Below, piece after piece: positions 1 through 64,000 of a stretch of 64,000 nucleotides of DNA; the stretch's first letter is position 1; each line of letters begins with the position of its first letter. The notes beneath the pieces were generated by a model. The model saw only the letters and a list, made by a program, of their open reading frames with translations. It did not search any database and was not told the origin of the DNA. A program made the translations under genes and the position numbers. Source of the stretch: Prochlorococcus sp. AG-409-B13 (GTDB taxonomy: Bacteria > Cyanobacteriota > Cyanobacteriia > PCC-6307 > Cyanobiaceae); NCBI GenBank assembly GCA_003216035.1, contig QCJM01000001.1, positions 62,001 to 126,000 on the forward strand, given 5' to 3'.

Positions 1-918
1 CCCTCTGACGAGTGCTCCGCCTCCAGCCAACATGATCCCCCTATCAACAATATCTGCAGCCAATTCTGGTGGTGTTCTTTCCAAGGTGCGTTTTACAGCA
101 TCAACAATTTTGTTGAGAGGTTCTGCCATTGCCTCACGTAAATCCCCAGCCTGCAAATTGACTGATCGAGGTAAACCAGAAAGCAAATGAAGCCCTCTTA
201 CATCCATCGATTGCAAGTCAAAATCATTATCAGGAAAGGCTGAACCTATTCGAATCTTTATCTCTTCAGCTGTTCTTTCACCGACTACTAAATTATGGAC
301 TTTCTTCAAATATGTCCCAATTGCATCATTTAGCTCATCACCTGCAACACGAACTGACTCACTTAAAACAGTCCCTCCAAGACTTAGCACAGCCACTTCA
401 GTTGTTCCTCCCCCAATATCCACAATCATCGTGCCAATAGGCTCAGTAACTGGAAGAGAAGCTCCTATAGCAGCAGCCACAGGCTCATCAATTAAATGAA
501 CTTCCCTTGCACCAGCCATACCTGCCTCACGAACTGCCCTACGTTCGACACCAGTCACTCCACTAGGGATGCCTATTACTAAGCGAGGCGAAATAATGCC
601 ACGTCCTTCATTGCACTTCTGAATAAAGCTTTTGAGCATCTGCTCAGCAGCATCAAAATCTGCAATAACTCCATCTCTCAATGGTCTAACTGCACGAATA
701 TTGCCAGGGGTTCTTCCCAACATGAGCTTCGCATCATCCCCGACGGCCAAAGGCACACCCTCCTCGAGATCTAATGCCACAACAGAAGGCTCCTGCAGCA
801 CTATCCCCTTACCAGACACATATATCAATGTATTGGCGGTGCCAAGGTCGATACCAATATCACGCGACAACTTAAAACGACTTAAAAACACAGGTTTGAG
901 ATCGAATCGGCGAATCAT
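1..918 (-). CDS. mreB: Rod-shape protein MreB (3' end outside window)
   Basis: Actin-like ATPase that forms membrane-bound filaments guiding sidewall peptidoglycan synthesis. Translation of the minus strand gives the MreB phosphate-1 motif [19 protein letters not shown], the central [14 protein letters not shown] stretch, the phosphate-2 motif [15 protein letters not shown] and, at the window edge, [12 protein letters not shown]. About 306 codons are visible, so roughly the last 40 residues lie to the left. ATG at 916-918 is the most upstream start. A GTG at 889-891 ([11 protein letters not shown]) would fit a short N-terminus equally well, and neither has a clear Shine-Dalgarno. It is divergent from ssb, with about 110 bases between them. 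Family assignment is certain; the exact start is not. Confidence 0.95.
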
Positions 919-1031
919 AGGAGGATTAGATATGAGCTCTTGTTACTACCCACGAAGAGTATGGAACTCCTTGCATTACTTGTCCTGAAATTTGCCCCAT
1001 GATTGGACAAAATCAAACCTAGGAGAAATTA

Positions 1032-1421
1032 ATGAGCGTAAATTCCGTCACTCTTGTAGGGAGAGCTGGCCGAGACCCAGAAGTGCGCTACTTCGAATCT
1101 GGAAGCGTTGTAGCCAATTTGACTATGGCGGTAAATCGAAGGAACCGCGACGACGAGCCTGACTGGTTCAATCTTGAAATCTGGGGAAAGCAAGCTCAAG
1201 TAGCAGCTGACTATGTCAAAAAAGGCTCTCTAATAGGCATAGCTGGCAGCTTCAAGCTAGATACATGGAACGATCGTCATTCTGGGGACTTAAGAAGTAA
1301 GCCTGTTATTCGCGTAGATCGACTGGAGCTACTAGGTTCTAAAAGAGATGCTGAAGTCAGTGGCTTTCAAAAAGGAACTTTTGGAGCAAATAATCCAACT
1401 AATGAAGAGGTTCCCTTTTAA
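1032..1421 (+). CDS. ssb: Single-stranded DNA-binding protein
   Basis: Binds single-stranded DNA in replication, recombination and repair. The 129-residue product has one OB-fold (residues about 3-105: VTLVGRAGRDPEVRY, then WFNLEIWGKQA) and a short tail ending in the acidic-hydrophobic tip EEVPF, which in SSB proteins recruits partner enzymes. The linker is much shorter than in E. coli SSB, as is common in small cyanobacteria. The start is well supported: AGGAGA at 1021-1026 lies 5 bases before ATG 1032. Convergent with the DedA gene with only 5 bases between stops. Confidence 0.95.
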   Translation: MSVNSVTLVGRAGRDPEVRYFESGSVVANLTMAVNRRNRDDEPDWFNLEIWGKQAQVAADYVKKGSLIGIAGSFKLDTWNDRHSGDLRSKPVIRVDRLELLGSKRDAEVSGFQKGTFGANNPTNEEVPF

Positions 1422-1426
1422 AAAAA

Positions 1427-2077
1427 TTAATTGCGTTGATTTCTTCTGGTCCAAATACGTAAAAACAACCAAGACAATCCAGAAACAAATACAACTGCAA
1501 GAATTAATTTAATGCCCTTAGAAACTGGATCAATCCACAACTCGACATTGCTATAACTTTCTCCAAGTGCAAAACCCGCAACGGTTAGAAACAAAGTCCA
1601 TATAAGACTCCCAGCAGTTGTCCAAAGAATGAAAGGCATTAACGGCATCAACTCAATCCCAGCAGGCACAGAAATCAAGGTTCTTATTCCTGGAACCAAG
1701 CGTCCCCAAAAAACCAGCGCAGTACCAAATCGACTAAACCACCTTCGACTTCTCGCTAGGTCTTCAACTTGAATACCTAAAAATTGACCATATTTATTTA
1801 GCCAAACTTCTAGCTTCTTTTCATTCACTAATCGACCAATGCCATACCAAGGGAAAGCGCCTAAAACTGTGCCCAACAAGCCAGCCAAAACAACTGGAAA
1901 AAAACTCAATTGTCCCTGCTGAACATAAAAGCCGCCAAGAGGCATTATTAACTCAGAAGGGATTGGTGGAAACAGATTTTCCAAGAACATCGCCAATAGA
2001 ATTGAGCCATACCCAATCCATTGATTAGATGCCACTGCATTGCCAATCAATTCAGGCAAATTGCTCATTAACTGCAT
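1427..2077 (-). CDS. DedA/VTT-family membrane protein
   Basis: Polytopic inner-membrane protein of 216 residues in the DedA (VTT/SNARE-associated) family; members are linked to lipid carrier recycling and membrane homeostasis. The N-terminal motif ENLFPPIPSELIMPLGG and the later FWGRLVPGIRTLISVPAG are the two family signatures, holding the conserved Glu and Arg residues inside re-entrant loops. Hydrophobic segments lie near residues 22-50, 60-80, 140-170 and 188-206. ATG 2077 was taken; an in-frame ATG three codons later is equally possible. The transported substrate cannot be inferred. Confidence 0.88.
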   Translation of the reverse strand: MQLMSNLPELIGNAVASNQWIGYGSILLAMFLENLFPPIPSELIMPLGGFYVQQGQLSFFPVVLAGLLGTVLGAFPWYGIGRLVNEKKLEVWLNKYGQFLGIQVEDLARSRRWFSRFGTALVFWGRLVPGIRTLISVPAGIELMPLMPFILWTTAGSLIWTLFLTVAGFALGESYSNVELWIDPVSKGIKLILAVVFVSGLSWLFLRIWTRRNQRN

Positions 2078-2144
2078 AAGATAAAATAGATATTCATGTG
2101 AAAGAACAATTTTTAACCTGGAGAAGAGGAATCAAAAGGTGAAC

Positions 2145-3575
2145 TCAATATCTATAATGATCAGGCTTATAAGGTCCCTCAATTGGGACACTTATATACT
2201 CAGCCTGTTGTGCAGTTAACTCAGTCAATCTTGCGCCAATCTTATCCAAATGGAGCCTAGCCACCATCTCATCTAAATGCTTAGGCAATACATAAACCTT
2301 GTTAGTATATTGATTCCCTTTAGTAAACAACTCAATCTGAGCTAAAACTTGGTTAGTAAAGGAATTGCTCATAACAAAACTTGGATGCCCAGTTGCACAG
2401 CCTAGGTTTACCAAGCGCCCTTCAGCTAAAAGAATGATCTTATTACCACTAGGCAGGGTGATGTGATCCACCTGAGGTTTGATATTTTCCCAATCATATT
2501 CCTTCAAAGAAGCTATATCTATCTCATTATCAAAGTGACCAATATTGCAGACAATTGCCTCATCCTTCATTGCAATTAGATGCTCATGTCGAATTACATG
2601 AAAATTACCTGTTGCAGTAACAAAAATATCTACGTCTTTAACTATCTCATCAAGCCTAACAACTCGATACCCCTCCATCGCAGCCTGCAAAGCACATATT
2701 GGATCTATCTCTGCTATCACAACAGTGGCACCAAGACCACGCAAAGATTGAGCAGATCCCTTGCCAACATCTCCATATCCAATTACCAAAGCCACTTTAC
2801 CTGCAACCATTACATCCGTTGCACGCTTAATTCCATCAACAAGAGATTCGCGGCATCCATAAAGATTGTCAAATTTACTTTTAGTCACTGAATCATTAAC
2901 GTTTATAGCTGGAAAAGGAAGTTCACCATTTTTTTGCATCTGATATAAACGTGCAACACCTGTAGTGGTCTCTTCTGTAACTCCCTGAATGCTTGATTGA
3001 ATGCGCGAATAAAAACAAGGGTCTTGTTCGAGCTTCTTTTTAATAGAGGCAAATAGTGCCTTCTCCTCCTCATTCTGAGGATGTTCGAGTACCTCTAAAT
3101 CCTTCTCAGCCTTACAACCAAGCATAACTAATCCAGTCGCATCACCTCCATCATCAAGAATCATGTTTGGAGTAGCACCATCTCCCCACTCAAAAATGCA
3201 ATGTGTATAAGACCAATATTCTTCAAGCGTCTCTCCCTTCACTGCAAAAACAGGGACGCCATTAGCAACTATTGCAGCAGCCGCATGATCTTGTGTAGAG
3301 AAAATATTGCAAGAAGCCCAACGAACTTCTGCGCCTAGCGATACAAGCGTCTCAATCAAAACCCCAGTTTGAATTGTCATATGAAGACTGCCCGCAATAC
3401 GAGCTCCCTTCAGAGGCTTTTCATTGCCATATTTTTGCCGTAAAGCCATAAGGCCTGGCATCTCAGTTTCAGCAATGGTCAGTTCCTTTCTGCCGAAATC
3501 AGCTAGACCTAAATCAGCGACAACATAATCAGAAGTCAGATCAGAAGAAGTAGTTGATGTGGACACTGCCACCAT
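2145..3575 (-). CDS. ahcY: Adenosylhomocysteinase
   Basis: Hydrolyses S-adenosylhomocysteine to adenosine and homocysteine, relieving product inhibition of methyltransferases. The product of 476 residues shows [17 protein letters not shown] near the N-terminus, the NAD-binding [20 protein letters not shown] and the C-terminal [20 protein letters not shown]. The family ends in KPDHYRY, and the same residues close this protein. The frame is open 45 codons further upstream, but that extension runs into the divergent tsaE and has no homology-like features; ATG at 3573-3575 (MVAVSTS) is chosen. The 5' ends of ahcY and tsaE are only 25 bases apart. Confidence 0.95.
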
Positions 3576-3600
3576 GGGTAAAAGCTCGTTTAGGTGAATC

Positions 3601-4126
3601 TTGGAAAGGAATCTCACCGAAAACGCCGAGGCGTTCGGCTCAATTGAAAGGCAATCTACAGATGAATGCTGGACCCTTAAAAACTTGGCAGAAACAATTG
3701 CCCTTGGCAAAGCCCTTACACATAAGCTGCCTCAATTGAAATTACTTTTGATTGAAGGGCCATTAGGAGCTGGTAAAACATCCCTTGTAAAAGGAATAGG
3801 CAGCAGCTTGGGCATTATTGAACCAATCACAAGCCCTACTTTTTCTCTTGCCCAGCACTACCCTTCAGGGGCCCCCCCCCCTAATCCATCTCGATTTGTA
3901 TAGATTAGATGACCCACAAGTAGCTGATGAACTTTTTCTTCAAGAAGAGGAAGAAGCAAATGCAATCGGAGCACTTATGGTTATTGAATGGCCTGAGCGT
4001 CTAGGACTTAGCTTGCCAGAAGCTTGGCGACTAAAGTTGAAGTTTGAATCTGCACCTAATAAAGGCAGATTCGCTCAACTAAAATCTCCTTACTTAACCG
4101 CCAAAAATTCTTCAACCTGCAAATGA
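3601..4126 (+). pseudogene. tsaE: tRNA t6A biosynthesis ATPase TsaE, frameshifted in a C10 run
   Basis: TsaE is the ATPase of the complex that makes threonylcarbamoyl-adenosine on tRNAs. The first part has the Walker A motif IEGPLGAGKTSLVKG and the family motif SPTFSLAQHYPSG. At 3868-3881 the sequence is GGGG followed by ten C; the frame then ends at a TAG after PPPNPSRFV. One C fewer restores LIHLDLYRL and VIEWPERLGL, both TsaE motifs, and an intact protein of about 174 residues. So the gene is +1 shifted exactly in a slippage-prone tract: a sequencing error, a length-variable tract, or a gene decoded by slippage. The start is TTG 3601, preceded by an in-frame stop and AGGTGA at 3592. The 3' end overlaps the sugar kinase gene by 37 bases. 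Confidence 0.85.
3872..3881 (+). repeat. Ten-base C homopolymer inside tsaE
   Basis: A run of ten C directly after four G. The tsaE reading frame is correct with nine C and broken with ten. Such tracts are prone to replication and transcription slippage and also to sequencing error. Confidence 0.9.
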
Positions 4127-5115
4127 GTAGGTTGCGGGTTAATAGCACCCATACCTCCGCAAACTAAAGCTCCACAAGCTGCTGCAAAACGTAAGATTGC
4201 CTGAATTTTCTCATCATTTAAGGCTTCTGATGAGGTCATTAAAAGTTGATTAATTAATCCAGCAGTGAAAGCATCTCCGGCACCTGTTGTATCTAAAACA
4301 ACAGGTGGTGGAAGCACATTCAATTGTCCTGAAAATCCACCAATCGTCCATTTCAATGGCCTAGCCCCATCAGTAATAACCACATCAGGGTTTTGAGAAA
4401 GCAATCGTGAAATAGCCATAGGCTCATCACTATTGAAAAACCAATTTGCCTCTTCTTTAGCCAGCTTTAACAAAGAAGCTTTTTCCAACAAAGGCAAAAT
4501 GGTCTTTAGGGTTGTTTTATTAGGCCCACAATCTGGTGCGGCTTTTACATCCCAAAAAGTTGGGCGCCAATTAACGTCTATAGCAATTTTAAGGCCACTT
4601 CTACTGGCCTGATTTAATGCCCAGCGAAGTGCTTCAGACGAAGCCTGCTTTGCTAAAGGGATTGTCCCCATAAGTATCCAACCTGCATCACTAGAGAGTT
4701 GAGGCCATGCCTGTTTTAATTCACCCAAATGAAGTGCTTCATCAGCAAAACCCTGCCCTTTATCTCCATCAAAACCATGAAAAACTCTTTCCCCATTAAA
4801 TTCCCGGCGTACTAACACAACACGACTAGGTCGCCTTCGATCAATCTGTACCCCACTAAGATTTACGCCCCTAGTTGCCATCAAGTCACAAAACTTGTTT
4901 CCAATCAAATCGTTACCAAGTCGACCAACAAATTCAACACGAGTACCCAGCCTGGCCAAACCACAAGCGACGTTAGCCGGAGCACCACCAAAGCAATCTT
5001 CTACAGGCTTATCTACAGAAGGATCACCTCCTAAAGGGCCCAAGCGATCAATCAAAGCCTCCCCCAAACAAATCACCACGGAATTATTCACAAAGCCTTT
5101 CAACATGCATTTCAT
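4090..5115 (-). CDS. PfkB-family sugar kinase (probable fructokinase)
   Basis: ATP-dependent sugar kinase of the ribokinase/PfkB fold, 341 residues. It has the first PfkB signature, FGGAPANVACGLARLG near residue 43, and the second, DTTGAGDAFTAG near residue 275, with the catalytic Asp and the anion hole. Residues between them (IAIDVNWRPTFW) match fructokinase-type members that act in sucrose and fructose use, but the exact sugar is inferred. Several starts are possible (ATG 5115 or ATG 5106); none has a strong Shine-Dalgarno. It sits 33 bases downstream of mutY on the same strand and may share its transcript. Confidence 0.85.
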   Translation of the reverse strand: MKCMLKGFVNNSVVICLGEALIDRLGPLGGDPSVDKPVEDCFGGAPANVACGLARLGTRVEFVGRLGNDLIGNKFCDLMATRGVNLSGVQIDRRRPSRVVLVRREFNGERVFHGFDGDKGQGFADEALHLGELKQAWPQLSSDAGWILMGTIPLAKQASSEALRWALNQASRSGLKIAIDVNWRPTFWDVKAAPDCGPNKTTLKTILPLLEKASLLKLAKEEANWFFNSDEPMAISRLLSQNPDVVITDGARPLKWTIGGFSGQLNVLPPPVVLDTTGAGDAFTAGLINQLLMTSSEALNDEKIQAILRFAAACGALVCGGMGAINPQPTHLQVEEFLAVK

Positions 5116-5148
5116 ACATTTTAATACCTTTCAGCTCAACAAACAGAT

Positions 5149-6357
5149 TCAATTCCTTTCATTAAGGTAATCAAATAAAGCATCAATCATCTTCGCATTT
5201 GCAGCTGGGAATGGATACTTAGATAGATTATTTGGAGATACCCAGCGAACCTGCTGACTAGCCAAAGGCTTGGGCTCTCCAGAAATCCATTTACAGAGAT
5301 GAACTATAAAGTGTAATTTCTTGTGGCTATATGCATGATCCATAGAAGTCAACTTCTTTCCTACTTCAACCTCTATTCCTAATTCCTCTTTAAGCTCTCT
5401 AAAAATAGTTTCTTCAATTAACTCTCCTTTTTCTTGCTTCCCTCCAGGAAATTCCCACATTCCTCCTAAAAGTCCATCCTCCAAGCGCTGATCTATTAAA
5501 ACTTCTCCAGACAAATTTAAAACAACTCCGACACCAATAACTTGGAAAGACAATGGCTTTCTTTTTCTCTTAACTGGAAATCTTAGTTGGTCACCACTGG
5601 AGTAGGAGTCACAATTAACTTTCCATGGACAATTGCAACATTGTGGATTAATTGGTGTACAAATCTTCGAACCCAAATCCATTAAGGCCTGGTTAAAGTT
5701 TCTAGGTTGTTGCTTATCAAGCAACAACTCGCTAAGAGCCCATAGTTCATGATTATTTGTCTCCAAAGGTTTTTTGCTTGCAATTAACCTCGTCAAAACC
5801 CTTTTCACATTCCCATCAAGAATTGGAGCAGGCAAATCAAATGCAGATGAAAGGATGCTCCCTGCAGTAGTTCGCCCTATTCCTGGTAAACCCATCCAAG
5901 TTTCTAACTGTCTTGGCCAAGCATTTGGATCTAAACAACACTTCAACCCAATTACTTCCAGCAATATTTTGGAAGAATCAAGAATGCGTCGGGCACGTGA
6001 GTAATAACCAAGTCCTTGCCAAAGGATTAGGACCTCTTGCTCCTCAGCCATGGCCAAGTCACTAAGAGCGGGAAAACTTTTCATCCACTTTTCCCAGTAA
6101 GGCTCTACTTTCTTCAATTGAGTCTGCTGAAGCATCACTTCTGCAACCCAAATTTTATATGCACATAATGTTTCTCGAGGTGCTGGAGAAGTCCCATCTT
6201 CTTTGAGCTTCCAAGGGATCTTATGGCGACCATTCTCTTTAAACCACTCAAGTAGCTCAGCACGAAGAAAATCTACCTTTTTTAAAAAGACAGGGTTCAC
6301 TAAACGCTCTTCATCAGCGATCCTTCTAATCACAATCCAGCTATCCTCATCTAACAA
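5149..6357 (-). CDS. mutY: A/G-specific adenine glycosylase MutY with NUDIX domain
   Basis: Removes adenine mispaired with 8-oxoguanine in base-excision repair. The 402-residue product has the helix-hairpin-helix LPGIGRTTAGSILSSAF, the catalytic Asp in ILDGNVKRVL and a [4Fe-4S] loop with Cys spaced C-X6-C-X2-C-X5-C (CTPINPQCCNCPWKVNC). The C-terminal domain carries a complete NUDIX box beginning GGMWEFPGGKQEKGE and ending RELKEELG, as expected for the 8-oxoG-recognition domain. The start is uncertain: TTG 6357 is the most upstream, with a GTG a few codons later, and no ATG precedes the catalytic domain. Confidence 0.92.
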   Translation of the reverse strand: MLDEDSWIVIRRIADEERLVNPVFLKKVDFLRAELLEWFKENGRHKIPWKLKEDGTSPAPRETLCAYKIWVAEVMLQQTQLKKVEPYWEKWMKSFPALSDLAMAEEQEVLILWQGLGYYSRARRILDSSKILLEVIGLKCCLDPNAWPRQLETWMGLPGIGRTTAGSILSSAFDLPAPILDGNVKRVLTRLIASKKPLETNNHELWALSELLLDKQQPRNFNQALMDLGSKICTPINPQCCNCPWKVNCDSYSSGDQLRFPVKRKRKPLSFQVIGVGVVLNLSGEVLIDQRLEDGLLGGMWEFPGGKQEKGELIEETIFRELKEELGIEVEVGKKLTSMDHAYSHKKLHFIVHLCKWISGEPKPLASQQVRWVSPNNLSKYPFPAANAKMIDALFDYLNERN

Positions 6358-6427
6358 TAAACTGGTGTTTCAATCAACAAAGGTCTAAGCAGCAAGAAGA
6401 GGCTTATATCTACTATTCAATGTTTAA

Positions 6428-6433
6428 AGGAGG
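6428..6433 (+). promoter_or_regulatory. Strong Shine-Dalgarno fixing a TTG start
   Basis: AGGAGG, inside AAAGGAGGA, lies 6 bases before TTG 6440. It supports the rare TTG start of the alpha/beta hydrolase over the later in-frame ATG at codon 6. Confidence 0.7.
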
Positions 6434-6439
6434 AATAAT

Positions 6440-7351
6440 TTGAATCTGAGCGAAATGCACATTTGGCAATGGAAGCAATGGGAAGTTTCCTGGAGTAGTT
6501 GTGGAAACGACGAAGAATCATCTATTGCTGTCTTGCTAATACATGGGTTTGGTGCTTGCAAAGAACATTGGAGGTTTAACCAACCTGAGCTTGGTAAATT
6601 AACCACCTGCTACGCAATTGATTTATTGGGTTTTGGCAATAGTAGTCAACCAAGAGCATCTCTAAAAGGAGAAAAAAAGCAACTAAAGGACTTCTCATAT
6701 GATTTCGATACATGGGCACTACAAGTAGCGGATTTCTGCCAAGAAATCATTCAAAAGCCTGTTGTGCTAATTGGGAATTCAATCGGTGGAATTATTGCGC
6801 TTAGGGCATCCCAACTTCTTAAAGATCATTGTTGCAGAGTAGTCCTAATAAGTTGCGCTACTAGAGCTTTAGATGACAAACGACTAATCGATCAACCCCA
6901 GTGGGTTCGTTTAACAAGACCTTGGCTAAAAAAGCTGGTTAGCCAAAGGTGGCTAAGCCGAAATCTTTTTCGCAATGCTGCAAGTCCGGGAGTGATCAAA
7001 CGAGTTCTTAAACAGGCTTATCCCAGTGGAAGGAATGTTGATAAAGAACTAATAAAATTACTTGAAAAGCCAAGTAAAAGAACTGGTGCTCCTGAGTCAT
7101 TTCATGGCTTTATAAACCTTTTTGATGACTACCTAGCACCTCAATTAATGGAAAACCTCAAAATACCTGTCCATCTAATTTGGGGCAAAAATGATCCATG
7201 GGAACCGCTTAAAATAGCTCAGCATTGGAATGCTTCTATCCCTTGTATACGCTCACTAGACGTAATAGCCAATGCAGGGCATTGCCCTCACGATGAAGCA
7301 CCTAAAGAAGTAAACCCTCTACTGCTAAAAATTGTTCAAGAAGCTATATAG
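6440..7351 (+). CDS. Alpha/beta hydrolase
   Basis: Soluble hydrolase of the alpha/beta fold, 303 residues; the substrate is unknown. The oxyanion-hole motif LLIHGFGACKEHW, the nucleophile elbow IGNSIGG (Ser), the acid in WGKNDPWEP (Asp) and the His in AGHCPHDEAP give a complete catalytic triad. A lid-like insertion rich in Arg, Lys and Trp follows the elbow (about residues 155-215). This type of protein is common in cyanobacteria and resembles C-C bond hydrolases and haloperoxidase-like esterases. It starts at TTG 6440. Its 3' end overlaps the convergent sigma-factor gene by 16 bases. Confidence 0.85.
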   Translation: MNLSEMHIWQWKQWEVSWSSCGNDEESSIAVLLIHGFGACKEHWRFNQPELGKLTTCYAIDLLGFGNSSQPRASLKGEKKQLKDFSYDFDTWALQVADFCQEIIQKPVVLIGNSIGGIIALRASQLLKDHCCRVVLISCATRALDDKRLIDQPQWVRLTRPWLKKLVSQRWLSRNLFRNAASPGVIKRVLKQAYPSGRNVDKELIKLLEKPSKRTGAPESFHGFINLFDDYLAPQLMENLKIPVHLIWGKNDPWEPLKIAQHWNASIPCIRSLDVIANAGHCPHDEAPKEVNPLLLKIVQEAI

Positions 7352-8343
7352 TCTGCAACAGATTGACTATTTCTACGTAAACCACTTAACCCATCACGTT
7401 CAAGTTTTCGTACTCGATCCCTGCTAATCCCAAGGATGCGACCAATACCAGTCAAGGTCATTGGGCCACTCCCCTCCATCCCATAACGCATTCGGAGAAC
7501 TCGCTGCTGCAACTCAGGCAACTGATCCAACAGTGTCTTCAAATCTCCTTTCATGCAATCATTTTCTAGTTGCTCGCTCAATAACTCCCCATCGCCTGAC
7601 AGAAGTTCTAATAAGACCGTGTCTTCTCCATCCCCAACCTTCATCTCCAAGCTCACTGGATGACGTGCGCGACAAAGCAAATCCTTGACTTCCTCCTCTG
7701 GAAGATCCACAAACTCAGCCAATTCAGTGACTGATGGCGTCCTTGACAATTCCTGACTCAACTCTCGCTGCCCCTTCTTCAATTTATTAAGCATCTCAGT
7801 GATATGGATAGGCAGCCTGATCACCCTGCCCTTCTCAGCGATTGCGCGTGTAATCCCCTGACGAATCCACCAATAAGCATAAGTAGAAAATTTGTACCCA
7901 CGCGTCGGGTCAAACTTTTCTACTCCTCTCACCAAACCAATAGTCCCTTCCTGAATTAAATCCAAAAGATCCATATTCCGCTTGGTGTACTTCTTTGCCA
8001 CACTCACCACTAATCGCAAATTTGCAGCAACCATCCGCTCCTTTGCTCGTCGACCAGTTTTCAATTTTTTCTTTAGCTGAAAGGAAGTAAGTCCAGCAGC
8101 TTTAGCAAACTCCTCAAAACTAGGCTTTTCTCCATCAGGACTTGCCAGTTCAGCCTCAAGTTCCTCCAAAGCCATCAGTTCCTGAACTTGGCGACCAAGA
8201 GTGATCTCTTGTTCGTGGGTTAAGAGCGGCACGCGACCAATATCACGCAGATAAGAACGAACCAGATCAACTTCCCCGGCTGGCTTGCTAACTGCTAGAG
8301 GTATTAATTGTGTTGACGTATTAGAGGAGCGGAGAGGGTCCAT
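7336..8343 (-). CDS. Group 2 RNA polymerase sigma-70 factor
   Basis: Alternative sigma factor of the RpoD-like group, 335 residues. It has region 1.2 (VRSYLRDIGRVPLLTHEQE), region 2 (NLRLVVSVAKKYTKR, IQEGTIGLVRGVEKFDP, FSTYAYWWIRQGITRAI), region 3, and region 4 ending in the DNA-binding helix ISRDRVRKLERDG. It lacks the long acidic region 1.1 of the primary sigma factor. The recognition helix of region 4.2 differs from the usual primary type (TRERIRQIE), so it may prefer a different -35 box. Cyanobacteria use such factors for light, nutrient and stress responses; the exact type (SigB/C/D/E) is not resolved here. Confidence 0.9.
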   Translation of the reverse strand: MDPLRSSNTSTQLIPLAVSKPAGEVDLVRSYLRDIGRVPLLTHEQEITLGRQVQELMALEELEAELASPDGEKPSFEEFAKAAGLTSFQLKKKLKTGRRAKERMVAANLRLVVSVAKKYTKRNMDLLDLIQEGTIGLVRGVEKFDPTRGYKFSTYAYWWIRQGITRAIAEKGRVIRLPIHITEMLNKLKKGQRELSQELSRTPSVTELAEFVDLPEEEVKDLLCRARHPVSLEMKVGDGEDTVLLELLSGDGELLSEQLENDCMKGDLKTLLDQLPELQQRVLRMRYGMEGSGPMTLTGIGRILGISRDRVRKLERDGLSGLRRNSQSVADYIAS

Positions 8344-8423
8344 GCCATCTCTATTGAGTTTTGTTAAGCGTACTACTAAGAACTGTAAAGCTACAAGTTA
8401 TTCGCAAATCTAGGCATAAATAC

Positions 8424-9857
8424 CTACATGGCTTGGCCTTGCATCTGCCCAAGAAGCCAGGAAGCAGTCCTCAAGTAAATCAGGACTCCTGCGACATCTG
8501 TTGCAGTGGTAATAAAAGGTGCTGACATCAATGCAGGATCCAAGCCCATACGATCAAAAAGCAAGGGGAGGGCAGCACCAGCTGTAGCGGCCAATGTAGT
8601 AATCGCCAATAAGCTAATACCCACAGCTGCGCCTACTAAAGGGCCTTCTCCCCGCCACCAAGCAAAAGGAACAACAACTAAAAGCATCAACAAGCCTAGA
8701 AGTGCTCCTGCAATTGCCTCGCGAAAAACTGCCTTAGTAACACCTAAAGCTTGTATACGCTGAGTACTTAACCCTCGAATTACAACAGTGGAGCTCTGGG
8801 CTCCTACATTTCCACCAGTACCTATAAGCAAAGGAATAAATGCTGCCAACAAAACAACTTGTTTAAGCACAGCATCATTCATTGCAATGACTTGCGTAGT
8901 GAGACCATTGGCAAGGACCAGCAAAGAGAGCCAAACCACGCGCCGGCGAGCAACAACAAATAAATTGCTCTGAAAATAATCATCCTCATCTCCAGCTTGA
9001 ACTGCACCTGCTGCATAAATATCGCGAGTTGCTTCCTGCTCAATCACATCAATCACATCATCGACAGTGACAATGCCAACTAACCTTTTTTCGAGATCAA
9101 CAACTGGTAAAGCAAGAAAGTCATAACGCTGAATTGCCCTGGCAACCTCTTCCTGATCAGTGTCAGTCCTTACACTCACTACATCACGAGTCATGACATC
9201 CCCAATTCGATCCTCTGGGTCAGCTGTAACCAAGTCCCTTAGAGACAGAATTCCAGTGAGATGTCTTTCTCTATCAGTAACGTAAAGGCTATAAATAGTT
9301 TCTGTATCGGAAGCTTGTCTCCTAACTATCGTGAGTGCCTGAGCAGCGCTATGGAATTCTTTTAAGTCAATAAATTCTGTTGTCATCAATCTTCCAGCCG
9401 TCTCGGCCTCATACCCAAGCAATTGAGCCGTCACTCGTCTCTCTGCAGGGCTCAACTCAGCAAGCAAACGTCTCACAACTTTTGCAGGCAATTCATCGAA
9501 TAGTTGAACCCTGTCATCAGGGGACATCTCTTCAACTAATTCGAGGACCTCGCCAGATCGAAGTCTGTCCAGCAAGCTCTGCTGAACTGAAGGTTCTAAG
9601 TATTCATAAACTTCAATAGCTTCATTCTTACCTAAAAGCCTAAAAGCCAAAGCCTGGAGGATAAGAGGCAAGTTACCAATCGCCTCAGCGATATCAACCG
9701 GTTGCACCGGTTCCAAAAGAGTCTTGACTCCGTCATAGTTTCCTGCTGCCAACATTGCTTCCAATTGCTGAGCAACAACATCTGCCAGTCGGGGACCATT
9801 CACGACAGCAGAAGTGGTATTTGGATCAGGATTTGTATCCGCCTTTACCTCATTCAT
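8424..9857 (-). CDS. mgtE: Magnesium transporter MgtE
   Basis: Magnesium channel/transporter of the inner membrane. From the N-terminus there is an MgtE_N superhelical domain, a pair of CBS domains (about residues 150-280) that sense cytoplasmic Mg2+, and five membrane segments holding the pore motif LLIGTGGNVGAQSSTVVIRG. The frame is open 27 codons further upstream, but ATG at 9855-9857 (MNEVKADTN) fits the family start better and leaves 60 bases to the divergent glutathione peroxidase gene. The product is 477 residues, a normal length. Confidence 0.92.
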   Translation of the reverse strand: MNEVKADTNPDPNTTSAVVNGPRLADVVAQQLEAMLAAGNYDGVKTLLEPVQPVDIAEAIGNLPLILQALAFRLLGKNEAIEVYEYLEPSVQQSLLDRLRSGEVLELVEEMSPDDRVQLFDELPAKVVRRLLAELSPAERRVTAQLLGYEAETAGRLMTTEFIDLKEFHSAAQALTIVRRQASDTETIYSLYVTDRERHLTGILSLRDLVTADPEDRIGDVMTRDVVSVRTDTDQEEVARAIQRYDFLALPVVDLEKRLVGIVTVDDVIDVIEQEATRDIYAAGAVQAGDEDDYFQSNLFVVARRRVVWLSLLVLANGLTTQVIAMNDAVLKQVVLLAAFIPLLIGTGGNVGAQSSTVVIRGLSTQRIQALGVTKAVFREAIAGALLGLLMLLVVVPFAWWRGEGPLVGAAVGISLLAITTLAATAGAALPLLFDRMGLDPALMSAPFITTATDVAGVLIYLRTASWLLGQMQGQAM

Positions 9858-9917
9858 GGCGGAGCTCCAAGGAATCAATATTTTATGGTCAATGTCACTC
9901 TGAATTACAGGGCATCC

Positions 9918-10397
9918 ATGAGCATCAACATCAGCCAAGTGAAAGTGAAGTCACCAAATGGCTCCGAGAAGCAACTAGGTGAATACCACGGTCAGGTTCT
10001 ACTTATCGTAAATGTCGCCAGTCGTTGCGGATTCACCAAACAATATTCAGGTCTTCAAGAATTGCAAAATACATACGGGCCTAAGGGGTTCCAAATCCTT
10101 GGCTTTCCATGCAACGACTTTGGAGGGCAAGAGCCCGACTCATTAGAAGAAATCAAAAACTTTTGCGCTACAACCTATGGAGCTAATTTTCCGCTTTTTG
10201 AAAAAGTTCATGCTATGGGACAAACTACCGAGCCATATAGCACCTTGAATCGTGCAGAACCATCCGGTGATGTCGCTTGGAATTTTGAAAAGTTCTTAAT
10301 AAGTAAAGAAGGGGCTGTTTTATCCAGGTTCAAAAGTTCAGTCGAACCCAATAGCGATGAACTTAGAACTGCTATTGAGAAAGCTTTAAATGCCTAA
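9918..10397 (+). CDS. Glutathione peroxidase-family peroxidase
   Basis: Thiol peroxidase of the GPx fold, 159 residues, reducing hydrogen or lipid peroxides. It has the peroxidatic Cys in NVASRCGFTKQY, the Gln-containing FPCNDFGGQEP and the Trp-Asn pair in WNFEKFL. The active residue is Cys rather than selenocysteine; bacterial enzymes of this type usually draw electrons from thioredoxin. Two Met codons precede the domain; ATG 9918 (MSINISQVKV) is taken over ATG 9885 since it begins right at the fold. Its end overlaps the convergent crcB gene by 26 bases. Confidence 0.92.
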   Translation: MSINISQVKVKSPNGSEKQLGEYHGQVLLIVNVASRCGFTKQYSGLQELQNTYGPKGFQILGFPCNDFGGQEPDSLEEIKNFCATTYGANFPLFEKVHAMGQTTEPYSTLNRAEPSGDVAWNFEKFLISKEGAVLSRFKSSVEPNSDELRTAIEKALNA

Positions 10398-10746
10398 TTA
10401 ATCTGCCTAGCGAAATACCTAAAAAAATAAAGAAGAGACCAAAAATCAATGTTGAGCTGATCAACCTTAATGCCTGTACCCAGTGCCCAGAATCCACCAA
10501 CTGGGCACAATTCACTATCCAACCACTAAAAGTAGTAAGTGAACTGCAAAAACCTACACCTACAAATAATTGAATTGGTGGGCGAGCTGAAATTCCAACT
10601 AAAATCCCCAAAATGGCCGCACCAATAAGATTCACCATTAAGGAATTATTGATTTGCCAACGGGTTAAAGCTCCTAAAGTTGCTCCAAATGCAACCAAAC
10701 AAAACTGATTAAATTCAAACCTAAACCCTCTTATAGTTTTAAGCAT
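10372..10746 (-). CDS. crcB: Fluoride channel subunit CrcB (second copy)
   Basis: Small four-helix membrane protein (124 residues) of the CrcB/Fluc fluoride channel family. It has FGATLGALTRW, NLIGAAILGILVG and the pore-lining GFCSSLTTFSGW. ATG 10744-10746 overlaps the stop of the upstream crcB by 8 bases, which suggests translational coupling. Two adjacent, divergent CrcB genes usually encode a heterodimer whose subunits have opposite topology; this pair fits that pattern. Whether either works alone cannot be judged. Confidence 0.85.
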   Translation of the reverse strand: MLKTIRGFRFEFNQFCLVAFGATLGALTRWQINNSLMVNLIGAAILGILVGISARPPIQLFVGVGFCSSLTTFSGWIVNCAQLVDSGHWVQALRLISSTLIFGLFFIFLGISLGRLIRHLKLSQ

Positions 10747-11143
10747 TTCCAAGATTATAGCCGAGAATTGCTGCAACAATACCTAAAACAATAGATAGAA
10801 AAACTAATAAGCAACCTTCAACCCAACTTTTCGATTCGAAAATTTCAAAAACTTCCAGCATAAAAGTCGAAAATGTACTAAAACTACCAAAAAAACCAAT
10901 CCCAAATAACAAAATCAAGGGTGAACTGTTTCTTGGCTGTATTGGTTCTGAACCTAAAACTAAAGCCAAGATCAGGCCAAAAGCAAAGGCAGAAAGGATA
11001 TTTATAGTAAAAGTAATCCAATGTCTTTTTAAAAGTTCCGGTAAAAGTTTTTTATATAAAAAATAGCGAAGGTAAGCCCCTGGAACTGCTCCTAATACAA
11101 CCAAGAAGAAAGATTTAAAAGCCACCAGTTTACTTTCATACAT
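10739..11143 (-). CDS. crcB: Fluoride channel subunit CrcB (first copy)
   Basis: Partner of the downstream crcB, 134 residues with four hydrophobic segments. It shows the motifs LGAVPGAYLRY and GIGFFGSFSTFSTFMLE, with the two Phe of the fluoride path and the Ser/Thr track. The sequence NILSAFAFGLIL replaces the usual NxxG motif, a sign of specialisation in a paired channel. ATG 11143 overlaps the end of the small upstream gene by 8 bases; a GTG at 11155 is an alternative. Confidence 0.83.
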   Translation of the reverse strand: MYESKLVAFKSFFLVVLGAVPGAYLRYFLYKKLLPELLKRHWITFTINILSAFAFGLILALVLGSEPIQPRNSSPLILLFGIGFFGSFSTFSTFMLEVFEIFESKSWVEGCLLVFLSIVLGIVAAILGYNLGNA

Positions 11144-11477
11144 TAACCCATCCACGCCGTAAAGAACAATTCAACCTGGCGAGGTTTCCAGAAGCAATTT
11201 GTACCATTAACCAGGACTTACCATCTTCACTTTCCCAAGATCGCAACACCCTTAAAGGAGTCCCAGACTCAAAATTGCACAAAGCAGGTGCTATAGAGGA
11301 AGGACTTGCTCTTAATGAAAAACTAGACAAGCCTATAAGGGGATCACAACCAGAGCGAGGGTCTCTTCGCAAAATTTGGCTAGACTTTCTTGGCTCAGTT
11401 CCTCCACCTGCTGGAAGTGAAACAGGTACAAATAAAGCCAGGACAAGCATCCAACCCCAACGAATTAAAAGAGTCAT
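11136..11477 (-). CDS. Small exported protein, possible SH3-like domain
   Basis: A product of 113 residues that I cannot name. The N-terminus has the shape of a signal peptide: RWGWMLVLALFVPVSLPAGG. The second half (GTPLRVLRSWESEDGKSWLMVQI) looks like a bacterial SH3 fold, often found in periplasmic proteins that touch cell wall or ligands. Two Cys in the mature part could form a disulfide. It starts 7 bases after gyrB and overlaps crcB, so it probably belongs to one transcript with them. The frame is open further upstream within gyrB, but only ATG 11477 puts a signal peptide at the front. Confidence 0.6.
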   Translation of the reverse strand: MTLLIRWGWMLVLALFVPVSLPAGGGTEPRKSSQILRRDPRSGCDPLIGLSSFSLRASPSSIAPALCNFESGTPLRVLRSWESEDGKSWLMVQIASGNLARLNCSLRRGWVNV

Positions 11478-11484
11478 CAAATTA

Positions 11485-13455
<1,971 letters not shown>

Positions 13456-13557
13456 TTAAATCAGGTGCCAGGCAGGATTCTTATAGGCCTCATTGACCAA
13501 AACCTAGACCTGAGAGCCTCAATTTAACACTGCCTCAAGCGATCGTCTTGCAAAAAC

Positions 13558-13576
13558 AGGTAATACGCAATTACCT
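13558..13576. promoter_or_regulatory. Inverted repeat between gyrB and miaA, possible operator
   Basis: AGGTAAT and ATTACCT face each other across a 5-base spacer: a perfect 7-base inverted repeat in the spacer between two divergent genes. It resembles a dimeric regulator site, but I do not recognise the factor. It is not an NtcA box, since the GTA and TAC halves are 9 rather than 8 bases apart. Confidence 0.35.
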
Positions 13577-13626
13577 ATGTCATAGACGGTCTCAACTAAT
13601 AGGAATGGCACTTACCACCAAATGTG

Positions 13627-14526
13627 ATGGCTTCTACTAAACCACTTGTAATTGTTCTGTTAGGTCCCACTGCAAGCGGAAAAACTGAACTAGCAATTGA
13701 AATAGCAGAACAACTAAACCTCAATGTGCACAACATTGATTCTCGTCAAATATATATAGGTATGGACATTGGTACTGCTAAGCCAACTAAAGAGCAGCAA
13801 AAGAAAATTCCACATTTACTAATAGACCTTCATCAGCCAAATCAACCAATCAACTTGTGGGAATTCCAAAAAAAAGCACAACTCAGCCTTAAAGACAACA
13901 TTAAGGAAAAAGGAATGGGCTTATTAGTAGGTGGAAGCGGCCTATATTTAAAGGCTTTGACAAAAGGGCTTAAACCTCCAAAAGTCCCCCCCCAAAATCA
14001 TCTGCGTAAACAACTGGACGCTCTAGGGCAATCAACCTGCTATCAATTACTTAAAGCAGCAGACCCTCTTGCAAGTTCAAAAATTTCTCCAACTGATGAG
14101 ATACGAACACAAAGAGCTCTTGAAGTGTTCTATGCAACTGCAGAATCAATTAAAACCCAACAAAGTACCGAGCCTCCCCCTTGGCGAGTTTTAGAAATAG
14201 GCCTAGACCCGAAAAACCTCCGCCAGCGAATTATCAATCGCACTCAACAAATGTATTCCAATGGTCTGATCGCAGAAACGAAGCAATTAAGTATTAGATA
14301 TGGTTCAAATCTACCAATGCTTCAAACCATAGGCTACAAAGAAGCCCTAGAAGTACTCCAGGAAAAATTAGAGGTTTCTGAGGCTATAGAAAGAACGATA
14401 AAACGCACCCACAAGCTTGCCAAGCGACAGCGAACATGGTTTCGTCGGCAACATCAGCCTCACTGGCTGAAAGATGATGAACCAATGAAAGAAGCAATGA
14501 AGCTGATCCAAGCCGGTCTAGGCTAA
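13627..14526 (+). CDS. miaA: tRNA dimethylallyltransferase MiaA
   Basis: Transfers a dimethylallyl group to A37 of tRNAs reading codons that start with U. It has the P-loop [43 protein letters not shown] and the C-terminal [14 protein letters not shown]. The 299-residue length is usual. ATG 13627 is chosen; a GTG stands directly before it at 13624. The gene holds a run of eight C (13986-13993), here in the correct frame, unlike the C10 run in tsaE. Confidence 0.94.
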
Positions 14527-14586
14527 TTAGAGTAGACATCAACTTTGGTTATCCCTTAGGTCTGCACTGTTCCCTCAACGCACTGA

Positions 14587-15252
14587 ATGCCTCCACGTCC
14601 TCGTTTTGACCGTCGAGCCCCTGTCAGGGAGCTCCCAAACATCAATGACCGCATCAGTTACCAAAAACTGCGGGTAGTCGACGCAGACGGCACACAGCTC
14701 GGAGTAATCGGCAGGGAAGAAGCCCTGGATGTAGCCAAAGAGCGAGAACTAGACCTAGTTCTCGTAAGCGAAAAAGCAGATCCTCCCGTATGCAGGATCA
14801 TGGACTATGGCAAATTCAAATTTGAACAAGAGAAAAAAGCAAAGGAGGCCAAAAAGAAATCGCATCAAACCGAAGTTAAAGAAGTCAAAATGCGTTACAA
14901 AATCGATCAACACGATTACGACGTTCGGATAGGTCAAGCAATTCGTTTTCTAAAGGCAGGCGACAAAGTCAAGTGCACAATAATTTTCAGAGGACGAGAA
15001 ATACAGCACACTTCTCTCGCTGAAACCCTTCTGAGGCGAATGGCAAAAGATCTAGAAGAGCAAGCAGAAGTTCAACAAGCACCCAAAAGAGAAGGCAGGA
15101 ACATGATCATGTTCCTGACCCCCCGGAAGACACCTCTGATAAAAAAAGACAACGAAGTTATTACTCCATCACGAGCTGTCAGGACAATTACGACACCTCA
15201 AAGGTCCTCTGCCCAAAACTTCCCTACTAAAGCCAAGGTGAGCGAAAGGTAA
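14587..15252 (+). CDS. infC: Translation initiation factor IF-3
   Basis: Binds the 30S subunit and checks start-codon selection. The N-terminal domain has [20 protein letters not shown] and [15 protein letters not shown]; the C-terminal domain has [19 protein letters not shown] and [12 protein letters not shown]. The 221-residue product carries a tail of about 40 residues after the second domain, rich in Thr, Arg and Lys, as seen in several cyanobacteria. The start is ATG 14587, not the AUU known from enterobacteria. Confidence 0.95.
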
Positions 15253-15266
15253 CTGAACAAGCAGAT

Positions 15267-15407
15267 ATGAATTTTTGCAATATTTTTGAAAAAAAAAATT
15301 TACGTAAAAAGTTCATTGCAAACGAGTTTTACTCCTTTCTAAAATTTCAAAATATATTGTTTGTTAACACAAAAGGGGCTGAAAGAAACCTAAGGAAGGG
15401 CATATGA
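15267..15407 (+). CDS. Possible 46-residue protein
   Basis: Short frame beginning ATG 15267 (MNFCNIFEKKNLRKK) and ending TGA 15405-15407. Its stop overlaps the start of the next short frame as ATGA, the pattern of translationally coupled genes. There is no strong Shine-Dalgarno, and the AT-rich base composition can produce such frames by chance. Not recognised. Confidence 0.2.
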   Translation: MNFCNIFEKKNLRKKFIANEFYSFLKFQNILFVNTKGAERNLRKGI

Positions 15408-15526
15408 CTCAAGGCTGCTTGAGCAATGATCGTCTTGATCAAATTAATTCTTCGCTGATTTTGATGGCCCATTTAAAACTGGCACATAGTCTCATGCCAC
15501 ACAAAAGATTGTCACGAAGCCTTTAG
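15404..15526 (+). CDS. Possible 40-residue protein upstream of gntR
   Basis: Short frame ATG 15404 to TAG 15526, beginning MTQGCLSNDRLDQ. AAGGAAGG at 15392-15399 lies 4 bases before the start, a good ribosome-binding site. The central LILMAHLKLAHSL is amphipathic. Six bases after its stop comes AAGGTG, which could serve the GntR gene, so the two may be coupled. I do not recognise the product; conservation in related genomes would decide. Confidence 0.4.
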   Translation: MTQGCLSNDRLDQINSSLILMAHLKLAHSLMPHKRLSRSL

Positions 15527-15564
15527 CTCCTTAAGGTGACCACATTGCTACCTGGCCCACCGGC

Positions 15565-16554
15565 GTGCGATTTCACATTCAGCAGGAAAGCGATATACCG
15601 GCATCAAGCCAGCTCTACAACCAAATTTGTTTCGCAATTGCTGCTAGACACTACCCACCTGGCCACCGTCTACCAAGCACAAGACAGCTTGCAATGCAGA
15701 CAGGCCTTCATCGCAACACAATCAGCAAGGTATATAGACAACTTGAAACTGATGGCGTTGTCGAAGCAATGGCTGGCTCAGGCATATACGTTAGAGACCA
15801 ACAAAAACAACGTGAGCTAAGAGCCTCACAACACATTCGGAATAAAGGAGTAAAAGATCTAGATCAAGAAGTCCGCAAATGTGTTGATGGTCTACTTAAT
15901 GCAGGATGCACTCTGCAACAAACCAGGGAATTACTGACTCGAGAAATCGACTGGCGACTTCGCTGCGGTGCAAGGGTGCTTGTCAGTACTCCACGAGAAG
16001 ATATAGGGGCCTCCATGCTCATTGCCGAAGAACTAGAGCCATGCCTAGATGTTCCAGTCGAAGTGGTCCCCATGGAAGAACTAGAAAACGTACTGGAAAG
16101 TTCAAGCAATGGAACAGTAGTAACTAGTAGATATTTCTTACAACCCTTAGAAGAACTTGCAAAACGACATGGGGTAAGAGCAGTTGCAGTAGACCTAAAT
16201 GACTTCCGACAAGAACTAACCATGCTCAAGGAATTGAGGCCTGGTAGCTGTGTCGGTCTTGTAAGCATTAGTCCAGGAATCCTTCGTGCGGCAGAAGTAA
16301 TACTCCACAGCATGCGAGGCAACGAACTTTTGCTCATGACAGCCACCCCAGATGTTGGAAGTCGACTTCTTGCCCTATTGAGAGCAGCCAGCCATGTGCT
16401 TTGTGATAGTCCCAGCCTCCCAATTGTGGAGCATAGCTTGCGTCAAAACCGTTCCCAGCTAATGCGGATGCCTCAAGTTCACTGCGCTGAAAGTTATCTG
16501 AGCAATGCCACAATTGAACAGCTTCGCAAGGAAATTGGCCTGTTGGTCTCTTAA
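15565..16554 (+). CDS. GntR-family transcriptional regulator
   Basis: DNA-binding regulator of 329 residues. Residues 10-75 form a winged helix typical of GntR proteins (LYNQICFAIAARHYPPG, LPSTRQLAMQTGLHRNTISKVYRQLE, VEAMAGSGIYV). The remaining 250 residues do not look like the FadR, HutC or MocR effector domains I know; they contain alpha/beta stretches such as GARVLVSTPRED and GSCVGLVSISPG. GTG 15565 is the only usual start after the in-frame stop at 15532, but it has no nearby Shine-Dalgarno; ATT 15544 stands 6 bases behind AAGGTG and could be the real start. It precedes cysE by 21 bases, so it may control cysteine synthesis or just share its transcript. Confidence 0.85.
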   Translation: MRFHIQQESDIPASSQLYNQICFAIAARHYPPGHRLPSTRQLAMQTGLHRNTISKVYRQLETDGVVEAMAGSGIYVRDQQKQRELRASQHIRNKGVKDLDQEVRKCVDGLLNAGCTLQQTRELLTREIDWRLRCGARVLVSTPREDIGASMLIAEELEPCLDVPVEVVPMEELENVLESSSNGTVVTSRYFLQPLEELAKRHGVRAVAVDLNDFRQELTMLKELRPGSCVGLVSISPGILRAAEVILHSMRGNELLLMTATPDVGSRLLALLRAASHVLCDSPSLPIVEHSLRQNRSQLMRMPQVHCAESYLSNATIEQLRKEIGLLVS

Positions 16555-16575
16555 AAGTCTAATTAAACTGGCTAG

Positions 16576-17310
16576 ATGCTCAAAGCCATCCAGACCGATC
16601 TAGGAATCATCCGAGAAAGAGATCCAGCAGCCAGAGGATTGCTGGAGATAGTTTTATGCTATCCAGGTTTTCATGCCCTAGCTATTCATAGAATTAGCCA
16701 CAAACTCTGGTCCTTAGGCTTACCTTTACTACCAAGATTATTGAGTCAAGTAAGTAGATTAATTACTGGTATAGAAATTCATCCAGGCGCAAGAATCGGC
16801 AACGGCGTATTCATAGATCATGGAATGGGGGTTGTCATAGGCGAAACAACAGAGATAGGAAATCGCTGCTTGCTATATCAAGGAGTCACGCTGGGCGGCA
16901 CTGGGAAAGCGCATGGGAAAAGACATCCAACCTTAAAAGAGAATGTAGTCATAGGAGCTGGTGCAAAGGTTTTAGGGGCTATTACTGTTGGAGCTAATAC
17001 CAGAATCGGAGCAGGTTCAGTAGTAGTTCGAGACGTTGAAGCTGACAGTACAGTTGTAGGAATACCGGGACGAGTTGTACATCAGAGTGGGGTAAAAATT
17101 AATCCTCTAGCACACTCAGCCTTGCCCGATGCAGAAGCAAATGTCATCCGGAACCTTATGGAACGCATTGACCAATTAGAAACTCAACTCTCTAATCTTC
17201 AAAACTCACTCAAAGATATTTCAAGAGGGCGCATACCTGACAGTATTTCGCCTGGCCAAGCACAAAGCCTTAAAGACAAAGAAATAATTGAATTCCTTGG
17301 GGAGGAATAG
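16576..17310 (+). CDS. cysE: Serine O-acetyltransferase
   Basis: Acetylates L-serine with acetyl-CoA, the first step of cysteine synthesis. The 244-residue product has an N-terminal helical part (DPAARGLLEIVLCYPGFHAL) and a left-handed beta-helix of hexapeptide repeats with the catalytic FIDHGMGVVIGETTEIG and GVTLGGTGKAHGKRHPT. The C-terminal tail beyond the helix (about residues 180-244) includes a coiled-coil-like stretch, ERIDQLETQLSNLQNSL. Cysteine synthase binding normally uses a C-terminal Ile; here the last residues are EFLGEE, so that complex may not form. Confidence 0.93.
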   Translation: MLKAIQTDLGIIRERDPAARGLLEIVLCYPGFHALAIHRISHKLWSLGLPLLPRLLSQVSRLITGIEIHPGARIGNGVFIDHGMGVVIGETTEIGNRCLLYQGVTLGGTGKAHGKRHPTLKENVVIGAGAKVLGAITVGANTRIGAGSVVVRDVEADSTVVGIPGRVVHQSGVKINPLAHSALPDAEANVIRNLMERIDQLETQLSNLQNSLKDISRGRIPDSISPGQAQSLKDKEIIEFLGEE

Positions 17311-17341
17311 GGAATCTTTATTTCTCTACAAACTCTTCCCA

Positions 17342-20185
17342 CTAAGTAGAGGCAGACTCAGATGCTGGTTGAAACATAAACATGGAATAAATAACATTTC
17401 TTCGCATATTAGTCATCATCTCTAGAAACATATCATACCCTTCATTCTTATATTCTATTAATGGGTCCTTTTGTCCGTAACCTCTTAGTCCAACTGATTC
17501 ACGAAGGGCATCCATTGCCTGCAAATGTTCTCTCCAGAGCGTATCAATTTGTTGAAGTATAAAAAAGCGCTCCGCTTCCCTCATCAAACCTGGTCTTTGT
17601 AACTCTATCTGACCTTCTTTAATATCATATGCATTACGTAGTTGTTCCTGAAGGAAAGCCTTCAACTCTTCCATACTTAAACCTTGAATTTGGTCTGGCT
17701 GTAAATCCTCCAAGAGATAAACAAATTGTTGAGCTTTACCAACTAATTGCGCAAGATCCCATTCTTCAGGCGGCAAATCCGGGTTCACATAAGCATCAAC
17801 AATATCATTCATTGTTAGCTCACCATAGCCAATAACCTGTTTTTTAAGATCCAAACCCTCAAGGACTCGACGGCGTTCTGAATAAACAGCACGGCGTTGA
17901 TTATTCATTACCTCATCATATTCAAAAACCTGCTTTCGAATATCATAATAATAGGTTTCCACCTTCTTTTGAGCTCCCTCCAATGCCCTGGTCAGCATTC
18001 CTGATTCAATAGGCATATCTTCTTCAACACGAAAAGCATTCATCAAACCCGCAACTCTTTCCCCACCAAATATTCGAAGAAGATTATCTCCTAAAGAAAG
18101 GAAGAATCTAGTACTACCTAAATCTCCTTGTCGTCCAGCCCTGCCCCTTAACTGATTATCAACTCTACGAGATTCATGCCTCTCAGTACCAATCACATGC
18201 AAACCACCGGCTTCACGAACTCCCACTTCCTCCTGTAAAACGACCTCATCGTATTCCCCCTTTACCTTACCAATTGCATCTCTAAGGGCTTGAATCTGGA
18301 TATCATCAGTAGGTGCCTTTTCTGCTGCATTTGCAATTCGATCTTCCAACTCAATAACAGTAAGACCTCTATCTCCCCAACTTTTAACTAACTTCCTAGC
18401 CAACTCAACAAGAAGGTTGTCAGTCTCATCAGTCAATGAACATGGATAAAGACTACCAATTGCCCTGGCCTCGCTAGGGGCATAAGATTTACTCTCTTTA
18501 GAAGTATCAGACTGTGCAGAAAATCCTCCCGGTGATTCTTTTGCACGTTGTAAAGGTACCGGTGGGCGGTGACCCTCTTCAGGCTTGACCAGTTTTGGCA
18601 AAAGAACCTCTCTCACTTTCAATCTGGCCATGTAATCGCTATTTCCGCCCAGAATGATGTCAGTTCCTCTACCAGCCATATTTGTAGCAATCGTCACGGC
18701 ACCCGCACGACCAGCCTGAGCAACAATCTCCGCCTCCCGCTCAACATTCTCAGGCTTCGCATTAAGCAAATTATGAGGAATATCCTGCTCTGCCAACAAA
18801 GCACTAAGCAACTCACTTTTCTCAACACTGGTGGTGCCTACAAGCACTGGCCTACCCAGTTTATGAATATCAGCCGTCTCCTTAGCCACTGCACGCCATT
18901 TAGCAGCTTCAGTTTTATAGACCTGATCTACCCAATCTTGACGAGCACGAGGTTGATTAGTTGGTATAACCGAAGTCTGAAGCTTATAGGTCTTTTCAAA
19001 CTCCACTTCTTCAGTTTTAGCGGTGCCAGTCATACCTGCTAAGCGAGGATACAGAAGAAAGAAGTTTTGATAAGTAATAGAAGCAAGTGTTTGAGTTTCG
19101 GGCTGAATAGGCAACTGTTCCTTAGCCTCAATAGCCTGATGTTGTCCATCACTCCAACGCCTCCCAGGCATAACTCGACCTGTAAATTCATCAACAATTA
19201 CAGCTTCTCCGTCTCGAACAATGTAATTAACATCTCGTACAAAAAGTTCCTTTGCTTTCAATGCATTAGTAATGTAATGAGCCCAAGGGTCTGCAGGGTC
19301 AAATAGGTCCTTAACTTTTAATAATTTCTCAGCTTTAGCAAAGCCTTCATCAGTAAGAGTGCAACTACGCTGTTTCTCATCGACCTCATAATCGCCTTCA
19401 GGGTCTATGCCATCCTTCCCTAATTCCGCAGCACGTTGTAAAGAAGAAACTATCTTTGCAGCATCCTGGTACTTTTCCTGGGGACGTTCAATCTGACCAG
19501 AAATAATTAAAGGTGTCCTAGCCTCATCAATCAAAATTGAATCGACCTCATCTATTACACAGTACTGAAATTCTCTTTGCACTACCTCACTAAAATCCGT
19601 GGCCATATTATCTCTCAAATAATCAAATCCAAGTTCCGAATTGGTGGCATAAGTAATATCACAAGCATAATTTCGCTTCCGTTCAAGAGGACTCATATCC
19701 TGCTGAATCAAACCTACACTTAGTCCTAAAAAACGATGCACCTGGCCCATCCATTCAGCATCTCGTCTAGCTAAATAATCATTCACGGTCACTACATGCA
19801 CTCCTCGCCCTGTGAGTGCATTTAAAAAGCTTGGCAAAGTTGCAACAAGTGTCTTGCCTTCACCAGTTTTCATTTCAGCTATCTGGCCTTCATGCAAGAC
19901 CATCCCACCAATGAGTTGTACATCAAAATGCCGCATTCCCAAGACTCTCTTACTGGCTTCTCGAACCAAAGCAAAAGCTTCTGGTAAAAACTCATCCAAA
20001 AGATCCTGTTGTATAGCTAGGGTTCCTGCATTAGAAAGACGCTGGCGAAACTCCGCAGTCTTCCCTCGAAGCTCGTCATCCGTGAGGGAAGAAATGTCCT
20101 CCTCAAGGACATTGATATCAGTGACGATCGGCTGGTAAAGCTTCAGCTTGCGGGTATTTGGATCACCCAGCAGTAGCTTGAGCAT
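17342..20185 (-). CDS. secA: Preprotein translocase ATPase SecA
   Basis: Motor that pushes unfolded proteins through SecYEG. The 947-residue product has Walker A ([13 protein letters not shown]), the DEAD-type box [18 protein letters not shown], the second nucleotide fold with [15 protein letters not shown] and the arginine finger GRAGRQGD. A loop of about 70 residues around 535-600 ([15 protein letters not shown]) is an insertion typical of cyanobacterial SecA. The C-terminus ends [12 protein letters not shown] without the Cys-rich zinc site of E. coli SecA, as in other cyanobacteria. It is the last core gene before the surface-polysaccharide region. Confidence 0.96.
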
Positions 20186-20405
20186 GGGAAATGCACATTA
20201 ATGCTTTAGCAAGCCTACTTAGGACCAGCAAATTAAGATTCCGGAGATCTCTACATTGAGGAAAATAACGTGACGGTTACCCGACCAATCCAAAGCAAAA
20301 GCTGTCCAGCTGTGGGCAAGAGACCTTCAAACTCAAAGTTATTTTTCAAAAATTCGTTTAAATCCTAGATCTAAATTAAGTACGGAGCAATCCACTACTA
20401 GATAC

Positions 20406-21305
20406 ATGCATTACTCAGAAGTTGAATCAAGGACGAACAGTCTGAAATCATCTATCAGCTGGTTAATGCCCCTTACACCTCATGAATCTCCTATATTTCT
20501 AGAATCCACACTTAAGTGCTTAGAAAAGCAAACACTCTTAGCAGATGAATTAGTTATTGCTGGCGATGGGCCTTTACCGGAAGGATTAATTAAAGTAATA
20601 AATGGATTCTCATTACCCCTAAATCTTTATCTTCAATCTAATCAAAAAGGTATTGGTGCGACCTTAGCAACAGTCGCTTTGAAATGTAGAGGTGAATTGA
20701 TTGTACGAATTGATAGTGACGATCTTTATGCACCTCAGCATACAGAAAATCTAGTTAAAGCTCTAGAAGATCATTCTGATTTTGGTGTAGTTGGTTGTCA
20801 GCTTTTAGAAATAGATACTGAAAGGAACTATAAAAAATCCACAAGAAAAACACCTATTCAACCTTCCTCAGCAAAGAGATGGCTTCCTTGGCGTAACCCT
20901 CTTAATCATCAGACCGTAGCCATACGGCGAACTGCCTTATTAGCAGCAGGGGGATATCGTCATGTTCCTAGTTTTGAAGACTGGGATTTATGGCTGCGAA
21001 TTAGCGAAAAAGGGTATGAAATTGCCAATTTGAATAGTTGTTCAGCTGCCGCCCGAGTTGACAATCAGCATAGAAAGCGTAGACGTGGTTTTACTTATTT
21101 CATAAGAGAGTTGAATTTCTATAGCAGGCAGATAAAAGAACGAAGAATTAAATTGTTTCTTGGGTTAATTGCCTGCCTAGTCAGACTTCCTTGGCGATTA
21201 CTACCTGGTCCTGCTATGAAATGGTGGATGCAAAGCAAATTAAGAGGGTCACCAACGATCGACACTCCCTGGCTCACCAAGTCGATCACTAATAAACCGC
21301 GGTAG
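20406..21305 (+). CDS. Family 2 glycosyltransferase
   Basis: Cytoplasmic GT-A fold glycosyltransferase, 299 residues. The N-terminal motif ISWLMPLTPHESPIFLESTL, the nucleotide-binding VIAGDGPLPEG, the metal-binding DSDD (LIVRIDSDDLYAPQH) and the acceptor-side FEDWDLWLRISEKGYEI are all present. A hydrophobic-basic stretch near residues 235-270 (LFLGLIACLVRLPWRLLPG) may touch the membrane. Donor and acceptor are unknown. It is the first gene of the surface region and converges with the next gene, overlapping it by 57 bases. Confidence 0.85.
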   Translation: MHYSEVESRTNSLKSSISWLMPLTPHESPIFLESTLKCLEKQTLLADELVIAGDGPLPEGLIKVINGFSLPLNLYLQSNQKGIGATLATVALKCRGELIVRIDSDDLYAPQHTENLVKALEDHSDFGVVGCQLLEIDTERNYKKSTRKTPIQPSSAKRWLPWRNPLNHQTVAIRRTALLAAGGYRHVPSFEDWDLWLRISEKGYEIANLNSCSAAARVDNQHRKRRRGFTYFIRELNFYSRQIKERRIKLFLGLIACLVRLPWRLLPGPAMKWWMQSKLRGSPTIDTPWLTKSITNKPR

Positions 21306-22253
21306 AAAGCCTGACGGCAAACAAAGTAATGGCCAAGCCACCAATAAAGCCAAGCGATAACCACCTGAAATCAGTGCCAAATGCAAATGAATATTCCATG
21401 CACTGATAGCTATTTTCCTATCCCCATAGAACTGATGAACCCTTAAGCACTTCGCCATATTTCTTTTAAAATCTGAATGTAGAAGCAATCTTAATAAGGC
21501 TTTTCTATCAGAACTCTTTAAAAAACCAGTGAAATTAGAAATAGTCATAACCATTTCAAACCAAGTTGCAGCCTTTGGCCAGGAATCTTCTGAAATTCCG
21601 TGATCCACTGGTTGCAACTTAGAAAAGTGAATCTTATGGCCCTTAGCCGAACAAGCTTTTAATGCTGGCAGAAGATGAGAGACCTTACTAGAGTATCCAA
21701 AATATGCAGAAGCCAAATGTTCCCTATACAAATCACATCTAAATAGCCAGTTAGAAATCAGGCAAAGGTTATTAAATGCATTAGGATAATCACGTCGAGG
21801 AATTATGTTGACATATTCTTCTAGTCCAAAGGTTGCATAATCTGGCTGAGACCCATATAAGGAAGAATCAAACTTCAAAGCAACAACATGATCACTAACT
21901 TCACACAAAGCATTTGAAATCTGCTTTACCGCATCTGGCAAAAATAGATCATCATCACCAACTATCATCAACCATGGGGTTTCACAATATTCAAATGCCC
22001 GAAGAAAGTTAACTCCTGCAGAAAGATTTGCCTTGTTATAACGATAACCAATATTCTTAGGAATATAAAAGCTTCCATCACTCACGGCCTTCAGCAAAGG
22101 TCCATCAGAGTCGTTATCAGATATAACAACATTCGCAATGCGTTGGATTCCAACTTTTTCAATATTTAGCAATAACTCCGAGAGTTTCTTCTCTCTTCGA
22201 AAAGTAGGTATCCAAACTGTTAAAACTTTTGCCAAAGTAACCTCATCAACCAA
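21249..22253 (-). CDS. Family 2 glycosyltransferase
   Basis: Glycosyltransferase of 334 residues with the GT-A start VLTVWIPTFRREKKLSELL, the donor site NVVISDNDSDG and the metal-binding IVGDDDLFLPDAV. The region after residue 150 is less typical, with a WLFRCDLYREH stretch. The last gene of the long minus-strand block, it overlaps the stop of the 1067-residue transferase by 8 bases. Likely adds one sugar of the polysaccharide exported by the Wzm/Wzt pair; the linkage is not known. Confidence 0.82.
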   Translation of the reverse strand: MVDEVTLAKVLTVWIPTFRREKKLSELLLNIEKVGIQRIANVVISDNDSDGPLLKAVSDGSFYIPKNIGYRYNKANLSAGVNFLRAFEYCETPWLMIVGDDDLFLPDAVKQISNALCEVSDHVVALKFDSSLYGSQPDYATFGLEEYVNIIPRRDYPNAFNNLCLISNWLFRCDLYREHLASAYFGYSSKVSHLLPALKACSAKGHKIHFSKLQPVDHGISEDSWPKAATWFEMVMTISNFTGFLKSSDRKALLRLLLHSDFKRNMAKCLRVHQFYGDRKIAISAWNIHLHLALISGGYRLALLVAWPLLCLPSGFLPRFISDRLGEPGSVDRW

Positions 22254-25200
22254 TAATTTTGCGAAGCAGTTTGGAGAATGGCCGCAAACAATACCTAATA
22301 AAGTGGGAAGGTTTAAATATGCTATTGAGCGTGTTCACCTGGCGAAATAGTTTCAGATAAGAAAGGAGATCAGCACATGCATCTAATGATTGTAACAGCC
22401 TGGAAATAATCATATGTATAGAATATGGATATTTAAAGCTCCTCATATAAAACCCTACAAAAGAAGATGAGACTGATTGTCCATTGTAATAAGCCTGAAT
22501 AGTTTTACTCTTCAACAATTTGAATCTATAATTATCTATGTCATTTAAAAGATCATTAGTCACAATATAAGGCTCAACTCCAATAGGCGCCGGTTCAGAT
22601 GAAAGAAACTCTAAAAGACGAGCAGACTCTAAACTCTTTGAATATAAAGAATCCGTGCTTAATGGTTTCCGGGCAAGGGAAGGTGATTTTACTTTTTGGA
22701 TAAACTCTCCAGGTGAATCAGTTATAAAAGAGCTTAAATCAGAGGGGAATTTCGTATAACATCTTTTCTCAAATGGGTTGCCAGTAAGGTATACAGGTAT
22801 CCCAATATTAGCAGCTTCAAGGTTTAGATTTGTCAAAGGGTCACAACTGATTAAACCATTTGACTCAATCAAAAGCCTTATAAGGTCATCCTTAGAAGAG
22901 GGAAATGACCTTGTAATTAAAGTAAAGGTATAATCAAGCAAGTTTCTATGCAAACTTCTAGGCAAAGGTTTTAAACGACCCTTACCTGTATATAAAAGTA
23001 TTTGCCTCTTAGAAGATTCCTGATGTCGAAATTTCAACACCTGCTTCGACATCAACTTATTAATTTGAGGATGCACAAACAAATAGTCTGTTTGGCCAGG
23101 TAATACAAACTCTGAAAAAGCAACGAGCCGATCTCCTGTTCTTATATCTGGACGAAACTCGGTCAATACACCAGCGGGAGCAAGTAACCACCAAAGTAAT
23201 TGCTTGTATTTTTTCCTAAGGCGTTTAATCAATGCTCTTGGGGCAGATTCAGGAACAATTAATAAAGCTCCTGAAACTTCATCAGGGTTAGCAATAAAAG
23301 AAAGACCAGAATAATGACTAGGCAGTTTACTGAGGTAATTTCGGAAAAACTTATAGGGCTTAAATGGTAACAAATATAGATTATGTCCCGCTTTTTTCAT
23401 CTCCATAGCCAGTGTCAACATACAAGCATGGCCATTACTCCGGGGATTCAGATCGGTTGGTATTAACATTACGATAGGTCTATGATTTACTCGAGGTAAT
23501 AATGAAAGGTTTTCGAAATAGTTCATTAAATCTTTATAGTAAGAAGATCCACTCAAATTCCTGCCAGAAGATGGGGAAGATACAATGTTCTCTCCACCAG
23601 GTACAATAGATAAATAAGTCAGAGGCTGAGTAAGAATTGTTTGATAAAAGTCACTTTCTGCACCTAGTTTATTAAGTGGATGAACATCTGCTCTTTTAAA
23701 AAATTCATAAGTTTGCAATGGATGGAGCTTAGATCTCCCATCATTTAAGGCAGCTTCCAACCAATAACCAAAGGATGGGAAATGGTGACCAGGGTGAAAT
23801 GAAAATAAAACATTTGGCGGAATAAACTTGATCTTCTGACATTCACGTTGAGCTAAAAAATGGTATTCAACGTCTGCCAGAGAAGAGTCAAGGCTCACCC
23901 AATTTCCAGGGATGCAGCAACAAGACCAATCAAGTTGGGCTAAACAACTCCACCAACTCAAATATGATAAAGAGCCATTATTAATATAAGACTTAAGTAA
24001 ATCAAAAGTCTCTTTCAATATAGAGGAAGAAAGAAATTGAACAGATGGGGAAGGCAAATCAACTTTACGAATATGTGCAAATGAACCAAAGTTCTTATCA
24101 TATTCAGCCTTTCTAAGGCCCTGTCCATTTGGAAGAAAAGTATCTAGGCAATTAGGTGCTTGAGAATAGCCTGAAGAAATGCAAAGTTGGTCTCGGTCAG
24201 AAACAAAACAAGGAAAGGTACAAGACTGCCAGCGTGTTGTTTGTTCGAGCCAATTAACAAAGTGTTTATTAAGTGTGTCAAAACAAAGTGAAGCGCCTGC
24301 TGGCAAAACTAATAGCGACTGATCCAAAGGAATAGATGTTGGCAAGTCATTAACGGAAATAAATTTAATAAGAAAATCCTTTCGTGAAAATTGCTGATTA
24401 TTTTCGTATGGAATTTCTTCAGAAATACAAACGAAGACTTGTCCTAACTTAAGATTCACACTCTGAAGAGATTGAATAGTGTGCAAAAGTGCAACTTCTT
24501 TCGTGGGATCACTAAAAATCAAAACATTGCATTTCTTTGCATCTCCTACAGCTTCCGAATACCTAACCAAAAAGCGATAATCTGTTTCTTCAGAAGAAGG
24601 TTTGCCAAAACAAGTACCCTCTCCTAGAGATTCATGTGCTGATTCAATAAATTCTCTTGCAAGATCAAGTAGATATCTCTTTGGTTTCGCAGAAGTAGCA
24701 GTAGAATTATCTGATAATCTCCATGCATATAATGGAACAGGTAAGTAAATAACATGCTTTGCAGACAAAAACTTACTTAAGCGTAGATAAAACTCCCAGT
24801 CTTGTATCCCATCAAAATGGGAATCCATCCCTCCACAAGATATAAAAAGATCAACTCGAACAACTGTCAAGTGAATCAGGTAATTAAACTCCAATAATGC
24901 ATCGGGGTTCCAAGCAAACTTCGGGATATATTGAATCTTACTTCCATCATCTTCAAAAATAATGTGATCGGTATAAAGTAAACCGCAATTAGAATCAAGA
25001 CGAAGTCTTCTATTCACCAAAGCCATTGCTGCAGGATGAAGCAAGTCATCCTGATCAACTAAAGCAACATAAGGAGTCAGAGCCTCACTGATTGCATAGT
25101 TTAAAGCCGCAGATATGCCTTGATTGAAAGGCCTATCAAGCACACGGATCCAACTGTGATTATCTATTTGTTTTTGAATAAGCTCCCAAGTTTTAGGTTC

Positions 25201-25449
25201 AGAGCCATCATTCACTAGCAACAAGTCAAAATTCTGATCAGTTTGCTGCTGTATAGACAACAACAATTGAGCAAACTGAATGGGGTCAGGGTTAAAGCAA
25301 GGAATAACAATCGAAACGAGAGGGCCAGACTCATCTCTATCTTTAGAGAGATGCTTTTGTAATGGGGCTCTAGTCCAGTCCTGAATCAATCCTTGAATTT
25401 CAACAGGGTCAATATGCTTAGGGAATGGAGGCCAAGAGATGGAATTCAT
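22246..25449 (-). CDS. Two-domain glycosyltransferase (GT2 + GT4-like), 1067 residues
   Basis: Large glycosyltransferase. Residues about 45-260 are a GT2 domain: LVSIVIPCFNPDPIQF, LLVNDGSEPKTW, YVALVDQDDLLHPAA and the GIQDWEFYLRL helix. Residues about 270-620 have weak similarity to anything I know. Residues about 640-910 look like a GT-B transferase: RPIVMLIPTDLNPRSNGHA, LLWWLLAPAGVLTEFRP, LLYTGKGRLKPL and NLEAANIGIPVYLTGNP. Such fusions may add two sugars in turn. The last 60 residues are basic and hydrophobic and may bind the membrane. Twelve bases separate it from the SDR gene upstream. Confidence 0.8.
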   Translation of the reverse strand: MNSISWPPFPKHIDPVEIQGLIQDWTRAPLQKHLSKDRDESGPLVSIVIPCFNPDPIQFAQLLLSIQQQTDQNFDLLLVNDGSEPKTWELIQKQIDNHSWIRVLDRPFNQGISAALNYAISEALTPYVALVDQDDLLHPAAMALVNRRLRLDSNCGLLYTDHIIFEDDGSKIQYIPKFAWNPDALLEFNYLIHLTVVRVDLFISCGGMDSHFDGIQDWEFYLRLSKFLSAKHVIYLPVPLYAWRLSDNSTATSAKPKRYLLDLAREFIESAHESLGEGTCFGKPSSEETDYRFLVRYSEAVGDAKKCNVLIFSDPTKEVALLHTIQSLQSVNLKLGQVFVCISEEIPYENNQQFSRKDFLIKFISVNDLPTSIPLDQSLLVLPAGASLCFDTLNKHFVNWLEQTTRWQSCTFPCFVSDRDQLCISSGYSQAPNCLDTFLPNGQGLRKAEYDKNFGSFAHIRKVDLPSPSVQFLSSSILKETFDLLKSYINNGSLSYLSWWSCLAQLDWSCCCIPGNWVSLDSSLADVEYHFLAQRECQKIKFIPPNVLFSFHPGHHFPSFGYWLEAALNDGRSKLHPLQTYEFFKRADVHPLNKLGAESDFYQTILTQPLTYLSIVPGGENIVSSPSSGRNLSGSSYYKDLMNYFENLSLLPRVNHRPIVMLIPTDLNPRSNGHACMLTLAMEMKKAGHNLYLLPFKPYKFFRNYLSKLPSHYSGLSFIANPDEVSGALLIVPESAPRALIKRLRKKYKQLLWWLLAPAGVLTEFRPDIRTGDRLVAFSEFVLPGQTDYLFVHPQINKLMSKQVLKFRHQESSKRQILLYTGKGRLKPLPRSLHRNLLDYTFTLITRSFPSSKDDLIRLLIESNGLISCDPLTNLNLEAANIGIPVYLTGNPFEKRCYTKFPSDLSSFITDSPGEFIQKVKSPSLARKPLSTDSLYSKSLESARLLEFLSSEPAPIGVEPYIVTNDLLNDIDNYRFKLLKSKTIQAYYNGQSVSSSFVGFYMRSFKYPYSIHMIISRLLQSLDACADLLSYLKLFRQVNTLNSIFKPSHFIRYCLRPFSKLLRKIIG

Positions 25450-25461
25450 TCAAATACCGCC

Positions 25462-26433
25462 TCATCCATTTCCTAACATTCCATTAGACCGCATAATCAA
25501 CCCTTCAGCTGTATCAAGCAATTGTTCTTCCAAAGACTTGAGAGGTAGCTCATACTTTGACATTGCAGAAAGAAAGTTGCCTGAATCAGCTACATAGTAA
25601 TCAGGCAATGATCCAATCTCACAAGAATGTTGAACGGCTGGCAGCCCATAAAGAGTCGTTATCTTTCTCGCAAGAGAAAGTAAGTCTATCTCTATATTTA
25701 CAGCTGCCATAGGACTAATTGTAGATTGCTTTTGCTCTCTAAGTAACCAGTTCCAAGCAAAAGAAGTAATATCACTAGCATTACCATAACTACGGAATAC
25801 TGGGCATACTGAATTGATTCTAATAGCCTCTCCACGAAGAGCCATAAGAAGAAAATCACCTAACGCAAATCGCTCGGGTTTACGCATAAACCTTCCAGAA
25901 AGAGCATAAATTCGTAAAACAAGACTTGCAACTGTTTCACTAATAACAACTTCTTCTTCTTTTTTTAAAAAAGCGTAAGGGTCTTCTTTACAAAGTTCTG
26001 ATAAAGAAAGGTCGCCTACATCTATAGCTGCCGCTGCCCCAGATGAGATCACAACCGCTCTTGATTTAGGCGAAAGGTCTACAGCAGTGGCAAATTGTTT
26101 AGTAATCCAACGATTAATCGCCACATATTTATCAAACCCAACTTCCAAGAGTTTGTCACGAGTAAGAAAAGCAGAATGAAAAAAAACTTGAATAGAGTTT
26201 GAATCTGCCAACTCAGTTAATTTATCCAACGAATATACTGGGATTAAAATTGAATTAGGTTCCTCATAAGCTGTTGATTGCATAGAACACTCCCGACTAG
26301 CAAAAGCTCTAACCTTTCTAAGAAAGATTTCCGGTGAAAGAATCCTTTGCAACTCATGCATAGCTGTACGACCAACCCATCCAGTAGCACCAGTTATTAC
26401 GATCAATCCAGATGTTTCCAAAGATTCAGACAT
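25462..26433 (-). CDS. NAD(P)-dependent sugar epimerase/dehydratase (extended SDR)
   Basis: Extended short-chain dehydrogenase of 323 residues, likely acting on a nucleotide sugar. It has the Rossmann motif IVITGATGWVGRTAMHEL, an SSGAAAAI strand with the active-site Ser and a YxxxK pair in DPYAFLKKEEE. The C-terminal part is less conserved than in RmlD or GalE types. In this cluster it follows the CDP-3,6-dideoxyhexose enzymes, so a final C-4 (or side-chain) ketone reduction is the most likely job, comparable to abequose/paratose synthases or to YerF in yersiniose synthesis. That assignment is inferred from context. Confidence 0.78.
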   Translation of the reverse strand: MSESLETSGLIVITGATGWVGRTAMHELQRILSPEIFLRKVRAFASRECSMQSTAYEEPNSILIPVYSLDKLTELADSNSIQVFFHSAFLTRDKLLEVGFDKYVAINRWITKQFATAVDLSPKSRAVVISSGAAAAIDVGDLSLSELCKEDPYAFLKKEEEVVISETVASLVLRIYALSGRFMRKPERFALGDFLLMALRGEAIRINSVCPVFRSYGNASDITSFAWNWLLREQKQSTISPMAAVNIEIDLLSLARKITTLYGLPAVQHSCEIGSLPDYYVADSGNFLSAMSKYELPLKSLEEQLLDTAEGLIMRSNGMLGNG

Positions 26434-26457
26434 CTTAGTTAGCAGTAGTCTTAAGAA

Positions 26458-27258
26458 TTAACCATTTTCAAGAACCTTCCACCTGCTCTCAAGCATATTA
26501 ATCCGAGCCTGATCTTCCCCATGCAAAAGTCCATAATAGTCCCTTTTATTTAATAACCAAAGCAATTCAAAATGAACTGCATTCCTTAAAACCTGAGGCA
26601 AGTTTTCTGCCCCTAAAGCTGAAGCCTGAAATACCATCTTTCGTGTTTCAAATCTATCTAAATGAACTGCATGGAATCTACGTAAATTAGATAATGCGTC
26701 GATAGAAACAGCCCCTCCTACAACAAATTGCAAGCCTTTTGCTCGACACAACCTCGCCACTGATTCTCCAACCAATGTCACCTTATCACTCTCAATTTCC
26801 TCTCTACCTAACCCTAATGAGCCACAGAAATCAACTCTTCCAAAAACAACACCATCGCACCCTGGACGCCTTGCGGCCAACTCAAGCATTTCCTCTATAT
26901 TCTCATAAGAGGTGCGGGTCTCCATGTTAAATAAAAAGGTGACATCACTTTGTTCAGGACCCACAAAAATCTTTTGTTTAGCCGATATATATTTTGATAA
27001 GGCATATGAAGTCTCTACCATAGGTGCAATTATATATTTCACTCCAAATTGCTTAGCTTCTAAAAGATCTCTAATTGCCTCACAGCCTCCTATTTTTAAT
27101 GCCAGGCCAACATCTGCTTTATGTGCAATCTCCAAAAGGCGCAATAACTCATCTGTACGTGTTCCCTCAGCCTCAAATTCTGCCTTAGTTGCGACAACAC
27201 CTCCATGCTCCTTGCCAAACCGGAGAAGTTCAACCATCTTTTTCTCGTAGCTATTCAT
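26458..27258 (-). CDS. HpcH/HpaI-type aldolase (citrate lyase beta fold)
   Basis: TIM-barrel aldolase-like protein of 266 residues. Signs of the pyruvate aldolase fold are LALKIGGCEAIRDLLEAK, IIAPMVETSYALSKYI, the metal-binding Glu in LFNMETRTSYENIEE and the Asp in VFGRVDFCGSLGLG. Members cleave or form C-C bonds with pyruvate or acetyl-CoA. Its presence between a HAD phosphatase and an SDR in a polysaccharide cluster is unusual and suggests it helps build a sugar with added carbons. Substrate unknown. Confidence 0.75.
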   Translation of the reverse strand: MNSYEKKMVELLRFGKEHGGVVATKAEFEAEGTRTDELLRLLEIAHKADVGLALKIGGCEAIRDLLEAKQFGVKYIIAPMVETSYALSKYISAKQKIFVGPEQSDVTFLFNMETRTSYENIEEMLELAARRPGCDGVVFGRVDFCGSLGLGREEIESDKVTLVGESVARLCRAKGLQFVVGGAVSIDALSNLRRFHAVHLDRFETRKMVFQASALGAENLPQVLRNAVHFELLWLLNKRDYYGLLHGEDQARINMLESRWKVLENG

Positions 27259-27302
27259 GCCAATTCCTTTATTTACTAGTAAGCATTAGCAGTATTATTA
27301 TA

Positions 27303-27977
27303 TCAACCATTTCTAAGATCCCCACAGAAGAAGGTAGGAAGCTCACTGATTTGTGAAATCATAGGGCATAAATTTTCCTGAATTCCCCAGTCATAAAAAC
27401 CATAACTTGCAGCAATAAATTTAACTTTGGACTGCTTTGAAGCCTTATAATCAGACATTGTATCGCCAATATAGGTTACATCATCAGAATGACATTTTTT
27501 AAGAGAAAGGGCATATTCAATGGCTTCATGCTTAGAAGAGAATAATCTTCCCAACTTATTTACTACAAGATAATCTATACCTATAATAAAATCAAAACAG
27601 TTAACTAGTGAAGCCTCATCAATTAATTTTAAAGTTGGCTTAGTTGGCTTGTTGGTAACAATCCCAAGGGATATGCTCATGTTATATTTTAATTCCAATA
27701 AAGTTAATTTTGCATCCTCATACCATTTAAGATATTTGTAACCATCGTTGTCATACTCTCTCCTAAATAATCTTTTAAACTCTTGCAATTGACTAGTAGT
27801 TAGAAGCGGAAAAATACTAAGTGCTAATTCTTCAATTGGGGGGCCTATTTTATTAATAAAGCTTGGCAGGTCTGGACATAATAGATCCATTTGTGTGCAA
27901 ACTTTCCCAAAGGAAAGATGTATCCCAGGTGACGTGTTCGCCAATGTTCCATCAAAATCAAAAATTATAAGTGTCAT
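27303..27977 (-). CDS. HAD-family phosphatase
   Basis: Haloacid dehalogenase-type hydrolase of 224 residues. Motif I LIIFDFDGTLANTSPG holds the nucleophile Asp, motif II is IVTNKP, motif III the Lys in SSKHEAIEY and motif IV YIGDTMSDYKAS. The helical cap after motif I places it near phosphoglycolate-phosphatase and sugar-phosphatase types. ATG 27977 is taken; it begins 6 bases after the end of the ThDP enzyme gene, so the two are probably co-translated. It may dephosphorylate a sugar-phosphate intermediate of the pathway. Confidence 0.82.
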   Translation of the reverse strand: MTLIIFDFDGTLANTSPGIHLSFGKVCTQMDLLCPDLPSFINKIGPPIEELALSIFPLLTTSQLQEFKRLFRREYDNDGYKYLKWYEDAKLTLLELKYNMSISLGIVTNKPTKPTLKLIDEASLVNCFDFIIGIDYLVVNKLGRLFSSKHEAIEYALSLKKCHSDDVTYIGDTMSDYKASKQSKVKFIAASYGFYDWGIQENLCPMISQISELPTFFCGDLRNG

Positions 27978-27982
27978 GCAAA

Positions 27983-29845
27983 TCACAAATTAAAAGCTTC
28001 CGTCCTTAATTTATTCATCACATCAGTACCTAGGAAGGGGAACATATCCTCCAATTCTGAAGAAACCATTGATCCATCATTTAATTTTTTACTAGACAAC
28101 TTAGGTTCAAATTGTTGGTTCAAGTCTATTTGAAATTCATGTAGACTGGGCCCCGGTTTTCGAAGGGTCTCCTTTAAATCCTTCTGAATTGCAGCATCAT
28201 TAACTGTGTGGCTATAGCAAATACCAAAGCTCATACTAAGTTTAGCAAAATCAGGGAAAACCAATCCAGAGTCAGATCCACACCCTATTTGGTTACCTGC
28301 AAAATAATTATTTTGAGTTTGCCTAATCGAATGGTATCCCTCATTATTGAGAAGAAAAATCTTTATAGGTAAAGACATCCCTCCAATAATCGCTAGTTCT
28401 TGGAGATTCATCATAATAGATCCATCACCAGCAATGCAAATAACTTGCTTTTCGGTTGCAAAATAAGCACCGATTGCAGCTGGCAATTCATACCCCATAG
28501 ATGCACAACCTGAATTATGAAAAATTCTTTGCTCAGGTTTAATTACAGCAGCTTGGAAGCCAACAACGCAAGCAGTCCCATCTGCACAAACAATATGGTC
28601 ACCTTTGTTTAATTGAGATGTAAGTTCATGAATTAATTTATAAGGATTCACTGCAAACTTATTATCATCCATAGTAGTCGAATAGACCGGATATTTATCC
28701 AATGCTAAATGCAACCATGATCTCCAAGACTGCCAATTAGGCATAGGCATGAACTTATTTGAATTAGAAATAATTCTTTCTAAGCATTCTGATAGCCTAG
28801 GGAAAAAATCTTGTATGCATGCATGCACCTTTAAATCTGTATTTAATGTATGCTTATCCAACTCATCTCTATCAATATCTAAATGGCATTTCCATGCATT
28901 CTTTGCAAATGAATTCCAATTATAGCTAACCTGCCTAATATTCAACCTGCATCCAATTGCAATTACACAATCAGAGAACTGCACAGCAAAGTTCCCTGCT
29001 CTATTTCCAACAGTACCTGGCCTACCGCAATAACATGGGTGTTCATCCCAAAGAAGATCATTACTATTCCACCCAGTAACAGTTGCTAGTGGCCACTTCT
29101 CCAAGAAATCATAAAACTCTTCAAGACTATTACTTATACGAATTCCATTACCAACATAAAAAACTGGTCTTCTTGAATTGAGCAATTTGTTTGCGATAGA
29201 GAATATATCCTGGTCTGAAGCAATTGGTTGCTTAACTAACTCAGAGGTTAATTCAGTATTAGAATTATCATTTAGCGATATATCATATTCCTCAGGAAGA
29301 GAGCTTGACTGAACATCTATGGGTATATCAAGCCAAACTGGTCCAGGCCTACCTGAAGCCGCAATTAAATAGGATTGCTCCAATTCATACTTAATGGTTA
29401 AGGGGTCCTGAATAATTTTGGCATACTTACATATACCACCAGCCATTCTAATAATATCAACCTCTTGATCTCCTAATTGTCGCAAGTTAGGCTGAGCTGA
29501 ATTAACTACTAAAGTTTCTCTCTTAGCCTGACCTGAAATAATAATCATTGGTACTGAATCAACATATGCACCATAGACTCCATTTAAAGCATTAATACCG
29601 CCTGGACCTGCTGTAACATTTACAATTGCAGGCTTTCCAGTTATACGTCCAAAACTTTCTGCTGCCATAGAGCAACTTTGCTCATGGTGCAAACAATGTA
29701 TTTTCATCAAACCATTCTTGGAAAATGCATCATTAAGATGCATTGCGGCCCCTCCTGTAACCATAAAAACATGTTCACAACCCAAGGCAAATAGTTTGCT
29801 TGAGATATAATCAGCTAATCTCATTTCCAAGTAATATTGAGACAT
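27983..29845 (-). CDS. Thiamine diphosphate-dependent enzyme (acetolactate-synthase-like)
   Basis: ThDP enzyme of 620 residues with all three domains. The PYR domain has VFMVTGGAAMHL and the catalytic Glu in HHEQSCSMAAESFGR; the middle domain has RPVFYVGNGIRIS; the PP domain holds the ThDP motif from AGDGSIMMNLQEL to NNEGY (Gly-Asp-Gly...Asn-Asn). It resembles acetolactate synthase, but lies among CDP-sugar genes. The known parallel is YerE, which moves a two-carbon acetyl unit from pyruvate onto a CDP-3,6-dideoxy-4-ketohexose to give yersiniose. That role is inferred. A second Met eight codons in (29824) may be the true start. The spacer of 144 bases upstream may hold a promoter. Confidence 0.8.
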   Translation of the reverse strand: MSQYYLEMRLADYISSKLFALGCEHVFMVTGGAAMHLNDAFSKNGLMKIHCLHHEQSCSMAAESFGRITGKPAIVNVTAGPGGINALNGVYGAYVDSVPMIIISGQAKRETLVVNSAQPNLRQLGDQEVDIIRMAGGICKYAKIIQDPLTIKYELEQSYLIAASGRPGPVWLDIPIDVQSSSLPEEYDISLNDNSNTELTSELVKQPIASDQDIFSIANKLLNSRRPVFYVGNGIRISNSLEEFYDFLEKWPLATVTGWNSNDLLWDEHPCYCGRPGTVGNRAGNFAVQFSDCVIAIGCRLNIRQVSYNWNSFAKNAWKCHLDIDRDELDKHTLNTDLKVHACIQDFFPRLSECLERIISNSNKFMPMPNWQSWRSWLHLALDKYPVYSTTMDDNKFAVNPYKLIHELTSQLNKGDHIVCADGTACVVGFQAAVIKPEQRIFHNSGCASMGYELPAAIGAYFATEKQVICIAGDGSIMMNLQELAIIGGMSLPIKIFLLNNEGYHSIRQTQNNYFAGNQIGCGSDSGLVFPDFAKLSMSFGICYSHTVNDAAIQKDLKETLRKPGPSLHEFQIDLNQQFEPKLSSKKLNDGSMVSSELEDMFPFLGTDVMNKLRTEAFNL

Positions 29846-29989
29846 GTAAGAGTACTATAAGACATCGAAAAAACTAATTTGATCCAACGATCCTGTTGCT
29901 GCAATGAATCCCTTAAGAAAGAAGTTGATTTTTAAAGAGATTCATTGTAAGTAAATACATTCAAAAGGGAAGTTAAAATTATCCATCGT

Positions 29990-31531
29990 TCAATAATTTG
30001 CGTGACTCATACGACCCTTAACAAATTCAGATATCAAGGATACTTCTCTATCAATCATCTCCTTGGTAAGCCCTGGGTACGTACCTAAAAATAAAGACTG
30101 CTTCATTAATTGATCTGCTCCTAACATGTCTTTCACTGCCAGACGTAAAGAATTAGGGTTTTGTTTTATTTGATGAACGAAAGCCGGTTGCCTCAATAAA
30201 TTCCCACCAAATAACATTCTCGTGCCAACTCCTTTACTAGCAAGAAAGCTTCCAAGATCAGAGCTGCTAAATGGGGCTTCTGAGCGAACTAACAACAAGA
30301 ATCCAAACCAACTACAATCAGTTCTACAACCAGTTTCATCCCAAATAAAAGAACCACTATCTAAATCAAAAGCTTTTGCATGGGTAGGCAAACAAAAGCT
30401 AAAAAATTCAGAAAAAGGCTCCAAACCTTTACGCAGAATTTGCCAATTTTGCTTACGGGACTGAATAAATTCAGGAAGACGACGAATTTGAACTCTCCCT
30501 ATTGCAGCTTGAGGATCTAAAGGTTTTAGATTATATCCAAAATGTGAATAGATATATTTATGATCATAACCTTTAGGTAATTCTCCCAATTGCCAATCAT
30601 AACGCTTTGTACAAGTATCATCACGACCGCTAGGGCACCAACAATCTCTACCCCAATCCCGAAGACTCTCAACTATACGTTTTAAAATAGAATTCCTCAC
30701 AATATTAACTGCCCCTCCTTCTCCCATAGTGAGATGATGTGGTGGATAAAAGCTCTGAGTACTTAAATCACCCCAAGTTCCAGTCCAACGAATTAAATAT
30801 TCAGGCCCTGCATCAAGGCCAGGGCTATTTTGCGTAAACCCCAAAAGCTCAGCTTGCTTTCTAGGAATGCTATAAGTACATCCAAGAGCATCACAATTAT
30901 CTTCTATTAGCCAAAGTTTATGCTGCTGACAAAAACTAAGAACAGAGAATAAGTCGAACGGGTTTCCTAAGGCATGAGCAGCCATAACTGCCTTGGTTTT
31001 GCCAGGTACATAGGCTGCTTCCAACTGATCTGACCTTAAATTTCCAGTTATTGGGTCGTTATCTATAAAGACAGGCACACACCCATTCTGCAAAATTGGA
31101 GTAACTGTGGTTGGGAAACCTGCCGCACAAGTAATAACTTCATCTCCAGCGTTCAATCGCCTATCAACTGGCAATAAATGTGATTTCAGCGCACTCAAAG
31201 CCAACAAGTTGGCAGATGAGCCAGAGTTAACTGCTAAGCAAGCTCTAACGCCCAAAAAAGCTGCTAACTCATTTTGAAAAGCTTCACCTTCAGTCCCAAG
31301 AGTCAGCCAGAAATCCAATGTGCTACCAACGGCTACTTCCACCTCGTCCTCTGTAAATACACGCCCGGCATAAGGTATTGAGCCATTTTGAGTATCAAAA
31401 GCTGGTCTAAGCGGGTCTGCACCTGGCCGAAAAGCACGGTGAGCTGAGCGAGCATAAAGACGAGTTAATGTCAAAATCTCCGCCTTCAGTTCAGCAAGCT
31501 CCTCAGAATTGACAATGTTTTCTGAGCTCAT
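29990..31531 (-). CDS. rfbH: CDP-4-dehydro-6-deoxyglucose 3-dehydrase (E1/RfbH)
   Basis: PMP- and [2Fe-2S]-dependent enzyme that removes the C-3 hydroxyl of CDP-4-keto-6-deoxyglucose. It has the aminotransferase fold, but the usual pyridoxal Lys is replaced by His in QSFYPPHHLTMGEGG, the hallmark of E1. The cluster-binding Cys lie in RDCWCPSGRDDTC. The N-terminal RAFRPGADPLRPAF and GRVFTEDEVEVAV also match. About 30 extra residues sit between DNCDALG and the TGTWGDLSTQSF strand, longer than in enterobacterial RfbH. ATG 31531 is chosen over 31543. A reductase partner (E3) is not in the window. Confidence 0.9.
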   Translation of the reverse strand: MSSENIVNSEELAELKAEILTLTRLYARSAHRAFRPGADPLRPAFDTQNGSIPYAGRVFTEDEVEVAVGSTLDFWLTLGTEGEAFQNELAAFLGVRACLAVNSGSSANLLALSALKSHLLPVDRRLNAGDEVITCAAGFPTTVTPILQNGCVPVFIDNDPITGNLRSDQLEAAYVPGKTKAVMAAHALGNPFDLFSVLSFCQQHKLWLIEDNCDALGCTYSIPRKQAELLGFTQNSPGLDAGPEYLIRWTGTWGDLSTQSFYPPHHLTMGEGGAVNIVRNSILKRIVESLRDWGRDCWCPSGRDDTCTKRYDWQLGELPKGYDHKYIYSHFGYNLKPLDPQAAIGRVQIRRLPEFIQSRKQNWQILRKGLEPFSEFFSFCLPTHAKAFDLDSGSFIWDETGCRTDCSWFGFLLLVRSEAPFSSSDLGSFLASKGVGTRMLFGGNLLRQPAFVHQIKQNPNSLRLAVKDMLGADQLMKQSLFLGTYPGLTKEMIDREVSLISEFVKGRMSHANY

Positions 31532-31567
31532 TCGAAAGGCCATAAGCCATTAATAACTAACAAAATA

Positions 31568-32650
31568 TCAGCCTCTGATATATCTCTCTATTTGATCTAT
31601 ACATAAATCGCGTGCTGCTTCACCCAAATAAAAACTTCGATACCAATTCACGGTCTCAGAGACTGTCACTTCAAAAGACCAATTAGCCACCCAACCAAGC
31701 TGATGAAAGGCCCTATCAGTAGAAAGGTCTAGTCGGCTAGCCTCATGTTTCGTATCTAGGTTTGATTGATCAATCCATTTCCCAGGCCAATGCTGCAAAA
31801 TCTCCTCAATTAATTCACGAACACTTCGATTTGAACTACGTTGAGGCCCAAAATTAAAGGCTGTAGTAAGTTTAGGATTCAAATAAAGTTGTTCAGCAAG
31901 CAGCAAGTAACCTCCCAAAGGCTCTAATACATGTTGCCAAGGGCGAGTAGAAAAAGGAGCACGAACAAGAATGGGTTGTTCATTAATTAGAGACCTTATT
32001 GCATCAGGAACAATTCTATTTTCAGCCCAATCTCCTCCTCCAATTACATTACCAGCCCTAGCAGAAGCTAGTCGAAGATTAGAGGTCTGATGAGAGGAAG
32101 TTCCGCAAAAACTTGAGCGCCAACTTGCAATCGCAAGCTCAACAGCGGCCTTACTACTACTGTATGGATCATGTCCACCTAAAGAATCAGATTCTCTATA
32201 AGCAAAATCCCACTCATTATTTTGATAAACCTTGTCAGTAGTAATAACCAAAACAATACACAAATGATCCAAGTCTCTTAACGAATCAAGCACATTACAA
32301 GTTCCTATAACATTTGTTTTCCATGTATTTAAAGGCTCACGATAACTCTTCTGAACAAGAGGTTGTGCCGCGAGGTGAAACACAACATCAGGACTAAAGG
32401 TCTTAATCCGATTCCTTAATCGATCAATATTTAAAAGGTCATCACGTATATCATTAGAAAGATCTTTAGAGATGTCCAAACTTTCAAATAGTGAGCAATT
32501 GCCTATTGATTCAGGATCAAGTGCATATCCCTCAACAATTGCTCCCCAATGCAATAACCACAAAGCCAGCCAACTACCTTTAAAACCAGTATGCCCACTT
32601 ATCCAGACACGCCTACCACGCCAAAAATCAGGAGATAATTTAACCGACAT
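31568..32650 (-). CDS. rfbG: CDP-glucose 4,6-dehydratase
   Basis: Converts CDP-glucose to CDP-4-keto-6-deoxyglucose. The 360-residue SDR has the NAD motif WISGHTGFKGSWLALWLL, HLAAQPLVQKSY, VITTDKVYQN and the YxxxK of DPYSSSKAAVELA, followed by RAGNVIGGGDWAENRIVPD, all typical of RfbG. Its ATG overlaps the stop of rfbF as TGATG, so the two are translationally coupled. The frame is open 12 codons upstream, but that part lies within rfbF and is not needed. Confidence 0.95.
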   Translation of the reverse strand: MSVKLSPDFWRGRRVWISGHTGFKGSWLALWLLHWGAIVEGYALDPESIGNCSLFESLDISKDLSNDIRDDLLNIDRLRNRIKTFSPDVVFHLAAQPLVQKSYREPLNTWKTNVIGTCNVLDSLRDLDHLCIVLVITTDKVYQNNEWDFAYRESDSLGGHDPYSSSKAAVELAIASWRSSFCGTSSHQTSNLRLASARAGNVIGGGDWAENRIVPDAIRSLINEQPILVRAPFSTRPWQHVLEPLGGYLLLAEQLYLNPKLTTAFNFGPQRSSNRSVRELIEEILQHWPGKWIDQSNLDTKHEASRLDLSTDRAFHQLGWVANWSFEVTVSETVNWYRSFYLGEAARDLCIDQIERYIRG

Positions 32651-33417
32651 CACCAAACCTTCCAGGGCGCACGATTGTTCTGCCAAAGCTCTTCCAAAAA
32701 TTGCCGGTCACGAATCGTATCCATAGGCTGCCAAAATCCATGATGTTGAAAAGCATTTAACTGACCTTTTGCAGCAATTTCAGGAAGACAATCCCTCTCC
32801 CAAATACTTTGATCTCCATCAATAATTTGAAGGACATCTGGCTCAAGGACAAAAAAGCCGCCATTTATCCATGATCCATCACCCTGTGGCTTTTCTTGAA
32901 AAGAAAGTACTCTTCCTCTCTCAAAGGCAAGTGAGCCGAATCTTCCTGGTGGCTGAACGGCTGTTAAGGTCGCCCAACGCCCTTCTGACCGATGAAAGTT
33001 TATTAGTGCTGATATATCTACATCTGAAACTCCATCGCCATAAGTAAAACAAAAAGGTCCATCATCCAAATAACAAGCAACTCGACTGAGACGTCCTCCA
33101 GTAAGAGTTGCTTCACCAGTATCTACAAGAGTTACCTTCCAAGGTTCAGCATTTTGTTGATGAACCTCCATTCTATTTTTACTCATATCAAAAGTAACAT
33201 CGCTACTATGCAAAAAATAATTTGCAAAGTATTCCTTAATTACATAGCCTTTATACCCACAACATATTACAAATTCATTAATTCCATGTTGAGAATAAAT
33301 CTTCAAGATATGCCAAAGAATAGGCCTTCCACCTATCTCCACCATTGGCTTTGGCTTCAGATGAGTCTCCTCTGAAATCCTAGTTCCTAATCCGCCTGCA
33401 AGAATAACTGCTTTCAT
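32650..33417 (-). CDS. rfbF: Glucose-1-phosphate cytidylyltransferase
   Basis: Makes CDP-glucose from CTP and glucose-1-phosphate, committing carbon to CDP-dideoxy sugars. The 255-residue product has [39 protein letters not shown], the [10 protein letters not shown] metal site and [11 protein letters not shown], typical of RfbF. It follows the permease gene by a few bases and is coupled to rfbG. Confidence 0.95.
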
Positions 33418-33421
33418 CAAA

Positions 33422-34252
33422 TTAAACCCAGAAGGGCATCTTATAGCGCAAACGCCTTAGCAATAAAAAAGCAAGGGCAATTGCCAAAATATTAATTATC
33501 ATTGTTAAAATCTCAGAAGAGAGATTAATATTTCCATCTATAATTGAAGATCTCAATGAAGCAAGTATTCGATAGAAAGGATTAATATCTGCGAAAAGGC
33601 TCAACCTACCTAGACTCTCTTTTTCATAAAGAATTGGAGATACCAAGAATGTTAATTGCATTATGATTGGAACAAGTTGGCCAACATCTTTAAATCTAGC
33701 CCCGACAATAGACATTGCAGCAGTAATCCAGAAGCAAAAGAAAGTCATATTTAATAACGGAAGCCATATTTTTGTCGCAGCATGAAGTAATATAATGGGC
33801 TTAATAAATGCAAAGGCTAATAATATTAATGAAAGACTCTGTGCAAAGGTTTGCATCTGAAATGCCCATTCTTCTAGGCAATAAAAAACAGCTGGCATTG
33901 AATTATTAACCAACTGATCTCGTCGAGTAAAGAAAAGTGAGCAACTACTTATTACTGTCAAGCTAATACAACCCCATATAGTATATCCAAAGCCTAAATA
34001 GACAACATAATCCCAAGGGTTGGGAATCTTAAAAACAGCTCCATATACTGCACCCAAAATAGCAACACTTAAAAGATTACTTAAACCAAGCCAAAAGCTT
34101 CCTAAATATGTCCGACTAAATCGCGCCAAGGTACGCAGCCAAGCGCTATACCACCAAGCTCTCGCAGTACGCGTAGCATAAAGAAGGCCAAAGCCACTTA
34201 TAAGAGGGCTTTGATGTGAGGTCAAATTAAATGTAGAGGTGCTATCTTTCAC
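33422..34252 (-). CDS. Polysaccharide ABC exporter permease (Wzm-like)
   Basis: Membrane subunit of an ABC-2 type exporter that moves a finished, lipid-linked polysaccharide across the inner membrane. It has 276 residues with about six membrane segments (near 58-80, 84-105, 130-155, 160-185, 195-215, 252-270) and the motif [11 protein letters not shown] that is typical of Wzm/KpsM proteins. It lies between the ATPase gene and the CDP-sugar genes, so these sugars are probably part of its substrate. Confidence 0.88.
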
Positions 34253-34254
34253 GA

Positions 34255-34962
34255 TTAAGGTAAGCCTTGCTTGTAATTTGCAAAGGCCTCATCAAGAGGC
34301 CCATCAAAAACTAAACGACCATGTTGCAATACTAAGCCCCTTCTACAGAACTGCGACAACAAGTCAATATTGTGCGATGCAAGTATCAAAGTTCCTACCT
34401 CTCCAAGAAATTGAGAGAGACGGGCGCGAGCCCTCGAAAGGAACCATTGATCTCCAGTACCAAGGCCCTCATCAAGAGCTAATGCTTCATAGCGAAAAGC
34501 AGTAAGCAGTCCAAACTGCAAACGAGTTTTCATTCCATCGCTATAAGTCCTAATTGGTAAATGTATAAAATCTGCCAGCTCTGTAAAAGCAACCAACTCT
34601 TTCAAAAAGCTATCAAACCCTTTAATAGTGTTGCAATTAAGCAAATACTGAGCTCGAGCAGCATGTCGACCACTCAAATCAGTATCTACCCAATAACTCT
34701 TGTTAATCAATGGAGCCACATGCCCATAGCGACAAATTCTGCCGCGGCTTGGTGCATATACATCAGAAAGTAAGCGCAATAAAGTGCTCTTACCTGCACC
34801 GTTGTGACCTAATAGAGCAACTCTTTCACCCTTATTAATTGTGAAGTTAAGGTCACTCAGAGCCTGAACAGCCAAGGTACCTACACGGTTGCGGTTTAAA
34901 AGCCCCCCAGTCAAGCCACCCACAAGAGCAGATTTAAGTGAACGACTGCCAACACCCTCCAC
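34255..34962 (-). CDS. Polysaccharide ABC exporter ATPase (Wzt-like)
   Basis: ATPase partner of the Wzm-like permease, about 235 residues or slightly more. It has Walker A LLGHNGAGKSTLLRLL, the YSDGMKTRL signature typical of this family, Walker B ALALDEGLGTGD and the switch ASHN. It lacks the C-terminal carbohydrate-binding domain of long Wzt proteins. The GTG at 34962 is the only usual start in frame, yet the frame continues upstream through PLVELENVCLDIP, which is the first beta strand of this family. Upstream of GTG, up to the stop at 35035-35037, there is no ATG, GTG or TTG; CTG at 35020-35022 or an ATA or ATC would be needed. Confidence 0.87.
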   Translation of the reverse strand: MEGVGSRSLKSALVGGLTGGLLNRNRVGTLAVQALSDLNFTINKGERVALLGHNGAGKSTLLRLLSDVYAPSRGRICRYGHVAPLINKSYWVDTDLSGRHAARAQYLLNCNTIKGFDSFLKELVAFTELADFIHLPIRTYSDGMKTRLQFGLLTAFRYEALALDEGLGTGDQWFLSRARARLSQFLGEVGTLILASHNIDLLSQFCRRGLVLQHGRLVFDGPLDEAFANYKQGLP

Positions 34963-35071
34963 AGGTATATCTAGGCAAACGTTCTCAAGTTCTACAAGAG
35001 GATGGATGACTGCAGTGCCCAGAACGTTACCTATTTAATGACAAGAGGAATTTAGTTGGCCATGGTCAAAA

Positions 35072-35884
35072 TTACATTAATCCAGTCGTTTGACCAACAC
35101 AGCTCAACCACGGGTGACGGTTGATTAACACCTTCTCGAGAAGTTCAACATTCGGAAGCGCTTTGCGCATTGTCATCGATTTAGAATGATAGGTGTAAGA
35201 CCCCAACACTTGAGGACACTGAACACCAGTCCACCCTTCTTCGATAAGACAACACCAAAAATCATAATCTTCCCAACCGCCTGGGATATGCACATAACCG
35301 CCTACATCTAACCAAGCAGTTCGTCTGATTAGTGCCATAGCATCAACATAATTTGAGGGCTTAAATAATGATTTCTGCCATATACGCCCTTCTCCTTGAA
35401 ATACCTGTGGTGAAGCGCCTGCAGGAACAGTAAGCAATAAGGGATGTATCACAGCAACTTGATTATCAACTTTCTGAGACAAGCGATGACATTGCTCCAA
35501 AGCTCTTGGAGCTAAAGGATTATCAGCATCTTGTACCCATACCCATTCAGCATTTGCATTAGCAAATCCAGTATTTCTTGCTGAAGCCAATCCACCATTA
35601 AATCTGTGATGTAATAAGCGAGCCCCAACAAAGCGGCTGGTTTGCTTATTAAGCCATGACTCAACTAACAAGTCTCCTGAATCGCTAGAAGAGTCATCCA
35701 CTACCAATAGTTCTATTGAGTCAAGAGTCTGATTAGCAATAGTATCGAGAGTTTCGATAATAAATTTTCGATAATTATACAGACTTACTACAACCGAAAC
35801 TGCAGGCCTTGTGTTTGCAGTAGAAGAAATATCTACGCGCACATCAAATGGCACCTTTGGTGTAATTAAAGAAAGGTCATCCAT
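35072..35884 (-). CDS. Family 2 glycosyltransferase
   Basis: GT-A glycosyltransferase of 270 residues: VSVVVSLYNYRKFIIETL, LLVVDDSSSDSGD, SARNTGFANANAEWVWVQD with the metal-binding DADN, and the GGWEDYDFWCCLIEEGW acceptor region. ATG 35884 overlaps the stop of the upstream sulfotransferase-like gene (TGATG), so the two are co-translated. It probably adds one sugar to a surface glycan. Confidence 0.85.
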   Translation of the reverse strand: MDDLSLITPKVPFDVRVDISSTANTRPAVSVVVSLYNYRKFIIETLDTIANQTLDSIELLVVDDSSSDSGDLLVESWLNKQTSRFVGARLLHHRFNGGLASARNTGFANANAEWVWVQDADNPLAPRALEQCHRLSQKVDNQVAVIHPLLLTVPAGASPQVFQGEGRIWQKSLFKPSNYVDAMALIRRTAWLDVGGYVHIPGGWEDYDFWCCLIEEGWTGVQCPQVLGSYTYHSKSMTMRKALPNVELLEKVLINRHPWLSCVGQTTGLM

Positions 35885-38232
35885 CACAAACACTTTTCTT
35901 CCCATTGGATTAGCAATGCAAATTCATCCTCTCTTCCAAGAATTTCCTTTGAAGCAGGAACATTACACATACCATGAGCTAAAGGCTCTAATAAAATTAA
36001 TTTTCCACAACTGTCTGACAATTTTTCAAGCCATACCTGCAGCGCATTCAATTCTTCAACAGAAGAGATCTCTATCTGTGGCAATCTCGGCAAGAGTAAA
36101 AGTCCAAAGGCATGGGCAGACAAAGCAATTACTCCCCACCTTCTTTCTTGCTCACTACCAGTACTGCCAATGACAGCGAGCTCCAAAGGTGCATTAAACC
36201 ATCGAGGATCAGGAAGGCCTAATTGCAATTGGGCGCATCGCATAAGGGTCTCTTGAATATCAGGCAGAAATGTCAACTTTGTAAGGGGTTGATAATAAGC
36301 ATTAACTCCAAAGAGTTGCAAGAAAGCAGCCCTTTCAGAATCATAATCTAGTACAATTCTCATTAAACGAAGGCTATTAATCCAGCCAGGTAAATCACTG
36401 GAAGATGGCCAGAAAAGATTTACAGCCCAATCCATATCAATTTCTTTTACTATAACCTTATCAATGTCTTTTTGGTCTAGCAATACATGGATTTTCGTTG
36501 TAATTGAGTTACTTATAAAAGCTTGACTAGCAAAGTTTTTCAGTATCTGAATAGCAATCCAAGATGAATCTTTTGGCAAAGCAGGTGCTGCAGATTTGCA
36601 AGCATTTCGAAGCTCATCTTTAGCGACAGGCTTCAGTCCTTTTGCAAAAAGTGCTGAAGATTCTTTTCCTAGACAATCAAATCCAGGGAGCATCTCCGAA
36701 AGTGCTCCAGATGCAAGCCATCGACTAGCAACCCACATATCATTGTCATGCCAAAACTTCACTAGATTGACAAGGGTTTTAGGTAAACGTGCCATACAAT
36801 TAGGATGACTAATTGCAGACCCATAAAAGTTCCCAAAAGGATGGGTAATGCCAGGATCATTAATGTCAAACCCCTTAAGTGCTAAAGCAGTTAAAGGTTC
36901 TTCTTTCAAGCCATAAAAATTCTGCATCCAAATTGGATCAACTCTTAAATGAGGAGAAAGACCAAGTTGCCAACCTTCAACTAAATAATGTTCAAGTGGT
37001 GTGGGTATTGGATTAATCTCTCGCTCAAAGCAATTGCGCCTATAAAAAACAGGATCGAAAAGACTGTGGACATAAATATCATCATGCATTGCTTCTCTTC
37101 GATATAGAGCAACCGGCTCTTTACGCTGAGCAAAATGAGCCCAAACCATTTGAGGATCTATCAAAGGGTGAGGGCTCACCCCCATAGTCCAGCCAAAACG
37201 TTGATACCAAGCGAGTGGGTCTCTAAAAGCACGCAACAATTCGGGGCGCTGTCGAGCAATCCAAATAGGGGAAGCTAAAGGGCCAGCGCCATGGCCTTGC
37301 AGAAATGATCGCCTATACGCCCACAATCCTTTAGAAGGCAAAAGAGGAGAACCAACCAACCAAAACCAATCAACACAATGCTTCAGATTTTCCTGCCATG
37401 GCCTTCTAGGTGAATGAAGCTCCTTAGCTAAACGTATAGGAAGTTTTAAACGAGATTGTTCCTTTAACCATGCATGAAGAGAGATCAATCTTGAATCAAG
37501 AATCTCATAATCCGAATTATTAGATAAATGATGACGGTGCTCAGGCCGAATTAAATCTCGCACACTTCTGAGTTTTTTTTCATCAGGCACTTCTAATCCC
37601 AAAGCAGCTGCTAAAGACCTAGCTTGTTTTTCAGGGTCTATAAACCAACTCTCATAATTAACAACCGCTGGGGCAGATTCTTTTAAAGACGTTTTAGATC
37701 TCAAAACAGCTGTATTAAACCGCCACCAAAGTTGTTGAGCTCTCCACCACGTCATACCAGCCAAAGACTCATCTCTAGCCATTACTGAAGACATCACAGC
37801 CTCAGGGCTTCGCACAGCCAACACCAACTGCAAAGGAATTCCCAATTCATTGCATAAATCGCGCCATATAGGAAGCAAAATGCTGCTTCTTGGGTCCTTT
37901 ATTGCCCATGGACCTTTCTGTCGAATACATTCTTCAACCAAAATCTCACGCAATCCAACAACAAAACGTTTCGTAGCTGCATGAGAACGCCAATCAGCAG
38001 GTAAAGCTTTAAAGCCACTAGCCCCAGCCCAAAAACGATCCAGATCTATAAGCAGTTGCTCTTGAAGCTCCGTCACATCACGACGTTCGTAATAACCCTC
38101 AGGATTATGAAAATCACCTGGGATCAAATTCCCTGGCAGCTCAACCCCAAGTTGAGGAAGCAAAGACCCCAAGAGAGATGTCCCACTACGATGCATTCCA
38201 ACAAGCAAAATCAATGGGGCAGGGAATTGCAC
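35884..38232 (-). CDS. Sulfotransferase-like protein with long C-terminal extension
   Basis: A 782-residue protein. Residues 1-260 match the sulfotransferase fold: the PAPS 5'-phosphosulfate loop ILLVGMHRSGTSLLGSLL, WAIKDPRSS, the 3'-phosphate site AVRSPEAVMSSVMARDE and NYESWFIDPE. Residues 260-450 hold repeated motifs of the type found in glycan-modifying proteins (ISLHAWLKEQSR, FDPVFYRRN, EHYLVEGWQLGLSPH, LFDP-like segments); the last 300 residues are not recognised. The YxxxxW and GxxLGLSPHPLID-like repeats around 350-460 resemble repeats next to glycosyltransferases in other bacteria. Probably sulfates a surface glycan; function of the extension is open. Confidence 0.75.
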   Translation of the reverse strand: MQFPAPLILLVGMHRSGTSLLGSLLPQLGVELPGNLIPGDFHNPEGYYERRDVTELQEQLLIDLDRFWAGASGFKALPADWRSHAATKRFVVGLREILVEECIRQKGPWAIKDPRSSILLPIWRDLCNELGIPLQLVLAVRSPEAVMSSVMARDESLAGMTWWRAQQLWWRFNTAVLRSKTSLKESAPAVVNYESWFIDPEKQARSLAAALGLEVPDEKKLRSVRDLIRPEHRHHLSNNSDYEILDSRLISLHAWLKEQSRLKLPIRLAKELHSPRRPWQENLKHCVDWFWLVGSPLLPSKGLWAYRRSFLQGHGAGPLASPIWIARQRPELLRAFRDPLAWYQRFGWTMGVSPHPLIDPQMVWAHFAQRKEPVALYRREAMHDDIYVHSLFDPVFYRRNCFEREINPIPTPLEHYLVEGWQLGLSPHLRVDPIWMQNFYGLKEEPLTALALKGFDINDPGITHPFGNFYGSAISHPNCMARLPKTLVNLVKFWHDNDMWVASRWLASGALSEMLPGFDCLGKESSALFAKGLKPVAKDELRNACKSAAPALPKDSSWIAIQILKNFASQAFISNSITTKIHVLLDQKDIDKVIVKEIDMDWAVNLFWPSSSDLPGWINSLRLMRIVLDYDSERAAFLQLFGVNAYYQPLTKLTFLPDIQETLMRCAQLQLGLPDPRWFNAPLELAVIGSTGSEQERRWGVIALSAHAFGLLLLPRLPQIEISSVEELNALQVWLEKLSDSCGKLILLEPLAHGMCNVPASKEILGREDEFALLIQWEEKCL

Positions 38233-38337
38233 TCGGTTAGATTCAGTCCAAAGAACTTAAACCAATCAAAGCCTTTCTAGTAGTTTGATATATAGTTTTT
38301 TTTATCTGCAAAATACCTTCGGAAGCTGAAGCATCTC

Positions 38338-39078
38338 ATGAGACTTCAGAAGCAAGAAACATTGCCGAGTTTCTTAGTAATTGGAACACAGAAAGGGGGC
38401 ACAACTAGCCTTCAAAAACTTATGGAGTGCCATCCAGAAATTTTTCTTCCGGCATGCAAAGAAGTGCATTACTTTACCTTACATCCCGAAAAGCCTATCA
38501 ATTGGTACAAAGCTCATTTCAAAGGTGCCAGTGCACAACAACTTATAGGTGATATCACTCCTTATTATATGTTCCATCCAGATGCAGCCAAGAGAATAAA
38601 ATTTCTATTACCAAAAGTACGCTTAATAGCTTTACTTAGGGATCCAGTAGAGAGAACTCTTTCCCAATATTTTCATGCAAAGCGAAATGGATTTGAAAGT
38701 CTAGATATTAAAAAAGCTCTAGAAGCAGAGTCTTCCAGATTGGGGAGCGGAAGTTCATATAGTCACCAAAAACATAGCTACCTCAGTAGGAGCCGCTACC
38801 TAGAACAACTTGAGAGATACGAAAGTCTCTTCCAGAAAGATAAGATACTAATACTGCGTAGCGAAGATCTTTTCATGCAAACTCAAATAGTATGGGAAAA
38901 AATACAGAAATTCTTAGGGGTAAAAGTTCAAACACTAACTTCACCTTTACCAAGAGCAAATTCAGGATTAAATGAAGCCAGTTCTGTTTCACCTATTATC
39001 CGAGAGCATCTAAGAAATGAATTAAAATCTACTGTTTTAGGAATAAAGAATAGGTATGGTTTTGATTGGGGATGGTAA
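38338..39078 (+). CDS. Sulfotransferase
   Basis: PAPS-dependent sulfotransferase of 246 residues. It has the 5'-phosphosulfate loop FLVIGTQKGGTTSLQKLM, the catalytic region CKEVHYFTLHPEK and the 3'-phosphate motif ALLRDPVERTLSQYFHAKRNG, close to heparan-sulfate-type and NodH-type enzymes. The C-terminal part has KILILRSEDLF. Divergent from the preceding sulfotransferase-like gene, with about 105 bases between them. Probably transfers sulfate to a hydroxyl of a surface glycan; the acceptor is unknown. Confidence 0.88.
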   Translation: MRLQKQETLPSFLVIGTQKGGTTSLQKLMECHPEIFLPACKEVHYFTLHPEKPINWYKAHFKGASAQQLIGDITPYYMFHPDAAKRIKFLLPKVRLIALLRDPVERTLSQYFHAKRNGFESLDIKKALEAESSRLGSGSSYSHQKHSYLSRSRYLEQLERYESLFQKDKILILRSEDLFMQTQIVWEKIQKFLGVKVQTLTSPLPRANSGLNEASSVSPIIREHLRNELKSTVLGIKNRYGFDWGW

Positions 39079-39088
39079 AACTAAAATT

Positions 39089-39928
39089 CTAATGATCACG
39101 AACATCCCTACCTCGAAAACGAATTATCAAAGGAACAGTAAGAGTGGCTGGATGACTAATGCCATGCTCCCAAAGACCATCTTCTCCCCAACAATCTCCA
39201 TGATCACCACAAATAATTACCGTCGCTTCTGAAAAACTCTTTAAGAGTTCCGCCAACTGACCATCAACCCACGCAAGACATTCCTGTTGACGGCGAGAAC
39301 TCTCAAGTGCTGAACAATCTGGACCTCCAAAGGGTACACAAGGGCTAGGCCAACGCTTCCAAGGTGCTCCTTCATGCCAATAAGGCACATGAGTTTCTCC
39401 AACATTTAAGAACAGAAAAATAGGCTTATTCAAAGCATGGTTATCCAGTTGATGATCAATCCAGCTCAACTGAGATCCAAGGCTCCAAGTATTACCAGCA
39501 AAATGAAACTTCTCGAAAGGAGCACCTAAAACCTCACCAGTTTCGCTCGCTGGGTTAAACCATTCAACTGCTCCAGTACCTAATGTTAGATATCCAAGTC
39601 TTCTAAAACCTTCAATAAGATTATGCCCTTCTAACTGAAAACCTTCGCAATCTTCTCCTGGATGTCCAGCAAAAGCCATCCTAAAAAGCTTCCCAACTTT
39701 TGGATTAAGCCATGGCTCATTACTTCCAACCACACCTGGAGTAAATCCCATCCAAAAAGCAGCGTGGCTACCATAAGTAAAATAGCTAGGCGCTTGGGCA
39801 CATTGCAGCGTGCCAATAGAAGATAAATTTGGCAAATTACCTAAGGTATTAGCAATATCGAAGGTATCGAATCTACAAGAGTCAAGAGTTATAAAAAGAA
39901 CGCTATCAGTTGAGATTTGACGCATCAT
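39089..39928 (-). CDS. Alkaline-phosphatase-superfamily protein (sulfatase-like, Thr at nucleophile position)
   Basis: A 279-residue metal-dependent hydrolase-like protein. It has the metal-binding FITLDSCRFDTFD at the start, the nucleophile region YFTYGSHAAFWMGF, LNVGETHVPYW and the C-terminal ICGDHGDCWGEDGLWEHG with metal ligands. True sulfatases have Cys or Ser in C-x-P-S-R for formylglycine; here the corresponding motif reads TYGSH, so the nucleophile is probably Thr as in phosphotransferases of this superfamily. It could move or remove phosphate-type groups on a glycan. Several starts are possible; ATG 39928 is taken to limit overlap with the upstream gene. Confidence 0.72.
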   Translation of the reverse strand: MMRQISTDSVLFITLDSCRFDTFDIANTLGNLPNLSSIGTLQCAQAPSYFTYGSHAAFWMGFTPGVVGSNEPWLNPKVGKLFRMAFAGHPGEDCEGFQLEGHNLIEGFRRLGYLTLGTGAVEWFNPASETGEVLGAPFEKFHFAGNTWSLGSQLSWIDHQLDNHALNKPIFLFLNVGETHVPYWHEGAPWKRWPSPCVPFGGPDCSALESSRRQQECLAWVDGQLAELLKSFSEATVIICGDHGDCWGEDGLWEHGISHPATLTVPLIIRFRGRDVRDH

Positions 39929-39936
39929 TTTTCTTT

Positions 39937-41145
39937 TCAAGGCAACCACCATTCTCCTAGAATTTCTTCTTCTTGAAGGCAAACATATCTAATTGCCATT
40001 CTTCCTCCCCAAGAATAAGCAAGATGCAATTCACCTGGGCTACCTTCAAGCAAACTTGGATAAGCAAGTTGTCCATTCAGATGCCAATTTGCAGAGCCAC
40101 AGAAACCTTCGCCCAAATCTATATCTCTAATCCAAGGCCAAGTCTTACCATCATCTTCACTAATTGCTATTGAAAGTGGCCAACGAGTTCTAGGCCAATT
40201 CGCTTCACCCCATGAAAGTGCATTCTCTAATTGAGAAGTAAATGAAAACCGGTTAAATACCAGTGCAAGTCTACCACTCTTTAATCTAATAGCTTGAATT
40301 GAACTATTATTATTTGGAAGATCAATGCTTTCTGGTATTGACCAGTTCTCACCATTAATTGAACCTATCGAGCGATAAATTTGGTCCGCTAAGCGACTTC
40401 GAAAAAACTGCAATAAGGATTTACCATCAGCAGAAGGAACAATAGAGCCATGCACACGTCCTTTACTACATGGAACTTTAATAGGTTCATCGCAAACATT
40501 TCCATTTTTGTCCAAAAGCAGAACCTCACTGTGATCATGTCCAAAGCCACCACCCTTTTCTAAGCTTCTATAAATAGGCAATAACCAACAACCATCAGAT
40601 CTTTTATAAGGAGGATTTCGACAAAATGCTTCCATAGGGAATAAATCCGAAGCCCTAGTCCAACGGCCTCCATTCATCTTGCGGAATTGAGAACGTAATT
40701 TCGCTGTCCATTGCATAGAAAATGTACTATCACTTTGTTGCCATGTATTGTCATTCAAACTACGTGATTCCTGCGACGTATGTACTAATTGAAGTTGATC
40801 ATCTTCCAATAAAAAAAGGAGTGGATTCTGCTCAGATCTTTCCTTGTTCTGCGAAATAACTTTTGGCCTAGACCAAGATCTAGAATTATCTTTTAAAACA
40901 CTTATTACTATACTCATAGCTGCAGTTCCCTCTTGACTGCCAGACATCCAAACACAAGCCAATTGCTTATTTGTAATCCAACAAAGTTGCGGAGCATGAT
41001 TTTGTATCCCAACAGGCTCTAACATTGCCCAACAACCAAGCAAAAGTGGTGATCGAAGAATTTTCCCAAATTTCCATTTCTTATTGAGGTCTAATGCTTT
41101 ATTAGAAGGGCTAAAGGGGGAAGGTAGGGGCTCCAAAGAATCCAT
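39937..41145 (-). CDS. Sialidase-like beta-propeller protein
   Basis: A 402-residue protein with the layout of a six-bladed sialidase. It holds an Asp-box-like motif ISEDDGKTW near residue 330, the strands QNHAPQLCWITN, KGRVHGSIVPSADGKSLLQFF and GQLAYPSLLEG, and a conserved-looking RNPPY region. It shows no signal peptide. It might cleave or bind an acidic sugar, but the arginine triad of true sialidases cannot be proved from inspection. It forms a tight pair with the sulfatase-like gene and is 2 bases downstream of nothing else than the GT4 gene's stop, so it may belong to one transcript with both. Confidence 0.65.
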   Translation of the reverse strand: MDSLEPLPSPFSPSNKALDLNKKWKFGKILRSPLLLGCWAMLEPVGIQNHAPQLCWITNKQLACVWMSGSQEGTAAMSIVISVLKDNSRSWSRPKVISQNKERSEQNPLLFLLEDDQLQLVHTSQESRSLNDNTWQQSDSTFSMQWTAKLRSQFRKMNGGRWTRASDLFPMEAFCRNPPYKRSDGCWLLPIYRSLEKGGGFGHDHSEVLLLDKNGNVCDEPIKVPCSKGRVHGSIVPSADGKSLLQFFRSRLADQIYRSIGSINGENWSIPESIDLPNNNSSIQAIRLKSGRLALVFNRFSFTSQLENALSWGEANWPRTRWPLSIAISEDDGKTWPWIRDIDLGEGFCGSANWHLNGQLAYPSLLEGSPGELHLAYSWGGRMAIRYVCLQEEEILGEWWLP

Positions 41146-41147
41146 AA

Positions 41148-42167
41148 CTAATGAGTCAAAACCTTTTGCAAATTAGGCTCCCAATCTGCGATTGCATTCG
41201 CAACTGAAGTTCTCATTTCCACAGTGGAATATTGCTTGCGAATCAGTTTTGATGTACACGCAAGATCTTTCATTAATGATTTGACATTCTTATCACATAA
41301 ACTGACAAATTCCTTAGCACCTTGAATAAAACCTTTCCAGTCCCCAAAACTCACTTCATAACCTGTACTATTTTTTAATGCAATTTCAAATACCTCCCTT
41401 CCTCCTATCCCCGAATACCCAATCAAATAACACCCACATGCTGCAGCCTCAGCGAGAGGTAGGCCAAACCCTTCTGGGTGTCCAAAAGATAAAAACCCAA
41501 GACTTTCCTGTAATGCAATGGAGACTTCTTGGAGACTAAGGCCTTGCAATGGTTTCAGTTCCCATCCTTGAAACCAAGCTTTTCTTGCCAATAATGCATG
41601 CACTATTTTAGCATCGGCTTTATTCTTTCTAGGCATATAGGCTATTTGTTTGCGCTTAATTGGACCAGGCAAAAATAAATCTGATTCTATAGAGTTTACA
41701 ACCCGGTTTACACGTTTCGAATCTAAACCAAGAGCATCCGTTAAAAACAAAAAATCTGCTTGCGACACACACAAGATATGTGCCAAGCTTGGATGCTGAT
41801 AAGCCTGAAGAACTGCATTAGGATTCATGTCTTGATTCAGTCCAAAAGTATATGAGCCATTCTGGTTAAATAATATCTTGGGTAAGTGAGGTATATATTT
41901 ATCAAGTATGTGAATAAAAGTCTCAGGCAAGATCACAACATCTTGCTCAGGGTTCAGATCCCTTCTTTCCTTTAATTCTTTATATCCAATTGTTGGAACA
42001 TTACTTTGAAACCAGCCAGGATGAAACTCTGGCTTATCCTGAATAACAGTAGCTCTATGCCCAAGAGAATTAATTTGCTCAACCAACCTATGTGCCTGCT
42101 TCACTCCTCCAATCGCTCTATTAATATCAGGATGAAGAGCAAACCAATAACGATATGTCTTCATCAT
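41148..42167 (-). CDS. Family 4-like glycosyltransferase
   Basis: GT-B glycosyltransferase of 339 residues. It has an N-terminal GGVKQAHRLVEQINSLGHRA motif, FNQNGSYTFGLN, and the C-terminal donor site GFLSFGHPEGFGLPLAEAAACGCYLIGYSG with the E-x7-E pattern of GT4. ATG 42167 overlaps the stop of the upstream gene as ATGATGA, so the true start lies here rather than 15 codons upstream. Probably adds a sugar to the surface glycan. Confidence 0.83.
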   Translation of the reverse strand: MMKTYRYWFALHPDINRAIGGVKQAHRLVEQINSLGHRATVIQDKPEFHPGWFQSNVPTIGYKELKERRDLNPEQDVVILPETFIHILDKYIPHLPKILFNQNGSYTFGLNQDMNPNAVLQAYQHPSLAHILCVSQADFLFLTDALGLDSKRVNRVVNSIESDLFLPGPIKRKQIAYMPRKNKADAKIVHALLARKAWFQGWELKPLQGLSLQEVSIALQESLGFLSFGHPEGFGLPLAEAAACGCYLIGYSGIGGREVFEIALKNSTGYEVSFGDWKGFIQGAKEFVSLCDKNVKSLMKDLACTSKLIRKQYSTVEMRTSVANAIADWEPNLQKVLTH

Positions 42168-42727
42168 AAATCCAAAGTTTTTCCATAACACTGGACTTCT
42201 AAAGCAGTCCATCTTGGATTCATTTCATAGATCCTTGTCAAGTCTTTAGCGCTGAACCACTTTTCAATAGTACGAGAATAGCTGTTCCGATTTCTTTCTC
42301 TTGCCAAACGGATACTGCAAGCTTCTTTCCATCCAATAGGCTCAAAATCAGCAAAAGTCTTTAGCAAGTCACCTTTCAGATACTCAAGACGTAAGCAAAC
42401 CCAACTTTCATTAACACCAAGCAGGTCCAGCCACCAATCAGCTGGATACCACTTTTGGTCCTTATGCCTATAAAAAAAACCCTGACACATCATTTGAGGT
42501 TCCAAATCCAAGCCCATCAGCCCTCTCTTATGTTGCCAGTTACTTAGTAACCATTGTGGCAATCGCCGTATGTTAATTACGCGCGTCCGATCCATCAATG
42601 GCGGTAAATTTGGATGATCAATGGGCGGCACATGTTTTAAAGGGCTGGACTGAGGGTCTCGCCAAAGCAAAGGCAAGCCACTCAACTCAAACAATCGGTC
42701 AGTGGTCGTGCCACCAGTTTTAGGCAT
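42164..42727 (-). CDS. Short sulfotransferase-like protein
   Basis: A 187-residue protein that begins directly with the sulfotransferase P-loop, MPKTGGTTTDRLFEL. The RVINIRRLPQWLLSNWQ stretch fits the 3'-phosphate site. It is shorter than usual (most have 220 or more), and the expected beta strand before PKTGG is missing; the frame upstream reads LAWHH and then has no start codon before a stop. It may be an N-terminally trimmed enzyme or start at an unusual codon. Its start codon abuts an ATG on the other strand (CATATG, 42725-42730). Confidence 0.65.
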   Translation of the reverse strand: MPKTGGTTTDRLFELSGLPLLWRDPQSSPLKHVPPIDHPNLPPLMDRTRVINIRRLPQWLLSNWQHKRGLMGLDLEPQMMCQGFFYRHKDQKWYPADWWLDLLGVNESWVCLRLEYLKGDLLKTFADFEPIGWKEACSIRLARERNRNSYSRTIEKWFSAKDLTRIYEMNPRWTALEVQCYGKTLDL

Positions 42728-42820
42728 ATGGTGCCAGGCAAGCTTTTGAGTAAGTATCAGAGGGCTTTAGAAGAGCGACCAGTTAATCTTGCCTTATCTA
42801 ATAGTCATGGACCCAATCAC

Positions 42821-43957
42821 ATGAGCGAGGTCAACGCAAAAAGAAAGCGTGGCCTGCCAGAGGAAGCCCGAAGGCAAAGGGCAGTCGAATCTAATCACTG
42901 GTGGGACAGACAACACTCACTTGTATTACGCCAAACCCCTCGATGGGCACAAAGTTTTGTTCTTGCCTTGATTTTTCTGGGATCAGGTGCAATCCTTGCT
43001 GGTTTTATAATCAGAATCGATGAAGTTGTTAGTTTAAAAGGCAAGTTAGAACCGAGCGGAGGATCAATAGACGTAAAAACTCCTGCAGGGGGATTAATCA
43101 GCAATGTTTATGTGAATGAGGGCGATAAAGTCAAAAAGGGGCAATTGCTAGTTAGGTTCGATACACGGAATGCCTCCAATCGAATTAATTCATATAAAGA
43201 ACAACTTTATGAATTAAATCTCAGTGAAAAAGCAACACTTGCAGCAATGAATTCTCGGAAAGAAACTTTACAAAGAAACTATGAAACAAATATCGATATA
43301 CTAGAGCGAATGAAGCCTTTGGCGAGTGTAGGAGCTCTACAAATGAATGCCATTCTTCAACAAAAAGATAAGGCACTAGATTTAAAATCTCAAGCACAAC
43401 AAATGGATCAAAATATTGCATCATATTTAAGTGAGAATAGACGTCGCCGATCTGAACTAGAGGCACAACTTGCTATAGTTAAAATAAAAAAGCAATATGA
43501 AACTGTTACGGCTCCAATTGATGGTATTGTTTTTCAACTTAAAGCAGGTGCTCAAGGAGTCCTTCGAGACTCCGAGCCAATCCTAAAGCTGATCCCTCAA
43601 GAGGGGCTAACAGCAAAGGTATGGGTAACAAATAAGGATGTTGGGTTCGTCAAAATTGGTCAAAAGGCTGACATTCGTGTCGATGCCTTTGACTATACAC
43701 AATTTGGAACAATTAAGGCCAAAGTCTCTTCAATAGGTGCTGATGTATTACCACCAAATCAAGAGTTTCCAACTTACAGATTCCCTCTTAAACTATCTCT
43801 GAATAAAACTGCATTAAAAGGTGGCGATATCATCGTACCCCTACGAAGTGGATTAGCAATAACTGCAAATCTTAGGCTAAGAGACAAAAGAATTATCGCC
43901 TTAATTAGTGATTTGTTCTCTAGTCAATTCGATGCTTTAAGGAGTTTGAGGCAGTAA
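42821..43957 (+). CDS. HlyD-family membrane fusion protein of a type I secretion system
   Basis: Periplasmic adaptor linking an ABC exporter to an outer-membrane channel. The 378-residue product has an N-terminal cytoplasmic segment, one membrane helix (FVLALIFLGSGAILAGFII), the beta-barrel and lipoyl halves (LISNVYVNEGDKVKKGQLLV and TVTAPIDGIVFQLKAGAQG) and a coiled coil between them. ATG 42821 is chosen; ATG 42728 would add 31 residues and abut the divergent gene's start. The ABC exporter follows at 46.1 kb; the gene's end overlaps a convergent GT4 gene by 38 bases. No TolC-type channel is in the window. Confidence 0.88.
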   Translation: MSEVNAKRKRGLPEEARRQRAVESNHWWDRQHSLVLRQTPRWAQSFVLALIFLGSGAILAGFIIRIDEVVSLKGKLEPSGGSIDVKTPAGGLISNVYVNEGDKVKKGQLLVRFDTRNASNRINSYKEQLYELNLSEKATLAAMNSRKETLQRNYETNIDILERMKPLASVGALQMNAILQQKDKALDLKSQAQQMDQNIASYLSENRRRRSELEAQLAIVKIKKQYETVTAPIDGIVFQLKAGAQGVLRDSEPILKLIPQEGLTAKVWVTNKDVGFVKIGQKADIRVDAFDYTQFGTIKAKVSSIGADVLPPNQEFPTYRFPLKLSLNKTALKGGDIIVPLRSGLAITANLRLRDKRIIALISDLFSSQFDALRSLRQ

Positions 43958-45197
43958 GCTTATCAATAAGTTTCAACCTGTCTCGAATACAGGCTTGCAA
44001 CTCATAATTTTTCTCAACAGTTTTTCGAGCTGACTTCCTTATATGAATATATTTTGACGGGTTTTCCAAAATATCCAAAAGTTTTTTAGACAAGCCTTCT
44101 ACATCCCTAAAGTCAACCAAAAGTCCATTATCACCATGTCGAATAACTTCCTGTACTGGTTCAGTGCGGCTCCCTACTAATAAGCATTCACAACTCATAG
44201 CCTCTAGCATGGACCAACTCAAAACAAAAGGGTAAGTAAAATAAACATGCGCAGAAGAAAGTTGCATTACTTGAATCAATTTAAAATAAGAAACTGTCCC
44301 CAAAACATGAATTCTTTTCCAATCAAGCCTGTCACCAAGTTCATCTTTTAGGCTAGAGAGCCATCCCTTCCCATCTTTCCGCCAAGCTCCATAACTCACT
44401 TGTGGTGTATCTTGACCAACCAGAATTGTTTGAACATTTGGATTTAAGCGTTGAACATCAATAAGGGCCCTGAGAAAAACATGAATCCCTCTATAAGGCT
44501 CAAAAGTCCGATTCACTAAAGTAATCACAGGATCGCCATATTTCAGGGTCATCCCATTAGGTAAAGTCAGCTCAACTCGTGAATTGGAATTTACAACTTT
44601 AGTATTAATACCATCATGGATAACTGAGCAGCGTTGTTGGATTCTTTTAGGGAACTGAGAGCATTGGAATTTTGTAGGGGACAATCCCCAAGACATTGAT
44701 TCAAAACTCGCAAGTAAAGAAAGTGACTTAACCTGAGCAAGAGCTAGTGTTTTCCAATTAGGTGTTGCAGAAAAGCCATCCTCAACAAAGGGATCTTCAA
44801 ACACCATATCCCCATCATCAGCACCATAGAAATATTCCAACAAATGTAGCTGGGGAACTCTGGGGAGCAAATGAGAGAGAAACATCGATTCTCCCCACCC
44901 TGAATGACTAATAATCAAATCAGGCTTATAACCCTTTTTTACTAAAGGCTCAATGGCATTCGCAGCGGCCTCTGCTCGAATCATCTTGGACTCAAGATCC
45001 AGAAGCCCATCTGGAATCTGTGGAGTATTTCCACGAGTTAGAGTATATCCAATTAGCTGATCAACTACAGAGCTCAGGCCTGCTTTTATAAGCCGCTGTT
45101 CCCCAAGAGCAACAATGTGATCTCCGCGTTTTTTAAGCGGTTTGATCAAATGTTGAAATTGCCCAGGGAAGGCTCTATGAACTATGAGCAGCTTCAT
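43920..45197 (-). CDS. Family 4 glycosyltransferase (paralogue A)
   Basis: GT-B glycosyltransferase of 425 residues. It starts MKLLIVHRAFPGQFQHL, has PDLIISHSGWGESMFLSHLL and LEYFYGADDGDM in the N-terminal half, and the donor half has VNRTFEPYRGIHVFLRAL and SWSMLEAMSCECLLVGSRTEPVQEVI. It is clearly related to the product at 53.1-54.4 kb (FHSGWG, EPxRGxxxF, SWSxLEAMxxxCLLV). It lies between hlyD and the isomerase gene on the opposite strand, and may modify the secreted RTX protein or its glycan. Confidence 0.85.
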   Translation of the reverse strand: MKLLIVHRAFPGQFQHLIKPLKKRGDHIVALGEQRLIKAGLSSVVDQLIGYTLTRGNTPQIPDGLLDLESKMIRAEAAANAIEPLVKKGYKPDLIISHSGWGESMFLSHLLPRVPQLHLLEYFYGADDGDMVFEDPFVEDGFSATPNWKTLALAQVKSLSLLASFESMSWGLSPTKFQCSQFPKRIQQRCSVIHDGINTKVVNSNSRVELTLPNGMTLKYGDPVITLVNRTFEPYRGIHVFLRALIDVQRLNPNVQTILVGQDTPQVSYGAWRKDGKGWLSSLKDELGDRLDWKRIHVLGTVSYFKLIQVMQLSSAHVYFTYPFVLSWSMLEAMSCECLLVGSRTEPVQEVIRHGDNGLLVDFRDVEGLSKKLLDILENPSKYIHIRKSARKTVEKNYELQACIRDRLKLIDKLTASNSLKHRID

Positions 45198-45242
45198 TGA
45201 CGGAAAGGCTAACGAGCCATCAATACAATTATCGATTGAGGC

Positions 45243-45247
45243 GGAGG
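45243..45247 (+). promoter_or_regulatory. Shine-Dalgarno deciding a GTG start
   Basis: GGAGG at 45243-45247 lies 10 bases before GTG 45258 and 25 bases before the next ATG (45273), favouring the GTG. Confidence 0.5.
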
Positions 45248-45257
45248 AATTCTAAAG

Positions 45258-46079
45258 GTGCATTCAAACGAAATGATCTGGATCGAATGGTTCAAGCCAC
45301 AACATGCTGAAGAAGTTGAAGCAACTTTTAGAGATTCATTTGAGATACTTCGTCGTTCGCAATTGCTACAAGCTTCTCTCAATGAGTGGTTGCGTCAAAC
45401 CATAGCTCGTGAAGAGAACTGTGAGACACCAAACCAAGAATGGTGCCGAGTAGAAGAATCAAGATGGTGGGCGAGCCAAAGCAAAGCTCCACCTGCCAAA
45501 GAAAAAGAGATCCGTTTAGCCTATCTTGAGAGCAAGTTTCTTAGTCAAGAGATACTAGATGAAAAAATAAAAATACAAGTAAGCTGCAAAGAGTGGGCAA
45601 AAAAGATTTGGGGGTCCTCGCTATCTCAATTATTTCTAGATCAAAAAGATTTATTTGATGAAGTCAACTTCAAAATGATGCGCCTACCAAATAATCGGAA
45701 AAATCTAGCTAACGAGATTTATCACAGATTAAAAGCTAATGAAGCAAAATTCGATAATTTAGCAATGGAGTATGGACATGGTCCAGAAAGAATGCCTGGC
45801 GGTTGTAACAACAAACTTACGCTGGACAAGCCTCAGGCACAATTATCTGCCAGGCTAAAACGTCTCAGTCCTGGAGAATTATCAAAACCCTTTGTAATCG
45901 CAGAATGGATCCTCTTGGTAAAAATGGTAAGCTCCCGCCCCGCAACATTAGATGAACACATCAGTGAAGCATTGCTTCAACGTGCACTTGATAAGTTCCT
46001 GCACTTTGGTGCGACTAGACTTGCAGAGGCAATGTGCGATGGCAGGCTTGTAAGTAATTCTCTCAAAACGATCGAATAA
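45258..46079 (+). CDS. Parvulin-like peptidyl-prolyl isomerase of the secretion locus
   Basis: A 273-residue protein whose residues about 140-240 resemble the parvulin/SurA isomerase domain: KANEAKFDNLAMEYGHGP, RMPGGCNNKLTLDKP, LKRLSPGELSKPFVIAEWI. The N-terminal 130 residues are helical and SurA-like, but there is no signal peptide, so it should work in the cytoplasm. It precedes the ABC exporter by 6 bases and is co-oriented; it may keep the substrate unfolded for export. Isomerases of this type recur next to type I exporters in cyanobacteria. Confidence 0.75.
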   Translation: MHSNEMIWIEWFKPQHAEEVEATFRDSFEILRRSQLLQASLNEWLRQTIAREENCETPNQEWCRVEESRWWASQSKAPPAKEKEIRLAYLESKFLSQEILDEKIKIQVSCKEWAKKIWGSSLSQLFLDQKDLFDEVNFKMMRLPNNRKNLANEIYHRLKANEAKFDNLAMEYGHGPERMPGGCNNKLTLDKPQAQLSARLKRLSPGELSKPFVIAEWILLVKMVSSRPATLDEHISEALLQRALDKFLHFGATRLAEAMCDGRLVSNSLKTIE

Positions 46080-46085
46080 ATTCTG

Positions 46086-49067
46086 ATGAAAACAATTTCT
46101 TCTTCAATTCTTTCCAGCCTACGCAAGATAGAACCCTTTCAAAGTCTTAGTGATCCTGGCTTTACTCTAATTTCAGAAAATGCAGGTTTACAGAATTACG
46201 AAATTGGAGAACGACTATGTCGAAGCGATGAAATGCCTGGAGCAATTCATTTGATATTGAAAGGAGAAGTAAGACTCCTTGTAGAATCTCTTGAAGGTAA
46301 AGGACTTATTACCCTTGATAGAAGAAGTAAAGGGCAATTTATTGGGTGGTCAGGTTTATTACGAGCAGGAGCATGTGAAACAGTTCAAGCAAGTATGGAC
46401 TTGCAAACTCTTCAAATCCCAAGTGAAACATTTGTGCGTCTATGTAGAACAGAGTCAGGCTTCGCTAGTTTTTTTGCTTTAAGAGCATCCCCTCAAGAAG
46501 CATGGATAGTAGGACAATCTTTATTAAGCAATATGCCACGACAGCCTGAACATTTAGATGCGCGTCTCAAGGAGGCATCTCAAGAAGCTATAGCAATAAG
46601 TTGGTCTGCAGAGGAAGAAATAGAACTACCAAATAAAGAATTTATTTGGTATCTGAGCACCGCTGGTTGTCCTGCTCAACAAATAGGAAGTGAACTAGAG
46701 CCTGGACAAAAATTAAATGGTCCTGATGGTTTGATCTTACCTCTAAGAGCCATAGGTTTGCCAAAGACGTGGCTTGAAAAAGACGCAGACAACTTAGTAC
46801 TTCCTCTAAATAATCCTATAGCCGATAACACCCCCACCGCACCCGAACAACTTGACGTAGGCGCAAAAGACTTGCTTCAGCTAGGAATTTTGGAACATGA
46901 AAATGTTCAAGATAAAGATAGGTTCCCTTCAATTAAAGGGAATGGTGTTATCGATGAAGGATTAGCAGTGCTTCAAATGCTCTCAATGAGGTTAAAACTG
47001 ACTTTCCGAAAAGATCTTGCGAAACGTTATTTACTAGAGGAAAAAAAGAGAAATAAGCCATTAACTATGGAAACTTTAGGCGCTCTATGTGAAGGCATGG
47101 GCATGCAAACTGATATCGGGGTTCTCAAACCAGAACATCTATCTGCAGCTAATTACCCTGCTTTAGAAATCTTAGACGGTCATCCAAGAGTCTTGTGGGA
47201 TGTTAAAGGTGGAGAAGTGATCATTTCAGACCCTAAAGTTGGACTCTTGAGAGAACGGCCTGAGAATAGAGATCCTGAATCACCAGTTCAACTATTACTA
47301 GTTAAGAAGTCTGTAAGTGCTACTACTGAAAGATTTGGATGGAGTTGGTTTATACCATTAGTGAAAAAATATAAATGGGCCTTAGTTCTAGTATTTGCCG
47401 CTTCATTATTAGCTCAACTTATGGGGCTAGCTATCCCATTGATGCTGCAACAAATTATCGACAAAGTTTTAAATCAAGGAAACACAAGCACTCTAAATGT
47501 GCTAGGTGGAACAATGGTAATTTTAGCCTTATTCCAAGGGCTTCTTACAGGGCTGCGTCAATTCATATTTGTAGACACAACTGATCGGATGGATCTTACA
47601 CTTGGCAGCGCTGTTATTGATAGATTACTTGGATTACCACTTAAATATTTTGAAAGGAGGCCCGTCGGCGAATTAAGTCAAAGACTGGGCGAGCTGAATC
47701 AAATCAGAGGTTTTCTTACAGGGACAGCATTAATCAGTGTAATGAATCTGATGTTTGCAGCAATGTATTTAGTGGTGATGTTTCTATATAGCCCTCTTTT
47801 AACAGCAATCGCATTAAGTACTTTCCCAATATATATGGTCATGATTCTAATTGTTGCTCCGATATATAAAACAATGATCCGCAAAAGGGCGGTTGCTCAA
47901 GCAAGAACCCAAGCACATTTAATAGAGGTGTTAACAGGTATACAAACAGTTAAAGCACAAAATATTCAACTCACAGCAAGATGGAAATGGCAAGATCGAT
48001 ATAAACATTTTGTTGAGCAGGGTTTCAGAACAGTAACTGTTGGGGTAGCCACTGGCCAAATAGGGGGATTCCTCACAAAATTAAGTAGTTTGCTAGTTCT
48101 TTGGATAGGTATGTTAGAGATTTTAAAAGGCAATCTCACTCTAGGACAGTTAATTGCTTTTAGAATTATCTCTGGGAATGTAACTGGTCCACTACTTCAA
48201 CTATCAACACTTTGGCAAGGGTTTCAAGGTGTTCAGCTCTCAATGGAGCGTTTAGGAGATATTCTCAATCAGAATAGTGAGCAGACTGAAGAAGAGAGTC
48301 AACAAATAGGGCTTCCCCCTATAGAAGGAAAAATTTCGTATGAAAAAGTTTCTTTTCGTTTTGGTAACTCAGGGCCATATCAAGTTGATGAGGTTAATGT
48401 AGACATACCCGCAGGTTCATTTGTAGGGATTGCTGGGCAAAGTGGAAGTGGTAAAAGTACATTAATGAAATTGCTCCCAAGGCTTTATAAGATTGAGAAA
48501 GGCCGAGTATTAATCGATGGCTATGACATATCAAAAATCGAGCTTGGTTCCTTAAGACGACAAATCGGCATGGTGCCGCAAGATTCCCTCTTATTTGAAG
48601 GTACAGTCGCAGACAACATTAGTATGAATGACCCAACTGCAGATGACACGCAAATAATCGAAGCAGCTTCAATAGCTTGTGCCCATGAATTCATCATGGA
48701 GTTACCACAAGGATATGCCACTTCTATTGCAGAAAGAGGTTCCAATCTTAGTGGTGGACAACGCCAAAGAATTGCAATCGCTAGAACAATTTTAAGCAAT
48801 CCAAGTCTACTAGTTATGGACGAAGCAACTAGTGCTCTGGACTATGAAACCGAAAGAATGGTATGCCTAAATCTTCAAAAGTGGGCAGAAAATAGAACAG
48901 TATTATTCATTACTCATAGATTAAGTACGATACGCAATGCCGATTTAATTTTATTAATGCATCAGGGGAGATTAAGTGAGCAAGGAAAGCACGATTATCT
49001 TATGAAACTTAATGGTAGATATGCCACATTATTCGGGCAACAAGATGCAGCAGAAGGTCTCACTTAA
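46086..49067 (+). CDS. Type I secretion ABC exporter with cyclic-nucleotide-binding and C39-like domains
   Basis: A 993-residue inner-membrane exporter. Residues about 15-135 form a cyclic-nucleotide-binding-like domain (FQSLSDPGFTLISENAG, GAIHLILKGEVRLLV). Residues about 285-415 are a C39-peptidase-like domain that has lost its Cys (IDEGLAVLQML in place of DCGLA) but keeps the His and DP region (GHPRVLWDVKGG, IISDPKVG), as in RTX-type exporters. Membrane helices span about 425-700. The ATPase domain holds Walker A IAGQSGSGKSTLMKLL, the signature LSGGQRQRIAIAR and Walker B LLVMDEATSALD. It should export the RTX protein encoded nearby. Confidence 0.93.
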   Translation: MKTISSSILSSLRKIEPFQSLSDPGFTLISENAGLQNYEIGERLCRSDEMPGAIHLILKGEVRLLVESLEGKGLITLDRRSKGQFIGWSGLLRAGACETVQASMDLQTLQIPSETFVRLCRTESGFASFFALRASPQEAWIVGQSLLSNMPRQPEHLDARLKEASQEAIAISWSAEEEIELPNKEFIWYLSTAGCPAQQIGSELEPGQKLNGPDGLILPLRAIGLPKTWLEKDADNLVLPLNNPIADNTPTAPEQLDVGAKDLLQLGILEHENVQDKDRFPSIKGNGVIDEGLAVLQMLSMRLKLTFRKDLAKRYLLEEKKRNKPLTMETLGALCEGMGMQTDIGVLKPEHLSAANYPALEILDGHPRVLWDVKGGEVIISDPKVGLLRERPENRDPESPVQLLLVKKSVSATTERFGWSWFIPLVKKYKWALVLVFAASLLAQLMGLAIPLMLQQIIDKVLNQGNTSTLNVLGGTMVILALFQGLLTGLRQFIFVDTTDRMDLTLGSAVIDRLLGLPLKYFERRPVGELSQRLGELNQIRGFLTGTALISVMNLMFAAMYLVVMFLYSPLLTAIALSTFPIYMVMILIVAPIYKTMIRKRAVAQARTQAHLIEVLTGIQTVKAQNIQLTARWKWQDRYKHFVEQGFRTVTVGVATGQIGGFLTKLSSLLVLWIGMLEILKGNLTLGQLIAFRIISGNVTGPLLQLSTLWQGFQGVQLSMERLGDILNQNSEQTEEESQQIGLPPIEGKISYEKVSFRFGNSGPYQVDEVNVDIPAGSFVGIAGQSGSGKSTLMKLLPRLYKIEKGRVLIDGYDISKIELGSLRRQIGMVPQDSLLFEGTVADNISMNDPTADDTQIIEAASIACAHEFIMELPQGYATSIAERGSNLSGGQRQRIAIARTILSNPSLLVMDEATSALDYETERMVCLNLQKWAENRTVLFITHRLSTIRNADLILLMHQGRLSEQGKHDYLMKLNGRYATLFGQQDAAEGLT

Positions 49068-49078
49068 ATCATTCCCAA

Positions 49079-50197
49079 GTGACCCAAGAACGAGTTGCAG
49101 CATTTTTAATACACTCACTTGGTGAAACAGGTGAACGCACTAAGGAGTTTATAGATAAAGAGCACTTTCTAGCTTCATTTCGGTTGAGACTTAAGCCTGC
49201 AATGGAAGCAGCCAAAGCAATTGGTCTAGAGCCAAAAGTATTTGTACTGCGTAGTGAAAATCCACAAGATATTGATACCCTAGCGGATACAAAACCTGTC
49301 ATAGCAATTATTGGGAAATTAAGCCATCCCGAAAAAACTTACCATGCACGCATCAGAATAGCTAATCTAGCTGCTATTTCTATCCTTAAAAATTCAGATA
49401 TTCCTATTATCGTAGATTACTCAGATCATCTTGTTGGTGGGAAAGAAGAAAGTCATCAATTCTGGAAATTGATATTAAAAGTAGCCAATCTAATTGTGGT
49501 CCCAAGCAAGGCAATGCAAGCACAATTAAATACTCATACAACTCAAGAAAGTCGTATCATTGAAGATCCTTTAGAGGGGCCTAAAGGTGCAACCAGAAAT
49601 CATGGTCTCAACACTTCTTTTAATTTAAAAGAGGACCTAAACCTGCTTTGGTTTGGTCACAGCACTAATCTTTCCTACCTAGTCCCATGGCTAGTTAGTC
49701 TAAGACAAGCCAAATGGCCAATGAAAATTTATTTGAGGGTGCTTGGACAACCTGGTGACTTAAGAAAGTTAACGAAATGGATTAAGAAGCAACCAAAACC
49801 TGAAAGTCTTTGGCATCACGAATTTATTATCTATAAAAGACAGTCTGACGTTTTCACGGCGCTTAAACCATCACATCTAGTACTTGTTCCTTCCAACCCA
49901 ATGGATCAAAGGAAATGTGCTGCAAGTCATAATCGAGTAAGTGAAAGTCTGAATGCTGGGAGGCTAGTACTAGCCAGTAAAATAGCTTCTTATGCAGAAA
50001 TCTTACCAGAAGTTATGCTTGTTCCAAAAGAAATATCTGCCAGCGAGAAACTCAATCTAATACTAGAAAGATGGGGTGAAATAAATCAATGGGTCAAAGA
50101 AAATCAAGCTTCACTTAGGGAAAGATTTAATCACGAATCAGCCGTAAAGGCCTGGAGTGATAGCCTGAAATATGCATTAAAAGAATCCTCAAAATAA
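49079..50197 (+). CDS. Glycosyltransferase-like protein (GT4-like C-terminal half)
   Basis: A 372-residue protein, starting at GTG 49079, 11 bases after the exporter gene. The N-terminal half has PVIAIIGKLSHPEKTY, IPIIVDYSDHLVGG and NLIVVPSKAMQAQL; the C-terminal half has LNLLWFGHSTNLSYL and a donor-site-like NRVSESLNAGRLVLASKIASYAEI. This fits a GT-B transferase working on the product of the secretion locus. The substrate is not known. Confidence 0.75.
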   Translation: MTQERVAAFLIHSLGETGERTKEFIDKEHFLASFRLRLKPAMEAAKAIGLEPKVFVLRSENPQDIDTLADTKPVIAIIGKLSHPEKTYHARIRIANLAAISILKNSDIPIIVDYSDHLVGGKEESHQFWKLILKVANLIVVPSKAMQAQLNTHTTQESRIIEDPLEGPKGATRNHGLNTSFNLKEDLNLLWFGHSTNLSYLVPWLVSLRQAKWPMKIYLRVLGQPGDLRKLTKWIKKQPKPESLWHHEFIIYKRQSDVFTALKPSHLVLVPSNPMDQRKCAASHNRVSESLNAGRLVLASKIASYAEILPEVMLVPKEISASEKLNLILERWGEINQWVKENQASLRERFNHESAVKAWSDSLKYALKESSK

Positions 50198-50208
50198 ATA
50201 TAAATATC

Positions 50209-51327
50209 TCAAGTTAATTTATCAACAGCATCTCTTAATTTATCAGATAATTCTGGCGTAAATCTTCTCCATTTCAAGACAGTTTCTATAACTTTATCAC
50301 CTAATTCTCCTGCCTGACGTGCTCGTTTTGCCAATGATCTGGCCATAGCAATTAATATAGCAGCATGATCATGTTGCTTATTTTTGAACCAGCGACTCAT
50401 AAATAAAGGTTTTTCATGAATAATCTTTCTAATAAGAACTTCCTCCTTATCAATATTGCATCTATTTACTTGGTCAACAAACCTAGATTCCAAATAAGGC
50501 CACAGCTTTAAGTCTTCAGATGAATGTTCTTGCAAAACAGCCCTGCAATTATCAGTTAACCTTCTATCCTTATGACTACTTCCACCAAGTTCAACCGGGT
50601 TATGCCTTAGATCTGAAAATGGATTAATTAAAGGAGTAGTTAAGCCATACCTACGTTCTATACATATAGCTGACTCATGAAGCCATTGAGAAAGGATTAG
50701 GATACTGATATTAGGCAGATTACTTAAAGCAGCTTCAAACAATTCTTCTCGTTCAAAGTCTTCTTGATCCAAAAAACTTAGGCGTTCTAGTTCTTCATCA
50801 ATAGGAATCTGTGGATTTTTTGTAAGGGTATACGCAGCAAGTCTCCGACACATGCCATTACTTTCTCTTTTCAGAGTAGTGCGAAGCAAACGATCTACTT
50901 GAGAGGGGTCACCAAGCTCAGTAGATTTTGAAAACATCAGGTCCTGGTCTTCAGGCTTAAGAGTCTTGTGGTGAAAGCGCAGCAAACCACTTTTCATTCT
51001 GATGATTGGTTCCCTTGCATTCATCCAACATTCCCAATTACCAGGGAGAGCAGCCTGTAAACCCAGAAACAAATGCCCACCAATAATGCAAGATTCACCA
51101 GGGGTCCTTTGCTTAGCTAAACGAAGCTGACTAAGACTAATTAATGGGGGCCTATGTTTTTGGTAATTTTCAGGCCAGCCAAAAGAATCGAATGGGTGAC
51201 CAATCTTCAAATAGGACTGATGAAAGTTTGCACTAAGCAAAGAACTCAACGTACTTCCAGCACAACGCCAATTATGTAAAAAATTAATTGATTGCCGGCA
51301 AGGCCAATCACCTAGTTCATTAAACAT
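50209..51327 (-). CDS. Sulfotransferase-like protein
   Basis: A 372-residue protein with a degenerate sulfotransferase P-loop (FLHNWRCAGSTLSSLLSANF) and a 3'-phosphate-like stretch (WMNAREPIIRMKSGLLRFHH). The IGGHLFLGLQAALPGNW motif is also found in this group. It sits between the exporter operon and the RTX gene and reads toward the former; the RTX terminator lies just before its start, so it needs its own promoter or read-through. It may sulfate the RTX protein's glycan, which would be unusual. Confidence 0.7.
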   Translation of the reverse strand: MFNELGDWPCRQSINFLHNWRCAGSTLSSLLSANFHQSYLKIGHPFDSFGWPENYQKHRPPLISLSQLRLAKQRTPGESCIIGGHLFLGLQAALPGNWECWMNAREPIIRMKSGLLRFHHKTLKPEDQDLMFSKSTELGDPSQVDRLLRTTLKRESNGMCRRLAAYTLTKNPQIPIDEELERLSFLDQEDFEREELFEAALSNLPNISILILSQWLHESAICIERRYGLTTPLINPFSDLRHNPVELGGSSHKDRRLTDNCRAVLQEHSSEDLKLWPYLESRFVDQVNRCNIDKEEVLIRKIIHEKPLFMSRWFKNKQHDHAAILIAMARSLAKRARQAGELGDKVIETVLKWRRFTPELSDKLRDAVDKLT

Positions 51328-51329
51328 AG

Positions 51330-51358
51330 AAAAAAACCCCCCTCCGAAGAAGGGGGTT
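51330..51358 (-). terminator. Rho-independent terminator of the RTX gene
   Basis: On the minus strand a stem of ten pairs (AACCCCCTTC and GAGGGGGGTT, with one G-T pair) closes a TTCG tetraloop and runs into seven T. It stands 32 bases after the stop of the RTX gene and is the strongest terminator seen in this window, as expected for a heavily transcribed gene. Confidence 0.88.
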
Positions 51359-51389
51359 AGATGGTTTTATTGACTGTTTAAGAAGGCTC

Positions 51390-53084
51390 TTAGAAGCCAA
51401 TAGCAGTACTACCAGTTACGAATGCATTAGCCAAGCCTGCACTCAAACCTTCGGAATTAGACAACTTGATAACTGTGTCGGTAGATCCACCTTGAACGAA
51501 CATGAACTTTTCAGTTCCATCAGTAGTGAAGATTGCGACATTACCAGTTGTGGTGTAGCTGGCATCAATAGCTGAAACTCGTGCAGTGAGATCAGTATCG
51601 GAGAAGCTGCTCCAAACAATCATGCCACCAGTTGCTGACAGTCCACTTCCTCTAGATCCAGCACCAGAGGCAAGTGCAATACCACCCTGGCTGAAGCTAA
51701 AGCGAACTGTACTGTCGACATAACCAGAGTTATTACCGGCAGAGATTGCAGCAGTTTGGATTGTAATCGTATCCATGCTGGCCAAGGTCGAATCGCTGTA
51801 TGCCGCGTATCCGAATACAACTCTTCCGGAAGCAGTACCAATTCCACTAATAGAGAGCTTGTCAGCACCAGCACCACCATTGATAGTGGTTCCGTCCAAA
51901 CCAGCAGATGCTACAGCAGTTGCAGCCATGGTGATGGTGTCATCACCTGCTCCCATGTCGAAGAGACTGGATACCATTACGCCCTTGTCTTCACCAGTAA
52001 GCGTGACAAGGTCAGCACCAGCACCACCATTGATTGTCCAAGCTGAGATAGCGGCCGCATCAGAAGCGGAATCACCAAAGGTGATGGAGTCATTACCAGC
52101 ACCACCCTCGATCAAGTTGGTACCACCAGCAGTAGTCGCACTGACGTAGATGGAGTCAGCACCAGCAAGACCCTTAACGGTTACCGCAGAAGAGCCAGAG
52201 AAAGTAACGTGGATTGTGTCGTTACCGGCCTGAGAATCGGTTGTATCACCTTGAATCAAGCCAGTCGCAGCATCGCCTAGGCCATCAAAGTGAACGCTGT
52301 CGTTTCCAGCACCACCATTAATTGTCCAGGCATTACCTGAATTAAAGGAAGCGTAAACAGTGTCTTCGCCTTGACCACCACCAATCAATCCTGTGTAGTA
52401 AGCAGCAGTAGTGGAGGAGAAGGAAACGGAGTCATTACCTTGATTACCGTTAAGGGTGTTCTGACTTGCACTAATGCTGCCTGTATAGGAGATAAAGACT
52501 GTGTCATTACCTTTACCGCCATTAACGGTATTTCCACTAAAGGAGTCTTGGATCTGACCAGCTGTACTTAAACCAGTAGTTGCGTTTCCAGAACCCCAGT
52601 TATAGGTACCGACGTAGTCATTACCTTGACCACCACCAACAAGTGAACCCGCGAAAGAACTGAGTTGGTCACCCAAGACAACGGTGTCGTTACCAGCGTT
52701 ACCGTTAACAGTTGCGTATAAAAGACTTTGAATACCTGTTGACTGTATTTCAGTCATAGACAAAGTTAACTCAGCCGCACCAGCGCTGAGGGATGTGCTG
52801 GTAGAGGTTGAAGCGTTTGCTATAACGCCACCAGATACAAAATTACCGCTATAGGTAAGAGTCAACGTTCCTGCTGATCCTGCACCAGCAGAAACAGTGA
52901 CGCTGTTCTTACCTGAGAGATTGATTTGCTCAGTCTCGTTACCGAGTTGAATCAAATCATTTCCATCTAAGCCTTGAACTGTGTTCCCAGACACAGTCCC
53001 TGTGAAGGCATGGATGCTGTCATTACCGGAACCCCCCTGGAAGAGAGACCCCTCTTGAGTCACGAAGAGACGTTGATCAGCCAT
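51390..53084 (-). CDS. Secreted RTX-repeat calcium-binding surface protein
   Basis: A 564-residue protein without an N-terminal signal peptide. Fourteen nonapeptides of the GGxGxDxhx type lie between residues 17 and 411 (for example GGSGNDSIH, GGKGNDTVF, GGAGADLVT). They are mostly spaced 20-35 residues apart rather than in tandem, with Ser/Thr-rich strands between. The last 150 residues lack repeats and contain FMFVQGGSTDTVIKLSNSEG, a likely type I secretion signal. GC content is visibly higher (near 47% in sampled stretches against about 33-38% in neighbours) and codons such as AAC, GAC and ATC are preferred, a sign of strong expression. It probably forms a surface layer or adhesin. Confidence 0.85.
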   Translation of the reverse strand: MADQRLFVTQEGSLFQGGSGNDSIHAFTGTVSGNTVQGLDGNDLIQLGNETEQINLSGKNSVTVSAGAGSAGTLTLTYSGNFVSGGVIANASTSTSTSLSAGAAELTLSMTEIQSTGIQSLLYATVNGNAGNDTVVLGDQLSSFAGSLVGGGQGNDYVGTYNWGSGNATTGLSTAGQIQDSFSGNTVNGGKGNDTVFISYTGSISASQNTLNGNQGNDSVSFSSTTAAYYTGLIGGGQGEDTVYASFNSGNAWTINGGAGNDSVHFDGLGDAATGLIQGDTTDSQAGNDTIHVTFSGSSAVTVKGLAGADSIYVSATTAGGTNLIEGGAGNDSITFGDSASDAAAISAWTINGGAGADLVTLTGEDKGVMVSSLFDMGAGDDTITMAATAVASAGLDGTTINGGAGADKLSISGIGTASGRVVFGYAAYSDSTLASMDTITIQTAAISAGNNSGYVDSTVRFSFSQGGIALASGAGSRGSGLSATGGMIVWSSFSDTDLTARVSAIDASYTTTGNVAIFTTDGTEKFMFVQGGSTDTVIKLSNSEGLSAGLANAFVTGSTAIGF

Positions 53085-53144
53085 GAGGAGTTGGCTTCAT
53101 TTAAATATTGGCCCGCAAAACATAACAGAACTAGGTCGTTATGA

Positions 53145-54389
53145 CTAGCCGTGGGACAATTTGCCAACAGGACCGAAACCTAAAAACTCGACTAAAGGAG
53201 ACAAGCAAAGGCTGACGTCATAAGCCTCAGCACGTTTTCTGGCTCTCAAGCGAAGCTCCCTTTGCAGGTCAAGATCAGTTAACAATTGCTCGATTGAATC
53301 GCAGGCAGAGCCATGGTTCTGATGATCAATCATTAATCCCGCAACAGCATCACCCTCACCCAAGAGCTCTCTTGTCGCAGGCAAATCGGACACTACTAAC
53401 AAGCAACCTGAAGCCATCGCTTCTAAAAGACTCCAACTAGGAACAAACGGACGAGTCAAATAAATATGAAGGCCAGATCCAGTCAGGAAATCACGATATT
53501 CATCAAACGGGAGTCTGCCAGGCCACAAAACCCTCTCCTCCAAGCATGCCTTAGAAAAAATATCTTTAGCCCAAGCCCCCATAGAGGGATGCCCTTTAGG
53601 AAGAGGGCGATATTTCGCCTCATCTTTTCCGCCAATAGCCGCAGATCTCGAAGAATCAAACAATAAAAGGCTTTTTAAGATTGGAACTAAATGGTCAAAG
53701 CCCCGCATTGGTTCCATACCTCTTGTTGCATAAGTAATTGAAGCCTGAGGTACCTTTGGAAAATCAAATTTTGGCTTAAAAAATTTAGTATCAACACCTT
53801 CATGAAAAACTTCCATTTTTTCTTGAAGTGCATCAGGGAATTGACTCTTCTGCCAATATGTAGGAGTCCAAACCTTATCGGCTTCAAGCAATTCTTGAGA
53901 GACAGTTAAGTTAAGTAATCGTTCAGGAATTAAAGATTTATCAGTTAATTTAGGGCTATAAATTGAACTTGGCTCAAAAAAATAATCGTCAGCATCCCAT
54001 TTAAACCACCATTCAGCATAAGCAGCGAGAATGGCATTTGGAAAGACCCCACGCAAATGCAGCCCAGCACCCCAACCACTATGAAAAATGACTACATCTG
54101 GATAATATCCTTTAGCTTTTAACTGACGAAATGCACCCAAAAAAACCTCAGAAGCGTCAAGTTTTTTCCCTAAAAGCTTAAACTTTCCAGGAAGCCTTAC
54201 TGCTTCAGGAGCATTTGCCTTACGTGAAATAACAGAGTGTCTGATTCCAGTATATTTACCTCCATGAGACTCTAGACTTAAAAATGTGACTTCATGGCCA
54301 GCCTTTTTTAACCAAACAACAAGAAACTTAAACTGAGCTGGGAAGTTTTGGTGCAAAATCAGAACTCTCAACCTATAGCCCCGTATCAT
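53145..54389 (-). CDS. Family 4 glycosyltransferase (paralogue B)
   Basis: GT-B glycosyltransferase of 414 residues, related to the product of 43.9-45.2 kb. It has VLILHQNFPAQFKFL, PDVVIFHSGWGAGLHLRG, YAEWWFKWDADDYFF, ATRGMEPMRGFDHLVPIL and the donor site SWSLLEAMASGCLLVVSDLPATRELL. It lies 60 bases upstream of the RTX gene on the same strand; that gap must hold the RTX promoter if the gene is transcribed on its own. Probably modifies the RTX protein or its glycan. Confidence 0.87.
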   Translation of the reverse strand: MIRGYRLRVLILHQNFPAQFKFLVVWLKKAGHEVTFLSLESHGGKYTGIRHSVISRKANAPEAVRLPGKFKLLGKKLDASEVFLGAFRQLKAKGYYPDVVIFHSGWGAGLHLRGVFPNAILAAYAEWWFKWDADDYFFEPSSIYSPKLTDKSLIPERLLNLTVSQELLEADKVWTPTYWQKSQFPDALQEKMEVFHEGVDTKFFKPKFDFPKVPQASITYATRGMEPMRGFDHLVPILKSLLLFDSSRSAAIGGKDEAKYRPLPKGHPSMGAWAKDIFSKACLEERVLWPGRLPFDEYRDFLTGSGLHIYLTRPFVPSWSLLEAMASGCLLVVSDLPATRELLGEGDAVAGLMIDHQNHGSACDSIEQLLTDLDLQRELRLRARKRAEAYDVSLCLSPLVEFLGFGPVGKLSHG

Positions 54390-54423
54390 TCATTCATACC
54401 TTATAAGACGCCCAGGAACACAC

Positions 54424-56148
54424 GTGAAAGAGCCTGAGACCATATCCGAAGCAATGAGGTTGCATAGGGCAGGCGAGCCTGAAAAAGCAATCGAAGCCTA
54501 TAAAATTGCTTTAAAAAAACACCCAAAAGATAAAAGATTGTATGCAAATCTAGCGGCATTAAATAGAGCACAAGGCAAGCCAGAAGCAGCTGCACATGTC
54601 GCCCAAGAAGGACTGCAATTATGTGATCCTAATTCACCAATGTTACTTAATACTTTGGGGAATGCCTTACGAGACCTTAATCGACAACCAGAAGCAATTA
54701 ATTGCTACAGAAGGGCACTTAAAGAAACTCCAGAATATTTTGACGCGCAGTTTTCACTACTTTTATGCCTGGAAGATCTGAAATACAAATCTCTCGCTAA
54801 TTTAATGCTTGGTGTTCTGATTCGTCGTCATGGTCCTAACAACCAAATGTTAGCCAACCGCATAATTATGAGAGAAGCTGAAGAAGCCTCAAATGAAAAT
54901 AGAAAACTTCATCCAACAGTAGAGCTTTGGATGCAACGTATACAAAAACAAGCCGCAAAAGAAGATAATCCGAAAGCTCCAGATCATTGGTTTCAGGTAG
55001 CCCAGATATGCTGTAGTTTCAATCGAATTGAAGACGCCAGACATTTCCATAAAAAAGGTATAGAAGCTTTGGCAAGTTATCGATCACTGCCTAATAAAAT
55101 GCTTTCAGATGACCAACTAATTAATATTCAGCATGTTTCAAGTTGGAATTTAGGGTGTGCCTTATTACGGGCAGGTGATCTTAAAATGGGCTGGAAGTTA
55201 TATGACCATGGGCTGAGAGCACCAGCCGAGGGGGCTCAAAGATGGCAGAGATCACTTTACAAGCCTTTTAGTTTGGCCAGAGTACCTATATGGCGTGGGG
55301 AAAACTTAAAAGGGAAAAGGTTATTACTTCTTGGAGAACAGGGAATTGGAGATTCTATGATGTTTATAACTTGCGTGCCTACACTAATCAGAGAAGGAGC
55401 AATAATTAGTCTAGTAGTTCCTCAGAGATTAAAAGATATCTATACGCGCTCACTAACTCAATGCAAGGTATTAGGAGAGAAAGACATGAGAGAAGAAGAA
55501 GCACCATTGCCTGAAGAATATGATCTTCAATGCCCGCTAGGTTCAATCTTACAATTTAGATTCACTAGTTTAGAAGATTATGGACAAGATGCTGCACTTC
55601 TCAAACCAAATTCTCAGCGAGTTAAAATTTTGCGTGAACGTTATGGTGCAGATAAGCCTTTAATCGGAATATCCTGGCAAGGTGGAGGGAAAGGAAAACG
55701 TATAGACCAGAAATCGATTAATCTTGGACAGCTATGTGGAGCTCTGAAAACTTTACCTGCCCGTTTTTTAAGCTTGCAATATGGAGATGACGCAGAGATG
55801 GTAAGTAGATCAGTCAAAAAGCACCAAATTGATTTAATTGATGATCCTGAGATTCAAGCAATTAGTGACATGGACGATTGGCTAAACCAAGTAGCAAGTT
55901 GTGATGCAATTATTAGCGTTGCCAACACAACTATTCATGGTGCAGGAGGTCTTGGCAAGCCAACTCTCTGCTTATTAGGTGCAAAGCCTGATTGGCGTTG
56001 GTTAGCCGATGAGTCCCAAACTCATAGTTATTGGTACCCAACAGTAGAGATTGCCAAACAAGAACAAAAGCCTCAGGAATGGATTCCTGCATTAGAGAGC
56101 ATTCCAAATTGGTGGAAAAAACAACAAATACAGGCCTCACAGGGCTAA
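54424..56148 (+). CDS. TPR protein with C-terminal glycosyltransferase-like domain
   Basis: A 574-residue fusion. Residues about 5-150 are tetratricopeptide repeats (AMRLHRAGEPEKAIEAYKIA, LYANLAALNRAQGKPEAA, LLNTLGNALRDLNRQPEA). Residues about 270-560 look like the GT-B transferase domain common in bacterial TPR-O-linked transferases and GT9-like proteins: LLLLGEQGIGDSMMF, PLIGISWQGGGKGKR, ISVANTTIHGAGGLGKPTL. It may place a sugar on Ser/Thr of the secreted RTX protein, which is rich in both. The GTG start has AGGA 6-7 bases upstream. Confidence 0.8.
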   Translation: MKEPETISEAMRLHRAGEPEKAIEAYKIALKKHPKDKRLYANLAALNRAQGKPEAAAHVAQEGLQLCDPNSPMLLNTLGNALRDLNRQPEAINCYRRALKETPEYFDAQFSLLLCLEDLKYKSLANLMLGVLIRRHGPNNQMLANRIIMREAEEASNENRKLHPTVELWMQRIQKQAAKEDNPKAPDHWFQVAQICCSFNRIEDARHFHKKGIEALASYRSLPNKMLSDDQLINIQHVSSWNLGCALLRAGDLKMGWKLYDHGLRAPAEGAQRWQRSLYKPFSLARVPIWRGENLKGKRLLLLGEQGIGDSMMFITCVPTLIREGAIISLVVPQRLKDIYTRSLTQCKVLGEKDMREEEAPLPEEYDLQCPLGSILQFRFTSLEDYGQDAALLKPNSQRVKILRERYGADKPLIGISWQGGGKGKRIDQKSINLGQLCGALKTLPARFLSLQYGDDAEMVSRSVKKHQIDLIDDPEIQAISDMDDWLNQVASCDAIISVANTTIHGAGGLGKPTLCLLGAKPDWRWLADESQTHSYWYPTVEIAKQEQKPQEWIPALESIPNWWKKQQIQASQG

Positions 56149-56172
56149 TCTAAATCTAAGAACTAACAACAA

Positions 56173-57195
56173 ATGACAAGCATTCTGGCCCTACAAGACC
56201 TTTTTGCCGCAGGTCGCTTTGGAGATGTCGTTAGGGCCTGGGATCAACAAGACCGTCAAATCCAGTCAGATCCAGATACTGCATATCTTGTGGCCGCAGC
56301 ACATTTTCGACTAGGCGATCATCAAAGGGCAAGAGAAATATGTGAACTTATTGAAGGTCCTTTTCATGACAATGCAAGTTTTCTCTCTCTATACGCGTCA
56401 ATCCTAAGAAGGCAAGGTTTAATGGAAAGGGCGCAAACGATATTTACACGAGCACTTGATCTTCAACCAAATGATCAATTTATACAGAATAATTATGCTA
56501 ATTTGCTAATCGATCAAAAGCATTTTGATGAGGCAAAAGCAATATTAGATAAGATTGTTAACGACAATCCAAATTATGATGATGCAAAAAATAATCTCAA
56601 GCGTCTGGAAGAGATTAAAGCATCAATAAGAGTCAAAGAAAGTCAAGTCAACTCTCAATCTAATTCAAGAGATAAGAGCTTTATTGACCCTTTAGATGAA
56701 GCATTTGAAGTAGATGAGGTAATTAAATGCGGAGCGAAGGTAGGTAGTGAAACAGCATCACTTTCAGAACTAGTTGGTCTTCCTAGCAACTCCGAGTTAG
56801 AGCAGGCGGATCTAGAAATGCTAGAGCTTGCAGTAAAACAAGTTGAGACCAAGCAATATAGAGGAGCAATTGAATTATGTCTGAAAGTTCGTTCACGTCG
56901 TGGGCCAAAATCCAGCATCTATAAGATTATCAGTGATGCATTGATAGGGCTAGAAAACTTTCATCGTGCTGAAGTCATGGCGTTAACAGCAGTCTGGCTA
57001 GGAGAAGAAACAGTCGCAAACTTTATTAATCTCAGTAGCCTTGCATCAATGAGAAAAGATCAAATGATGGCAAGGGTTTGGCTGGAAAAGGCAAAAAGTA
57101 TTGATCCAAAAAATGAAGCGGTGAAGCAATGTGAGGACATGATTTTCCCTGAAGGAAAAACGCGTGGAGAAGATCATCCAGTTAACAATAACTGA
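56173..57195 (+). CDS. TPR-repeat protein
   Basis: A 340-residue protein with TPR motifs in both halves (AYLVAAAHFRLGDHQRAREI, FLSLYASILRRQGLMERAQT, FIQNNYANLLIDQKHFDEAK; later MLELAVKQVETKQYRGAIEL and FINLSSLASMRKDQMMARV). A charged linker of about 70 residues (about 155-225) separates the two groups. It follows the TPR-transferase gene by 24 bases on the same strand and probably acts as a scaffold or partner. No enzyme domain is seen. Confidence 0.8.
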   Translation: MTSILALQDLFAAGRFGDVVRAWDQQDRQIQSDPDTAYLVAAAHFRLGDHQRAREICELIEGPFHDNASFLSLYASILRRQGLMERAQTIFTRALDLQPNDQFIQNNYANLLIDQKHFDEAKAILDKIVNDNPNYDDAKNNLKRLEEIKASIRVKESQVNSQSNSRDKSFIDPLDEAFEVDEVIKCGAKVGSETASLSELVGLPSNSELEQADLEMLELAVKQVETKQYRGAIELCLKVRSRRGPKSSIYKIISDALIGLENFHRAEVMALTAVWLGEETVANFINLSSLASMRKDQMMARVWLEKAKSIDPKNEAVKQCEDMIFPEGKTRGEDHPVNNN

Positions 57196-57257
57196 ATATC
57201 TCTAGTGACAGCATAAAAAGTATTTCTATACTTATTATTCACAAGGCAAGTACTTTT

Positions 57258-58349
57258 TTATATGTCATCAGCCACAAGAGAGGGTTTACAAAGCTTTCCT
57301 GCACGCATCTTGACCAATGCAAAAGTGATTTCAAGGCCTTCTCTCTCCCGCAGTTTATTAATAGCTAAGCGTTCAGAAGCACCATCCAAACTCCATTTAT
57401 CTTCGAGGCCCAGAACAACTATTTGGTTAATCAAATGAGAAGGTTCAAATTCCTGGTCCAATATTTTCCATTCCAAACCTTTCTGAGCTAATTGATGCTG
57501 AATATGACTTCCTGGCTGACTCTTGGCGAGTGCAGCAGTGAAAGCAACCAAAACCTTATTGCTCCATAATTGTTCATCTGCTAATAACGCCTGATCATTT
57601 TGAAAGGCTATTCGTCTTAATACTGGGACCTTGTTTAACTTCAAAATCTTTAGTGCGCTTTCTGTTCGAGGAGGGGATGTCAACTTGGGTATACATTTAC
57701 GATTCCTTGCATGAAGTAATACTTGCCTATGCAGGCAGGCATCATTTTGCAATTCCACTTCATTCTTATTGACTAGTTCTAAAACATTTTGCGCATTAAC
57801 TGCACCAACACTTTCTTTCTCCTGGGAGAGGTATGAATCAAAATAAATAGGCTCAATACTGACAAATGACTTAAGAAGACTCTGAGTCAATGGCATTAGA
57901 CCTTCATCAATGCCAGTGTTAATCAACAAATCTCCACCACTTCTACAAGCTTCTATCAAATTTGAAGTCGCCAAAGGCTGCTGATCAAAAGGCAGATGCG
58001 AAAAAGTATTGCAACTCACCACTGCATCAAAGGCCTGCTGGAATGGCAACGGTCGAGTGAGATCCGCCCAAAACAAGCGATCATTTGTTGCAAGTAGACT
58101 TTTTGCCTTCTCTAAACGAGTAAAAGCTACGTCCAGGCCATAATAATTACACCCTTTGGGGAACATTTCCTTAGTAATCAGCGCATGACACGCCGCATCA
58201 AGAATCTCTACAGGCTTATTCCTCTCTGATTCCAGGGCCAACAAACGATCACGTACCAGGCCCCACAAGTAAGCTTTACTAGTACGGAACTTACACAACG
58301 CCTTCCCTGGGAGCAGAGAAGGTTTATCCACCGTAAAATTCAACTGCAT
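57258..58349 (-). CDS. SAM-dependent methyltransferase-like protein
   Basis: A 363-residue protein whose residues about 45-150 resemble a class I methyltransferase: VEILDAACHALITKEMFP (in place of the usual E-x-G-x-G-x-G), YYGLDVAFTRLEKAK, FWADLTRPLPFQQAFDAVVS. The glycine-rich loop is degenerate, so SAM binding is not certain. The C-terminal 200 residues are not recognised. It is divergent from pseB with 51 bases between them and may methylate a sugar or a protein in the surface pathway. Confidence 0.65.
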   Translation of the reverse strand: MQLNFTVDKPSLLPGKALCKFRTSKAYLWGLVRDRLLALESERNKPVEILDAACHALITKEMFPKGCNYYGLDVAFTRLEKAKSLLATNDRLFWADLTRPLPFQQAFDAVVSCNTFSHLPFDQQPLATSNLIEACRSGGDLLINTGIDEGLMPLTQSLLKSFVSIEPIYFDSYLSQEKESVGAVNAQNVLELVNKNEVELQNDACLHRQVLLHARNRKCIPKLTSPPRTESALKILKLNKVPVLRRIAFQNDQALLADEQLWSNKVLVAFTAALAKSQPGSHIQHQLAQKGLEWKILDQEFEPSHLINQIVVLGLEDKWSLDGASERLAINKLREREGLEITFALVKMRAGKLCKPSLVADDI

Positions 58350-58400
58350 AATGGAATTGCAGAGGTGCGGTCATCACCTGTTAAGGAGAATTAAGCACAC

Positions 58401-59420
58401 ATGTTAAACAATGAAAGCAGCTTACTAATAACCGGAGGCACTGGAAGCTTCGGCAAGGCTTTTATTGAAAGGGTACTGAAGACTTATCCACAAGTTCGTC
58501 GATTAGTAGTCTTTAGCCGGGATGAGCTTAAACAATGGGAGCTACAACAGCTATATCCAACTGATATTTATCCACAATTACGTTTCTTTTTAGGAGATGT
58601 ACGTGAGCAAAATAGACTAAGGCGAGCTCTCACAAAGATTGACATTGTTGTTCATGCAGCAGCGTTGAAGCAAGTGCCTACTGCAGAATATAACCCTATG
58701 GAGTTTATAAATACTAATGTAATTGGTGCCCAAAACTTAATAGAAGCATGTTTAGATAGCCAAGTGAAAACTGTAGTTGCTTTAAGTACTGACAAAGCAG
58801 CAGCACCTGTCAATCTCTATGGAGCAACTAAGCTTTGCTCGGATAAATTATTTGTAGCAGCTAATCGATATGCTGGTAAAGAAGATGGGTTGCGATTCTC
58901 AGTAGTTCGCTATGGAAATGTAATGGGCTCAAGAGGTTCTGTCATACCTTTTTTCTTGCAACAAGCCAAGCAAGGTGTTCTTCCAATAACAGATCCTCGC
59001 ATGACAAGGTTTAACATATCACTCGAAGAAGGAGTTGATATGGTTCTTTGGGCCATTAATAATGCAAAAGGTTCAGAACTATTGGTTCCAAAGATCCCTA
59101 GCTACAAAATAACTGATGTTGCGGAAGCAATTGGTCCTAGTTGCAAAAAACCTATTACTGGAATAAGGCCCGGAGAAAAAATACATGAAGAAATGATCAC
59201 ATCTAGCGATTCATTTTCCACAATTGATCTCGGCAAGTATTACGCAATAATGCCTAGCAGCTATAATAGATCCATGACATCATATAAACATATTGGGGAA
59301 ATAAAAGCCGTAAAAGCAGGCTTTGCTTACAATTCAGGAAGTAATGATTCTTTTCTCACAGTCCAAGAGTTACGTCGACTTATCTGTCAGCACGTAGATC
59401 CAGAATTCAAGCCAACTTAA
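58401..59420 (+). CDS. pseB: UDP-N-acetylglucosamine 4,6-dehydratase (inverting), PseB
   Basis: First step of pseudaminic-acid-type sugar synthesis: UDP-GlcNAc to UDP-4-keto-6-deoxy-L-AltNAc. The 339-residue SDR has LLITGGTGSFGKAFIERVL, HAAALKQVPTAEYNPMEFI, ALSTDKAAAPVNLYGATKL with the modified catalytic triad, VRYGNVMGSRGSVIPFF and KPITGIRPGEKIHEEMI, which separate PseB from FnlA and CapD types. AGGAG at 58384-58388 lies 12 bases before ATG 58401, a rather long gap. Confidence 0.93.
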   Translation: MLNNESSLLITGGTGSFGKAFIERVLKTYPQVRRLVVFSRDELKQWELQQLYPTDIYPQLRFFLGDVREQNRLRRALTKIDIVVHAAALKQVPTAEYNPMEFINTNVIGAQNLIEACLDSQVKTVVALSTDKAAAPVNLYGATKLCSDKLFVAANRYAGKEDGLRFSVVRYGNVMGSRGSVIPFFLQQAKQGVLPITDPRMTRFNISLEEGVDMVLWAINNAKGSELLVPKIPSYKITDVAEAIGPSCKKPITGIRPGEKIHEEMITSSDSFSTIDLGKYYAIMPSSYNRSMTSYKHIGEIKAVKAGFAYNSGSNDSFLTVQELRRLICQHVDPEFKPT

Positions 59421-59424
59421 TTAT

Positions 59425-60600
59425 ATGAGCATTAAATTTCTGCCATATGCGAAGCAAAGGATTGAAGAGAGTGATATTGATGAAGTTACTCAGGTACTAC
59501 GAAGTGAATTAATCACGCAAGGTCCCAAAGTGCCAGCATTTGAAAATGCCATAAAGGACAATGTCAATGCTAAACATGCCATAGCTGTAAATAGTGCCAC
59601 AAGTGCACTGCATATAGCATGTCTTTCTCTAGGTTTAAAATCTGGTGATTGGTTGTGGACATCACCTATTACTTTTGTAGCATCAGCAAATTGTGCATTG
59701 TACTGCAGGGCAAAGATTAGCTTCGTAGATATAGAGTTGAAAACTGGCTTAATTAGCCTTAAAGACTTATCAAGAAAACTAAGGAAGGCAGAAGCTGAAG
59801 GCTGTTTACCTAAAATTTTAATCCCAATACATTATGGAGGTGCTAGTTGCAATATGAGAGAGATTAAGAGACTATCTCAGCAATATGGATTCTCAATAAT
59901 CGAAGATGCTAGTCATGCTATTGGAGGTAGTTATGAAAACCAACCTGTCGGATCTTGTAAATATAGTGATATCACAGTCTTTAGTTTTCATCCAGTCAAG
60001 ATAATCACTACTGGAGAAGGAGGTGTGGCAACTACTAATCATGATGCCATCGCAGAAAAAATGTCAGTTTTACGTAATCATGGTGTGATAAAAGATAATA
60101 ATAGATTTCAATATCCTCCTGAGGGTGATTGGGCTTATGAGCAACAATCTCTAGGCTTTAATTATCGTATGAGTGACATTCAAGCGGCCTTAGGGATTAG
60201 TCAACTAAAGAAGTTAAAGAGAGTTGTAATTGAGCGAAATAAAATAATGAAAGTGTACAAGAATTTATTAGTAAGTGAGTCATTAGACTTTCTTGATATC
60301 CCTAAGGATGTTCTATCAACGTTCCATCTTGCTGTAATCAAATTAAAAGCAGTCTCAAAAGAACAACATAGAGAATTCTTTACAATTCTAAGAAGAGCAA
60401 ATATAGGTGTTCAGGTACATTATATCCCTGTTCATAGGCAACCTTACTATAGAGAACTTGGCTTCAAAGAAGGAGATTACCCTAAAGCAGAAGCTTTTAG
60501 CCAAAGTGTGATTAGCATTCCAATGTATGAAGCTCTCACGATAGATGATCAAAAAAGAGTGGTTAAAGAAATACAAGGAGCAGTTGAAAAAATCATGTAG
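59425..60600 (+). CDS. pseC: UDP-4-amino-4,6-dideoxy-L-AltNAc transaminase, PseC
   Basis: PLP-dependent aminotransferase acting on the PseB product. It has 391 residues with the DegT/DnrJ/EryC1 fold: FLPYAKQRIEESDIDEV, AIAVNSATSALHIACLSL, SIIEDASHAIGGSYENQ and the PLP Lys in TVFSFHPVKIITTGEGG, plus NYRMSDIQAALGISQL. It starts 4 bases after pseB, so the two form an operon. The later steps (PseH, PseG, PseI, PseF) are not in the window; they may lie to the right. Confidence 0.92.
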   Translation: MSIKFLPYAKQRIEESDIDEVTQVLRSELITQGPKVPAFENAIKDNVNAKHAIAVNSATSALHIACLSLGLKSGDWLWTSPITFVASANCALYCRAKISFVDIELKTGLISLKDLSRKLRKAEAEGCLPKILIPIHYGGASCNMREIKRLSQQYGFSIIEDASHAIGGSYENQPVGSCKYSDITVFSFHPVKIITTGEGGVATTNHDAIAEKMSVLRNHGVIKDNNRFQYPPEGDWAYEQQSLGFNYRMSDIQAALGISQLKKLKRVVIERNKIMKVYKNLLVSESLDFLDIPKDVLSTFHLAVIKLKAVSKEQHREFFTILRRANIGVQVHYIPVHRQPYYRELGFKEGDYPKAEAFSQSVISIPMYEALTIDDQKRVVKEIQGAVEKIM

Positions 60601-60622
60601 TGGATATTAATCAACATTCGAA

Positions 60623-61951
60623 TTAATTACTTTCTACAGGAGACAACAAGTAAAGGCCATTAGTCACTTTATTAACAGATGGCGCAGGCTTGCTAATAAC
60701 TTGGGACCATCTAGTTACTTTCCGCTGTACTTCGATGAACTTTTGGGGACACCATTTAATAGGATCTAAAGTAATTTTCTGAATAGTCGGTGCCCTTGAA
60801 AAAGAAGCTATGCAAGTAAAAAAATCTTTGTATGATTGGGTAGAAATTCTAGGGATTAAATCATCGACAATCTGAGAAAATCTTGCAGTTATTGACTCCG
60901 CTTCTGAGTAGCTACACATATTAGCTAAGGCATCAAAATCATGGAAATGATTTGATTTATTTAAAAGAATAGAGTCAAGACATTTAATGATTTCATTGGA
61001 AGATCTTGCATTATATTTAGTAAACATGTGTGATAGGCCTTGTTTTTGGTGACTTTCAATCTGGTTAGGATCGTCTATTTCAATAACCGGAGTTCCAGCA
61101 AGAATTGATTGAAAGCCAGTTGTACAGCCCATAGAAATCAAAGCCTTTGCGGAATGTATCCATGGTTCAACATTTAGATGGTAAATAGCATGAAAATTTC
61201 TATATTTCCAGAATCGATTAATCCACCATCTTGGGTCAGAAATAGGGTGAGGTCTAAGAATGAAGTTTCTAGAGGGATGTTTTACTATTAAATTTTCAAG
61301 TCGCTCAGAAAAAATTTCTCTACGCCTTCTATTACTTGCCATGCCATGATCATATTCAGACAAGGCCTCTAAATTTTTACTCTTGTCCTGGGTTAAATCA
61401 GGTGGCTTATAATTGATATTACGGTTTTCTACACAGAAATTATCGCTGCATAATATATACGAACCAAAGAGTTTCATTAAAGCATTTGACTCAGTTGAAT
61501 AGAACTCCTTACCTAATTCACCTAATAGATCTAAACGGCAATTGCCAATAATTTGTAGCTTAGATTGTAATTCTGGTATTTGCGAAAAATAATCATAATC
61601 CTGCCTTCCCCAACATGCATACATATCAATGCTCTTAGCAGCATCAAAATGAACGCGATTTAGCCAGCTAGCTTCGGAATAACTACGCAAATTATTGATT
61701 CCCTCCTCATCACTAACAATTACACTGCCCCCTCTTTCCTTACATGGTTTAATTCGTCCTTCCCACATGATTCTAGAGCAACTTTTGTCAAGGAGAAGAG
61801 AAGGTGGTAAATAAGGAATTAATCGGATAAAGTGCTTATCATAACCAATTAATATATGATGTCCATATTCGCTAGCCAGACGACAAGCCAACAATAACTT
61901 CGCATCAAATTCACGATGGAAAATCTCGCATGGTAGAAGAGTGATTCCCAA
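60623..61951 (-). CDS. Surface carbohydrate biosynthesis protein (paralogue 1)
   Basis: A 442-residue protein of a family often found in polysaccharide clusters, with unproven chemistry. It has ITLLPCEIFHREFDAKLLLA at the N-terminus, the block MWEGRIKPCKERGGSVIV, FILRPHPISDPRWW and ISMGCTTGFQSILAGTPVIEI, the last resembling the donor site of GT-B or glycerophosphotransferase-like enzymes. Closely related to the next gene (paralogue 2). It converges with pseC and lies 22 bases from its end. Confidence 0.75.
   Translation of the reverse strand: MGITLLPCEIFHREFDAKLLLACRLASEYGHHILIGYDKHFIRLIPYLPPSLLLDKSCSRIMWEGRIKPCKERGGSVIVSDEEGINNLRSYSEASWLNRVHFDAAKSIDMYACWGRQDYDYFSQIPELQSKLQIIGNCRLDLLGELGKEFYSTESNALMKLFGSYILCSDNFCVENRNINYKPPDLTQDKSKNLEALSEYDHGMASNRRRREIFSERLENLIVKHPSRNFILRPHPISDPRWWINRFWKYRNFHAIYHLNVEPWIHSAKALISMGCTTGFQSILAGTPVIEIDDPNQIESHQKQGLSHMFTKYNARSSNEIIKCLDSILLNKSNHFHDFDALANMCSYSEAESITARFSQIVDDLIPRISTQSYKDFFTCIASFSRAPTIQKITLDPIKWCPQKFIEVQRKVTRWSQVISKPAPSVNKVTNGLYLLSPVESN
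61716..61783. repeat. 68-base block identical to 63158-63225
   Basis: Direct repeat inside paralogue 1, identical over 68 bases to the corresponding stretch of paralogue 2, while the surrounding coding sequence differs at many positions. It encodes the MWEGRIKPCKERGGSVIV core. Confidence 0.9.
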
Positions 61952-62070
61952 GCAATTATCTAGATAAGAACTTCATACTATCAGAAGAATATTAGATCGG
62001 TAGCAATTCACAAATATACCCTAATACGACAGAGTTAAAAGACATCGAGGAAAAGATTAATTTCAAGAAG

Positions 62071-63393
62071 TCATCCCGGGGACAATAAATATAAGCCATG
62101 ACTTATTTTTTTAAAGGTTGGTGGCTTAGTCCCAATGATTGTTGACCATCTTTTAATCTTGGCATGAACATCATAAAAGTCTGGCGAAGGCCATTTTATT
62201 GGGTCCAAATGAACTTCTGTTTTGACCTTAGGCTCTAAGGCATAAGCTCTTATAATAGAAGAAAATTTCTTTTCTTGGTTCTTATCAAGTTTTGGTGTGA
62301 TTTTATCTATAATTTTAGAGAAATTTGAAGTAGTGGAATCTTTATACGGAGCAAACCAAAGATCTTGCAACTTGCCAAGATCTGTAAAGTGATCCTTTTC
62401 AGCGACATCTATTGAGTTAATACTTTCAATTAACTCTTCTGTCGTCTTTACATGATAAGGAGTAAATTGTTTTGCAAGGCCAGTTAGTCTGGCACTTTCT
62501 AATTCATTTTTAGATTGAATTTCTATCACAGGTGTTCCTGCCATAATTGATTGCATTCCTGTTGTACATCCCATAGAAATCAAAGCTTTTGCGGAATGTA
62601 TCCAAGGCTCTACATTTAAATGGTAAATGACATGCACATTTCTAGACTTCCAAAATCTATCATTCCACCATCTAGGATCTGCTACAGGGTGAGGCCTAAG
62701 AATAAAGCTTGTAGCCGGCTCTATACTTATTAATCCTTCTATAATCTCACAGTAGTTTTCTCTGCGAATCTTATTTTTTTGCTGCACTGATGCAAATTCT
62801 TTAGCTGCTTTTATATTACTAATTTTATCAATACCTAAGTCTGGAGGAAGATAATTAGGTTTTCTATTCTCAATAGAGAAGTTATCATTGCATAATATAA
62901 ATGAGCCAAAAAGATCCTTCATTCCCTCAGTCTCAGCTGCATAAAACTCCTTTCCTAGCTCTCCTAATAAATCTAATCTGCAATTACCTAATATTTGAAG
63001 TTTGGAAGTTAATTCAGGGATCTTTGAAAAGAATTCATAGTCATAGGAACCCCAACAAGCGTAAATATCAATACACTTAGCTCCCTTAGGGTCGACACGG
63101 TTTATCCAAGTTGCTTCAGCATCTATATGCAAGTTATTTATTCCTTCCTCATCGCTTACAATTACACTGCCCCCTCTTTCCTTACATGGTTTAATTCGTC
63201 CTTCCCACATGATTCTAGAGCAACTCTTTTCTAACAAGAAAGATGAAGGCAAGTTCAGGATTAAATGATTGAAATGTTTATCATATCCAATAATTACATT
63301 ATGGTGGTATTGACTTGCTAATCGGCATGCAAGTAATAATTTAGCATCAAACTCACGATGAAATATTTCACAAGGTAAAAGATTAATACCCAA
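62071..63393 (-). CDS. Surface carbohydrate biosynthesis protein (paralogue 2)
   Basis: A 440-residue paralogue of the preceding gene, in tandem and on the same strand, with 119 bases between them. Shared motifs are INLLPCEIFHREFDAKLLLA, MWEGRIKPCKERGGSVIVSD, FILRPHPVADPRWWNDRFW and ALISMGCTTGMQSIMAGTPV. Outside these blocks the two proteins differ in many positions, mainly in residues 185-230 and after 310. Two copies may act on different sugars of the same glycan. Confidence 0.75.
   Translation of the reverse strand: MGINLLPCEIFHREFDAKLLLACRLASQYHHNVIIGYDKHFNHLILNLPSSFLLEKSCSRIMWEGRIKPCKERGGSVIVSDEEGINNLHIDAEATWINRVDPKGAKCIDIYACWGSYDYEFFSKIPELTSKLQILGNCRLDLLGELGKEFYAAETEGMKDLFGSFILCNDNFSIENRKPNYLPPDLGIDKISNIKAAKEFASVQQKNKIRRENYCEIIEGLISIEPATSFILRPHPVADPRWWNDRFWKSRNVHVIYHLNVEPWIHSAKALISMGCTTGMQSIMAGTPVIEIQSKNELESARLTGLAKQFTPYHVKTTEELIESINSIDVAEKDHFTDLGKLQDLWFAPYKDSTTSNFSKIIDKITPKLDKNQEKKFSSIIRAYALEPKVKTEVHLDPIKWPSPDFYDVHAKIKRWSTIIGTKPPTFKKISHGLYLLSPG
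63158..63225. repeat. 68-base block identical to 61716-61783
   Basis: Second copy of the direct repeat described at 61716; it lies in the same place of paralogue 2. Confidence 0.9.
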
Positions 63394-63504
63394 TCAATGA
63401 GCTCCAAGAAGAGATAATAATATCAGACGATCAAGGTATTATTAGAAAAATAAACAAATTCTATAAAGTCTCAATTTTACTATTGAAAAGAATTTACAAA
63501 GAAT

Positions 63505-64000
63505 CTAAAGATAACTTTGGGAGTCAATTAAATTCATTGCTGTGATCAAATTAGAAGAGTCCAAATAATACTTCTTTATTTTATCAAAAACATTCTCAAC
63601 TTGATTATTCGTTTTCTCTGAATAGTTTCTCAATAAAGAACTGAACATAATAACGCACCATTTTATACGGTATATGTCTAATAGTATGGCAATGCGACTA
63701 ATAAATATTTGCCTATCAGGGACTAGATTCACAATTCCTCTTAAAAAATTAAAAGCACTCTGAACTTCTAATAAGTTATCAGGTTGAAGAATCCAATCTA
63801 CAGTGAACTTTGCCAGGTCATCCCAACCTGCATATTCAAAATCTAAGAACACATATTGATCATCAATTCTAAGCATATTATGTATCCCAACATCAGAAGG
63901 TGAAATAATCTTCTGACTTAAAGGAATAGTCTCACTAACTAATCTTTGAGGAGCTGAGGTTAATATATTAGCTAGCGTCTTCTCTATACTCGGTCTAAGG
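63505..64000 (-). CDS. Phosphotransferase (aminoglycoside/choline-kinase fold), 5' end outside window
   Basis: The C-terminal part of a kinase-like phosphotransferase; the frame stays open to the right edge. It has the catalytic loop LSQKIISPSDVGIHNMLR and the metal-binding YVFLDFEYAGWDDLAKFTVD, both typical of the APH/choline kinase family. An internal ATG at 63874-63876 would cut off the catalytic loop, so the start lies beyond position 64000. Such kinases in polysaccharide clusters often phosphorylate a sugar or small alcohol; the substrate is unknown. Confidence 0.8.
   Translation of the reverse strand, partial: LRPSIEKTLANILTSAPQRLVSETIPLSQKIISPSDVGIHNMLRIDDQYVFLDFEYAGWDDLAKFTVDWILQPDNLLEVQSAFNFLRGIVNLVPDRQIFISRIAILLDIYRIKWCVIMFSSLLRNYSEKTNNQVENVFDKIKKYYLDSSNLITAMNLIDSQSYL

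Follow-up and report, generated by a model that had tools for sequence, protein, structure and literature searches.

A one-base frame break in tsaE at a GGGG-C10 tract of a draft Prochlorococcus assembly, very probably a technical length error

TsaE (YjeE; PF02367) serves as the ATPase in the TsaD-TsaB-TsaE complex that makes t6A in bacteria; this modification is almost universally required, Streptococcus mutans being an exception (PMC7718258). The gene described here, located in the window (the whole stretch of 64,000 nucleotides that was analysed), shares with this family the Walker A motif, the HLDLYRL and EWPERL segments and the syntenic location, flanked by ahcY and a sugar kinase gene, but differs by a one-base frame break as assembled. 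Regarding other systems in which a coding frame meets a long run, the phase-variable poly-G/C contingency loci of Neisseria, Campylobacter and Helicobacter likewise have a G/C run of at least nine within a coding frame; however, tsaE is a housekeeping gene, its relatives conserve no long run and there is no evidence of switching. Programmed frameshifting and transcriptional slippage, as in prfB, dnaX and IS elements, also involve two overlapping frames jointly encoding one protein, whereas tsaE has no conserved slippery site and carries a G/C run instead of an A/T run. Meanwhile, the homopolymer artefacts of single amplified genomes (SAGs), produced by MDA or WGA-X, Illumina sequencing and SPAdes, share with this locus the one-base change in a long G/C run, its singleton occurrence, the otherwise intact gene and the hits on other essential genes of the same assembly, and no difference from them was observed in the assembled sequence.

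The split tsaE frame and its relatives

The tract at positions 3868-3881, GGGGCCCCCCCCCC, was read directly in the sequence and consists of GGGG (3868-3871) followed by ten C (3872-3881), lying on the forward strand over the codons Gly-Ala-Pro-Pro-(Leu) of the TsaE alignment, within the conserved segment G-x-x-P-L-[IV]-H-L-D-L-Y-R. The upstream half of tsaE (3601..3903, forward strand) has a TTG start and 100 amino acids as assembled, bears the Walker A (P-loop) motif EGPLGAGKT and matches positions 2-64 of the Pfam TsaE profile (E 1.2e-16), then crosses the C tract and ends with PPPNPSRFV at the stop 3901-3903. The downstream half lies in a shifted open frame of the same strand (3818..4126), where the protein continues from about 3881 with LIHLDLYRL...VIEWPERL, having the conserved HxDxYR as HLDLYR, and matches profile positions 67-121 (E 9.2e-9). 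As assembled, there is no single continuous tsaE frame, the change occurring at C10, and the two frames together cover the whole domain (positions 2-64 and 67-121 of 128), with no further stop inside either half. The claim of an earlier note that tsaE is broken at this tract is thus borne out by two halves matching consecutive parts of the profile across it. The C10 run is unusual for the composition, as about 0.025 C runs of at least ten are expected per 64 kb by a first-order Markov estimate.

The same note had considered that an intact tsaE might exist elsewhere in the genome. None was found in the assembly, which is 72% complete (1.45 Mb in 47 contigs), the two halves being its only matches to the TsaE profile; the remaining t6A pathway genes, TsaD, a TsaB-like match and TsaC, are open. 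When compared with 16 relative loci, which include a few duplicates from one genome, the differences by codon position were 335/256/706 for the upstream half and 404/204/606 for the downstream half. This third-position bias in both halves, without any other stop, suggests that tsaE is conserved as a coding sequence on both sides of the tract and was constrained until very recently or still is.

TsaE is present in 248 of the 251 good genomes of the family, and the earlier proposal to compare tsaE in relatives was followed with members of this family outside the own species and genus. The aligned relatives have one open tsaE frame, and those examined keep the gene at the same syntenic place, so that the break is a singleton and no frame transition is conserved across the orthologues. 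One relative (G056; L184 852-860) writes the site as GGA ACC CCC CCC CTC, a run of nine C in frame, and at least seven C occur there in 5 of 400 family genomes, those read being in frame, the window excepted. As family members also write the x-P-P-L codons with C runs, the long run found here is a natural result of coding choice, and the window tract is one base off an in-frame C9. A conserved, length-variable long repeat was not found among the relatives, and the same count of 5 in 400 rules out a conserved long tract acting as a regulatory element. Incomplete matches to TsaE were also seen in G069, G086, G198, G354 and G321. In G354 the two halves are in open frames of equal length (234 codons), looking like one gene, and the matches of G069 and G198 are located at contig starts. 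A search of viral contigs for the same population, by exact DNA, gave no match.

Breaks at G/C runs in this assembly and in the family

By sequence, the genome is closest to Prochlorococcus single cells of the AG-363 and AG-409 series, and, judging from these relatives, the fragmentation and the completeness, it is presumably a SAG. The Prochlorococcus SAG data set was generated by MDA or WGA-X, Illumina sequencing and SPAdes, and a benchmark of the workflow gave 3.0 indels per 100 kbp (PMC6122165), a rate corresponding to about 40 indels per 1.45 Mb if this is, as is likely, the workflow behind the assembly. It is also expected that genes having a frame transition as singletons, with homologues, are sequencing errors (PMC3711429). 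A literature search for single amplified genomes with homopolymer frameshifts returned no match.

The own genome contains 23 G/C runs of at least eight, and the intragenic runs of eight are nearly all within open frames. Besides tsaE, the gene der, encoding the essential GTPase EngA on the reverse strand, is broken at a G9 run that is one base too long (L152:3132-3140; G000:C2:27131-27139), the KH-like C-terminal domain being read in the next frame. At a G8 run, a methyltransferase gene is likewise thrown out of frame (L135:1501-1508; G000:C13:28202-28209), here by one base too few, the opposite direction to tsaE and der. Consequently, other genes of the same assembly are broken at similar runs regardless of function, and the coding runs with an inferred in-frame length of nine, those of tsaE and the methyltransferase gene, are both out of frame. 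G/C runs of at least nine were also seen right at contig ends in this assembly (G000:C13:37147-37155 of 37169) and in others (G014:C12:41666-41675 of 41679; G020:C32:26-35; G039:C29:136-145), as if assembly often halted at such runs.

For a wider view, G/C runs of at least nine were sampled across the family, in 25 closed genomes and in 41 drafts that are mostly single-cell-like, and were classed as intact coding, broken, or non-coding or edge, the broken candidates being checked by reading and with Pfam. In the drafts, about 12 of the 38 classifiable coding runs were frame-broken, compared to at most 2 of 29 in the closed genomes, an excess in drafts with p about 0.005-0.016 by Fisher's exact test. 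The draft breaks affect 12 different genes in 10 genomes without recurrence, namely purH (L202), priA (L204), an ABC permease (L212), ndhD (L218), an ABC-2 permease (L263), infB (L268), chlD (L275), dapB (L295), trkH (L302), a hydrolase (L303), secD (L308) and the phosphoribulokinase gene prk (L312). In infB, secD, chlD, dapB, purH, prk, ndhD and priA the frame changes exactly at G/C runs of 9-13, and in der and most of the broken sister genes the coding-strand run is a G run. For most broken draft genes the two halves are assigned to one protein by Pfam, the ABC permease and the hydrolase being assigned by sequence reading, as their downstream halves have no Pfam match, and purH being reassigned by hand to broken from intact, as called by the script. 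The excess of +1 over -1 changes is partly an effect of ascertainment, as tracts were selected by an observed length of at least nine. The closed-genome candidates are an rsmI-like gene that has lost its C-terminal part (L248) and a case with no family (L359), and four further frame-change candidates (L262, L273, L227 and L355) were judged to be neighbouring genes. As no photoautotroph could have survived without IF-2, Mg-chelatase or phosphoribulokinase, the draft breaks are mostly technical.

Long C runs were also observed in closed genomes. In those of one genus, runs of 9, 16, 9, 9 and 10 C (L231, L232, L234, L251 and L252, respectively, at locus position ~1500) lie ~40-50 bases upstream of an apparent rpoA, encoding RNA polymerase alpha, just after the inverted repeat gacctaaacg...cgtttaggtc. 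Being fixed in place and variable in length, this run may be a genuine leader element of changing length, in contrast to the tsaE tract. In the closed genome G051, two C9-C10 runs 1.6 kb apart (L223 and L246; G051:C1:138800-138809 and 140405-140414) share the surroundings actacaC9-10acacac and appear to represent a repeated element.

Explanations for the ten C

Three explanations had been offered in the earlier note, of which a sequencing error is now strongly favoured, while a length-variable tract is disfavoured by the few relatives with long C, and transcriptional slippage loses ground as well. The break in tsaE very probably reflects a technical gain of one C in a codon run that is naturally C9, as inferred from the assembly. 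In the organism, tsaE would be intact and working, with nine C at the Ala-Pro-Pro-Leu codons, and the ten deposited could have arisen by a polymerase slip in whole-genome amplification, library PCR or sequencing, or else by the assembler choosing the wrong run length; we infer that one of these technical steps slipped. An error is favoured because der is broken in the own assembly and infB, secD, chlD, dapB, purH and prk in its sisters, and closed genomes hardly show such breaks. The tension of a gene that is essential yet broken then disappears, since other indispensable genes also break at G/C runs in drafts.

The main rival is a true mutation of the sampled cell, that is, a real one-base expansion of C9 by slipped-strand mutation in this cell or its recent lineage, which could be lethal, mildly harmful or reversible in the manner of contingency loci. 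G/C runs of at least nine are prone to mutation, only one cell is sampled by a single-cell genome, and t6A is dispensable in at least Streptococcus mutans (PMC7718258); the expansion would have to be recent, as both tsaE halves still look conserved. It is nevertheless unlikely, as similar breaks hit der in this assembly and infB, secD, chlD and prk in the sisters, not all of which would be compatible with life, and are rare in closed genomes. Moreover, the genes affected are mostly housekeeping genes and not surface genes of the sort that usually undergo phase variation (PMC3711429). That tsaE is instead a decayed pseudogene, with an intact copy in the unassembled part, could be proposed given an assembly just 72% complete, but hardly deserves credence in view of the relatives examined, which carry tsaE at this syntenic place, and of the coding constraint on both halves without any other lesion.

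Programmed recoding is improbable. In this case the ten C would be true, and full-length TsaE would arise either through ribosomes shifting +1 at CCC CCC CCU or through slippage in transcription, with a possible feedback on t6A. CCC runs are +1-prone for proline tRNAs, and the frame change followed by a conserved downstream frame has the right geometry. However, the tract is not conserved, the window being the only one seen out of frame among the 5 of 400 family genomes with at least seven C, and the G runs of der and most broken sister genes leave no common mechanism of CCC decoding, so that a ribosomal shift based purely on CCC does not account for these breaks. A scan for proline tRNA genes, whose set bears on +1 shifting at CCC, covered stretches with only one tRNA gene. 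As for transcriptional slippage, bacterial transcription reportedly does not slip on G/C runs, the within-run insertions in E. coli and Buchnera all being located at A/T runs (PMC5574713). Altogether, a recoded tsaE is very unlikely, and still slighter is the chance of its furthest-reaching form, in which C10 is real in wild cells, +1 frameshifting on the proline codons of tsaE couples t6A synthesis to decoding fidelity, and wild Prochlorococcus recode out-of-frame G/C runs in essential genes.

If the ten C were real, tsaE would stand as an uncommon example of a tRNA-modification gene that is essential and needs recoding. As a technical error, the break brings no new biology but a caution for draft single-cell-like Prochlorococcus assemblies: about one third of the classifiable coding G/C runs of at least nine are out of frame in such drafts, and calls of gene loss or pseudogenes at these runs, essential genes included, are not to be trusted as they stand.
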